Source of the DNA: an uncultured Eubacterium sp.
GTDB lineage: Bacteria; Bacillota; Clostridia; Lachnospirales; Lachnospiraceae
Direction: 5' to 3'
NCBI GenBank assembly: GCA_947089855.1
Contig: CAMUML010000038.1
Location: 1 to 42,447, forward strand
Length of the DNA stretch: 42,447 nucleotides
Under the pieces are notes generated by a model. That model was not told where the DNA came from and searched no databases. It worked only from the letters and a program-made list of their open reading frames with translations. The translations under genes were made by a program, and so were the position numbers. Positions 1 to 42,447 of this stretch are shown here, one piece after another. Numbering within the stretch: position 1 is the stretch's first letter; every line of letters starts with the position of its first letter.

Positions 1-29
1 TTTAACACTTGTAAATAGAATAATATGGC

Positions 30-56
30 AAAAACCGCATAACTGCGGCTTTTTTA
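30..56 (+). terminator. Rho-independent terminator of an upstream gene
   Basis: A short GC hairpin (CCGCA, loop TAAC, TGCGG) is preceded by an A-run and followed by a T-run. It probably ends a plus-strand gene lying before the window. No coding sequence from that gene is visible here. Confidence 0.6.
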
Positions 57-116
57 CCTTATTTTCAATTTCCGCTACCAATTTTTTTTGCGGTGTGGTA
101 TATTTAAATATAAATT

Positions 117-152
117 GTTGCTATGAGCAGCCTCCAGGCCGTGAATAGCAAC
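117..152. repeat. 36-nt hairpin related to the 16921-16956 hairpin
   Basis: GTTGCTAT pairs with ATAGCAAC around an inner GAGCAGCC/GGCCGTGA arm and the loop TCCA. The hairpin at 16921-16956 has the same length and layout, but there the outer arms read GTTACTAT and ATAGTAAC. The base pair changed on both sides, so pairing is kept. It appears to be a solo version of the last hairpin of the longer elements at 4989 and 16813. Confidence 0.7.
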
Positions 153-278
153 TATAAATTGTTACCGTCCACACACAGTGCCATGCGTCCATAGGAACCT
201 GGAACCTTGGCAGCACACGAAACACAAGCCCGCCTGTTTTATCTAATGGGGAACAAAGCCGGAAAAGGAGTACAGAAT

Positions 279-1238
279 ATGAAAAATTCATCATTATATT
301 ATAGTGTTGGCCCACTGTTATATTGCCCTGCTGACAGGGATGCGATTGTACAGTATATTATTGAACAAAAGTTTGGGGGAAAATTTTCGTTGGCTTTATG
401 CCTGGAAGATACCATCAACGATAACCTTGTGGCGCAAGCGGAGCAAAAAGTTGCTGCTTCTTTAATACAGCTGAATGCGGCAAGGAGCCAGAAGTTTTTT
501 TACCTTCCGAAAATTTTTATCCGTGTCCGAAACCCAGAGCAGATCCTGCGCCTTGTGCAGTTGATTGGTGCGGGGATGGCGGTTGTGCACGGGTTTATTA
601 TTCCAAAATTTTCCACTGGAAATGCGGATGCTTATGTTCAAAATGTTATAAAAGCGAATGAAATAACCGGAAAAACACTGTACCTGATGCCAATTTATGA
701 AAGCATGGACCTGATCAACCTGCGGACACGCTATGATATGCTGTATACATTAAAGGACAAGCTGGCGCCAGTAGAGCAGCTTGTACTGAATATCCGGGTT
801 GGCGGAAATGACCTATGCCGTATTTTTGGTATCCGCCGCCATGCAGACGAGTCCATCCACAGGATGCTGCCGGTTGCACAGTTTTTGTCGGATGTCGTAA
901 CGGTATATGGGATGGATTATGTAGTATCCGGGCCAGTCTTTGAATATTTTGATGGAAATGGCTGGGAAGAAGGGCTATTGCGTGAAATTACCGATGATAA
1001 GCTGTGCGGCTTTGTTGGGAAAACAGTGATCCATCCGAACCAGATCAATGTTGTAAACAACGCTTACCGTGTTTCCCAAAAAGATTATCAGGATGCACTA
1101 AGCATTTTAAACTGGAAACCAGCGGATACCGATGTTTCCGCCGATTTGGACCATGAACGGATGGATGAAAAGAAGACGCACCGCAGCTGGGCGGAACAGG
1201 TTTTATTAATTGCGGATGCCTATGGGCTTTCTACCTAA
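279..1238 (+). CDS. HpcH/HpaI aldolase / citrate lyase beta-like (CitE-like) protein
   Basis: A 319-residue protein with the TIM-barrel pattern of the CitE / HpcH-HpaI lyase family. Visible signatures are CLEDTI near residue 41, IRVRNP near 81 (candidate substrate-binding Arg82), the metal-ligand candidates Glu141 (PIYESM) and Asp178 (RVGGNDL), and GKTVIHPNQI near 247, which matches the CitE signature G-K-x-x-IHP-x-Q. Such enzymes cleave or form C-C bonds in CoA-thioesters or related acids; the substrate here is unknown. The ATG at 279 is chosen because AAAGGAG lies 8 nt upstream; the longer TTG start at 207 has no such support. It converges on the StiP and phosphoribosyltransferase genes, and the three families are known to co-occur in tellurite-type stress clusters, so a shared biosynthetic pathway is inferred. 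Confidence 0.85.
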   Translation: MKNSSLYYSVGPLLYCPADRDAIVQYIIEQKFGGKFSLALCLEDTINDNLVAQAEQKVAASLIQLNAARSQKFFYLPKIFIRVRNPEQILRLVQLIGAGMAVVHGFIIPKFSTGNADAYVQNVIKANEITGKTLYLMPIYESMDLINLRTRYDMLYTLKDKLAPVEQLVLNIRVGGNDLCRIFGIRRHADESIHRMLPVAQFLSDVVTVYGMDYVVSGPVFEYFDGNGWEEGLLREITDDKLCGFVGKTVIHPNQINVVNNAYRVSQKDYQDALSILNWKPADTDVSADLDHERMDEKKTHRSWAEQVLLIADAYGLST

Positions 1239-1322
1239 GGAACGGTCGCTTTGCCTATAGGAGATAGCCGGCTATAAGAAAGCTGCGGATACGGCCAACG
1301 GCACTGGCGCAGGGGGCAGTTT

Positions 1323-2372
1323 CTAGGTATCGGCCATCTGCTTAATCAAACCGCAGCATTTATAATTTTGCATAGGATAATATTGTACTGGTACCTGTTT
1401 TTCTTCCGCAAGTTTAAAAATATGCCTTAATGCAGGGCTGCCTTTTTCTGTTTCATTGACCAGTATGCGCCATGGGACACGTCTTAAAAGCACCCTTGTG
1501 GTTTCTCCGATGCCCGGTTTGATCAGATGGATATTGGAAATGCCAAAGGTGCTGGCAATGCCCATAACCTCCTTCCAGCCGTCTGCGCAGGCTGTGGAAG
1601 GGGCTTGCGTATTTTGTGCGGTGAAATGTTTTTCAATTGCATGGATAAAGGGGTAGGACAAATCGTTTTCTTTTAGTTCGCCATAATAAACCGCGCCATG
1701 AAAATCAGAAGCCCCAATAATATCATCCCTTAAAAATGTGCGGCTGATCAGGCCGGATACCGTACAGTTTAAGCAGGCGCTCGGTATCAGGATGTCTTCG
1801 TGCGTACCGCACAGCCTGGTTACGTTTGCCGGGTCGGCGAGTACGGCAATGTCCGCGGATACTCCTGGAAATGCGGCTACGCTTTTTTTTAGTTCTTTTA
1901 AAATGGCCCCTTTTCCGATCCAGCCATCTACAAACAGCAGTTTACCAGGTGCATACCTTTCCAGTAGGTAGTGCATGGCATTTTGGTCAATGCCCCTGCC
2001 TCGAATAATGGAAATGGAATAATGGGGCAGGGTAACGCGGTAACGCCATTTTAGGTACCGTTTTAACAGGATACCTGCAGGGATGCCTGCCCTGGCGAGG
2101 GATACAAGGACGGTGTCCGGGCCTTTTTGCTGGATGATTTTATCTGCCAGCAGCCCGACGGCCTGTGCGGACGGTCCTGCAAACAGCTCCAGTGCTTCTT
2201 CATAGGCATGCATGTAGGCTGGGGACGGGGTATATTCGACGGGAAGCATTTCACAGTAATGGCGTCCGGACTGTATCAGCTTTTCGCGTTCTTGCGTCGG
2301 CTGTGGGGCAACTAGGCCGGTGATGTCTTTTAACAATAGTTCTACGTCTTCTTTCCGATAGGATGTTTTCAT
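1323..2372 (-). CDS. StiP-family protein (putative cysteine protease of tellurite-like stress clusters)
   Basis: A 349-residue protein resembling the StiP family (Pfam PRTase_1/StiP type) found in Ter-associated biosynthetic operons. Visible segments are SLARAGIPAG near residue 91, HYSISIIRGRGID near 117 and a phosphoribosyltransferase-like LLFVDGWIGKGAI near 145. Cysteines in PSACLNCTVSG (about residue 200) are candidate functional residues. The family has been called a cysteine protease on bioinformatic grounds; its fold also recalls phosphoribosyltransferases, so the activity is uncertain. The ATG at 2372 is preferred because AAGGAAG precedes it; a GTG seven codons earlier overlaps that site. 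It follows the TRSP phosphoribosyltransferase by about 70 nt on the same strand, so the two are probably one operon. Confidence 0.8.
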   Translation of the reverse strand: MKTSYRKEDVELLLKDITGLVAPQPTQEREKLIQSGRHYCEMLPVEYTPSPAYMHAYEEALELFAGPSAQAVGLLADKIIQQKGPDTVLVSLARAGIPAGILLKRYLKWRYRVTLPHYSISIIRGRGIDQNAMHYLLERYAPGKLLFVDGWIGKGAILKELKKSVAAFPGVSADIAVLADPANVTRLCGTHEDILIPSACLNCTVSGLISRTFLRDDIIGASDFHGAVYYGELKENDLSYPFIHAIEKHFTAQNTQAPSTACADGWKEVMGIASTFGISNIHLIKPGIGETTRVLLRRVPWRILVNETEKGSPALRHIFKLAEEKQVPVQYYPMQNYKCCGLIKQMADT

Positions 2373-2441
2373 AATTATAGCTTCCTTTTCCACAGGATTT
2401 TTTGACAGTTGTAACGTTTCTTTTGCAGCAATCCCTTGTAC

Positions 2442-3566
2442 TTAGGCCCATCGTATGATAGAGATGCAGCTGGGCTTGTTTTTGCAGGATAGGGCATAGA
2501 GCAGGGAACAGATGCCTTCGGGTTCCTCGGTTTGCGCGTCCGTTATCACTAGCACCTTATCGTAAGTGCCAATGTCATAAAGGAAGGTGCGCCGTTTCCT
2601 GTCGTATAGGCTGCACAGTTCATACCGTGTATGGAACGGGTAGTTTTCCGGCCCGTATACGGCGGCCGGGCTTCGGGTCGTTGCGTGGAATTTTACGTTG
2701 GAGCCGGTTTCGGCGATCTTTGCAGCTACATAAAGCGCTGGGTACATAAATTCTTCTGTGCCAAGGACCAGTACCCGGCATGGTTTTTCAACCGGGAAGT
2801 GTTTTATGGCTGCCTGCCACAAGTTTTCGCAGGCTGCTTCGTAGTCCTTGGCAGCAGTCAGCCTTCTGGCATTGATCCAGCCGTAGGCCTTTCTTACTTT
2901 CTGGAAGGCTGCTTCCGGTTGCGGGAAGCTGCTGCCTGCCATACATGGGACATACCTGCCGGGCGGCAGCAGCTGGCACTGGCTGGCGGCCTTGGCATAG
3001 GGCGTATGGTCTGTTTTCACCAAATAAGAAAGCCCGATATGGTTAGAGCGGAACCGCTCCAGCGCTTGTGCGTCCATACCGTTTAAAATGGATGCTGCTG
3101 CAAAGGAAAGGCGGTTCGGGTATTGCTTTTGCAGGATGCGGATAATATTTAAAATGGTGTTTCCGGTTGTGATCTCATCTTCTACAAATAAAATCTGGCG
3201 GATATGGCCGATGATGGCATCCAGGTCGTTTTTAACTAATTTTTGCCCGGTAGCATGGCTGTGCTCTTCCGAAAAGGAAAAAAAGCTGCATCCTGGCACT
3301 TCTTCCCTTGTAGTCTGCATGTAATAGGCGCCTAATGAGACAGCAACCGCTGCACCGATAGCAGTGGCTGTTTCTGCAAAGCCGATAACCAGAAGCGGCC
3401 CACACGAAGGCTGGATGCTGTCCGCCAGTGCCTGGAACATAGCAAGCGCCTGGTGCGGGCCTACAGGGATATGTTTTCCCTGCAGGCGGTTTACGACTAA
3501 ATAGTTCCTTTTGGTATTGTTTTCCCGCTGGGCAATTGCTACCAAGCTTGATTCTTGATACTCCAT
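2442..3566 (-). CDS. Phosphoribosyltransferase with C-terminal TRSP domain
   Basis: A 374-residue two-domain protein. The N-terminal half carries a type I phosphoribosyltransferase PRPP loop, ILFVEDEITTGNT, at about residues 125-137. The C-terminal half has the TRSP motif at residues 297-300 (ATTRSPAAV), followed by a conserved-looking YDIGTYDKVLVITDAQ segment, as in the TRSP domain of Ter-associated phosphoribosyltransferases. In those clusters these enzymes are proposed to make a nucleoside-like metabolite; that role is literature-based inference. AGGAGG 8 nt before the ATG supports the start. It lies upstream of stiP on the same strand and opposite to the CitE-like gene, which completes three members of that module. 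No TerD, TerC, ATP-grasp or HAD partner is seen in the window. Confidence 0.85.
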   Translation of the reverse strand: MEYQESSLVAIAQRENNTKRNYLVVNRLQGKHIPVGPHQALAMFQALADSIQPSCGPLLVIGFAETATAIGAAVAVSLGAYYMQTTREEVPGCSFFSFSEEHSHATGQKLVKNDLDAIIGHIRQILFVEDEITTGNTILNIIRILQKQYPNRLSFAAASILNGMDAQALERFRSNHIGLSYLVKTDHTPYAKAASQCQLLPPGRYVPCMAGSSFPQPEAAFQKVRKAYGWINARRLTAAKDYEAACENLWQAAIKHFPVEKPCRVLVLGTEEFMYPALYVAAKIAETGSNVKFHATTRSPAAVYGPENYPFHTRYELCSLYDRKRRTFLYDIGTYDKVLVITDAQTEEPEGICSLLYALSCKNKPSCISIIRWA

Positions 3567-3617
3567 ATGGTTAACCTCCTGGCTGTTTGGATGGATCCTG
3601 TTTTTGGATGCAGGGTT

Positions 3618-3821
3618 TTAGTGTATATCCAGTTCGGGCGGCACATCCAATTCGGTTGGTACGTATTTGCCGTCTTTTTTCCGCTGCCTGACGCATTCTG
3701 ACAAAAGGTATTCAATCTGCCCGTTGACTGAGCGGAAATCGTCTTCTGCCCAAGCTGCAATTGCATCGTAGAGTTTTTTGGAAAGCCGCAGCGGCACCTG
3801 TTTTTTTGTATTGTCTGCCAT
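3618..3821 (-). CDS. Arc/MetJ-type ribbon-helix-helix DNA-binding protein
   Basis: A 67-residue protein whose first 50 residues fit a ribbon-helix-helix fold: a beta strand (KQVPLRLSKKLYDAI), then two helices with the SVNGQIEYLLSECV pattern typical of Arc-like proteins. The tail is proline and acid rich (PTELDVPPELDIH). The ATG lies only 12 nt after the SPFH stop codon and shows no clear Shine-Dalgarno sequence, so translational coupling to the SPFH gene is likely. It may regulate that operon or act as a small DNA-binding partner. No toxin gene of a toxin-antitoxin pair is seen next to it. Confidence 0.8.
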   Translation of the reverse strand: MADNTKKQVPLRLSKKLYDAIAAWAEDDFRSVNGQIEYLLSECVRQRKKDGKYVPTELDVPPELDIH

Positions 3822-3833
3822 AAGCGTTTGCTG

Positions 3834-4841
3834 CTAATACAGGCTTCCAGCGTTCACAATTGGCTGTGAATCGTGGTTTCCGCAGAGTACGACTAACAGA
3901 TTGGATACCATTGCAGCTTTGCGTTCCTCATCAAGCATCACAATATGCCGTTCGTTCAAATGGTCCAGGGCCATCTCCACCATACCGACTGCGCCGTCAA
4001 CGATCATCTTGCGGGCATCGATAATGGCGGAGGCCTGCTGGCGCTGGAGCATAACCGCTGCGATTTCCGGTGCATAGGCAAGGTGCGTAATGCGGGCTTC
4101 TACGACCTCGATGCCAGCTTCCTGTACACGCGCCTGTATTTCATCACGGATCCTAGAGGCTACGGTTTCGCTGGAACCGCGCAGGCTCCCGTCGTCTGCA
4201 ATGCCGTCGCCGGTCGTATCGACATTTGGTGCAACGTCGTATGGGTAAATCCGTACAATATTACGTAGGGCGCTGTCGCATTGCAGGGAGAGGAATTCCT
4301 TGTAATTATCTACGTTAAACACAGCTTTTGCCGTATCTTTCACCCTCCAGGTGACGGCAATCCCGATTTCTACTGGGTTGCCTAGGCAGTCGTTGATCTT
4401 TTGGCGGTTATTGCTTAAAGTCATAATTTTTAGGGAAATCCGTTTGGCATCTGGCGAATCGGTAGAAAACAGTGCGGCTGCCTGGGATTTTGGGCTGCTT
4501 GTTACATCCCCGCTTTGGTTTAACTGGGTCTTAGCAGCCGGGTTGATCGCGCTGCAGAATGGGTTTACAAAATAAAACCCTGGCTCTTTGAGGGATCCAA
4601 CATATTTGCCGAACAAAGTAAGCACAATGGCTTCCTGCGGACGCAGCACCTTTAAGCCGAGCCAAAGCAGCCATGCGGTACTTAGGATAAAGATACAAAA
4701 AATTAGCAGCAGTGGGCTTTTGCCATCCGCAATCATACGGCCTCCATAAACTACGCCAATAATGGCAGCAATATAAATAGCGATGGAAAGCAGCAGGACG
4801 GCCATGCCGTTTTTTCCGATATTTAATGTTTTCTCTTCCAT
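3834..4841 (-). CDS. SPFH/Band 7 domain membrane protein
   Basis: A 335-residue protein with two N-terminal membrane segments (about residues 13-33 and 44-63), then an SPFH/prohibitin domain (about 70-290; [28 protein letters not shown] is split as [16 protein letters not shown] and [11 protein letters not shown]; later [19 protein letters not shown]). SPFH proteins form large membrane-bound oligomers that organise lipid microdomains or hold proteases and other partners. The C-terminal part ([20 protein letters not shown]) is the usual SPFH coiled helix. AGGAGG lies 8 nt before the ATG. The ribbon-helix-helix gene follows it directly. A TGATAT/ATATCA palindrome lies in its likely promoter at 4862-4880. 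Confidence 0.9.
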
Positions 4842-4861
4842 AAAAAAGTCCTCCTTGTGTT

Positions 4862-4880
4862 TGATATGATTATAATATCA
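4862..4880 (-). promoter_or_regulatory. Possible operator palindrome in the SPFH promoter region
   Basis: TGATAT at 4862-4867 is the inverted complement of ATATCA at 4875-4880, and inside it ATGAT/ATCAT flank TATAAT. The palindrome overlaps a plausible minus-strand -10 (TATTAT, 17 nt from TTGCAT). Given the ribbon-helix-helix protein encoded in the same transcript, autoregulation at this site is a reasonable but untested inference. Confidence 0.4.
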
Positions 4881-4939
4881 TAATGATTTCAAAAATGCAA
4901 GAAAAAATATCAAAAGAATTTTTACTATTATGGAATCCA

Positions 4940-4968
4940 TTGACAGATAACGGAAATTCTCCTATACT
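4940..4968 (+). promoter_or_regulatory. Sigma-A promoter of the ROK kinase operon
   Basis: TTGACA at 4940-4945, a 17-nt spacer and TATACT at 4963-4968. The predicted start, about 4975, places the structured element at 4989-5123 in the 5' leader of the glucokinase transcript. Confidence 0.8.
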
Positions 4969-4988
4969 GGACATAAAGCAGACACTAC

Positions 4989-5123
4989 GTAACAGTTCAG
5001 ATAACCCTTGAACTGTTACGCATCCGGCCATTGAAAATCGCTTTGCGATGGTCCGGATGCCCGCAACCGCTACATTTTCATACGGTCTGCGCAGTAAATG
5101 CGCAGGCCTGTCTGAACTGTTAC
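4989..5123. repeat. Structured intergenic element, copy 1 (135 bp)
   Basis: The ends are a perfect 13-bp inverted repeat, GTAACAGTTCAGA (4989-5001) and TCTGAACTGTTAC (5111-5123). A third copy of the arm, TGAACTGTTAC at 5009-5019, can pair with the first one instead, so two folds exclude each other. Inside are a GCATCCGG/CCGGATGC stem (5020-5060) that holds a nested ATCGC-TTT-GCGAT hairpin, and a CTGCGCA-GTAAA-TGCGCAG hairpin (5087-5105). Read on the minus strand, the order of hairpins is the same as in 16813-16956. It fills most of the gap between the SPFH and glucokinase genes. Confidence 0.85.
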
Positions 5124-5152
5124 GGCACTACAATGAAAAAGGAGAATAAAGT

Positions 5153-6097
5153 ATGCAAAAGTATGGATTTGGCGTAGACATCGGAGGGACGACAATAAAA
5201 ATGAGCCTGTTTGAAATGACGGGCGATATGCTGGAAAAATGGGAAATCCCGACCAATACAGCGGACAACGGAAGTTCTATCCTGGACGATGCCGCAAAGG
5301 CAGTGGAAGGATGCCTGTCTGACTGGAAAATAGAAAAAGAGGACGTGGCAGGCATAGGCGTTGGGGTTCCAGGCCCGGTAGTTGGAAATACGGTTGTAAT
5401 GCGGTGCGTCAACCTTGGATGGGGCCGTGTGGATGTAGCAAAAATGCTAGAGGCCAAAACAGGGTTAAAGGTCCGGGTCGGAAATGATGCCAATGTAGCG
5501 GCACTGGGCGAGATGTGGCAAGGCGGTGCAAAAGGATGCAAAAATGTTATTATGGTAACGCTTGGCACGGGTGTTGGCGGCGGCATTATTGTAGATGGTA
5601 AGATTGTAGGCGGCTCGCATGGCGCAGGCGGCGAAATTGGGCATATTTTTGTAGATGGGCAGGAAACGGAGCAGTGCGGCTGCGGAAAGCGTGGCTGCCT
5701 GGAGCAGTATGCTTCTGCAACGGGCATTGTTAGGCTTGCAAACCGTGCATTGGCGGCAGACAGCAGGCAGACGGCTATGCGCGGGGTAGAAAAACTGACG
5801 GCCAAAGATGTCCTGGATGCTGCAAAAGCGGGGGATGCGCTAGCTTTGGAAGTTGTGGAAAAAATGGGGGATATACTTGGGACAGCGCTTGCAAATATAG
5901 CCTGTGTCGTAGACCCTGAGGTTGTGGTAATTGGCGGCGGCGTTTCTAAGGCAGGCAGTATATTGACGGATGTGATACAAAAGTACTTTAAAGAACGTAC
6001 TTTTTCTTCCTGCCAGGATACGAAGTTTGAACTGGCGCAGCTTGGCAATGACGCAGGGGTGTATGGCTGTGTCTACCTATTATTAAGCAGCCAATGA
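5153..6097 (+). CDS. glcK: ROK-family glucokinase
   Basis: A 314-residue ROK kinase that phosphorylates glucose with ATP at the entry of glycolysis. The N-terminal phosphate-binding loop DIGGTTIKMS (residue 9 on), the second ATP-site motif TLGTGVGGGII, the EIGHIFVD catalytic-region motif and the ROK zinc-binding cluster CGCGKRGCLE are all present. Length is normal for the family. GGAG lies 9 nt before the ATG. Its stop overlaps the start of the glycosyltransferase gene (ATGA), so the two are translationally coupled. A consensus promoter at 4940 and a structured leader lie upstream. The exact sugar is inferred from family resemblance; other hexoses are possible. Confidence 0.9.
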   Translation: MQKYGFGVDIGGTTIKMSLFEMTGDMLEKWEIPTNTADNGSSILDDAAKAVEGCLSDWKIEKEDVAGIGVGVPGPVVGNTVVMRCVNLGWGRVDVAKMLEAKTGLKVRVGNDANVAALGEMWQGGAKGCKNVIMVTLGTGVGGGIIVDGKIVGGSHGAGGEIGHIFVDGQETEQCGCGKRGCLEQYASATGIVRLANRALAADSRQTAMRGVEKLTAKDVLDAAKAGDALALEVVEKMGDILGTALANIACVVDPEVVVIGGGVSKAGSILTDVIQKYFKERTFSSCQDTKFELAQLGNDAGVYGCVYLLLSSQ

Positions 6098-7089
6098 AGC
6101 TGATTATACAGATTCCCTGTTATAATGAAGCGCAGACGCTTTGCGTCGCGCTGGACGCATTGCCGAGGCACATTGATGGAATTGATAAGATCGAATATCT
6201 GGTGGTTGACGATGGGAGCAGCGATGGGACATCCCGTGTGGCCTTACATTGGGGCGTAGATTATATTGTGCATTTCCGCAAGAACCGGGGGCTTGCCAAA
6301 GGGTTTATGGCGGGCATTGATGCCTGCCTGCGCAACGGGGCGGATATTATAGTCAATACGGATGCGGACAACCAGTATGAAGGCGCAGATATTGAAAAGC
6401 TGGTCCGCCCGATTCTGGAAGGGAAATCCGATATAGTAATTGGTGCGCGGCCGATTGATGAAATTGCTGATTTTTCCCCAATGAAAAAAAAGCTCCAGCA
6501 TTTGGGCAGCTTTATTGTGCGCCAGGCAAGCCGCACCGGTATACCTGACGCGCCGAGCGGCTTTCGGGCCTATAGCCGGGAGGCCGCTATGCGGCTGAAT
6601 GTTACAAACGAATATACCTATACGCTGGAAACGATCGTACAGGCGGGCCGCACAAAGATGGCGATGGATGCGGTCCCAGTCCGTACAAATAAGGAAATAC
6701 GCCCTTCCCGGCTTATGAAAAGCACAGCAGGATACATTAAAAAATCGATGTTTACGATCGGGCATGTATTTATGCTGTATAAGCCCCTGCAATTTTTTGT
6801 AACGATTGGCAGCATTATTTTTTTTATGGGCATAGCGGTTGGCGTGCGGTTTTTAAGTTTTTATTTTCATGGGGCCGGCAGCGGCCATATCCAGTCGTTG
6901 ATCTTGGCAGCCGTCCTGCTTTTGCTCGGGTTCCAGACGATGATCGTTGGCCTGCTTGCGGATATTATTGCATCGAACCGCAAAATACTGGAAGATGTGC
7001 AGTACCATGTACGGAAAATGGACTATGATGGGGTAAAAACGGCGCAGTGCAAAGCGCCGGCAAAGCCTGGAAACAGGCAGCCAGAGTAA
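6094..7089 (+). CDS. Family 2 glycosyltransferase, dolichol/undecaprenyl-phosphate type with C-terminal membrane segments
   Basis: A 331-residue GT2 enzyme. The N-terminal GT-A domain shows IPCYNEAQTL (residues 6-15), VVDDGSSDGT (about 38-47) and the metal-binding NTDADNQY (about 90). Two hydrophobic segments at about residues 231-255 and 267-291 anchor the C-terminus in the membrane, as in polyprenyl-phosphate mannosyl/glucosyltransferases of the DPM1/GtrB type. It likely transfers a sugar from a nucleotide donor to a lipid phosphate carrier. It overlaps glcK by 4 nt, and an LPG-synthase-type membrane protein follows, a common partner for these enzymes in cell-envelope gene sets. Confidence 0.88.
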   Translation: MKLIIQIPCYNEAQTLCVALDALPRHIDGIDKIEYLVVDDGSSDGTSRVALHWGVDYIVHFRKNRGLAKGFMAGIDACLRNGADIIVNTDADNQYEGADIEKLVRPILEGKSDIVIGARPIDEIADFSPMKKKLQHLGSFIVRQASRTGIPDAPSGFRAYSREAAMRLNVTNEYTYTLETIVQAGRTKMAMDAVPVRTNKEIRPSRLMKSTAGYIKKSMFTIGHVFMLYKPLQFFVTIGSIIFFMGIAVGVRFLSFYFHGAGSGHIQSLILAAVLLLLGFQTMIVGLLADIIASNRKILEDVQYHVRKMDYDGVKTAQCKAPAKPGNRQPE

Positions 7090-7288
7090 CTGCCCTAGAG
7101 TACTGCTGTGGCGTATTCCTATGTGCATAAGGAACTGCCGCAAACTGCACAAGTTATTTCACGACATTCCTAAGCAACAAACTTCGACAGAATCTGCATT
7201 TGGTATCCCGTAAGATGGAAAAAGGGAAGGAAACAAAACAGCAGGTAGGAATTATGCACAAACGATGCAAATCCACAGGAGGGACGGC

Positions 7289-7516
7289 ATGGGAATCAGG
7301 AAAATACTTCAGGATACGGCACAGATGAATGGGATTACGGTAGAAGAATTGCGTGCAAAAATGCAGCGGGCGATAAACGAAGCATGGACATTGCCGCCGG
7401 ACGAAGGCGGTATTACAGCAGCTTGCCAGCAGCAGGTGCCATGTGAAGGGGATATTCCAACACCTGAGGAATTTATCGGTTATGTGGCAAATGAAATCCG
7501 CAAAATAGATGGCTGA
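7289..7516 (+). CDS. Small conserved-type protein of unknown function (75 aa)
   Basis: The ATG at 7289 is preceded by AGGAGGG, so it is chosen over a start 24 nt earlier. The 75-residue product begins with a helix resembling NGITVEELRAKMQRAINEA, then a proline/cysteine stretch (QQVPCEGDIPTPEEF) and a C-terminal helix. Short clostridial proteins of this layout exist and some are annotated as resembling the C-terminal DNA-binding part of Spo0A; that link is from memory and weak. It lies between the glycosyltransferase and the LPG-synthase-type gene on the same strand. Function is not known. Confidence 0.7.
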   Translation: MGIRKILQDTAQMNGITVEELRAKMQRAINEAWTLPPDEGGITAACQQQVPCEGDIPTPEEFIGYVANEIRKIDG

Positions 7517-7558
7517 TGGCTGGAATATATAAAAATAATAAAACGCAGGGGGAGCCAA

Positions 7559-8608
7559 TTGAAGCAATTTAACGTAAAAAAATATATGAAGGGATTGGGT
7601 AATGCAGTTTCTGCATTATCCATTCTTTTCGTACTGGCAGCTTTGCTCCGTACGGACTTTACTGCTTTTGCCATCACAGATTGGAAATGGTTCCTGCTGC
7701 TTTGCTGCATGAGCGTCTTTCTAAAGGCATGCACTGTATTTTTATCAGGCAGCGCATGGTACCGCTGGCTGGAGCTTTTTTCCAATAAACGGTGCCGCCG
7801 CAGGGAGGCGCTGCGTGTATATGCAAAAGCAAATATCGGAAAATACCTGCCAGGCAATGTAATGCATTACGTAGAGCGCAACTTGTTTGCAGGAAAGCTG
7901 GAAATGTCCCAAAAACAGCTAGCAGCGGCCAGTATTTCCGAAGTGGCAGGGCTGGCACTGTCTGCATGTTTATTGGGGGCAGCATTGGCATATCCGTCGT
8001 ATCCGGCAATACGCAGGGCATTTGCAGCAGCAGGGCAGGAAACGGCACGGACGTACAACCGTTTGTGGCAGCTGTTTTCCAGCGGGCTGGCTTTAGGGGC
8101 CGTAGCGGCAGCGGCTGCCGCAGTATGGTTGGCTTACCGCTTATATCATGCAAAAAAATACAGTGCCGGCCCCAGGGATGCGGCGGATGCAAATATGCCA
8201 AAGCAGCAGGCGCAAAATACCGGAGGGCGCAGCCCCGGCACGCAAAACAAGCCCGCAGAATGGCTGTGCGGGCTTGTTGGGTTTGGAAAAACTTGTTTGG
8301 TTTGTGTTTGTACTTATGTAGCAGTGCTTGCTGTCCTTGGATCCATACTGGCGCTTATTTACTGGTATTGGGAAGGCTGGCCAGGGTTTGGGAAGGCGGC
8401 GTATATGGTAGCTGCCTATGCACTAGCCTGGGCTGCTGGTTTTCTTATGCCAGGTGCGCCAGGCGGCATAGGCGTTCGGGAGATGGTGCTGTCCGTTTTG
8501 CTGTCGCCGGTTGCTGGGCAGGGCCGCACCGCAGCCTTCAGTGTACTGCACCGGCTGATTACAGTAGCCGGGGACTTTGCAGCGTACCTGCTGCGGAAGG
8601 CCATATAA
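7559..8608 (+). CDS. Lysylphosphatidylglycerol synthase transmembrane-region family (UPF0104/AglD-type) protein
   Basis: A 349-residue polytopic membrane protein of the flippase-like LPG_synthase_TM family. Evidence is the regular hydrophobic segments and the family-like pattern YAKANIGKYLPGNVMHYVER near residue 80 and FLMPGAPGGIGVREMVL near 295. It lacks the soluble C-terminal aminoacyltransferase domain of MprF, so lysine transfer is unlikely; lipid or lipid-linked sugar handling is more probable. The start is a TTG with GGGGGAG 5-6 nt upstream; an ATG nine codons later is the alternative. A polar insert at about residues 198-235 separates two membrane blocks. Its 3' end nearly meets the convergent chemoreceptor gene. 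Confidence 0.8.
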   Translation: MKQFNVKKYMKGLGNAVSALSILFVLAALLRTDFTAFAITDWKWFLLLCCMSVFLKACTVFLSGSAWYRWLELFSNKRCRRREALRVYAKANIGKYLPGNVMHYVERNLFAGKLEMSQKQLAAASISEVAGLALSACLLGAALAYPSYPAIRRAFAAAGQETARTYNRLWQLFSSGLALGAVAAAAAAVWLAYRLYHAKKYSAGPRDAADANMPKQQAQNTGGRSPGTQNKPAEWLCGLVGFGKTCLVCVCTYVAVLAVLGSILALIYWYWEGWPGFGKAAYMVAAYALAWAAGFLMPGAPGGIGVREMVLSVLLSPVAGQGRTAAFSVLHRLITVAGDFAAYLLRKAI

Positions 8609-8623
8609 AGGTGCCAGTACTTG

Positions 8624-10651
8624 TTATGTGTTTTTGATCGAAAAGCGGCCGACGAGCCCTTTTAGGTTTTGTGCTTGTGCGGCCAGTTCTTCGCTGGAGG
8701 ATGCGCTTTCCTGTGCTGTCATGGAATTAGTTACCACAGTTGCAGACATCTGTTCAAAACCTGTATTGATCTGCTCGATTGCAGCTGCCTGTTCCCTTGC
8801 CGCATCTGCGATTTCCCCGATAAAACTGGTAATTTCTGTCGTATTGTTTACCACCTGGGACAGTGATTTGGCTGTTTCATTGACAATATTTGTCCCGTTT
8901 TCTACGGTTTCAATCGATTTTAAAATCAGTTTTGCGGTGTTTTGGGCAGCTGCTGCACTTTCTTCCGCTAGGCTGCGTACCTCCTGTGCGACAACGGAAA
9001 AGCCTTTTCCAGCTTCGCCGGCACGTGCAGCTTCAATTGCGGCGTTCAATGACAGCAGGTTTGTCTGTTCTGCAATATCCTCAATATTTTTGATAATATC
9101 GCCGATTTTTGCAGAACCAGCTTTAATATCTGCCATCGCTTGGATCATAGCCTGCATCTGCTGGTTGCAGGCTTTGACATTTTTTACGGCTTCCAAGGAA
9201 CGCTTGTTTGCCTTGGAGGCGTTTTCTGCCGTCAGTTTTACTTGGTCAGAGACGCCTGCGATGCCTGCCGTCAGCTCTTCCAGCACACTTGCCTGGTCTG
9301 CAGCCTGGTCCGCCAGGTTTTTGGCCCCTTGGGAAGTGCCGTCTGAGTGGTCTGCTACAAGGTCGGCGGCGCTGTTCATTTGTGTCATAGTTTCGTTGAG
9401 GGAATTTACGATCGTATCGATCGATTCTTTCAAACTGACAAAATCCCCTGCAAAGCTAGCTTCCGTCTGTATATCCAGGTTTCCGACAGATAGCTGCGCA
9501 AGTACCCTGGTAATGTCCGAAATATACAGGTTTAGGCTTTGGATGGTTTCGTGCAGGTTTTTGGAAAGGACGGATAGCTCGTCGCCGGAATCAATGACCT
9601 CAACCGGTGTCTGCAGATCGCCTTCAGCAAGTTTCACCAGGCGTTTCGTTACCAGGTCCACTGGATTGACAATGTCTTTGATCAAGCGCTTCATCCAGGA
9701 AATAATACCCGTCAATAAGAGGACGCCTATTGCGCTGTTAACAAGTACGGAAATCCATACGATAAAAGTAAATTCACTGTTTGGCGCAGTCATAATAAGG
9801 CGCCAGTCCGCATGCCCTTCCACTGGGCAGTATGCTGCAAACATACTTTTGCCGTTTTGCCGGTATGTAAGCGTGCCTTTTTTGGTATCGGCAAGGATTT
9901 TTTTCGTGGCCTTTGCCAAAGAAGCGTACTTCCGGTCGGTTTCCTGCATCGTGATCGCATTGGATTGGTCTGCGATATTTTGCTCATCTTTATGGAAGAT
10001 CACAGTCCCTTCCTTATTTATAATATAAGCCTGGCCTGTTTTGCCAAAAGTAATTTCACCGATCTTCTCATTAACAGAAGCTGCCAGGTCGACAATGTAT
10101 ACGGTACCTACAATTTTCCCGTCAGCATAGACCGGGGCGCCTGATATAATAATTATATCGCCGTTTAAGCGGTTTACGATCGGTTCGCCTACAAAGACAT
10201 CCCCTTTGGATGCTGCCTGGAAGTGGAGCTGGTCGTTAAAGTCGAAGTCCCCGTAATTGGAATAGCCCTGCCCGTCCAATGTTACAAACCCCACTTCGTC
10301 ATAATGGTTTTGGGTGCGGACGCTTTCCATCGCTTCCAGCTTTTCTTCTTTGGAAGTCCCGGTATCCCGGATGGCATCCAGTGCAGCTACATTCAATGCG
10401 TTTACTTCCAGTGTATGCAGTGTCCGTTCGACAGCAAAGGAAGTTGAATTCAATGCCACATCCGTCATTTCATGAAGCGTGTTTTTGTTGCTGAAATACA
10501 TAAATGCCCCGGATACAACAATCAGTGTAATCACTAAAATGAGAAACAGGCGTTTGACCTGCGAAACCAAATGTTTTTGCAGTGACTGGCCTTGGTTTTG
10601 TTTTTTTCCAGTATCCGCTGGTTTTGAATATTGTGTTTTTGCCTTTTTCAT
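8624..10651 (-). CDS. Methyl-accepting chemotaxis protein with Cache sensor domain
   Basis: A 675-residue chemoreceptor. It has a basic N-terminal tail, membrane segment 1 (about residues 35-54), an extracytoplasmic dCache-type sensor (about 60-285; it contains [21 protein letters not shown], here cut to [11 protein letters not shown] and IIISGAPVY), membrane segment 2 (about 293-318), a HAMP domain and a long signalling coiled coil. The hairpin tip reads [19 protein letters not shown] with the usual [15 protein letters not shown] after it. It should sense a small ligand outside the cell and control CheA. No che or flagellar genes are in the window. AGGAGG precedes the ATG. Its stop lies 15 nt from that of the convergent membrane protein gene. 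Confidence 0.95.
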
Positions 10652-10819
10652 TTTCGGCCTCCTGTTTTTGTGTATTTGCCCGGCTGTTGTGGTTTGGGAT
10701 TGGTGTTTGGGCTTGTTTTTGCTTTATAAAATCAGCATAGCATTTTAGGGGGCGGCTGTCAATGTGTGTTGCTTTGTATTTTGGGTAGATGGGGGTGGTA
10801 AGTGGTTGGCTGCACGGAC
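10652..10819. other. Intergenic region upstream of the chemoreceptor
   Basis: Promoter and leader of the minus-strand chemoreceptor must lie here, but no convincing -35/-10 pair was found. It runs into the large palindrome at 10820. Confidence 0.4.
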
Positions 10820-11058
10820 GCCGGATAGTGGGGCGGTGGGCGGGCTTCCTGCTCCTGCTCCAGAATGTTAAGATGCCCTAAGTATTCTGCATTTACGTAG
10901 TGGTACCGGACGGGCGCGGCACCTTGTCCGCCCTGGCTTTCGCCAGCAGCTACAGGCGCCGCTTCGGCTTCGCCGCCTGTGTTTTTAGCAGAATACTAAG
11001 GGCATCTAAACATTCTTCCAACGTCGCTGGAAGCCCGCCCACCGCCCCACTATCCGGC
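10820..11058. repeat. 239-bp imperfect palindrome
   Basis: The outer arms 10820-10849 and 11029-11058 are perfect 30-bp inverted repeats. The inner arms 10862-10890 and 10988-11016 match at 27 of 29 positions. The 12-nt segments between outer and inner arms are the same length on each side but do not match. The centre, 10891-10987, is GC rich and holds smaller hairpins such as CAGGCG/CGCCTG. Both arms encode the peptide PDSGAVGGLP, the left on the plus strand and the right on the minus strand, which suggests an inverted duplication of one sequence. Confidence 0.9.
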
Positions 11059-11147
11059 TGGTTTTCGCAAGCTTTACAAAGATTGCCGTACACACTGTGG
11101 CAAAGCAGCCGCCCCTCCTCTGGCGTCCGCGCAGCCACATTAAGCAT
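10950..11147 (-). CDS. Doubtful small ORF reading through the right arm of the palindrome
   Basis: A 65-codon open frame whose ATG at 11147 has GGGGAGGT about 7 nt upstream, a strong ribosome binding site. The product begins MLNVAARTPEEGRLL and contains CHSVYGNLCKACENQ, then runs through the palindrome arm and ends with a basic tail. No family is recognised. The left arm of the palindrome carries a broken mirror copy of its PDSGAVGGLP segment ending in a stop. It could be a real small gene whose 3' part was duplicated in inverse orientation, or an accidental frame in a repeat. Confidence 0.35.
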   Translation of the reverse strand: MLNVAARTPEEGRLLCHSVYGNLCKACENQPDSGAVGGLPATLEECLDALSILLKTQAAKPKRRL

Positions 11148-11342
11148 ATCCCACCTCCCCAACGCGCCTCCATAAACAGGCCCCCGCTTAAATATTGACC
11201 ATATATCCAAGAACGATTATAATAAAGCCAGCATATCAAACCATTAGCAAAAGCGCTGCAGTTAAGGCACATACCAGTAAATTTAGCATGTATAATAATG
11301 ACAAAGGCATAATAAAGGCAAAATAAAAAGGAGGGCATTTGT

Positions 11343-11771
11343 ATGCGAAAACGAAAAAAGGGCGGGTACCCGAATCTTTTACTAGCCGCAGCGGCAGTTT
11401 CTGTAGTTTGGCTGGCCTGCGGCTGTGGGCCAGAACCGGCGGAAAGCGGATCGATACAGCAGGAAGCATCCGGCACAAATTTAAATGCAGATGACCCAAA
11501 AGGCAATGAAAACGGCCATACGCAAACGAATGCGGATAGCCAAACCGGAACCGGCACGGATGCCGTGGATGGCAGTGAAAATAAGGTTGAAACAGAGGAT
11601 GCAAAAGGTAAGGAAGGCGGAGTTGAGATGGATGCTGGCGAAGGCAGGGTAGAAAAGCTGACGGAGAAAACGGAAGTCAGCCGGGAGGATTTCCCAGACC
11701 CTGATGGGAGCGGGCATGGCCATGAAGAAGTCCGCTTTTCAGATGGCAGCGTAGAAATCAGGGAATATTAG
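11343..11771 (+). CDS. Putative small lipoprotein, acidic and low complexity
   Basis: A 142-residue protein with a basic N-terminus, a hydrophobic signal segment (about residues 12-25) and a lipobox-like LACGC with candidate lipidated Cys26 or Cys28. The mature part is rich in Asp, Glu, Gly, Ser and Thr with no recognisable domain, and ends in EVRFSDGSVEIREY. AGGAGG lies upstream of the ATG. The next gene starts about 30 nt downstream on the same strand, so they may be co-transcribed. Function is unknown; an extracellular spacer or surface-anchored protein is possible. Confidence 0.65.
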   Translation: MRKRKKGGYPNLLLAAAAVSVVWLACGCGPEPAESGSIQQEASGTNLNADDPKGNENGHTQTNADSQTGTGTDAVDGSENKVETEDAKGKEGGVEMDAGEGRVEKLTEKTEVSREDFPDPDGSGHGHEEVRFSDGSVEIREY

Positions 11772-11800
11772 TTTGTTGGAAGGGGGTGCCTGGTATCCAT

Positions 11801-14134
11801 ATGAAAGATATTACAATTGCAATTACAGCGGCAAGCTACAGCGGCAATAAAGGGGCGGCGGCTATGCTGCAAAGTTCGATTGGCCAGTTAAGGGAGGTAT
11901 ATGGCAGCCGCCTGCGGGTTTCTTTAATGAGCGTATATCCAAAGGAAGACGGTATCCAGTGCCCCCATGATTTTGTAACAGTGGTTCCGGCACAGCCGCA
12001 GCGGCTGGTATTCCTGGCGTTTCCTTGTGCAGTATGTTACCGGATCTTCCGCTGGTGCCCTCCGGTACGGGCGCTGCTGCTAAAAAATCAGATATTAAAC
12101 GTCTATGCCAATGCAGACCTTGTCGTCGATGAAGCGGGCATTGCATTTTCAGATTGCCGTGGATTTGTTATGAATACCTATTCCTTTGTATGTGCGGCTA
12201 CCCCTATGCTTGTTGGGGCGCCGCTTGTTAAATATTCACAGGCGCTTGGGCCGTTTCAAAATGCCTATAACCGTTTTTTGGCAAGATTAGTGCTGCCAAA
12301 GGCGGAGCTTGTGGTTGCGCGTGGGCGGTTTTCCTACCGGTATTTGCATCAAGCTGGGATACGGGATAATTGTAAGCTTTGTGCGGACGGTGCCTTTTCA
12401 ATGGCGCAGTGTGGCTATCAGGCGCCTGCACCGGGTGGAAGCTGCAGGGCAGGCGGGGATGGGCTGGGTGCCGTTGGGGTTTCTATCAGTTCGGTAGTGG
12501 CCCAGAAATGTAAAAAGGTGGGGATTGATTACTGCGGGGTAATGGTTTCGTTTTTGCTCTATCTGGTCCAGCGCGGCTACCGGGTCTATCTGTTTGCCAA
12601 TGCAGCCAGAATGCATTCCAAAAAGCTGCGCAACAACGATTTGCCGATAGGGGATGCTATTTTCCGGGCCTATCAGGGCCAGGTGCCGGCGGGGCAGGAA
12701 GGCCGCCTCTATTGGGACCGCAGGGAACTGGATGTGGAGGTGCTTGTAGGCCAAATCGGCCGCTGCAGGCTTTTGGTGGCGTCCCGTTTCCATGCGATGG
12801 TATTTGCGTTGTCCAGGCAGGTGCCAGTTATGCTCATTGGCTGGAGCCATAAATATGAAGAAGTAATGGGGCAGTTTGGCCTGGAAGCATATGCCACTGA
12901 TTTTTCCAAACTGGACCTTCCAAATTTAAAGGAAAATTTTGAAAAACTGGAAAAAAACCAGGATGCAGTGCGCAGCAAGATCGCACAGCGCCTGCCTTTG
13001 GTGCAGGAAAGCTCCAGGCAGAATGTGGGAAGCATTGTAGAGGTGTTAACCCGCCTCCAGGAAGATGCGGCAAGGCGGGGGAAGAAGGCAATACGCCCAG
13101 TGGCAGCGGATAAGGGGCGCCAGTTGAACCATGCTGTGGACTTGCAGGATCCGCAACGCTACCTTGGGCCTCATTTATCCTGCTGCATGGGGTATGCAAA
13201 AAGCGCCAGTATCCGTGCCAATGCAGCATCTGGCGGCATGGTGACGGCATTGCTGTGCAGCCTGCTTGCCAACCATGAGATTGATGGCGCCTGGGTTGTA
13301 AAAACGGTATTTACCGAAACCGGAAAGCTGTCTTACCAGACGTTTGTGGCGACGGACATCCGACAGGTTTGCGATGCATCCTCCAGCGTGTATATGGACG
13401 TCCCTATGCTTTCGCATATCCAACAGCTACGTGCCTTTGACGGCCGGCTGGCGGTTGTGCTGACCCCATGCATGATGCGGGCTTTTAGCCATATATTAGA
13501 AAAAGACAGCAGTTTGCGGGAGAAAATCGTATTAAAAATCGGGCTTTTTTGCAGCGGCGCCCACGATGCGAAAGCAACCGAATATGCGCTTGATAAATGC
13601 CATATCCCAAGGGGCGGCGCGAAACGCCTTTATTACCGCAGGGGCCATTGGCGTGGGAAATCCAGTGTATTGTATGCAGACGGCAGCAGCAGGGAATTTC
13701 CTTATACGACATCTATTTGTGCGTATAAAAATGCTTATTTCTTCCTTAAGGAAAGCTGCCTGTCCTGCCGCGACCAGTTTGCTTGCGCCGCCGACATCAG
13801 TTTTGGCGATGTCTGGCTGCCTGAAATGAAAAAAGAACCTATCAAGTATACCGGCTGCATCATACGTACCCAACAAGCCAGAAGAATGGCTGCACAGGCG
13901 AAAGCGCAGGGCTACCTTACCTACCGGCCGATGGAGGATGTCAAGATGCTTTACAGCCAGAAACGCGCTTTGACTTTTAAATACCGTACCAACCGTTGGA
14001 ACCACCGGCTGGCTGGGGCGTTTGCCCGGGCAAACCAGCGGTTTTCCAAAAGGCACCCGAAATTGCTCAAATATATTCCAATGAAGGCTGTTTATTGCTA
14101 TATGTGCTTGATACGGCTGCTCCTAAGCTGGTAA
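11801..14134 (+). CDS. Fusion: polysaccharide pyruvyl transferase domain plus FrhB/FdhB-like (F420 hydrogenase beta subunit type) domain
   Basis: A 777-residue protein of two domains. Residues about 1-375 match polysaccharide pyruvyl transferases: AASYSGNKGAAAML at the start, VVDEAGIAFSD, KYSQALGPF and the late LVASRFHAMVFAL motif. Residues about 425-750 match the coenzyme F420 hydrogenase/dehydrogenase beta-subunit C-terminal family: IRANAASGGMVTALL, VLTPCMMRAF, and CLSCRDQFACAADISFGDVW with its clustered cysteines. The two families are often encoded side by side in surface-polysaccharide loci; here they are one chain. The N-terminal ferredoxin-like part seen in many FrhB relatives appears absent. 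The ATG at 11801 starts the domain directly; a GTG at 11786 is an alternative, and the AAGGGGGTG motif is 12 nt upstream of the ATG. No other polysaccharide gene adjoins it. Confidence 0.82.
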   Translation: MKDITIAITAASYSGNKGAAAMLQSSIGQLREVYGSRLRVSLMSVYPKEDGIQCPHDFVTVVPAQPQRLVFLAFPCAVCYRIFRWCPPVRALLLKNQILNVYANADLVVDEAGIAFSDCRGFVMNTYSFVCAATPMLVGAPLVKYSQALGPFQNAYNRFLARLVLPKAELVVARGRFSYRYLHQAGIRDNCKLCADGAFSMAQCGYQAPAPGGSCRAGGDGLGAVGVSISSVVAQKCKKVGIDYCGVMVSFLLYLVQRGYRVYLFANAARMHSKKLRNNDLPIGDAIFRAYQGQVPAGQEGRLYWDRRELDVEVLVGQIGRCRLLVASRFHAMVFALSRQVPVMLIGWSHKYEEVMGQFGLEAYATDFSKLDLPNLKENFEKLEKNQDAVRSKIAQRLPLVQESSRQNVGSIVEVLTRLQEDAARRGKKAIRPVAADKGRQLNHAVDLQDPQRYLGPHLSCCMGYAKSASIRANAASGGMVTALLCSLLANHEIDGAWVVKTVFTETGKLSYQTFVATDIRQVCDASSSVYMDVPMLSHIQQLRAFDGRLAVVLTPCMMRAFSHILEKDSSLREKIVLKIGLFCSGAHDAKATEYALDKCHIPRGGAKRLYYRRGHWRGKSSVLYADGSSREFPYTTSICAYKNAYFFLKESCLSCRDQFACAADISFGDVWLPEMKKEPIKYTGCIIRTQQARRMAAQAKAQGYLTYRPMEDVKMLYSQKRALTFKYRTNRWNHRLAGAFARANQRFSKRHPKLLKYIPMKAVYCYMCLIRLLLSW

Positions 14135-14156
14135 TAAAAATTAATGCAAATCGCTC

Positions 14157-14185
14157 TTGACAAACAATATTATATTTCGTATAGT
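14157..14185 (+). promoter_or_regulatory. Sigma-A promoter of the PadR operon
   Basis: TTGACA at 14157-14162, 17-nt spacer, TATAGT at 14180-14185. Downstream, TATAGTAT and then TAGTATACAGTATAGTA (about 14214-14231) look like repeated operator half-sites, so autoregulation by the PadR protein is plausible. Confidence 0.75.
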
Positions 14186-14246
14186 ATTAATTAAGAACCA
14201 ATATGAATAAAGCAATAGTATACAGTATAGTACAAGGAGTGATGGC

Positions 14247-14570
14247 ATGATATTTAATACAGGCGCTGCACTTTTAGACGCAATCGTACTGGCGGTTGTA
14301 TCCAAAGAGGAAGAAGGCACTTACGGATACAAGATCACTCAGGATGTGCGTAGGACAATTGAAATATCAGAATCTACGCTTTATCCGGTGCTGCGGCGGC
14401 TGCAGAAAGACGACTGCCTGCAGGTGTACGACCGGGAATGCGGCGGCCGGAACCGCAGATATTATAAGCTGACATCGGCAGGCGAAGCACAGCTTCGGCT
14501 GTACAGCGATGAGTGGAAGGTTTATTCGCGCAAGATCAGTGCGTTGTTTTCGGGAGAGGAGTTAGCATGA
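14247..14570 (+). CDS. PadR-family transcriptional regulator
   Basis: A 107-residue winged-helix regulator. The PadR core reads GTYGYKITQDVRRTIEISES (residues about 29-48), TLYPVLRRLQKDDCL and GGRNRRYYKLTSAGEAQL, the classic recognition helix and wing. Members repress nearby membrane-protein operons and often respond to envelope stress or small phenolics. AAGGAGTG precedes the ATG. Its stop overlaps the next start (ATGA), so it is coupled to the HAAS-domain gene, as is usual for this gene order. Confidence 0.93.
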   Translation: MIFNTGAALLDAIVLAVVSKEEEGTYGYKITQDVRRTIEISESTLYPVLRRLQKDDCLQVYDRECGGRNRRYYKLTSAGEAQLRLYSDEWKVYSRKISALFSGEELA

Positions 14571-15466
14571 ATAAAGAGCGATTATCGAAAGACTTATTTT
14601 TAGCGCAGTTGGAACAATTGTTGTATGATATTCCAAAAGAAGAACGGGAAGAGGCAATGGACTATTACCGCAGCTATTTTGACGATGCGGGTGCGGAAAA
14701 TGAAGCGGCTGTGATAGAAGAGCTGGATTCCCCGCAAAAAATAGCGCAGGGTTTGAAAGAAGAATTAAATAGCGCAGGCAATATGACGAGTTTTTTGAAA
14801 AATCCGCCGCAGGTGCGCGATGCGCAGCCACGCAAAAAACAGGGTGCGCGCAAACTGTTTTTCGGTTCTGATTTTGAAAAGGAAGATATGGATATGGGCA
14901 GCACAACCGGGCAGGAAGCATATGGCAGTGCAGGCGGCCAGGATGCGTCCGCCAGTGCAGGCAGCCAGGATGCGTCCGGGCAGGGCGCATATGGCGGCGC
15001 AGATAGGCAGGGTGCGTCCGGTGCGGCTTACCGGCGCTACAGCCAGTATGATACGGGCACTGGCCAACAGCGCTGGCAGCGGAGGGGCCAGCGTATGGAT
15101 AGGCATGCAAAGTTTGTGCTGTTTGTGATCCTGGCGGTCTTTACTTCGCCAATCTGGGGTACGGCTGTATCCGGGATCTTTGGGGTAGTAGGCGTAGCCA
15201 TTGCGTCGGTAGTGCTGCTTGGCATCTTTTCGCTTGGCGGTGTAGTAGGCGGCATTGCCTGTACCGTAGCAGGCATTGTCAAGCTGTGTATGCTGTCGAT
15301 GCTTCCGGGCTTGTCTATGGTTGGCGTAGGGATGCTTTTGATCGCGGCCAGCGGGATTGGCATAGTATTGCTGCTGTTATTATGCGGCAGGTTTATCCCA
15401 TGGGCAGCTGCTACTGTGGTACAGTTGTTCCGTAGGCTTTGGAACTGGGGAAGGAGTATGGCATGA
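14567..15466 (+). CDS. HAAS/DUF1700 domain membrane protein
   Basis: A 299-residue protein. The first 65 residues fit the HAAS/DUF1700 domain (LEQLLYDIPKEEREEAMDYY, then AAVIEELDSPQKIAQGLKEE), which is typically encoded next to PadR regulators. Residues about 120-170 are a low-complexity Gly/Ala/Ser/Gln tract with repeated QDAS and GAYG units. The C-terminal 110 residues form about three hydrophobic membrane segments. The ATG overlaps the PadR stop. The likely job is in envelope-stress signalling together with the DUF4097 and PspC proteins of the same operon. The repeat tract in the DNA (about 14925-15025) may be variable in length between strains. Confidence 0.85.
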   Translation: MNKERLSKDLFLAQLEQLLYDIPKEEREEAMDYYRSYFDDAGAENEAAVIEELDSPQKIAQGLKEELNSAGNMTSFLKNPPQVRDAQPRKKQGARKLFFGSDFEKEDMDMGSTTGQEAYGSAGGQDASASAGSQDASGQGAYGGADRQGASGAAYRRYSQYDTGTGQQRWQRRGQRMDRHAKFVLFVILAVFTSPIWGTAVSGIFGVVGVAIASVVLLGIFSLGGVVGGIACTVAGIVKLCMLSMLPGLSMVGVGMLLIAASGIGIVLLLLLCGRFIPWAAATVVQLFRRLWNWGRSMA

Positions 15467-16476
15467 ACAGACTGATCAAGACTATTTTATGTATTACAGC
15501 TGCCTGTGTCGGCATTGGCTGCGCTGCTTTGGTACTCAGTTTTGCACTGGGCGGCGGCAGGCTGGATTTTGGAAGCGGCAATCCACTGTATCTTGCAAAA
15601 CAGAAAGTAGGCAGCATCCTTTCCGAAATACGGGACAGGATGCATAGGCCGGATTTTTCACAAGCAGCTGTAGTTGAGAACGATGAATGCGTCATAACCG
15701 ATTGGGGCGATAGTGGGGACCTGGCGGAAGCAGAGGCTATGGAAGGATATGCCGAGCAGGAGTTTCTAGAAGAAGACAGCTACGAAGGCGACGAGCTGAT
15801 CTATTGTGGGCCGGCATCCCAAATAAAAAGCCTGGATATAGACTTGCGGTATGGCAGCCTGGAACTGCTGGAATCCGACGACAGCAATATAAGGGTATCG
15901 GTATCCGGCCAGGCACACCATATCTTGGCAGAAAGCGGGAACGGCGGGCTGACGGTCAATGACAGCCGCAAAGGCAGCAAAAGCCGTGATGATGCCTATG
16001 TCTATCTGGAGATTCCAGAAGATATGCAGTTTACAACAGTAACGGTCTGCACAGATGCTGGCACGGTTGATACCGATTGCAGTTTTCGGGCAAAGCAGCT
16101 TACGATCACAGCGAATGCTGGGGCGGTAACGCTGGATGAGGTGAAGTCGGATGAGTTTACGGCTACCATTGGGGCAGGTACCATCGACGTCAGCGACGCC
16201 ACATTCGGCCGGATGGATCTGGAATGCGGCGTAGGTACTGCTTATATTGAAGGCGGTATACAGCAGGACAGCAGCATTTCCTGCGGCATGGGGACGGTCG
16301 AATTGGAACTGGAAGATGGGGAAGACAGCTTTAATTATATGATAAGCTGTGGAATGGGATGTGTCGATATTGGGGATAATTCTTATAGCGCGCTTTCCCA
16401 AAAGCGGCGGATAGACAATGGCGCATCAGCTACTTTATCCCTGGACTGCGGCATGGGCCAGATTATGGTAGAGTAG
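15463..16476 (+). CDS. DUF4097-family beta-strand repeat protein, membrane anchored
   Basis: A 337-residue protein starting at an ATG that overlaps the previous stop (ATGA). An N-terminal hydrophobic segment (about residues 5-28) acts as signal or anchor. From residue about 120 on, the chain is a beta-helix-like series of short repeats (VTVCTDAGTVDTDC, LTITANAGAVTLDEV, FTATIGAGTIDVSDA, LECGVGTAYIEGG, ISCGMGTVELEL) as in the DUF4097 / adhesin-like fold. Such proteins follow PadR and HAAS-domain genes in many Firmicutes. The molecular function is not known; an extracytoplasmic sensing or scaffold role is inferred. Confidence 0.85.
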   Translation: MNRLIKTILCITAACVGIGCAALVLSFALGGGRLDFGSGNPLYLAKQKVGSILSEIRDRMHRPDFSQAAVVENDECVITDWGDSGDLAEAEAMEGYAEQEFLEEDSYEGDELIYCGPASQIKSLDIDLRYGSLELLESDDSNIRVSVSGQAHHILAESGNGGLTVNDSRKGSKSRDDAYVYLEIPEDMQFTTVTVCTDAGTVDTDCSFRAKQLTITANAGAVTLDEVKSDEFTATIGAGTIDVSDATFGRMDLECGVGTAYIEGGIQQDSSISCGMGTVELELEDGEDSFNYMISCGMGCVDIGDNSYSALSQKRRIDNGASATLSLDCGMGQIMVE

Positions 16477-16553
16477 CTTCTGCCCGGATATTGTATTAGG
16501 CAGCCAGGGTGTGTGGAACAATTAGGAATACAAGAGAAAACGAGGAGAAAAAA

Positions 16554-16742
16554 ATGGACATGAGAAAATTAGTAAAATCAAACCAAAACCGGATCATCTG
16601 CGGCGTATGCGGCGGGATTGCCCAATATTTTGGCATAGATGCCACGATCATACGCCTTGTATGGGTATTATTCAGCCTGGCAGGCGGCAGCGGTGTGTTA
16701 GCTTATATTATCGCTGCTGTGATTATTCCGCCGGAATATTAA
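16554..16742 (+). CDS. PspC-domain small membrane protein
   Basis: A 62-residue PspC domain: NRIICGVCGGIAQYFGID followed by the hydrophobic segment RLVWVLFSLAGGSGVLAYII and the terminal VIIPPEY. PspC-type proteins respond to membrane stress, often through partner proteins. The ATG at 16554 is chosen because GAGGAG lies 7-8 nt upstream; the longer frame from 16509 lacks such a site. It closes the PadR operon about 77 nt after the DUF4097 gene and is followed by a hairpin terminator. Confidence 0.9.
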   Translation: MDMRKLVKSNQNRIICGVCGGIAQYFGIDATIIRLVWVLFSLAGGSGVLAYIIAAVIIPPEY

Positions 16743-16751
16743 AAAATTTGC

Positions 16752-16800
16752 ATCCAGCCGTCTGTGGAGGGGTACCTTCCAGACTGGCTGGATTGTTTCT
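16752..16800 (+). terminator. Hairpin terminator after the PspC gene
   Basis: ATCCAGCC-GTCTG (16752-16764) pairs with CAGAC-T-GGCTGGAT (16780-16793), then TTGTTTCT. The T-run is interrupted but the stem is strong. It likely ends the PadR-PspC transcript. Confidence 0.65.
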
Positions 16801-16812
16801 GTCCATACCTTT

Positions 16813-16956
16813 GTTGCTATTCACGGGCCAGGAATGCGCATAAACTGCGCATTCCGTGAGGACATGATTCAGGAGTGAGGGGCGGTTTTGCGAAGCAAAC
16901 TTCCAATATCGCCCCGAATGGTTACTATGAGCGGCCCCCAGGCCGTGAATAGTAAC
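16813..16956 (+). repeat. Structured intergenic element, copy 2 (144 bp)
   Basis: The order is: 5' arm GTTGCTATTCACGGGCC (16813-16829); hairpin GGAATGCGCA-TAAAC-TGCGCATTCC (16831-16855); linker with GATTCAGGAGTGAG (16866-16879); a GGGGCG/CGCCCC stem with nested GTTTTGC-GAA-GCAAAC (16879-16915); then GTTACTATGAGCGGCC-CCCA-GGCCGTGAATAGTAAC, given here in parts: GTTACTAT, CCCA loop, ATAGTAAC (16921-16956). The 5' arm can also pair with the last arm (one G-T wobble), so two folds compete. The order of hairpins equals that of the element at 4989-5123 read on the minus strand. It lies before the promoter at 16987. Confidence 0.85.
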
Positions 16957-16986
16957 GGGTATGGTAAAAATTATAAGGAAAAATAC

Positions 16987-17015
16987 TTGCAACTATTTCC
17001 AAATACGCTTACAAT
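16987..17015 (+). promoter_or_regulatory. Sigma-A promoter for the small protein / hisB pair
   Basis: TTGCAA at 16987-16992, 17-nt spacer, TACAAT at 17010-17015. The structured element at 16813-16956 is upstream of this promoter, so it is not part of this transcript. Confidence 0.65.
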
Positions 17016-17086
17016 AAGATAACATGATACAAAAGGCTGCCTGCGGTGCGGCCACGCAGGCCACTGGCAGAAAGGGAGCGATATAC

Positions 17087-17275
17087 ATGATCGAACAAAA
17101 GGACATCCAGGGAATGACCCGCAGGGAATACTGCAGTTATGTACAGCACCAATATCAAAATGACCCGCAGTGGGTGCGGACAAGGCTGATTTCCAAATGG
17201 GACCAGGAAAATGAAAGGAAAAAGGATATGCAGCAGGTACCGCCAGCTGGTCCGCAAGGGGCGGCTACGGAATAG
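17087..17275 (+). CDS. Small hypothetical protein upstream of hisB (62 aa)
   Basis: The ATG at 17087 has GGGAG about 8 nt upstream. The product, beginning MIEQKDIQGMTRREYCSYVQ, is polar and mostly helical in its first 45 residues, with aromatic pairs, then a proline-rich tail. No family is recognised. It lies 16 nt before hisB on the same strand and behind the promoter at 16987, so the two are likely one transcript. A link to histidine synthesis is only positional. Confidence 0.6.
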   Translation: MIEQKDIQGMTRREYCSYVQHQYQNDPQWVRTRLISKWDQENERKKDMQQVPPAGPQGAATE

Positions 17276-17291
17276 AAAAGGAGGCATAGCA

Positions 17292-17879
17292 ATGGGCAGG
17301 GCAGCACAATTGGTACGGAATACAAGAGAAACCCGGATAACGGCGGCATTTGATTTGGACGGCTCTGGAAAAACCAGCCTGCATACAGGCGTCTGTTTTT
17401 TTGACCATATGCTGGATGAATTTGCCAGGCATGGCCTGTTTGACTTAGACGTTGCCTGTAGCGGCGACCTGGAAGTCGATTGCCACCATACAATCGAAGA
17501 TACCGGGATTGTGCTGGGCAGCATGATACGGGATGCAGCTGGGGATAAACGCGGCATCTGCCGTTACGGGCATGCCATTGTCCCAATGGACGAAGCGCTG
17601 GTATTATGCGCGGTTGACCTTTGCGGCAGGCCATACCTGGTTTACGATGCGTCATTTTCCGGTTTCCGCTGTGGGGAAATGGATACCCAGATGGCTAGGG
17701 AATTTTTCTATGCGGCCAGCTATACCGCAGGCATGAACCTGCATTTAAAGGTATTCTATGGGGCGAACGACCACCATATCATGGAGGCCATGTTTAAGGC
17801 ATTTGGCAGGGCATTGGATATGGCAACGAAAGTTGATGGACGTATTACAGATGTACTTTCTACAAAAGGGGTATTATAA
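17292..17879 (+). CDS. hisB: Imidazoleglycerol-phosphate dehydratase HisB
   Basis: A 195-residue HisB that dehydrates imidazole-glycerol phosphate to imidazole-acetol phosphate in histidine biosynthesis. The metal-binding histidine motifs are clear: DHMLDEFARHGLFDL (about residue 39), CHHTIEDTGIVLG (about 63) and NDHHIMEAMFKAFGRAL (about 160). Length fits the monofunctional bacterial enzyme. AGGAGG lies 9 nt before the ATG at 17292, so this start is preferred over longer frames. No other his gene is in the window; the gene stands apart from a his operon, with a terminator directly after it. Confidence 0.96.
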   Translation: MGRAAQLVRNTRETRITAAFDLDGSGKTSLHTGVCFFDHMLDEFARHGLFDLDVACSGDLEVDCHHTIEDTGIVLGSMIRDAAGDKRGICRYGHAIVPMDEALVLCAVDLCGRPYLVYDASFSGFRCGEMDTQMAREFFYAASYTAGMNLHLKVFYGANDHHIMEAMFKAFGRALDMATKVDGRITDVLSTKGVL

Positions 17880-17929
17880 TTAGGAAAAAGGCTGGTGCCG
17901 GCAGATGCGGCTTCAGCCTGGCATCCAGG

Positions 17930-17959
17930 TGGGCCACATGGTATGGCCCATCTTTTTTT
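17930..17959 (+). terminator. Rho-independent terminator after hisB
   Basis: Perfect 7-bp stem TGGGCCA (17930-17936) and TGGCCCA (17944-17950), followed by TCTTTTTTTA. Confidence 0.85.
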
Positions 17960-17960
17960 A

Positions 17961-17976
17961 TACAATATATTGTGGT
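17961..17976 (+). promoter_or_regulatory. NrdR-type box upstream of nrdD
   Basis: TACAATATATTGTGGT closely fits the NrdR-box consensus (acaCwATATaTwGtgt). A weaker match, CATAGATATAGTAATT, lies at 18003-18018, centred 42 bp away (about four helical turns) and just before the -35 of the nrdD promoter. Together they suggest repression of nrdD by the NrdR regulator, whose gene is not in the window. Confidence 0.7.
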
Positions 17977-18022
17977 ACATTTGTGAAAATTTCATAAAAA
18001 TTCATAGATATAGTAATTGGCA

Positions 18023-18051
18023 TTGACATGTGCATCCGGTTTGGCTACAAT
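18023..18051 (+). promoter_or_regulatory. Sigma-A promoter of nrdD
   Basis: TTGACA at 18023-18028, 17-nt spacer, TACAAT at 18046-18051. The leader to the start codon is about 120 nt and contains a GCAGCAG/CTGCTGC stem (about 18114-18138). Confidence 0.8.
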
Positions 18052-18178
18052 AACATGCATAGGCATGCCATGCACGGAACGTATGTACTCCTTGAGCGGT
18101 GCTGCCTGGATTGCAGCAGGCCGGATTGGGCTGCTGCCCCGAAATTGTATTTGATTAGGAAATAAGGAGCGGGATAAG

Positions 18179-20341
18179 ATGAAGATTATTAAACGAAGTG
18201 GTTCGGAAATGACATTCAATATCGATAAGATCAGCCAAGCCGTAAGTAGGGCAAACTTAAGCGTGCCGGAAAGCGCACGGCTGAATGAACTGCAGATTGC
18301 ATTAATATCCAATAATGTAAAAGGCATCTGCGAGCGGATGGGGCGTGCCTTAAATGTAGAGGAAATCCAGGATCTTGTGGAAAATGAGATTATGAACCAA
18401 CGTGCCTTTGATGTTGCAAGAAACTACATTACCTACCGATATAAGCGTGCATTAGTACGGAAATCCAATTCCACCGACGAACAGATCTTAAGCCTGATCG
18501 AATGCAACAACGAGGAAGTCAAACAGGAGAATTCCAATAAAAACCCGACCGTCAACAGTGTACAGCGCGACTACATGGCGGGGGAGGTCAGCAAAGATAT
18601 TACAAAGCGGTTCCTGCTGCCAGCGGATATTGTGGAGGCACACGAAGAAGGGATGATCCATTTCCACGACGCAGACTATTTTGCACAGCATATGCATAAC
18701 TGCTGCCTAGTCAATTTGGAAGATATGCTGCAAAATGGGACGGTGATCAGCCAGACCCTGATTGAACCGCCAAAAAGCTTTGCGACGGCCTGCAATATCG
18801 CCACACAAAGCATCGCACAGATCGCCAGTGCACAATATGGCGGCCAGAGCATTTCCCTGTCCCATTTAGCGCCGTTTGTCCAGGTAAGCCGCGAAAAATA
18901 CCGGCGGCGGGTACGGGAGGAATTTGAGGCGGAAAACCTGGCCATCGATGAAACCAAGATCAATGAAATTGCGGAAAAAAGGGTCCGCGATGAGATCAAA
19001 CAGGGCGTGCAAATGATCCAGTACCAAGTGATCTCCCTAATGACGACAAACGGGCAGGCGCCATTTGTTACCGTTTTTATGTATTTAAACGAGGTAGAAG
19101 AGGGCAGGCTGCGGGACGACCTGGCTATCTGTATTGAAGAAATGCTGCACCAGCGTATCAAGGGCGTTATGAATGAAGAGGGCATTTACATTACGCCGGC
19201 ATTTCCGAAGCTGATCTATGTCCTGGAAGAAGACAATATCCATGAAGGCAGCAAGTACTATTACCTAACGAAAATAGCAGCGCAGTGTACCGCAAAGCGT
19301 ATGGTGCCGGACTATATCTCCGAAAAAATCATGAAGCAGTTAAAACAGGGCAATTGCTATACCTGCATGGGCTGCCGGTCTTTTCTGACCGTATATAAAG
19401 ATAGGCATGATAAATTTAAATTTTACGGCCGCTTTAACCAAGGCGTCGTTACCCTAAACCTCGTAGACGTGGCCTGTTCTTCCGGCGGGGATATGGACCA
19501 GTTTTGGGATATTTTAGATGAACGGCTTGCATTATGCAAACGTGCGCTGATGTGCCGCCACGACCGTTTAAAAGGGACGCAGTCTGACGTAGCGCCGATC
19601 TTATGGCAGCATGGCGCATTGGCCAGGCTGAAAAAAGGGGAAACGATTGATAAGCTGCTCTATGGGGGCTATTCTACCATATCGCTTGGGTACGCAGGCT
19701 TATGCGAATGCACAAGGTATATGACCGGCAAGTCCCATACCGACCCGCAGGCGACCCCATTTGCACTGGAAGTAATGCAGCATATGAACGATGCGTGCGC
19801 TAAATGGAAAGCGGAAGAAAACATTGATTTTTCGGTATATGGTACGCCGTTGGAATCAACGACCTATAAATTTGCCAAATGCCTGCAAAAACGTTTTGGA
19901 AAAATCCCAGGCGTAACCGATAAAAACTATATTACAAACAGTTATCATGTACATGTAACCGAATCCATCGACGCATTTGCCAAACTCAAATTTGAAGCAC
20001 AATTTCAAAAACTTTCCCCAGGCGGGGCGATCAGCTATATCGAAGTGCCGGATATGAAAGAAAACCTGGAAGCAGTGCTGTCGGTGATGAAATATATATA
20101 CGACAATATTATGTATGCAGAGTTAAATACCAAAAGCGACTACTGCCAAATCTGCGGGTTTGACGGCGAGATCCGTATTATAAACGATGGCCAGGGGAAA
20201 CTGGTATGGGAATGCCCACGCTGCGGCAACCGCAGGCAAAATAAAATGAACGTTGCCAGGCGTACCTGCGGCTATATCGGCACCCAGTTTTGGAACCAGG
20301 GCCGGACACAAGAGATCCAGGAACGGGCGCTGCATTTATAA
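18179..20341 (+). CDS. nrdD: Anaerobic (class III) ribonucleoside-triphosphate reductase
   Basis: A 720-residue glycyl-radical enzyme that reduces ribonucleotides to deoxyribonucleotides without oxygen. An N-terminal ATP-cone (about residues 1-90; IIKRSGSEMTFNIDKISQAV) gives allosteric control. The body carries the NrdD core with HMHNCCLVNLEDML. Near the C-terminus are the zinc-binding pairs YCQICG and CPRCG and the radical site RTCGYIG with candidate radical Gly698. AAGGAG lies 9 nt before the ATG. Its activase gene nrdG usually follows directly, but here a terminator and an opposite-strand gene follow, so the activase must be elsewhere. The promoter carries NrdR-type boxes. Confidence 0.97.
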   Translation: MKIIKRSGSEMTFNIDKISQAVSRANLSVPESARLNELQIALISNNVKGICERMGRALNVEEIQDLVENEIMNQRAFDVARNYITYRYKRALVRKSNSTDEQILSLIECNNEEVKQENSNKNPTVNSVQRDYMAGEVSKDITKRFLLPADIVEAHEEGMIHFHDADYFAQHMHNCCLVNLEDMLQNGTVISQTLIEPPKSFATACNIATQSIAQIASAQYGGQSISLSHLAPFVQVSREKYRRRVREEFEAENLAIDETKINEIAEKRVRDEIKQGVQMIQYQVISLMTTNGQAPFVTVFMYLNEVEEGRLRDDLAICIEEMLHQRIKGVMNEEGIYITPAFPKLIYVLEEDNIHEGSKYYYLTKIAAQCTAKRMVPDYISEKIMKQLKQGNCYTCMGCRSFLTVYKDRHDKFKFYGRFNQGVVTLNLVDVACSSGGDMDQFWDILDERLALCKRALMCRHDRLKGTQSDVAPILWQHGALARLKKGETIDKLLYGGYSTISLGYAGLCECTRYMTGKSHTDPQATPFALEVMQHMNDACAKWKAEENIDFSVYGTPLESTTYKFAKCLQKRFGKIPGVTDKNYITNSYHVHVTESIDAFAKLKFEAQFQKLSPGGAISYIEVPDMKENLEAVLSVMKYIYDNIMYAELNTKSDYCQICGFDGEIRIINDGQGKLVWECPRCGNRRQNKMNVARRTCGYIGTQFWNQGRTQEIQERALHL

Positions 20342-20384
20342 TAGCCTGACAAGACCAGAAAACATAAGGATAAAAAATAAGCCT

Positions 20385-20435
20385 AAAATGAAAATACGTA
20401 TATAATGAAAATAAGTATATAGTGAAAATAACATA
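20385..20435. repeat. Three 17-bp tandem repeats
   Basis: Imperfect units AAAATGAAAATACGTAT, ATAATGAAAATAAGTAT and ATAGTGAAAATAACATA follow each other without gaps between nrdD and its terminator. The function is unknown; copy number may vary between strains. Confidence 0.75.
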
Positions 20436-20436
20436 A

Positions 20437-20476
20437 GGGCCGCCATGAAACCCCCTTTCATGGCAGCCCCTATTTT
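20437..20476. terminator. Terminator shared by nrdD and the convergent membrane protein gene
   Basis: GGGCCGCCATGAAA (20437-20450) pairs with TTTCATGGCAGCCC (20456-20469), then TATTTTT on the plus strand. The stem is long, and the hairpin lies between two convergent genes, so it may act in both directions. Confidence 0.8.
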
Positions 20477-20481
20477 TGCAA

Positions 20482-20997
20482 TTATTTATTATTTCCAGAT
20501 TTCCCTTCCGCCTGTTTTTCATAATCAACCGCTTCTTTTCCATCCGAAGAAAGCCTTGTCAGCGTATGGCGGATAACAGTCCCCTTTTTTAAATAGCACC
20601 AGGAAAACCCATCCACTGCTTCACAAGTGTAAATACCGACAAATGCAGGCTCTGCATCCGGTTCTTGCAGCAGGTCGGTTCCACGCAGCTGGTACTGCAC
20701 CCCATTTTCCGCATAAAATGCATAAGCAGCGTTCTGGTAATTAGCCGTATTTTCGTCTGTAGTCCGGAAAGTCTCTTCTTTTATCTGGTATTCCGCAGCC
20801 AGGTCCGCGTCCAGGACCTGCGTCCCCTGCGTGGAAGAGACGATATAAAGGGAAGCAGATGCCGCAATGCCCAAAAGGATGACAGAAAATATGATCAGCC
20901 CATTTTCCTTGCCAGCCAGGAACTTCCGGCAAAATAAAAAAACGAGGATTAAAAAAGTGGCGGATGCAATGGCGGTTATCCATAAATAAATGCTCAT
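20482..20997 (-). CDS. Hypothetical membrane protein with extracytoplasmic C-terminal domain
   Basis: A 171-residue protein with two hydrophobic segments (about residues 4-24 and 33-55) joined by a short polar turn (RKFLAGKEN), then a soluble part of about 115 residues with alternating polar/aromatic segments (FVGIYTCEAVDGFSWCYLKK) and two cysteines in that stretch. No family is recognised. By the positive-inside rule the C-terminal domain is probably outside the membrane. It is transcribed toward nrdD and away from mecA. A structured element (21115-21237) lies upstream in its leader region or promoter region. Confidence 0.7.
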   Translation of the reverse strand: MSIYLWITAIASATFLILVFLFCRKFLAGKENGLIIFSVILLGIAASASLYIVSSTQGTQVLDADLAAEYQIKEETFRTTDENTANYQNAAYAFYAENGVQYQLRGTDLLQEPDAEPAFVGIYTCEAVDGFSWCYLKKGTVIRHTLTRLSSDGKEAVDYEKQAEGKSGNNK

Positions 20998-21114
20998 ACT
21001 ATGCTATGCTCCTTAGTACAGAAATAAAATCCGGACTCTATTATAATATATTTTTGTCATTATGAAAAGGAAAATTTTGATTAATTTATGATAGACGCAA
21101 ATCCACATATAAAT

Positions 21115-21237
21115 ATTACTATTCACAGCCAATTTGCTCTTGACAAATATTTAAAGTTATGAGGCTGTAAATAGTAACATTCGCAGGCTCATGGAAAGAA
21201 TTTGCCTTGCAAATTGGAGCCTGCTCACTCCTGAATC
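21115..21237 (-). repeat. Structured intergenic element, copy 3 (partial, minus strand)
   Basis: Read on the minus strand: GATTCAGGAGTGAG (identical to 16866-16879); a CAGGCT/AGCCTG stem with nested AATTTGC-AAG-GCAAATT; CGAAT; then GTTACTATTTACAGCC (21178-21163) pairing with GGCTGTGAATAGTAAT (21130-21115) across a 32-nt loop. The stems match those of copy 2 in place but not in sequence, while the 14-nt linker is identical. The first hairpin of the other copies is missing, so this copy is truncated or diverged. It lies between divergent genes. Confidence 0.8.
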
Positions 21238-21337
21238 AGCTTTCTTATTGACAAAAAGCAACCAGATATGATACCTTTTGTATACGGCAAACAACAAGAG
21301 GCAATCATATCACAAAACCATACAACAGGAGAAGGAC

Positions 21338-21883
21338 ATGGAATTTTCAGTGTTAAATAAACAGGCGATCCAATGTGTAATGACACAAAAGGAAGTTGCC
21401 GATTACGGGCTAGATAAAAAAGCATTATTTAAAAATGACGAGCGGGTACAGGAATTTTTCCGCAGCATAATGCAGCGGGCGGAACGGGAAACCGGAGTTT
21501 CTAAAATAAAAGGCAATATTATGGTGCGTGCGTCTTTTTTAGCGGATGAAAAATTAAAAATTACATTTCTATTTGAAAAGACAGACGCATGGCCGCAACA
21601 GGTGAAAACGGCCATCTTAAAATCCCGGGACTTAATGCACCTGGCTGCATTTTCCAGGCACGCGCCGAAAGGGCTTAAAACCTGGCTGTATAAATACAGA
21701 GGCGTCTTTTTTTTGCTGGCGGACATCCGTGCATACAGCTTATATGAAACTGCCGTATTTTATACCCTGGCGGATGAATATGTAGACGCCGTCTGCCATA
21801 CAGAAGGCATAGCAGCTTTTTTAAAGGAACATGGGGTATGCATGGTTTCTAAAAATGCCATTGATGTGCTTGGGGATTTATAG
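21338..21883 (+). CDS. mecA: MecA-type adaptor protein
   Basis: A 181-residue protein fitting the MecA/YpbH adaptor family, which delivers substrates to the ClpC protease and in Bacillus controls ComK. The N-terminal part MEFSVLNKQAIQCVMTQKEV matches the substrate-binding domain start, and the C-terminal part (KYRGVFFLLADI, then YTLADEYVDAVCHTEGIAAF) the ClpC-binding domain. The middle linker is shorter than in Bacillus MecA. GGAGAAGG precedes the ATG at 21338, chosen over a longer frame from 21278. A possible -35 TTGACA lies at 21248. It stands alone upstream of enolase; the targets here are unknown. Confidence 0.82.
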   Translation: MEFSVLNKQAIQCVMTQKEVADYGLDKKALFKNDERVQEFFRSIMQRAERETGVSKIKGNIMVRASFLADEKLKITFLFEKTDAWPQQVKTAILKSRDLMHLAAFSRHAPKGLKTWLYKYRGVFFLLADIRAYSLYETAVFYTLADEYVDAVCHTEGIAAFLKEHGVCMVSKNAIDVLGDL

Positions 21884-21976
21884 CTGTAAAAAGCAGGAAT
21901 GATTTGCATGTATGATTGGGCCTCCTTTTGGAAATAGTAAGTTTGATAGAAAAGCAAATTTATCAAGGAGGCTTGT

Positions 21977-23419
21977 ATGACAGCAAAATTGGATATAATA
22001 GACGTATATGCAAGGGAAATTTTGGATTCCCGCGGCAACCCGACGGTAGAAGCGCAGGTGGCAGTGGAAAACGAAGCGACTGGGGAACAATTCTGTGCTA
22101 GGGCAGATGTGCCTTCCGGGGCCAGTACCGGGCAGTTTGAAGCAGTGGAACTGCGTGACGGCCAGGAGGCTTATCATGGGAAAGGCGTAAAAAAAGCAGT
22201 CGCTAATGTAAATGGAAAGATTGCCAAACAGCTTATTGGCAAAGATGCGATGCAGCAAAACCGGATTGACGGGCTGCTGTTGGAATTGGATGGTACCAAA
22301 AATAAATCTTCGTTGGGTGCAAACGCCATCCTTGGCGTTTCGATGGCATGCGCACGGGCAAGCGCAGATGCGCTGCACCTGCCGTTATACCGTTACCTGG
22401 GCGGCTGCGGCAAAGGGACAATCCCGATGCCGATGATGAATATCTTAAATGGCGGCGCACACAGCAAAAACTGCATTGACTTCCAGGAATTTATGATCAT
22501 GCCGGTCGGTGCAGGCAGCATCCATGAGGGCCTGCAATGGTCTGCCCAGGTTTACCACGAATTAAAAAGGCTGCTGGATGCGGACGGCCATAGTACCGGG
22601 GTAGGGGATGAGGGCGGATTTGCTCCAGATTTAAAAGATACGTTTGAGGTATTCGACTATTTGATGCGTGCAGTAAAAAAGGCAGGCTTTGAACCAGGCA
22701 AAGACATTGCATTTACAATGGATGCGGCAGCAAGCGAGCTGTTCCAGGAAGATGCGGCTATGTACTATTTCCCAGGGGAGACAAAGTCCTTGGTCAAAAA
22801 AAATGCAAAAACAATTGAACAGGGGCAGACACAGAGTTCGGAATGCCAATGCGAAGGTACTACAGTTGTAACAGAAGTGGTAAAAGACGGCTGTATCTGC
22901 GAGCCGGACTGCAACTGCCTGACGCCGGATACCGACGGCCAAATGATTATGCGCTCGACGGATGAGATGATCGACTATTACGAAAGCCTGGTAGACAAGT
23001 ACCCAATCGTATCGATTGAAGACCCATTGGATGAGGAAGACTGGGACGGGTGGAGGAAAATTACCGAACGGCTGGGCAAGAAGATCATGCTGGTCGGGGA
23101 TGACCTGTTTGTAACCAATGTTTCCAGGCTGCTGCGTGGGATTGGGGGCGGGTGCGCCAATGCAATCCTAATCAAGCCAAACCAGATCGGAAGCTTGACC
23201 GAGACGATGCTGGCTATCCGTACCGCAAAGGAACATGGCTACCGCACGATCATGTCGCACCGTTCCGGCGAAACAGAGGATACGTTTATTGCCGACCTGG
23301 CAGTTGGGATGCATACCGGGTATATCAAGACTGGCGCCCCGTGCCGTAGCGAGCGTGTTGCAAAGTATAACCGCCTGCTGCGCATAGAGGAAGAGCTGGA
23401 AGGGCTGAGGGAACAGTAA
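21977..23419 (+). CDS. eno: Enolase with a cysteine-rich insertion
   Basis: A 480-residue enolase (2-phosphoglycerate to phosphoenolpyruvate), about 50 residues longer than usual. Catalytic and metal residues appear intact: His162 and Glu171 ([11 protein letters not shown]), Glu212 (GDEGGF), Asp249 (TMDAA), Glu348 (SIEDP), Asp375 (GDDLFVTN), Lys400 (ILIKPNQIG), His428 and Ser430 (SHRSGE) and Lys451 (IKTGAP). The extra length is one insertion at about residues 268-325, between Asp249 and Glu348, with six cysteines: C290, C292, C306, C308, C312 and C314 (CQC, then CICEPDCNC). The DNA of the insertion (about 22778-22951) is in frame with no repeats or breaks. AGGAGG precedes the ATG. It stands in a single-gene unit with its own terminator. 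Confidence 0.96.
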
Positions 23420-23427
23420 GAGTGCAA

Positions 23428-23475
23428 AAAAAGGCCTTGCCCAGACGGAAGGATGTCTATCGGCAGGGCCTTTTT
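23428..23475 (+). terminator. Rho-independent terminator after enolase
   Basis: An A-run, GGCCTTGCC (23433-23441) pairing with GGCAGGGCC (23462-23470) with one wobble, an inner AGAC/GTCT stem, then TTTTT. Confidence 0.85.
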
Positions 23476-23654
23476 CGGGGCATAGCCGTTTGCTGTACGT
23501 ATGCCGTATTGTTTTTTTCCGGGTTTTTATGGTTGGGATGTTGTTGTTAGTTTGGGGTTATGTTAAGATAGGTTTATCCTGGATGCAGTACATGGATAGC
23601 TGCGGCAGGCAGAGATCGGATTTGTTGCAAAAACGGAAAGGGATTCCATAAGTA

Positions 23655-25703
23655 ATGAAGAAAAAGAGCATATTTATGCAGCTGTTGATTCCAATGATTA
23701 CATTGGCAGCCGTATTGCCTGCTGTCGTATTTGTGATTTTTACTACCTCATATGAACAGGAGATTTATTCGCAAAATGAGGGGCAGGCCAGTTTAATGGC
23801 AGAAGAAATCGCTACGTTTATGGATGGAGCATACCATGTCAATGAAGTGCTTGCAGACAACCCAAGCATCCTGACAATGGATACCAGCGTGCAGACGCCA
23901 ATCTTGGAGCAGTGCGTAGAACGTAACCCATACTTGGATCAAATATACATACAGGGTACAGACGGCATGCAGACGGGCCGTTCATCTGGTGAACTCGCAG
24001 ACCGTTCTACAAGATGGTGGTTTCAGCAGATGATGGAACAGCCGGAAGCATTTATTTCCAAATCATATTATTCAGTTGCGACTGGGATGCCGTGTGCATC
24101 GGTATTTTTCCCAATGTACCAAGGCAGCGCGCTGGCAGGCATTTATGCGGCAGATTTAAAGCTGGATTTTTTACAGGATTTGATCGGGAAATATTCCAGT
24201 GAAGCAGAAGGCAGGATTTCGTTTGTAATTGATGGCGAAGGCGTAGTAGTCGCACATCCGGATTTGAAACAGGTGGAAGAACAGTATGATTACAAAGGGC
24301 GGACACGCACGGTTTCGATTAAGGATGAAGCAGGCAACCCGGTTATGGATGAGGCAGGGAATATTAAGACCGAGCAGCACCCGCTCGACCTATCAACTGA
24401 TATGGACAAAGTGGTTGCGGATGCAATGGCGGGCAGCCGCGGCAGCCGGAAAATAGGCTTTGAGGGGGATGCCTATTATGCCAGTTATACAGCAGTCCCG
24501 CTGCCCGGCAGTTCGGATTCCTGGTCGCTTATTACGCTGCAGGAGCGGGGCGCTGCAATGGCAGTAGCCCGCAGGATGCTGGCCGCGGCAGCCATCCTTT
24601 CCCTGGCAGCTGTGGCAGCCGCTGTGGTTGTCGTAGGTTTTCTTGCCCGCAGGCTGGCCATGCCGGTCGTTTCGATCACTGGGCTGATGAAAGGGGCTGC
24701 GGATGGGGATTTTTCTGCCCAGGCGCCGGAAACCAGCCAGGATGAAGTAGGGGCGCTGGCAAGGAGCTATAATACCATGTCTGGCAGGATTTCAGGCGCG
24801 TTGATGCGTATCCGGGGATTTACGGCGGATTTGCTGGAATGTTCCGATAACCTGCAGGCGCTTGCGGCGGATATAAGTTCCGTTGGCTATACCATGAAAG
24901 AAATATCAGACGGTACTACGGTGCAGTCGTCGCAGGTTGGGCAGGCAGCAGGCCAGATGTCCAGGCTGGAAGGGCAGTTTGGCGAATTGAAAGAAAAAAG
25001 CGTGGACCTGCTGCATGTAGCAGAGCAGACAATGAGGTCCGGCGAAGAAGGGAGGGGATGTATAAAAGAGCTGGAAGCACAAAACCGCCAGGTGGAACAC
25101 AATGTGGGCCGTTCCTGTGCACAGATGAAGGTAGTAAAGGAGCATTCTTTGCAGATTTCCGAAATTGTGGGGACGATGAAAAACATTGCCTCAGAAACAG
25201 AACTGCTGGCACTCAATGCAAGCATTGAGGCAGCAAGGGCAGGGGAGCATGGCAAGGGGTTTTCCGTTGTGGCGGAATCCATTGGGAAGCTGGCGGCGGA
25301 CGCATCCAAGGCAGCGGCTGATATAGGCGATATGGTTGCCGGGTTTTGCAAGGATATGGACAGCATTGCTGCACAGGTTGACGATGTGAGGGAAATTACA
25401 GCGGCGCAAATACAGGCGGCCCAAAAGGCAGGGGAGGTTTTCCTTAGCTTTCAGGAAGCAGCAGGGCAGACCAGCAGTTTTGCAGCTGATATGGACAGCA
25501 TGATCGGCAATATGTATGAGATCGACCGTTTTGTTGCCGATGCGCTGCAGCGCATCAGCGATATTGCAAAAAAAGCAGAAGGGTTATCTGGGGAAGTATC
25601 GGTTTCCTTGGATGAAAAGCTAAAGGAAGTTCAAAATAGTGCCGAAAGCATTACTGGGGTGTCCAGTGGATTGGAGCAGGAAATGGCTAAATTTAAATTG
25701 TAG
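23655..25703 (+). CDS. Methyl-accepting chemotaxis protein with dCache sensor domain
   Basis: A 682-residue chemoreceptor. Membrane segment 1 spans about residues 8-30; a dCache sensor follows (about 35-285, with [34 protein letters not shown] and [17 protein letters not shown]); membrane segment 2 is about 300-327. HAMP and the signalling coiled coil follow, with the tip [19 protein letters not shown] and [18 protein letters not shown]. The dCache fold usually binds amino acids or other small molecules; the ligand cannot be read here. The start has only a weak ribosome binding site (GGAAAGGG about 10 nt upstream). It is the second chemoreceptor of the window and, like the first, has no che genes around it. 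Confidence 0.95.
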
Positions 25704-25768
25704 GGCAGCGCCATGCACCGCAGCGGTTTGGATGCATAGAATAAAAGAAATGGTTACTGGGGGCATTT

Positions 25769-26491
25769 ATGGGGACTCTTGCTCAGGCACCTGAAGGCCT
25801 GCCTATGCAAACGGATAGGCCGCAGTACTGCAGGTTTGAAAATGAACCGCTTCCATATTCCTACAAAGCGATGGAGCCGTACATTGATATAGAAACGATG
25901 TACCTTCATCATGACAAACATTTACAAACGTACATTGACAAGTTGAATGATTTGATAGGACGCAATGCAGTATTGCAGTCTGCCACATTTACCGAAGAAA
26001 AATGTTGCGGTTTTGCAGCGCTGGTACGCATTTTGCGCAACCTGGACGCCCTCCCGGATTATTTGCAGGATGGGGTAAGGGACAATGCAGGCGGGGTATT
26101 TAACCACTGGTTTTATTTTAACGGGTTAAGCGCGCAGCCAAAGGGCAGGCCACAGGGGACGCTGGCCGATAGTATCCATTGGGCATTCGGCAGTTTTAAG
26201 GATTTCCAAAAAGAATTTACAAAAGAAGCGCTGGCGGTTTTTGGCTCCGGCTATGCATGGCTGGCCGCAGATGCAGACAAAAATTTAAAGGTCATACGGA
26301 CAGCCAACCAGGATACGCCGGTTGCACATAACCTTGTGCCAATAGCCTGTATTGATGTGTGGGAGCATGCTTATTATTTAAAGCACCATAACCTGCGCCA
26401 GGATTATGTGCCAGACTGGTTTGCAGTAGCAAACTGGGACTGGGCGCAGTGGTGCTATTCAAATCCAGAGGTGTTTTTAGGGGCACAGTAG
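25769..26491 (+). CDS. Superoxide dismutase, Fe/Mn family
   Basis: A 240-residue Fe/Mn superoxide dismutase, converting superoxide to oxygen and hydrogen peroxide. The four metal ligands fit: a His in YLHHDKHLQ, the His in FNHWFYFNGL, and Asp and His in DVWEHAYY. The SOD hydrophobic core AFGSFKDFQKEF and VFGSGYAWLA is present. The N-terminus is about 25 residues longer than in Escherichia coli enzymes and lacks an obvious export signal. In the FNHWFYFNGL motif a Phe stands where many FeSODs have Trp. GGGGG lies about 8 nt before the ATG. Metal choice cannot be decided from the sequence. It ends 3 nt from the convergent typA stop. Confidence 0.93.
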   Translation: MGTLAQAPEGLPMQTDRPQYCRFENEPLPYSYKAMEPYIDIETMYLHHDKHLQTYIDKLNDLIGRNAVLQSATFTEEKCCGFAALVRILRNLDALPDYLQDGVRDNAGGVFNHWFYFNGLSAQPKGRPQGTLADSIHWAFGSFKDFQKEFTKEALAVFGSGYAWLAADADKNLKVIRTANQDTPVAHNLVPIACIDVWEHAYYLKHHNLRQDYVPDWFAVANWDWAQWCYSNPEVFLGAQ

Positions 26492-26494
26492 GGC

Positions 26495-28327
26495 TTATTG
26501 CTTTTTCATGGCCGCGCGTTTACGCATGGTCGTATCTAAGATACGTTTGCGTATCCGCAGGCTTTGCGGCGTTACTTCCAAAAGTTCGTCCGTATCGATA
26601 AAGTCAAGCGCCTGCTCCAAACTTAAAATACGCGGCGGCGTCAGCGTCAAAGCTTCATCCGCACTAGAGGAACGCGTATTGGTTAAATGTTTTTTCTTGC
26701 AGACATTTAACTCAATATCCTCTGGCTTTGCACATTGCCCGACGACCATACCGGAATAGACTTTTTCGCCTGCGCCGATAAACAGCTGGCCGCGGTCCTG
26801 GGCGCTAAACAGCCCATAGGCAACAGAAACCCCTGTTTCAAAGGCGATCAGCGAACCCTGCCTGCGGTATTGTATATCGCCGCAGTAAGGGCCATAGCCG
26901 TCAAATATGGTATTGATGATCCCATTGCCCTTTGTGTCGGTTAAAAAGTCGCCACGGTAGCCGATCAGGCCGCGTGACGGGATATGGAATTCCAGGCGTG
27001 TGTAGCCTCCCGCGATCGAATGCATATTCAACATTTCGCCTTTGCGCTGGCATAGTTTTTCAATAACCGCCCCGGTAAATTCGTCCGGCACGTCCACATA
27101 GGCAGTTTCCATCGGTTCCAGCTTTTTGCCGCTGCCGTCTGTTTTATACAATACTTCGGCTTTGCTTACAGCAAACTCATAGCCCTCGCGGCGCATGTTT
27201 TCGATTAAAACAGACAGGTGCAGTTCACCGCGCCCGGATACTTTGAAAATGTCGGTATCATCCGTTTCTTCCACACGCAGGCTGATGTCCGTATTCAGTT
27301 CCCGGAACAGCCGGTCGCGCAGGTGGCGGGAAGTAATATATTTTCCTTCCTGGCCGGCAAACGGGCTGTCGTTGACGAGAAAGTTCATGGCAATGGTCGG
27401 CTCGGAAATCTTTTGGAACGGGATCGCAGCCGGGTGCTCCGGGGCACAGATCGTATCGCCGATGTGTATGTCTGCAATGCCGGAAATAGCAACGATGGCG
27501 CCTATATCCGCCTGGCGTACCTCTACTTTGCCAAGCCCGTCAAATTCGTACATTTTGCTGATTTTGACTTTTTTGCGTTTGCCAGGGTCATGGTGGTTGA
27601 CCACGACAGCGTCCTGGTTAATTTTAAGGCAGCCGTTGTCCACCTTGCCAATGCCGATGCGCCCGACATATTCATTGTAGTCGATCGTACTGATCAGCAC
27701 CTGGGTATTTTCCTGCGGGTCGCCCTGCGGGGCCGGGATATAGCTGATAATTGTTTCAAACAGCGCGGTCATATCCTTGTGTTCTTCGGTTAAGTCGGTA
27801 ACTGCATAGCCGTCACGGGCGGAAGCGTATACAAACGGGCAGTCCAGCTGTTCGTCCGAAGCATCCAGGTCCATAAACAGTTCCAGTACTTCGTCGATTA
27901 CTTCATCCGGGCGCGCTTCCGGGCGGTCGATCTTATTAATGCATACAATAACCGGAAGGTCCAGTTCCAGGGCTTTCATTAAGACGAATTTTGTCTGCGG
28001 CATAACGCCTTCAAAGGCATCCACCAAAAGTACGACGCCGTTTACCATTTTTAAGACACGTTCCACCTCCCCGCCGAAGTCGGCATGGCCGGGGGTGTCG
28101 ATAATATTGATTTTGATATTTTTATAAAACACAGCCGTATTTTTGGAAAGTATCGTAATCCCGCGTTCCCGTTCCAGGTCGTTAGAGTCCATCACGCGCT
28201 CTTTGACCTCTTGGTTTGCGCGGAATACGCCGCTTTGCTTTAATAGTTCATCCACCAGCGTAGTTTTGCCGTGGTCGACATGGGCGATGATTGCAATATT
28301 GCGGACATCCTCTCGTGTTGTTTTCAT
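26495..28327 (-). CDS. typA: Translational GTPase TypA/BipA
   Basis: A 610-residue ribosome-binding GTPase. The G-domain motifs [10 protein letters not shown] (P-loop), [13 protein letters not shown] and NKID are intact and followed by domains like EF-G III and V and the BipA C-terminal domain ([18 protein letters not shown]). TypA supports ribosome assembly and growth under stress and cold. AAGGAGC lies 5 nt before the ATG at 28327, so this start is chosen over an upstream one at 28372. Its 3' end nearly touches the superoxide dismutase gene with no room for a separate terminator. Confidence 0.96.
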
Positions 28328-28791
28328 ACTTGCTCCTTCTTTCTGTTTGTGTATAATACTAAAATAAGCCAAACTGTATCCATTTTATCATATTTCAGCA
28401 TGAGTGCAAGAAATTTCAGCGTAGAAGGGCAAAAAAATGTAACCGGGCATTATTTTTTGGAAACGTCAGCTTGTCGACATGAAATGAGAAGATTTTTAGA
28501 ATCTACATGTTAAATTCTGTGTTGTCAAAAAGATAACACTGCCGATATTGCAGCCGCTTGGGGACGCCTGGCTTATGGAACGGCAGGTGTGCAGCAGCAT
28601 GTTCCGTGTTCTAAATGCGGCAGCAGGAGAATACATTGGTAGTAGCTAAAATCAGCCCGGCATGCAGGGCTGAAGATAGTACCACTTGACAGTAACAACC
28701 ATTTGCAACTGATGCAGCAGCCCGTTTTGCCCGGACTGTTGCCAAACGTTATAGCTGTCACGTTTTAAAAGAGGAAGGGAGATATAAATTC
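28328..28791. other. Intergenic region between typA and the SSB-like gene
   Basis: About 460 nt between divergent genes. On the minus strand GTGCAA at 28404-28409 (TTGCAC) and ATTTTA at 28382-28387 (TAAAAT), 16 nt apart, are a likely typA promoter. Toward the SSB-like gene are hairpins: GTGTTGTC/GATAACAC (28521-28541) and a 7-bp stem TCAGCCC/GGGCTGA (28652-28673). No open frame of note was found. A small RNA or leader is possible but not shown. Confidence 0.5.
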
Positions 28792-29430
28792 ATGGCAGAT
28801 AAAATATTTGAAAACAATCAGGTAACAATTGCAGGGAAAATCGTATCCGGCTTTGAATTCAGCCACGAAGTGTACGGAGAAGGTTTTTACATGGTAGATG
28901 TGTCTGTGAACAGGTTGAGCAATTTTGTGGATTATATCCCGGTTATGGTTTCAGAGCGCCTGATCGATACGACACAAGACTACATAGGGCAGTATATTTA
29001 TGTAACAGGCCAGTTCCGTTCCTATAACCGGCATGAGGAAAAAAAGAACCGCCTGGTGCTGTCTGTGTTTGCAAGGGAGCTGGAGTTTATGGAGCAGGAA
29101 GAGGAGGATGTCAAAAGCAACCAGATATTTCTGGATGGATATATCTGCAAGGAGCCGATTTACCGCAAGACGCCGCTGGGGCGTGAAATTGCAGATTTGT
29201 TGATTGCGGTCAACCGCTCCTATGGCAAATCGGATTATATCCCATGCATTTGCTGGGGCAGGAATGCACGCTTTGCTTCCGGGTTTTCCGTAGGTGCCCA
29301 TGTACAAATCTGGGGCAGGATACAGAGCCGTGAATATGTAAAGAAACTGAATGAATTGGAAACCGAAAAACGGGTCGCTTATGAAGTATCCGTCAGCAAG
29401 ATTGAATATTTGGAAGATAAAAATTACTAA
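28792..29430 (+). CDS. Single-stranded DNA-binding-like protein with two OB folds
   Basis: A 212-residue protein that reads as two OB-fold modules. The first (residues about 6-100) has NNQVTIAGKIVSGFEF, VDYIPVMVSERL and YIYVTGQFRSYN; the second (about 108-212) has NQIFLDGYICKEPIYRKTPL, DLLIAVNRSYGKSDYIPCIC and VQIWGRIQSREY. The second is closest to canonical bacterial SSB; the acidic C-terminal DDDIPF tip of SSB is missing. It could bind single-stranded DNA as a paralogue of the housekeeping SSB. GGAAGGGAG lies upstream of the ATG. The cobalamin adenosyltransferase follows 111 nt later behind its own likely promoter. Confidence 0.75.
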   Translation: MADKIFENNQVTIAGKIVSGFEFSHEVYGEGFYMVDVSVNRLSNFVDYIPVMVSERLIDTTQDYIGQYIYVTGQFRSYNRHEEKKNRLVLSVFARELEFMEQEEEDVKSNQIFLDGYICKEPIYRKTPLGREIADLLIAVNRSYGKSDYIPCICWGRNARFASGFSVGAHVQIWGRIQSREYVKKLNELETEKRVAYEVSVSKIEYLEDKNY

Positions 29431-29456
29431 TTTTTTATAAAATTCTTACAAATTAT

Positions 29457-29485
29457 TTGCATTTTGGATAAAGGTGTGGTATCTT
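29457..29485 (+). promoter_or_regulatory. Possible sigma-A promoter of the cobalamin adenosyltransferase gene
   Basis: TTGCAT at 29457-29462, 17-nt spacer, TATCTT at 29480-29485. The -10 is imperfect. Confidence 0.45.
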
Positions 29486-29541
29486 ATAGGAATCTGAAGC
29501 AGGTAGGGACGTTTCGATGCTCCAAAGGAGGGTATATTTTT

Positions 29542-30033
29542 ATGGATGATTCAGGCAGGGTTCAGATTTATTATGGAGATGGCCGCGGAAAATCTGCCGC
29601 AGCGCTTGGATATGCACTGCAGGCGGCCGGTGCAGGCAGAAGTGTCATTGTCATTCAGTTTTTAAAAGGCAGGATGGCAGAGGAATCTGCGTTTTTGCAG
29701 CGGTTGGAGCCGGAGATAAAGGTATTTCATTTTGAAAAGTCGGAAAAACGCTATGAGACATTGTCTGAGCAGGAAAAATTAGAAGAGAATAGGAACCTAA
29801 AAAACGGAGTCAATTTTGCAAAGAAGGTTCTTTTGAACGATGAATGCAGCCTGCTTATCCTAGATGAACTATTAGGGGTCGTGGATAACAATGTAGTGAC
29901 AAAAGAAGAAATGGAGGCGTTGTTTCAGGCAAAAGCAGATGAAACACAGATTATTTTAACGGGCCGCAGCCTGCCGGGATATATGCGGGAGCTGGCAGAT
30001 GAAGTTTATCAGATACAGTCAGAAAAAGGCTAG
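29542..30033 (+). CDS. cobO: Cob(I)alamin adenosyltransferase, CobA/CobO/BtuR type
   Basis: A 163-residue P-loop protein that adenosylates cob(I)alamin with ATP. The P-loop reads YYGDGRGKSAAALGYAL (residues about 9-25), a variant of the usual GDGKGKTTAA with Arg and Ser replacing Lys and Thr. VIQFLKG and LLILDELLGVVDNNVV are family hallmarks, as is the late ILTGRSLPGYMRELAD. AAAGGAGG lies about 10 nt before the ATG at 29542, so this start is chosen over a longer frame. It is alone, not in a cobalamin operon, so salvage rather than synthesis is a reasonable inference. The changed P-loop residues are worth noting. Confidence 0.88.
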   Translation: MDDSGRVQIYYGDGRGKSAAALGYALQAAGAGRSVIVIQFLKGRMAEESAFLQRLEPEIKVFHFEKSEKRYETLSEQEKLEENRNLKNGVNFAKKVLLNDECSLLILDELLGVVDNNVVTKEEMEALFQAKADETQIILTGRSLPGYMRELADEVYQIQSEKG

Positions 30034-30129
30034 GATGCATAACCACGGGTTTGATGGAAGAAATCATACAGGAACGTTTCCGCCAGAGCCTGGTGCAAGC
30101 ATGGATTAGAAGAAAAACAGGGCATACAG

Positions 30130-30158
30130 TTGACATGCGGGTTTATCAATGGTATAGT
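30130..30158 (+). promoter_or_regulatory. Sigma-A promoter of the dapA-dapB transcript
   Basis: TTGACA at 30130-30135, 17-nt spacer, TATAGT at 30153-30158. The start is predicted near 30165, about 90 nt before the lysine riboswitch. Confidence 0.8.
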
Positions 30159-30254
30159 GGGATTGTCAGTATGCTGAGGATAAAAGCACAGCTGGAATTT
30201 GCTGCAGCCTATTCCAATAGGTGGCTGTAGCTGCAATACAAATAAAATAAAGTG

Positions 30255-30418
30255 GATAGAGGTTGCGTGATTCATAAGTAGCTTATCTGATGTGGCAGGC
30301 ACAAAGGATGATAGGCAGAAGGGGAAAGCGCCGAAAGGACGGATGCCCTGCGCTGAAGCCCTTGGGCATAGGGTGAATAACCTTATGACTGTCATCTAAA
30401 TATAGATGGGGCGCTATC
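30255..30418 (+). promoter_or_regulatory. Lysine riboswitch (L box)
   Basis: The conserved core AGAGGTTGCG, then AAGTAGC, GGGGAAAGCGCCGAA, GGGTGAATAACC, ACTGTCA and GGGGCGCTATC occur in the order of lysine riboswitches. GATAG (30255-30259) and CTATC (30414-30418) form the closing stem. A terminator at 30435-30463 follows and dapA is downstream, which fits lysine feedback on the diaminopimelate pathway. Confidence 0.92.
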
Positions 30419-30434
30419 AGATTGGATCATGCAA

Positions 30435-30463
30435 AAAAGCCGGCTCATCTGAGTCGGCTTTTC
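30435..30463 (+). terminator. Riboswitch-controlled terminator before dapA
   Basis: AAAAGCCGGCTCA and TGAGTCGGCTTTT form a stem with a 2-nt centre, ending in a T-run. It is the expression platform of the lysine riboswitch. Confidence 0.88.
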
Positions 30464-30544
30464 TAATCAATATATTTTGGTGGCGGCCCAGATTGCCTGG
30501 GCAGTATCGTTTGCAGCTAGAATAAAAGAAGCAGGAGGTCAGAC

Positions 30545-31429
30545 ATGGCAGTTTTTAAAGGAGCAGGTGTTGCGATCGTCACACCAATGAAAGAAAATTT
30601 AGAAGTAAATTACGAAAAACTGGAAGAGATTATTGACAGCCAGATTGCGGGCGGGACAGACGCGGTTATCATTGCAGGCACCACTGGTGAAGCATCTACG
30701 ATGACTGAAGCAGAGCAGGTCGAAGTGATCCGTGCCTGTGTGGAGTTTACAAAGCACCGGGTGCCGGTGATCGCAGGCAGCGGTTCCAATTGTACGCGCA
30801 CGGCAATTGAATTGTCGCAGGAGGCGGAAAAAGCGGGTGCAGACGGCCTGCTTATCGTGACCCCTTACTATAATAAGGCAACGCAGCCGGGCTTGATTGC
30901 GCATTATACACAGATAGCCCAGTCGGTAAAGCTTCCCATTATTATGTATAATGTGCCAAGCAGGACTGGATGCAATTTACAGCCGGAAACCGTTGCGCAC
31001 CTGTATAAAAATGTGGAAAATATCACAGGCTTAAAAGAAGCGACCGGAAATATGGCGCAGGCGTCCAAAACAATGGACCTTACCGATGGGAAGCTGGAAA
31101 TGTATTCTGGCGAAGACGGCCTTGTGCTTCCGCTTCTGGCGATCGGTGCGCTTGGCGTTATTTCCGTATGGTCGAACGTAGCGCCAAACGACGTGCATAA
31201 CCTTTGCCAAAGCTTTTTTGACGGCGATATAGAAACAGCACGCAAAATACAAAGGAAAGGGCTTCCATTGATCGATGCCTTATTCTCAGAAGTAAACCCA
31301 ATCCCGGTCAAGAAAGCAATGAACTTCATGGGCATGGAGGTAGGGCCACTGCGTGCGCCGTTGTGTGAAATGGGGGAGGCAAATGCCAAAAAGCTGGAAG
31401 CAGCTTTAAAAGCATATGGTTTGCTATAA
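30545..31429 (+). CDS. dapA: 4-hydroxy-tetrahydrodipicolinate synthase
   Basis: A 294-residue DapA that condenses pyruvate with aspartate semialdehyde, the first committed step to diaminopimelate and lysine. The Schiff-base lysine is in ITGLKEATGN (about residue 160), with GTTGEASTMT near 45, the catalytic Tyr in VTPYYNKATQPG near 133 and the catalytic-triad region around VPSRTG. Length is normal. AGGAGG precedes the ATG. It is followed by dapB after 35 nt and is under the lysine riboswitch. Confidence 0.97.
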   Translation: MAVFKGAGVAIVTPMKENLEVNYEKLEEIIDSQIAGGTDAVIIAGTTGEASTMTEAEQVEVIRACVEFTKHRVPVIAGSGSNCTRTAIELSQEAEKAGADGLLIVTPYYNKATQPGLIAHYTQIAQSVKLPIIMYNVPSRTGCNLQPETVAHLYKNVENITGLKEATGNMAQASKTMDLTDGKLEMYSGEDGLVLPLLAIGALGVISVWSNVAPNDVHNLCQSFFDGDIETARKIQRKGLPLIDALFSEVNPIPVKKAMNFMGMEVGPLRAPLCEMGEANAKKLEAALKAYGLL

Positions 31430-31464
31430 AATACACAATACGCATAAGTATGGAGGAAACGATC

Positions 31465-32232
31465 ATGATAAAGGCAATTCTATATGGATGCAATGGAAAA
31501 ATGGGCCAGGAGATTACGAAGATCTGTGCGCAGGATAGCGGCATAGAAATCGTAGCAGGCATTGATGTATTTGGCGGCAAGGCCCAAAACCCATATCCGG
31601 TATTCACAGATATTGCAGAGTGTACTTACCAGGCAGATGTAATCATTGATTTTTCCAATGCAGGGGCAGTGGATGCGCTGCTTTGCTATAGTATGGAAAA
31701 AAAATTGCCCGTCGTGCTGTGTACGACGGGGCTGTCCGAAAGCCAGCTGGAAATGGTACAAAAAGCAGCACAGCAGGCAGCTATTTTAAAATCCGCAAAT
31801 ATGTCGCTTGGCATCAATTTGCTGATGGACCTGTTAAAAAAAGCAGCAACAGTACTTGCACCAGCAGGATTTGATATAGAAATTGTAGAAAAACACCATA
31901 ACCAGAAACTGGACGCACCAAGCGGCACAGCGCTTGCACTGGCGGATTGTATGAACGGGGAGCTTAAAATGGGCTATACGTACCAATATGACCGCAGCCA
32001 GGTGCGCAAGAAGCGTGAAAAAGAAGAAATCGGCATCTGTTCGGTACGCGGCGGGAATATTGTCGGAGAACATGACGTGATTTTTGCAGGTATGGACGAG
32101 GTGGTTACAGTCCGCCATACCGCATACTCCAGGGCTGTTTTTGCAAAAGGCGCGGTAGAAGCGGCGAAGTTCCTGGCAGGGAAAAAGGCGGGGCTTTATG
32201 ATATGGCAGATGTGATAGCTGCAGCCAAATAG
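31465..32232 (+). CDS. dapB: 4-hydroxy-tetrahydrodipicolinate reductase
   Basis: A 255-residue DapB, the NAD(P)H-dependent second step of the diaminopimelate pathway. The nucleotide-binding start ILYGCNGKMGQEI (residues 4-16), the motif CTTGLSESQ, and the catalytic EKHHNQKLDAPSGTAL (about residue 140) are clear. TGGAGG precedes the ATG at 31465, which is preferred to the start five codons upstream. It shares the riboswitch-controlled transcript with dapA and ends before a long hairpin. Confidence 0.97.
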   Translation: MIKAILYGCNGKMGQEITKICAQDSGIEIVAGIDVFGGKAQNPYPVFTDIAECTYQADVIIDFSNAGAVDALLCYSMEKKLPVVLCTTGLSESQLEMVQKAAQQAAILKSANMSLGINLLMDLLKKAATVLAPAGFDIEIVEKHHNQKLDAPSGTALALADCMNGELKMGYTYQYDRSQVRKKREKEEIGICSVRGGNIVGEHDVIFAGMDEVVTVRHTAYSRAVFAKGAVEAAKFLAGKKAGLYDMADVIAAAK

Positions 32233-32242
32233 CGGATGGGAT

Positions 32243-32292
32243 TACGCAGAATTTCCTGACATACCTTATGGCATGTTAGGAAATTCTGCGTA
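32243..32292. terminator. Long hairpin between dapB and asnA
   Basis: CGCAGAATTTCCTGACAT (32245-32262) pairs with ATGTTAGGAAATTCTGCG (32273-32290) at 17 of 18 positions. It lies between convergent genes and probably ends transcription on both sides, although neither side has a clean T-run. Confidence 0.65.
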
Positions 32293-32357
32293 TCTGTATA
32301 TGGTTATGCCCCAAAATAACCCCGGCTGTTTGGCAAAGCTAGAGCCCCTTGTAGCAA

Positions 32358-33380
32358 TTATAGCAGCAAAACCCCACGTTTTCTACATTCCGCTTCTATT
32401 TCAGGTTTCCAGATGGAACACTGCACTTCGCCGATGTGTGCTTTGCGTAAAAAGAACATACAGATACGCGATTGGCCAATCCCGCCGCCAATGGTATAAG
32501 GCAGCTCCCTATTTAAGACTGCTTTTTGGAACGGCAGGTTTGCGCGTTCGGTGCATCCTGCTTTTTCCAATTGCGATGCCAGTGCGGTTTCATCGACGCG
32601 GATTCCCATGGAAGAAAGTTCCAGTGCAATATCAAGCACCGGATAATAAACCAGGATGTCTGCATTTAGCGTCCAGTCGTCGTAATCAGGCGCCCGGCCG
32701 TCGTGTTTTTGGCCAGAAGCAAGCTTGTCGCCAATCTGCATTAAGCAGACGGCACCCTTTTCCTTGGCGATAAAATACTCCCTTTCTTTCGGCGTGTTGT
32801 ATGGATAGCGGTCTTCCAGTTCCTGTGTGGTAATAAAGTATATATCGTGCGGCAAGGTTTCATGGATATAGTCATACTGGATGGCCATATATTTTTCCGT
32901 TTTCCGCAGTACTTTATAAACCATTTTTACAGTATCTTGCAAATAGGCAAGGTTGCGGTCTTCTTTTGCTATGACCTTTTCCCAATCCCATTGGTCGACA
33001 AATATGGAATGGATATTGTCGGTATCTTCGTCCCGCCGGATCGCATTCATATCCGTATAGAGCCCTTCGCCAACCCCAAACCCATATTTATGCAGGGCAG
33101 AACGTTTCCATTTGGCAAGGGAATGTACGACTTCCGCAGTCTGGCTGCGCTGCTCCTTAATATCAAAAGCAACCGGGCGTTCCACACCGTTTAAGTTGTC
33201 ATTCAGGCCTGATTCCGGCGTAACAAACAGCGGTGCAGATACACGGGCCAGGTTCAGCGTTAAGGAAAGCAGGTTTTGAAAAAAGTCCTTTACCGTCTTA
33301 ATTGCAATCTGCGTATCATGCAAATTTAATTGTGGCTGATAATCTTGTGGGATAATAAAACCGTCAGTAAAATTGTCCAT
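32358..33380 (-). CDS. asnA: Aspartate-ammonia ligase (asparagine synthetase A)
   Basis: A 340-residue AsnA, making asparagine from aspartate, ammonia and ATP, homologous to class II aminoacyl-tRNA synthetases. Signatures are VSAPLFVTPESGLNDNLNG, cut here as VSAPLFV and ESGLNDNLNG, then ERPVAFDIK, AEVVHSLAKWKR, TDMNAIRRDE, and the late GGGIGQSRICMFFLRKAHIG, the class II motif 3. Length fits. The AAAGGA box lies unusually far upstream of the ATG (about 16 nt). No T-box leader is seen before it. It lies close to the aspS-gatCAB operon. Confidence 0.96.
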   Translation of the reverse strand: MDNFTDGFIIPQDYQPQLNLHDTQIAIKTVKDFFQNLLSLTLNLARVSAPLFVTPESGLNDNLNGVERPVAFDIKEQRSQTAEVVHSLAKWKRSALHKYGFGVGEGLYTDMNAIRRDEDTDNIHSIFVDQWDWEKVIAKEDRNLAYLQDTVKMVYKVLRKTEKYMAIQYDYIHETLPHDIYFITTQELEDRYPYNTPKEREYFIAKEKGAVCLMQIGDKLASGQKHDGRAPDYDDWTLNADILVYYPVLDIALELSSMGIRVDETALASQLEKAGCTERANLPFQKAVLNRELPYTIGGGIGQSRICMFFLRKAHIGEVQCSIWKPEIEAECRKRGVLLL

Positions 33381-33464
33381 AACTGTTTTGATTTCCGTCC
33401 TTTCTTAAGAAATAGTTCCTTCTCCATATGATTCAAGATAATGGCGCCCGTGGGCCGGCGTTAT

Positions 33465-33492
33465 TTGGCAAACTTTAGTGTTTGCCAGTATA
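33465..33492. repeat. 28-bp hairpin repeat, right of asnA
   Basis: It contains GGCAAAC-TTTAGT-GTTTGCC, a 7-bp stem with a 6-nt loop, followed by AGTATA. The reverse complement of 35159-35186 matches it at 27 of 28 positions. The two copies are inverted and flank the hydrolase and PfkB kinase genes. Confidence 0.8.
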
Positions 33493-33494
33493 GC

Positions 33495-34151
33495 TTAAGA
33501 GATAAAATCCTTGATATATGGATATAGGGTATCGCTGTGTATAAGATAGCTGCCGTGGTCTTCGCCAGGGATGATCTGCATCTGTGCATTTGCCAAGCTC
33601 TCTGCAATTAATTTTGTATGCGAAAGCTTGATAATGTCCTCGCTGCCTGCGACAACAAGCGTTGGTATCTGTACTTTGGCAAGGCAGGCAGGGTCAATAT
33701 CCGGCTCCTGCAGCATCAGGCGGTCAAGCAGGCTGCCCGTTCTTTTATAGTGCTGTTTAATTTTATGCAAAAATGTACGCCGCATGCCATGCGGATACAA
33801 GTTTGCCCCGCAGATTACCAGCCTGGAAAGCAGGCCCGGATAATGTATGGCCAGCAGCAGGCCGACAATGCCGCCGTCGCTGAAGCCGCACAGGATCGGG
33901 GATTCGATTTCCAGGGAGGTGGCCAGCTCCATAATATCGTCTGCCATACCGTCGTAATGGTAGTCGTCGGTCGGGTTGCTTGCGCCGTGGCCACGGCTGT
34001 CAATCGCATAGACGGTATGGTTTTTCGCAAGCAGCGGGATAAGGGCGTCAAAGATTGTGTGGTCTTCCCCATTGCCGTGCAGCAAAAGCAGCGGGCGGCC
34101 TTCACCAATTTTATCGTAGAATAAAATCTGTCGGTTAATTTGAATGTACAT
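33495..34151 (-). CDS. Alpha/beta-hydrolase family protein
   Basis: A 218-residue hydrolase. The oxyanion-hole segment LLLLHGNGEDHTIF (about residues 21-34), the nucleophile elbow GFSDGG (Ser about 93), Asp in VAGSEDIIK (about residue 176) and His in GEDHGSY give the catalytic triad. The family covers esterases, lipases and haloperoxidase-like enzymes; the substrate cannot be read. AAAGGA precedes the ATG, and the gene starts 27 nt after the PfkB kinase stop, so the two are likely co-transcribed. A 28-bp inverted repeat lies just past its 3' end. Confidence 0.88.
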   Translation of the reverse strand: MYIQINRQILFYDKIGEGRPLLLLHGNGEDHTIFDALIPLLAKNHTVYAIDSRGHGASNPTDDYHYDGMADDIMELATSLEIESPILCGFSDGGIVGLLLAIHYPGLLSRLVICGANLYPHGMRRTFLHKIKQHYKRTGSLLDRLMLQEPDIDPACLAKVQIPTLVVAGSEDIIKLSHTKLIAESLANAQMQIIPGEDHGSYLIHSDTLYPYIKDFIS

Positions 34152-34178
34152 GGGAGGTCCTTTCTGTCTTCTTGAAAA

Positions 34179-35120
34179 TCATGGAATCTTATACCGTTCC
34201 CACACTTGCTGCGCGGAAGGTATTCCAGCGGCCCCGATCTGTTCAATACACAAAGAAGCCCCAGCATTTGCAAATTTAGCGCATTCCGCCAACGGCATGC
34301 CTTGGCTGTGTGCATAAAGGAAGCAGGCGGTAAATGTATCCCCTGCCCCTGTCGTATCCAGGTAGCGGGCATATGGATAAGCAGGGGCCTCATACCGTTC
34401 CTGCCTAGTTTTTAGGAAACATCCGTTAGCACCTGTTTTTATCACAATGCAGCCAACCCCGCGGCATAAAAATGCGTCTGCAATTTCATCCAGGCCAGTA
34501 AGCCCCGTAAGCAGCGCAGCTTCCTCATAATTTGGAAAAATAAAATCTAGCAGCGCTAGGCAGCCTTCCAAATCACGCAGGCATTCGCCATGTTTGCATT
34601 TGGTCATATCCGCACAAACAATGAGCCCCGCAGCATGGGCTTTTGCAAATAGTTCCACCAGTGCAGCCTGGCCAAATGCAGGGAAAACAAAAATACTTGC
34701 AAAGCAAAGGTAGCGGCCCATTTGCAGCGCGTTGCCAGGTACCTCTTCTGGCAGGAGCCTGCGCAGGCTTCCGTTTGCAGAAGTAATAAAGTGCCGTTCA
34801 CCAAACGGGTCAATAAAAACAATATTTACACCCGTTTCCAGGCCGGCCTCTTCTAATAAGAAAGAAGTGTCAATCTGTGCCTGAAGGCAGGATTTTTTTA
34901 TAAAACTGCCAGCCATATCAAGCCCAATCTTGCCAATCAGGCGCACAGAAGCGCCAAGCGCCGCTAAAACACCCGCTTCGTTTAACGCGTCGCCGCCAGT
35001 ATGGATGCTGATATGGCTGGCAGCAGTAGAACCAGCCGTAAATACTTCTGTAGTAACAGGCTGCGCCAAGACGTCCAGGACGCAGGCACCGATCAGGATA
35101 AAATCCGTTTTCTTTTTCAT
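34179..35120 (-). CDS. PfkB-family carbohydrate kinase
   Basis: A 313-residue kinase of the ribokinase/PfkB family. It shows the N-terminal ILIGACVLDVLAQPV, the glycine pair HTGGDALNEAGVLAALG (residues about 42-58), and the C-terminal signature DTTGAGDTFTACFLYA with the catalytic Asp of GAGD (about residue 259). The substrate, a sugar or nucleoside, is unknown. The ATG at 35120 begins the conserved part; the longer frame from 35201 runs into a repeat region and is rejected. The hydrolase gene follows. Confidence 0.9.
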   Translation of the reverse strand: MKKKTDFILIGACVLDVLAQPVTTEVFTAGSTAASHISIHTGGDALNEAGVLAALGASVRLIGKIGLDMAGSFIKKSCLQAQIDTSFLLEEAGLETGVNIVFIDPFGERHFITSANGSLRRLLPEEVPGNALQMGRYLCFASIFVFPAFGQAALVELFAKAHAAGLIVCADMTKCKHGECLRDLEGCLALLDFIFPNYEEAALLTGLTGLDEIADAFLCRGVGCIVIKTGANGCFLKTRQERYEAPAYPYARYLDTTGAGDTFTACFLYAHSQGMPLAECAKFANAGASLCIEQIGAAGIPSAQQVWERYKIP

Positions 35121-35158
35121 AGAGCTGGGAATTCCTTTATTATGTGGAATAAACGATA

Positions 35159-35251
35159 TATACTGGCAAACACTAAAATTTGCCAAGTAACACCGACTCA
35201 CGAGCGTTTTTATCTTACATCATATGGTAAACTTTATCGCTCGTGAGTATA
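35159..35251. repeat. Compound palindromic repeat upstream of the PfkB gene
   Basis: Positions 35159-35186 are the inverted copy of 33465-33492. Next, ACTCACGAGCG (about 35197-35207) pairs with CGCTCGTGAGT (35238-35248) around a 30-nt loop. The last 29 nt (35223-35251) match 40917-40945 at 27 positions. The whole segment begins TATACT and ends AGTATA. Confidence 0.8.
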
Positions 35252-35354
35252 AAAGGCTTGAAATCTACCAAAATAGTAACATAACAACTGGCAACTGTCA
35301 ATATTTTGATTGGATGCTTATTACCTTAATAATATTAGAAAAAATATTTTCCGC

Positions 35355-35383
35355 TTGCAAAGCGCAAACAGTTGTGTTAGAAT
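35355..35383 (+). promoter_or_regulatory. Sigma-A promoter of the aspS-gatCAB operon
   Basis: TTGCAA at 35355-35360, 17-nt spacer, TAGAAT at 35378-35383; a start near 35390 gives the full T-box leader. Confidence 0.8.
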
Positions 35384-35389
35384 CCATAA

Positions 35390-35701
35390 CACAGGAAATG
35401 CAAGGAAGGAGACTCTTATCCTCAGAGGCTGACAGAAATACGGCGCCACCGGCTGAGAGCGCTGTTTGGAAGAGGGGAAGAAGGGAACACTCTGGAGCAG
35501 GCCAGCTGAACATTGCAGTAGGCTGGCACGTGGTGCGCGTTAAGTACAAAAAGTGGAGCTGTCCGGCTGTAGGCAGGCCCTTTAGCAATACCAGTAAATT
35601 GCTATCAGGTTTCCGTCAGCAGGTGGTTCAATGCGGGTGGTACCGCGGATGCTGCTATGCACGTTCGCCCCGGGATACAGGATATGTATTCCGGGGCTTT
35701 T
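35390..35701 (+). promoter_or_regulatory. T-box leader controlling aspS-gatCAB
   Basis: The T-box bulge motif GGGTGGTACCGCGG lies at about 35634-35647. A Stem I region precedes it, with GGGAACACTCTGGAGC (about 35483-35498), where the codon of the specifier loop is expected. There GAA (35485-35487) and AAC (35486-35488) overlap, so the leader could read tRNA-Asn and also tRNA-Glu. The terminator stem GCCCCGGGATAC/GTATTCCGGGGC with a T-run (35667-35701) is the expression platform. The class is certain; the specifier assignment is inferred from position. Confidence 0.92.
35667..35701 (+). terminator. T-box terminator
   Basis: GCCCCGG-GATAC pairs with GTAT-TCCGGGGC and is followed by TTTT. It competes with the antiterminator that carries the T-box motif. 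Confidence 0.9.
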
Positions 35702-35792
35702 GTATTTGGCAAGCATGGGTATTATCGTTAGGACAAAGGCAAATAAAGAGTAGATCCAAATAGAAGTTTTAGCAGATCAAGGAGATTTTAGT

Positions 35793-37541
35793 ATGAAGGG
35801 CAATATTTACAGGGATGTGACGTTAGGCGGCATCAGTGAGTCGGATATTGGAAAAGAACTGCGGATTGCCGGCTGGATAGAAAATATCCGTGACCATGGC
35901 GGGGTATCGTTTTTGGATGTGCGGGATATGTATGCTGTTATGCAGGTAGTGATCCGGGATGGCAGCCTGCTGTCAGGCCTGCGCAGGGAGCAGGCCGTTT
36001 CGCTGAAAGGGCAGGTTGAAAAAAGGGATGAGGAAACGTACAACCCAAAAATACCAACAGGTACGATTGAGCTGGAAGCACACGAGATCCAGATTTTAGG
36101 CGAGGTATACCAGAACCTGCCATTTGAAATCCCAGCGAGCAGGGGGGTGCGCGAAGAGGTACGTTTAAAATACCGGTACCTAGACTTACGCAACCAAAAA
36201 GTAAAGGAAAATATCCTGTTCCGTTCAAAAGTGATTTCGTTTTTGCGTGAAAAAATGGTACAGATGGGGTTTTTGGAAATCCAGACGCCGATCTTATGTG
36301 CGTCTTCACCAGAAGGGGCCAGGGACTATATCGTGCCTTCCAGAAAAATGAAAGGCAAATTTTATGCCTTGCCGCAGGCGCCGCAGCAGTATAAGCAATT
36401 GTTAATGGTATCTGGGTTTGATAAATACTTCCAGATCGCGCCATGTTTCCGCGATGAAGATGCCAGGGCAGACCGCTCGCCAGGTGAATTTTACCAGCTG
36501 GACTTTGAAATGTGCTTTGCAGGGCAGGAAGAAGTATTTGCAGCCGGGGAAGAAGTGCTTTGCGCCGCATTCGAAGCCTTTGCCCCAGCCGGCAGCAAAG
36601 TCACCAAAGCGCCGTTCCCAGTGTTTAGCTATCAACAGGCAATGCTTGAGTTTGGCACCGATAAACCGGATTTAAGGAACCCGCTGCGCATTGTGGATGT
36701 CACAGAGTTTTTCCAAAAATGCACATTCCAGCCATTCCTTGGAAAAACCGTGCGCGCAGTAAAAGTCCATGCGGATATGTCCAAGGGTTTCCATGAAAAA
36801 CTGTTAAAGTTTGCAACCAGCATTGGCATGGGCGGCCTCGGGTATTTGGAAGTCCAGGAAGACGGCACATACAAAGGGCCAATTGATAAATTTATCCCAG
36901 CTGTCCATAAGGAAGGGCTCCGCGCGTTGGCAGGCCTCTCCGTAGGGGATACGATCTTTTTTATTGCAGACAAACAGGCACGTGCAGCCTATTATGCTGG
37001 GATGATCCGTACAGAATTGGGGGAAAAACTGCATTTATTAGAAGAAAACGCTTTCCGTTTCTGCTATGTCAATGATTTCCCAATGTATGAAAAAGACCCA
37101 GATACCAAAAAGATCGGTTTTACCCATAACCCATTTTCTATGCCGCAAGGCGGGCTGGAAGCCCTAAATACAAAAGACCCGCTGGAGATACTGGCATACC
37201 AGTACGACATTGTATGCAATGGAATCGAACTTTCCTCCGGCGCAGTACGCAACCACGACTTACAGACAATGGTACGGGCATTTGAAATCGCAGGCTATGA
37301 TGAAGCGACACTACGTTCAAAGTTCGGCGCACTCTATCAGGCATTCCAATTTGGCGCACCGCCGCATGCAGGTATGGCGCCAGGCATAGACCGGATGCTG
37401 ATGCTGCTGCGGGGAGAAGAAAACATCCGGGAAGTGGTTGCATTTCCAATGAACGGCAATGCAGAAGACCTAATGTGCGGCGCCCCAAATACCGTAACCG
37501 AGCAGCAGCTTCGGGAGGCACATATCAAAATACGCAACTAA
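35793..37541 (+). CDS. aspS: Aspartyl-tRNA synthetase (possibly non-discriminating)
   Basis: A 582-residue bacterial-type AspRS. An OB-fold anticodon-binding domain (residues about 1-110, with [19 protein letters not shown]) is followed by the class II core with motif 2 [20 protein letters not shown] (about 220), a GAD insertion domain (about 290-410) and motif 3 [20 protein letters not shown] (about 529). AAGGAG precedes the ATG. It heads an operon with gatCAB behind an Asn-type T-box. If it also charges tRNA-Asn with Asp, GatCAB can convert that to Asn-tRNA. Discrimination between tRNA-Asp and tRNA-Asn cannot be decided from the sequence. Confidence 0.96.
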
Positions 37542-37599
37542 AGCACCACGCAAACCAAACAGCCAAGAAAGCTGTGCACGCCAGGGAAGGAAGATGCTT

Positions 37600-37893
37600 A
37601 TGTCAGCATTCATAACAGACGAAATGATAGATTATGTCAGCATCCTAGCCAAGCTGGAACTCTCGCAGGATGAAAAAGCTGAGGCAAAAAAAGATATGGA
37701 ACGTATGCTTCGCTATATTGACAAACTAAACGAACTGGATACAGACGGGATAGAACCGATGTCCCATGCTTTCCAGACCGTAAATGTATTCCGTGAAGAT
37801 ATAGTAACCAATACAGATGGCCATAAAGAAACATTGAAAAATGCACCGGAACAAAAAGACAGAAGTTTTGTGGCACCAAAAACCTTTGCCTAA
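37600..37893 (+). CDS. gatC: Asp/Glu-tRNA amidotransferase subunit GatC
   Basis: A 97-residue GatC with the family pattern [20 protein letters not shown] near the start, [18 protein letters not shown] in the middle and [13 protein letters not shown] at the end. GatC clamps GatA and GatB together in the transamidosome. The ATG at 37600 is preferred because GGAAGGAAG lies about 7-9 nt upstream; an ATG at 37594 in the same frame is the alternative. It lies 58 nt after aspS and 75 nt before gatA. Confidence 0.95.
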
Positions 37894-37968
37894 GCCCTTA
37901 AAATAACTTTCAAAACAGCCCCTAACGGCAGCTTCTGTCACAGATTTGAACCCGAAAGGAGGAAACAT

Positions 37969-39426
37969 ATGAGCCTTACAAGCTTAACCGCTGTTGCATT
38001 AGGCAGGAAAATCCAGGCAAAAGAAGTATCCGTAGGAGAAGCCGTCCAAGACGCCCTTGCGCAGATCCGCAAGAAAGAACCTGCCCTAAACAGTTTCATA
38101 ACAGTGGACGAAGAAGGCGCCATCAGACAGGCGCGGGAAGTACAGCAAAAAATAAATGCCGGGGAACTAACCGGCCCGCTCGCAGGCGTACCGGCTGCCA
38201 TCAAAGACAATATGTGTACCGAAGGGCTGCTGACTACCTGCGGATCGAAAATGCTGTCAAATTTTGTACCGTCATACACGGCGCAAGCCGTATACAACTT
38301 AAAAAAAGCCGGTGCAGTCATCCTTGGCAAAACAAATATGGATGAATTTGCAATGGGTTCCACAACCGAAACATCTTATTACGGCCCAACCAAAAATCCG
38401 TGGAACTTATCACACGTGCCAGGCGGTTCCTCCGGCGGCTCTTGTGCAGCCGTCGCAGCAGAAGAATGTTCCTATGCACTTGGCTCTGATACCGGCGGCT
38501 CTATCCGCCAGCCAAGCGCCTTTTGCGGGGTAACCGGTATCAAACCAACATATGGTACGGTTTCCCGCTACGGCCTGGTTGCCTATGGCTCGTCGCTGGA
38601 CCAGATCGGGCCGGTGGCAAAAGATGTCACAGACTGTGCGGCAGCCCTTACGGCAATCTGCGGCTATGACCCGAAAGACTCCACTTCTATAAAACGGGAT
38701 GGGGCAAGCTTTATGGAAGCGCTTACGGATGATATAAAAGGTATGAAAATCGGCATTCCAAGGGATTATTTCGGGGAAGGGCTAAACGGGCAGGTGAAAT
38801 CTGCCATTTTAAAAGCAGCAGATGTGTTAAAAGATAAAGGTGCCATAATCAGCTGGTTTGACCTAAGCCTTGTGGAGTATGCGGTCCCGGCTTACTATGT
38901 GGTCGCATGTGCGGAAGCAAGCTCCAACCTGGAGCGGTTTGACGGCATTAAATACGGCTGGCGCGCAAAAGGATACGAGGGCCTGCACCAGATGTACAAA
39001 AAGACCCGGTCAGAAGGGTTCGGTGCGGAGGTAAAGCGGCGCATTATGCTTGGCTCTTTTGTATTAAGCTCTGGTTATTACGATGCCTATTACTTAAAAG
39101 CACTGCGTACAAAAGCCTTGATCAAGCAGGCATTCGACCAGGCATTTGCCTCCTATGACGTAATCTTAGGCCCAGCTGCACCTACCGTAGCCCCGGAATT
39201 GGGAAAAAGCCTATCTGACCCGCTCCAAATGTACCTGGGCGATATTTATACCATTGCAGTGAACTTAGCAGGGTTGCCAGGCATTTGTGTCCCAGCCGGG
39301 GCGGATACACAGGGGATGCCGATCGGGTTACAGTTTATCGGGGATTGTTTCCAAGAGGAAAAGATCATCCGTGCAGCCTATGCATTTGAACAGGCAGGGG
39401 GATACCGGCGTTGCCCATTTGCATAG
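37969..39426 (+). CDS. gatA: Asp/Glu-tRNA amidotransferase subunit GatA
   Basis: A 485-residue amidase-signature enzyme that frees ammonia from glutamine or asparagine. The Ser-cisSer-Lys triad is visible: Lys in GVPAAIKDNMCTEG (about residue 78), and the serines in VPGGSSGGSCAAVAA (about 152) and LGSDTGGSIRQPSAF (about 176). Length is standard. AAAGGAGG precedes the ATG. It is the catalytic partner of GatB in the operon aspS-gatC-gatA-gatB. Confidence 0.98.
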   Translation: MSLTSLTAVALGRKIQAKEVSVGEAVQDALAQIRKKEPALNSFITVDEEGAIRQAREVQQKINAGELTGPLAGVPAAIKDNMCTEGLLTTCGSKMLSNFVPSYTAQAVYNLKKAGAVILGKTNMDEFAMGSTTETSYYGPTKNPWNLSHVPGGSSGGSCAAVAAEECSYALGSDTGGSIRQPSAFCGVTGIKPTYGTVSRYGLVAYGSSLDQIGPVAKDVTDCAAALTAICGYDPKDSTSIKRDGASFMEALTDDIKGMKIGIPRDYFGEGLNGQVKSAILKAADVLKDKGAIISWFDLSLVEYAVPAYYVVACAEASSNLERFDGIKYGWRAKGYEGLHQMYKKTRSEGFGAEVKRRIMLGSFVLSSGYYDAYYLKALRTKALIKQAFDQAFASYDVILGPAAPTVAPELGKSLSDPLQMYLGDIYTIAVNLAGLPGICVPAGADTQGMPIGLQFIGDCFQEEKIIRAAYAFEQAGGYRRCPFA

Positions 39427-39473
39427 GCGGGGCAGCAGCGGCTATGCATTGCAAGAAAGGATAGCACAAGATT

Positions 39474-40901
39474 ATGAAAGAATATGAAACTGTCATTGGG
39501 CTTGAAGTCCATGTGGAACTGGCCACAAAGACCAAGATTTTCTGCGGCTGCCCTACAGCGTTCGGCGCAAAGCCCAATGCGCATACCTGCCCAGTCTGTA
39601 CCGGGATGCCAGGTTCCCTTCCGGTTTTGAATAAACAGGTGGTAGCATATGCTGTATCTGTCGGGCTGGCGCTAAACTGTGAGATTACAAAGTACAGTAA
39701 ATTTGACCGTAAAAACTATTTTTATCCAGATAATCCGCAAAACTATCAGATTTCACAGCTCTATCTCCCAATCTGCCGCAATGGCAGTGTGGAAATTGAA
39801 ACGTCCGCCGGGAAAAAAACCATCGGCATCCATGAGATCCATATGGAAGAAGATGCCGGCAAGCTGGTCCATGATGAATGGGAAGATGTGTCCTTGGTAG
39901 ATTATAACCGTTCTGGCGTGCCATTAATAGAAATCGTTTCCGAACCAGATATGCGAGGCGCCGAGGAAGTCATTGCCTATTTGGATAAACTACGTATGGC
40001 TATCCAATACCTTGGCGCTTCAGACTGCAAGCTGCAGGAAGGCTCCATGCGTGCAGACGTAAACCTGTCGGTACGGGAAGCCGGGTCGCCGGATTACGGT
40101 ACACGTACAGAAATGAAAAATTTAAATTCTTTTAAGGCAATTACCAGGGCGATCGAAAATGAAAAAAACCGCCAGATTGACCTGCTGGAAACCGGCAAAC
40201 CTGTGGTGCAGGAAACAAGGCGCTGGGACGACGCTAAGGAATACTCCTATGCGATGCGTTCCAAGGAAGACGCGCAAGATTACCGCTATTTTCCAGAGCC
40301 AGACCTGATGCCTGTCGTTATCAGCGATACCTGGCTGGAAGAACTGCGCGCCAGCCTGCCGGAATTACGCGATGCAAAACTGGCACGTTATAAAGGGCAG
40401 TATGGGCTTCCAGATTACGATGCATCGATTCTGACCAGTTCCAAAAAACTGGCGGATATGTTTGAAGCAGCAACCCAGATATGCAATAAGCCAAAGAAAG
40501 TATCTAACTGGCTGATGGGGGAAACCATGCGCCTTTTAAATGAAAACGGCCAAGAACCAGACGCAATTTCATTTTCACCGCAAAACCTGGCCAAACTTGT
40601 GGACTTGGCAGATTCCGGCGCAGTGAATAATACGGTTGCAAAAGAAGTCTTTGAACAAATCTTCCGGCACAATACCGACCCAGAAACATACGTCGAAGCG
40701 CATGGCCTGCGGTCGGTAAACGACGAAGGGGAATTAAAAAGCGTTATTGCACAAGTGATCCAGGAAAACCCGAAGTCTGTAGAAGATTACCGGGGAGGCA
40801 AGAAAAAGGCGGCTGGTTTTTTAGTAGGCCAGACCATGAAAGCCATGAAAGGCAAGGCAGACCCAGGGATGGTAAACCGGATATTAAAAGAGCTGCTTTA
40901 G
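39474..40901 (+). CDS. gatB: Asp/Glu-tRNA amidotransferase subunit GatB
   Basis: A 475-residue GatB, the kinase/transferase subunit that activates Asp-tRNA-Asn or Glu-tRNA-Gln and adds the ammonia delivered from GatA. GLEVHVELATKTKIFCGC (residues about 9-26) and the metal site region HEIHMEEDAGKLVH (about 122), then RSGVPLIEIVSEPD, and the C-terminal YqeY-like helical domain (PGMVNRILKELL) are all present. The start has AGAAAGGA about 12 nt upstream. It closes the operon; no clean terminator was found after it, only a repeat at 40917. Confidence 0.98.
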   Translation: MKEYETVIGLEVHVELATKTKIFCGCPTAFGAKPNAHTCPVCTGMPGSLPVLNKQVVAYAVSVGLALNCEITKYSKFDRKNYFYPDNPQNYQISQLYLPICRNGSVEIETSAGKKTIGIHEIHMEEDAGKLVHDEWEDVSLVDYNRSGVPLIEIVSEPDMRGAEEVIAYLDKLRMAIQYLGASDCKLQEGSMRADVNLSVREAGSPDYGTRTEMKNLNSFKAITRAIENEKNRQIDLLETGKPVVQETRRWDDAKEYSYAMRSKEDAQDYRYFPEPDLMPVVISDTWLEELRASLPELRDAKLARYKGQYGLPDYDASILTSSKKLADMFEAATQICNKPKKVSNWLMGETMRLLNENGQEPDAISFSPQNLAKLVDLADSGAVNNTVAKEVFEQIFRHNTDPETYVEAHGLRSVNDEGELKSVIAQVIQENPKSVEDYRGGKKKAAGFLVGQTMKAMKGKADPGMVNRILKELL

Positions 40902-40916
40902 GAAAGCCATAAGCTA

Positions 40917-40945
40917 TATGGCAAACTTTATCGCTCGTGGGTATA
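40917..40945 (+). repeat. 29-bp repeat after gatB
   Basis: Core GCAAACTTTATCGCTCGTG, then GGTATA. It matches 35223-35251 at 27 of 29 positions. GCTATA just before and TATAGC at its end could pair. Confidence 0.75.
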
Positions 40946-41073
40946 GCAGCCGTATCATTTTACAGCATCCACAAAACATCTCACGGCAAATTGGTTTATC
41001 CGCAGTTTTGGCTGGCCGAAAAGAGTAATGGAAGGCAGCACTGCCGGACACTACGATCAAAGGAGGGCCATTT

Positions 41074-41697
41074 ATGGCAATGGAAATCAAGGATAGCAGC
41101 TATTACAGGGCCCAGTATGTGCAGCAGCAGTACCTACAGCAGCAAAATGCACAAAATCCCATTGGATTGGCGGAAAAACCAAGGGAAACCGATACTGGGC
41201 AGGATAGCAAAAAAACGGCTAACCAAAAGGCCGCTGATCAAACGCCTGTTTTGAAAGATGGCTATATCAGCAGCGAAAAAACGGCTAATAAACCAAGCGG
41301 CCTGTACCGGGTAGGGCAGGATGGACATGGGAACCGCAAGGTCTTCTTTGACGGCCGAAACAAGCCTGGCCGGCCAGATGGGGAAAACCAGCCACAGGCA
41401 AAGCCGGATGGTGTAAAAGAAGGCGCCAGGGAAGGCCAGGCTGGCAGCCAGCCGAAAGTAAAACCAGGCCAGCCGCAAAAAAAGGAGGAAGTATGTGTTG
41501 GGAGTACCGACAAGGTTGACAGGGAAATTGAGAAACTAAAGGCCAAAAAAAAGCAGCTGGAACAACAGATCCAGCAGGCCAAAGAAGACGTGCAAAAATC
41601 CAGGAAACTGGAAAAAGAGCTGGCCCAGGTAGAAAATGAATTAAACCAGAAAGACAACGACACATACCGGCGGCAGCATATGACGGTTACAGGATAA
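41074..41697 (+). CDS. Hypothetical protein with low-complexity body and C-terminal coiled coil
   Basis: A 207-residue protein with no recognised domain. The first 25 residues are Gln and Tyr rich (YVQQQYLQQQ). Residues about 30-145 are low complexity, rich in Lys, Gly, Pro, Gln and Asp, with a short ordered-looking island GLYRVGQDGHGNRKVFFDG. Residues about 147-195 form a heptad coiled coil (VDREIEKLKAKKKQLEQQIQ and following). There is no signal peptide or membrane segment. AAAGGAGG precedes the ATG. It follows gatB by 172 nt and may be its own unit. An intracellular scaffold or flagellar/spore-type structural part is possible, but nothing here shows it. Confidence 0.65.
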   Translation: MAMEIKDSSYYRAQYVQQQYLQQQNAQNPIGLAEKPRETDTGQDSKKTANQKAADQTPVLKDGYISSEKTANKPSGLYRVGQDGHGNRKVFFDGRNKPGRPDGENQPQAKPDGVKEGAREGQAGSQPKVKPGQPQKKEEVCVGSTDKVDREIEKLKAKKKQLEQQIQQAKEDVQKSRKLEKELAQVENELNQKDNDTYRRQHMTVTG

Positions 41698-41790
41698 GAT
41701 CCATACAGTACAAAAACTAGCCCCAAATAGGCAGCTGTTGGACCATGCACTGCCTTTCATTAAAAATTTATCAAAATCATACCACCATTT

Positions 41791-41823
41791 ATAAGGACTT
41801 TGCATTTGCTGCAAAGTCCTTAT
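41791..41823. terminator. Perfect hairpin after the coiled-coil gene
   Basis: ATAAGGACTTTGCA (41791-41804), loop TTTGC, TGCAAAGTCCTTAT (41810-41823): 14 perfect base pairs. No T-run follows, so it could be a terminator or RNA-processing hairpin. Confidence 0.65.
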
Positions 41824-41959
41824 GTATAGCAGCGAAAACAAATCCCTCATCCGGCATCCGGGAGGCCATAATGTAACATCCTATCTGAACAATTACGATT
41901 AAGTAAATGGCATTGAAGGCTGGACTGTTACAAAATATCATAAATATAGAAAAAAATAG

Positions 41960-41988
41960 TTGACAAAACGCAAGGCAATCAGTATAAT
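41960..41988 (+). promoter_or_regulatory. Consensus sigma-A promoter of the tRNA-Arg array
   Basis: TTGACA at 41960-41965, 17-nt spacer and TATAAT at 41983-41988, a full consensus match. The transcript would start near 41995 and run through two tRNA-like units before the intact tRNA. Confidence 0.88.
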
Positions 41989-42081
41989 ATAAAAAGTTCT
42001 TAGGAAAATATGGGAATATTTCACAAAAGGGAAAAGAAAAACAATAAAAAGAAATTAAGAATAGAAATAGATTTTTTGATT

Positions 42082-42299
42082 GCCACGATTGGATGGAGTG
42101 GCAGCCTACTAAGAAAATGTGAAAACGCCTGCTTGATAGGGCAAGGGAAAAGGTAACAAGTAAAAATAAATATAGATTTAGTAATTGTCGCTATAGTTCA
42201 GCTGGATAGAGCGACCGCCTCCTAAGAAAGTGTTATAACACTCGCCTAAGAGGACAAGGGAAAAGGTAACAAGTAAAAATAAATATAGATTTAGTAACT
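42082..42299 (+). pseudogene. Two degenerate tRNA-Arg-like tandem units
   Basis: Unit 2 begins at 42187 and matches the 5' 40 nt of the intact tRNA (42300-42339) with two changes, up to the anticodon loop CCTCCTAAG, then leaves the tRNA sequence. The 85-nt stretch 42142-42226 repeats at 42255-42339 with three differences, a 113-bp period. Unit 1, from about 42082, is a more diverged version (GGATGGAGTGGCAGCCTACT, then AAGAAAATGTG). Unit 2 lacks the T arm and acceptor 3' half, so it cannot be a working tRNA. Confidence 0.8.
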
Positions 42300-42376
42300 G
42301 TCGCTATAGCTCAGTTGGATAGAGCGACCGCCTCCTAAGCGGTAGGTCGGAGGTTCAAATCCTCTTAGCGACGCCA
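42300..42376 (+). tRNA. tRNA-Arg (anticodon CCT)
   Basis: A full cloverleaf can be drawn: acceptor GTCGCTA/TAGCGAC, D arm with AGCTCAGTTGGATAGAGC, anticodon arm ACCGC-CTCCTAA-GCGGT with anticodon CCT (reads AGG), T arm GGAGG-TTCAAAT-CCTCT, discriminator G and an encoded CCA (42374-42376). Confidence 0.97.
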
Positions 42377-42383
42377 AAAACTC

Positions 42384-42425
42384 CGCCGAAAACATTGATT
42401 TTTCAAGGTTTTCGGCGTTTTTTAT
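42384..42425 (+). terminator. Rho-independent terminator after tRNA-Arg
   Basis: CGCCGAAAAC (42384-42393) and GTTTTCGGCG (42408-42417) form a perfect 10-bp stem followed by six T. Confidence 0.93.
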
Positions 42426-42447
42426 TTCCAAAAAGAATTTGAACTCA

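Follow-up and report, generated by a model that had tools for sequence, protein, structure and literature searches.

A non-autonomous transposon with a conserved three-hairpin fold in Eubacterium and related genera

Two segments of one Eubacterium contig, 16813–16956 (copy B) and the minus strand of 4989–5123 (copy A), were described in the original prediction as copies of one structured element, with the same order of hairpins and almost completely different stem sequences. This raises the question of whether the two are really kin, what kind of element they represent and what keeps the fold. We followed them through the window (the whole stretch of DNA analysed, 42,447 nucleotides), the genome that contains it and the relatives of that genome. 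Copy B consists of the following parts.

16813–16956, plus strand: whole element (copy B), a 144-bp non-autonomous transposon
16813–16829, plus strand: 5′ terminal inverted repeat GTTGCTATTCACGGGCC, with the 3′ end as a possible pairing partner
16831–16855, plus strand: hairpin 1, GGAATGCGCA-TAAAC-TGCGCATTCC, with a pentaloop
16856–16878, plus strand: linker GTGAGGACATGATTCAGGAGTGA, partially conserved across subfamilies
16879–16915, plus strand: hairpin 2, outer stem 16879–16886/16908–16915
16887–16891/16895–16899, plus strand: inner stem of hairpin 2, with a GAA triloop
16900–16907, plus strand: 3′ bulge of hairpin 2, CTTCCAAT, unpaired
16921–16956, plus strand: hairpin 3, GTTACTAT...ATAGTAAC

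The inverted ends of copy B read GTTRCTATTCACGG...CCGTGAATAGTAAC. In hairpin 1 (10 bp) the motif TGCGCA adjoins the loop TAAAC, and in hairpin 2 the outer stem GGGGCGGT/ATCGCCCC encloses TTTGC-GAA-GCAAA together with the unpaired bulge. Hairpin 3 has the 3′ terminal inverted repeat as its 3′ arm and a second direct copy of the 5′-end tip as its 5′ arm, so that the tip occurs three times, at the 5′ end and in both arms of hairpin 3. The proposed order of 5′ arm, TGCGCA hairpin, linker, nested stem and last hairpin is thus borne out, and the limits 16813 and 16956 are exact, since most copies in the genome match precisely this interval from end to end. The 144 bp contain no transposase; the one listed open reading frame of at least 80 aa that crosses copy B (16723–16992, minus strand) extends beyond it on both sides. 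At the flanks of copy B itself no target duplication is visible, and the sequences CCATACC and GGTATGG found there are inverted to each other.

None of 4227 Rfam families matched the element at the gathering score, either in the window or in 20 subfamily loci, and the element was not found in the open-licence literature, including a text search on six end sequences that returned one unrelated insect paper. The window also holds a lysine riboswitch at 30249–30424 (103 bits).

When the genome (101 contigs, 4.08 Mb) was searched with the copy B region (161 bases), at least 43 matches came up: the query, two short ones, and 40 others at 94–99% identity, which are full or nearly so (one of these covers 127 of the 161 bases). 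The count is a lower bound, scoring having been limited to 40 of 230 first-look candidates. The same 4.08 Mb contain 176 occurrences of the 14-base end GTTACTATTCACGG and none of its reversed control. Among 43 copies that were read, perfect 8-bp target duplications flank 24 and three more have one mismatch; when left and right flanks are taken from different rows, 5 of 1892 pairs agree with one mismatch or none. The 43 copies come from 44 rows, in which one place, L086, appears on both strands, and four of them have the left end replaced by another insertion. A second set of 40 elements, 35 from relatives and 5 from the same genome, showed 26 perfect duplications and 5 with one mismatch. These are 40 of 41 wanted loci (L190 was missed and L034 gave its B-type copy), taken with an element finder that does not demand a perfect hairpin 1, because such a demand biased the set. 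In six other genera, 30 of 55 copies have a duplication of 7–9 bp when a one-base shift is allowed, a count made with no shuffled control (60 regions were taken and 59 used, L458 being left out, and four were cut at contig ends). According to a crude ORF caller, 21 of 33 loci have no overlapping reading frame of at least 90 aa.

The many copies and the 8-bp target duplications identify the element as a non-autonomous transposon (MITE): it has terminal inverted repeats, a fixed 8-bp duplication and many near-identical, mostly intergenic copies, and it has no transposase. Copy B is a member of this repeat. The checks suggested for copy number and insertion sites thus gave at least 40 further copies in the genome and 8-bp target duplications, in many different neighbourhoods; its nature as a transposable element bounded by terminal inverted repeats had been left unsaid and is the main addition made here.

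Copy A is such an element as well.

4989–5123, minus strand: copy A, 135 bp, other subfamily of the same architecture, ends GTAACAGTTCAGA...TCTGAACTGTTAC
5124–5131, minus strand: target duplication of copy A, first side, GTAGTGCC
4981–4988, minus strand: target duplication of copy A, second side, GTAGTGTC, one mismatch

The identity of A and B in a plain alignment, 64.6%, lies within the range of shuffled sequences (mean 61.1, maximum 69.8), so the claim of relatedness rests on structure. The covariance model R1, built from 26 B-type copies of the same genome and four congeners, without A, Eubacterium plexicaudatum (G004) and genome G008, finds copy A with 40.0 bits (E = 6.4e-8 in 514 kb), and the 32 unrelated viral loci inside those 514 kb give no R1 match up to E = 1. 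On the window with filters off, copy A is found at E = 5.3e-9. The sequence-only model R2, made of the same rows with no base pairs, gives copy A 12.5 bits over partial length (E = 0.038). R1 also scores G008 at about 95 bits and finds 10 of 11 E. plexicaudatum elements at 50–70 bits, missing L190; R2 scores the elements of that species at 15–34 bits and misses two of the 11 (L187 and L190). Longer A variants with an extra hairpin reach only 13–21 bits with R1 (E 0.006 to 0.84). The detection of A by a model that contains no A copy upholds its kinship with B, with pairing kept. As to the near-complete difference of the stem sequences, the second stem and the ends bear it out, whereas hairpin 1 has TGCGCA in both copies.

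Across subfamilies, hairpin 1 usually has 8–12 pairs and five loop bases, for example TAAAC, TTTAC or CTTGC. In hairpin 2 the sequence of the outer stem changes entirely from one subfamily to another (GGGGCGAT, GTTTCCAGTCC, GAATCCGGCAC, GTATCCAGCC, TGCAAAATCC and GCATCTCGCTC, among others), the triloop is GNA in 53 of 61 elements with a closing C-G in 54 of 61 (automatic pass), and the 3′ bulge is often YTTNAAT. Hairpin 3 is a palindrome built from the end. When scored against a three-hairpin template, all 61 elements exceeded each of their own 60 shuffles; the best of the 3660 shuffles scored 24 and the lowest element 23, and 200 random viral stretches scored at most 24. That run took 20 of 26 matches; of ten further elements (the six remaining matches, L190 and three longer A variants), 7 scored above their shuffles and L413, L067 and L068 did not, two of the three longer A variants being among the failures. 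It should be noted that the total, 68 of 71 elements beating every own shuffle, is descriptive, the rows having been found by similarity or model and many being close relatives, and that hairpin 1 of L417 was clearly mis-picked. A hairpin order no better than that of shuffled sequence, which was named at the outset as grounds for giving up the claim, is not what the R1 E-values and the template scores show: the fold is conserved beyond chance.

Alignment A3 (26 rows, 6 of them from the same genome, after three G008 rows with a different outer stem length had been dropped) has 96.4% of cells paired, versus 31–43% in slid controls, and two-sided changes in 24 cells, versus 7.6 in shuffles; further pair types do not exceed the shuffles (29 versus 30.1), and the alternative end-to-end pairing shows no covariation excess. 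In stems 1 and 2 of 13 subfamily alignments, 12 distinct two-sided changes keep Watson–Crick pairing and none breaks it, so that the compensatory changes to be looked for in homologues are present. One-sided changes in the same alignments comprise 27 G-T, 12 A-C and 24 others (one-sided p = 0.012). This count omits one 133-bp copy of the same genome, the mirror row, L460, L467, L167, L191, L416 and all of G147. Most of the excess of G-T over A-C lies in the hairpin-2 outer stem (15 to 2), and hairpin 1 has none (8 to 8). Since mutation alone is expected to yield G-T and A-C about equally, hairpin 2 seems to be constrained on the strand described here for the element. Covariation across homologues is a feature of functional structured RNAs, and a role in RNA is possible for the element. 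GNA loops closed by C-G form unusually stable DNA mini-hairpins, which makes a role in single-stranded DNA possible beside that in RNA.

In RNA, the region 16806–16966 folds with −73.3 kcal/mol (z −6.2; none of 200 shuffles was as good), and copy A has z −6.5. In the minimum-energy RNA fold of copy B (−67.6 kcal/mol for the plus strand, −60.0 for the minus strand) the ends pair together and hairpin 3 is absent, which agrees with the proposed alternative pairing of the last 3′ arm with the 5′ arm; in that of copy A, hairpins 2 and 3 are formed. As single-stranded DNA, copy B forms all three hairpins on both strands (−37.9 and −34.8). In the predicted folds the last hairpin and the end-to-end stem thus compete, in keeping with the original prediction.

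The window contains two reduced forms of the element.

117–152, plus strand: solo hairpin 3, 36 bp, B-type, between perfect 8-bp repeats TATAAATT at 109–116 and 153–160
21115–21262, minus strand: decayed copy, 47 bits to R1, with hairpin 1 missing and the hairpin-3 loop enlarged

A possible decayed relative of the element lies at 41794–41940, where a hairpin-1-like sequence GGACTTTGCATTTGCTGCAAAGTCC precedes apparent remnants of ends of the A and CAATG types. A degenerate partial tRNA copy (~42187–42226) and a direct repeat gggaaaaggtaacaagtaaaaataaatatagatttagtaa occupy ~42143–42299 ahead of an intact tRNA at 42300–42373, an arrangement suggestive of a duplication of the tRNA start. Several palindromes of about 25–38 bp, some of them between near-perfect repeats, were seen by eye in genome G103. 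In the genome of the window, a 64-bp mini-element (L088:416–479), GTTACTATTCACAGCT...AGCTGTGAATAGTAAC, encloses a TTGACA motif. A further palindromic insert TAGTACACCGTAAAATAAATAACTGG... lies within B-type elements of two species (L085 at ~118–281 and L194 near 1950).

Nine of 12 other species in the genus have the element, as does one more genome from the family; together with the genome of the window this makes 11 carriers among 61 genomes. Several copies in relatives combine replaced stems with perfect target duplications. In a family-wide search with strict filters, in which at most 26 candidates per genome were scored, R1 matched 16 of 120 sampled genomes at E ≤ 1e-4, that is, 15 of 119 genera. 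Several carrier genomes are multicopy, one outside the genus with at least 22 copies. Plasmid and phage records gave no match to the element. Two scans of viral contigs gave 93 and 74 stretches with the 14-bp end, which we take to be mostly chance; among these stretches two ends are listed in L270 only, and its interior is different. G004 is E. plexicaudatum ASF492, and the genome of the window belongs to another species of the same genus. NCBI taxonomy places E. plexicaudatum in Eubacteriaceae; many named relatives of the IS4 protein described below are Lachnospiraceae, which presumably is the family sampled with R1.

The best candidate found for the mobiliser is an IS4-type transposase. An 1823-bp element of E. 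plexicaudatum, GTTACTGTTCACACC-CAATGTCATTTACTTAA...TTAAGTAAATGACATTG-GGTGTGAACAGTAAC, encodes an IS4-family transposase and is flanked by perfect 8-bp AATTTCTG repeats. G103 has a 1748-bp IS4-type element with a protein 37% identical to that of E. plexicaudatum, ends GTTACTATTCACAGTCCAATGTCATTTAGTT and the duplication AAAATTCG/AAAATTTG with one mismatch. Both carry the outer ends GTTACT[GA]TTCAC, so that the sharing of ends with autonomous elements amounts to the outer 12 bp in two IS4-type elements of two genomes. At the IS4-family loci L175 and L529 these ends are joined with CAATGTCATTTA, and the outer 12 bp and the 8-bp duplication are as in our element; the insertion sequences encode a DDE transposase, whereas the element encodes none, and R1 has no match in L175. 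The inverted ends of the IS4-type elements of this group are at least 30 bp long. The relatives L210, L211 and L218 end at CAATGTCA and lack the outer part. Short elements with these inner IS4 ends sit within B ends at ATTCACGGG in the genome of the window, and a degraded IS4 is likewise inserted in an element end at CCCGTGAAT; the insertion sequence therefore either shares the outer ends or often lands there. Within the genus, 6 of 13 genomes have IS4 relatives. Of the 14 carrier genomes from other genera, 13 lack one at E ≤ 1e-8, and 2 of 13 genomes with no R1 match have one, which speaks against this type as the general mobiliser.

A second short element of the genome of the window (L077, L078, L079 and L094), with ends CAATGTCATTNACTTA, lies inside the B end at one exact position, in both orientations and with duplication of ATTCACGGG, a case of a transposon landing in a transposon end. 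The IS66 transposase family has 94 matches in the genome of E. plexicaudatum ASF492.

Other candidate parents were set aside. IS66 came under suspicion because of its GTAA ends and 8-bp duplications. The IS66 of the genome of the window is a broken remnant in which no matching ends were found, and two E. plexicaudatum IS66 groups, as judged from 21 of those 94 matches, have the ends GTAAACGG and GTAAGCGATGAAC, unlike the element. The half matches L036, L038 and L040 have no obvious transposase among their reading frames when inspected by eye, and a 1514-bp end pair in G103 encloses a gene that we take, from its translation, to be seryl-tRNA synthetase-like. Around 18 lone ends, each taken with some 4 kb of flanking sequence, no partner end that would make an element lay 1–4 kb away at up to three mismatches. 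At L479:170–209 in G103, an end palindrome GTTACTGTTCACAGAGACAGTAAC followed by a T run lies beside the seryl-tRNA synthetase-like gene and resembles an element end that has been turned into a terminator.

Copy B has a PspC-domain gene on one side and, on the other, a short reading frame followed by an imidazoleglycerol-phosphate dehydratase gene. The original prediction placed it upstream of a separate promoter and did not regard it as simply the leader of the next gene. The latter part stands, in view of the target duplications and the many contexts; the promoter-like site at 16987–17015 is weakly supported and no better than chance, its 9/12 match being found on average 1.1 times in shuffles. 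Downstream genes are co-directional in raw counts of 23 to 9 and 24 to 10, largely due to divergent gene pairs, which are uninformative on orientation. Tandem contexts show no clear bias (24 co-directional versus 12 opposite, two-sided p = 0.065; 70 loci, crude ORF caller).

The reading we prefer, with a probability of about 0.6, is that of a MITE moved by an external transposase, with an interior fold that selection maintains among spreading copies. The transposase would be made elsewhere, act on the 12–15-bp ends and duplicate 8 bp of the target. Between the ends lies the conserved single-strand fold of hairpin 1 with its pentaloop, hairpin 2 with its C-GNA-G triloop and 3′ bulge, and hairpin 3; most likely, selection on spreading copies keeps this fold because it forms on one strand. 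The fold would probably act in the read-through RNA of a host transcript and keep the insertion harmless or stable. A deletion between the 5′ end and its direct repeat in hairpin 3 could, judging from the anatomy, leave a solo hairpin 3 that retains the original target duplication, as at 117–152 and comparable to solo LTRs.

Selection may not be the only force that keeps arms alike. In single copies the arms of hairpin 3 match each other and depart from the 5′ end, as in L420, L472 and L473, a pattern that fits the homogenisation by template switching described for RNA hairpins in PMC8794818, and selection and template switching may both be active on the element. As a full alternative, a real MITE whose arms are maintained by mutation, with template switching at imperfect inverted repeats copying arm onto arm, has an appreciable but minor chance of being right: it leaves unexplained the conserved unpaired parts (GNA triloop, pentaloop, bulge and linker), the same architecture in 15 genera and the one-strand excess of G-T over A-C in hairpin 2. 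That excess, being strand-specific, also speaks against inverted repeats acting as double-stranded DNA, either as strand-symmetric transposase sites or as subterminal palindromes; the threefold end tip and the long inverted ends of the IS4-type elements would suit such sites, but the outright replacement of the outer stem of hairpin 2 between subfamilies implies that no sequence is read there, and we consider this explanation improbable.

The position of a stable structured region upstream of the imidazoleglycerol-phosphate dehydratase gene might suggest that copy B is a cis-acting leader or riboswitch of that gene, which is very improbable for a sequence with copies in many contexts and both orientations, target duplications and no Rfam match. 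That A and B are unrelated hairpin repeats alike by chance, as their identity within the range of shuffles would allow, is hardly credible given the R1 E-values and the additional subfamilies of this genus whose stems are different.

A MITE with a selected fold can be compared with several known repeats. REP/REPIN elements are short palindromic intergenic repeats mobilised by RAYT transposases and are not known to have target duplications; the solo hairpin 3 is REP-like in being a short palindromic repeat, whereas the 8-bp duplications and inverted ends of our element point to a DDE transposase. The BOX elements of Streptococcus pneumoniae are modular structured repeats, and modular structure is common to both, a likeness by description alone. 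The bacterial MITEs Correia/NEMIS, ERIC, CIR and RPE, as presented in PMC10969869 and PMC2229807, share with our element a length of about 100–200 bp, inverted ends, target duplications, many copies and transcripts predicted to fold. In the account of PMC2229807, the other MITEs form one stem-loop by end-to-end pairing and CIR, with two arms and a linker, comes nearest to our element, which by contrast has three hairpins with conserved loops; unlike that of the MITEs so described, its fold persists through subfamilies with replaced stems. More tentatively, the element might represent a class of mobile structured modules, of RNA or single-stranded DNA, in which a three-hairpin fold with fixed loops would be copied and re-inserted by transposition in many genera; the one-strand fold and not the sequence would be selected, and would act in the transposition cycle or in the host transcript; we rate this as possible, though short of an even chance.

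Bacterial MITEs are usually treated as shrunken ends of insertion sequences with incidental hairpins. In this element the fold of the interior is conserved although its sequence has turned over almost completely, in copies recent enough to have perfect duplications. The element thus offers a testable case of a transposon with a non-coding interior under structural selection, and the copies of one genome form a natural mutation experiment in which selection on the folded strand can be set against correction by template switching.
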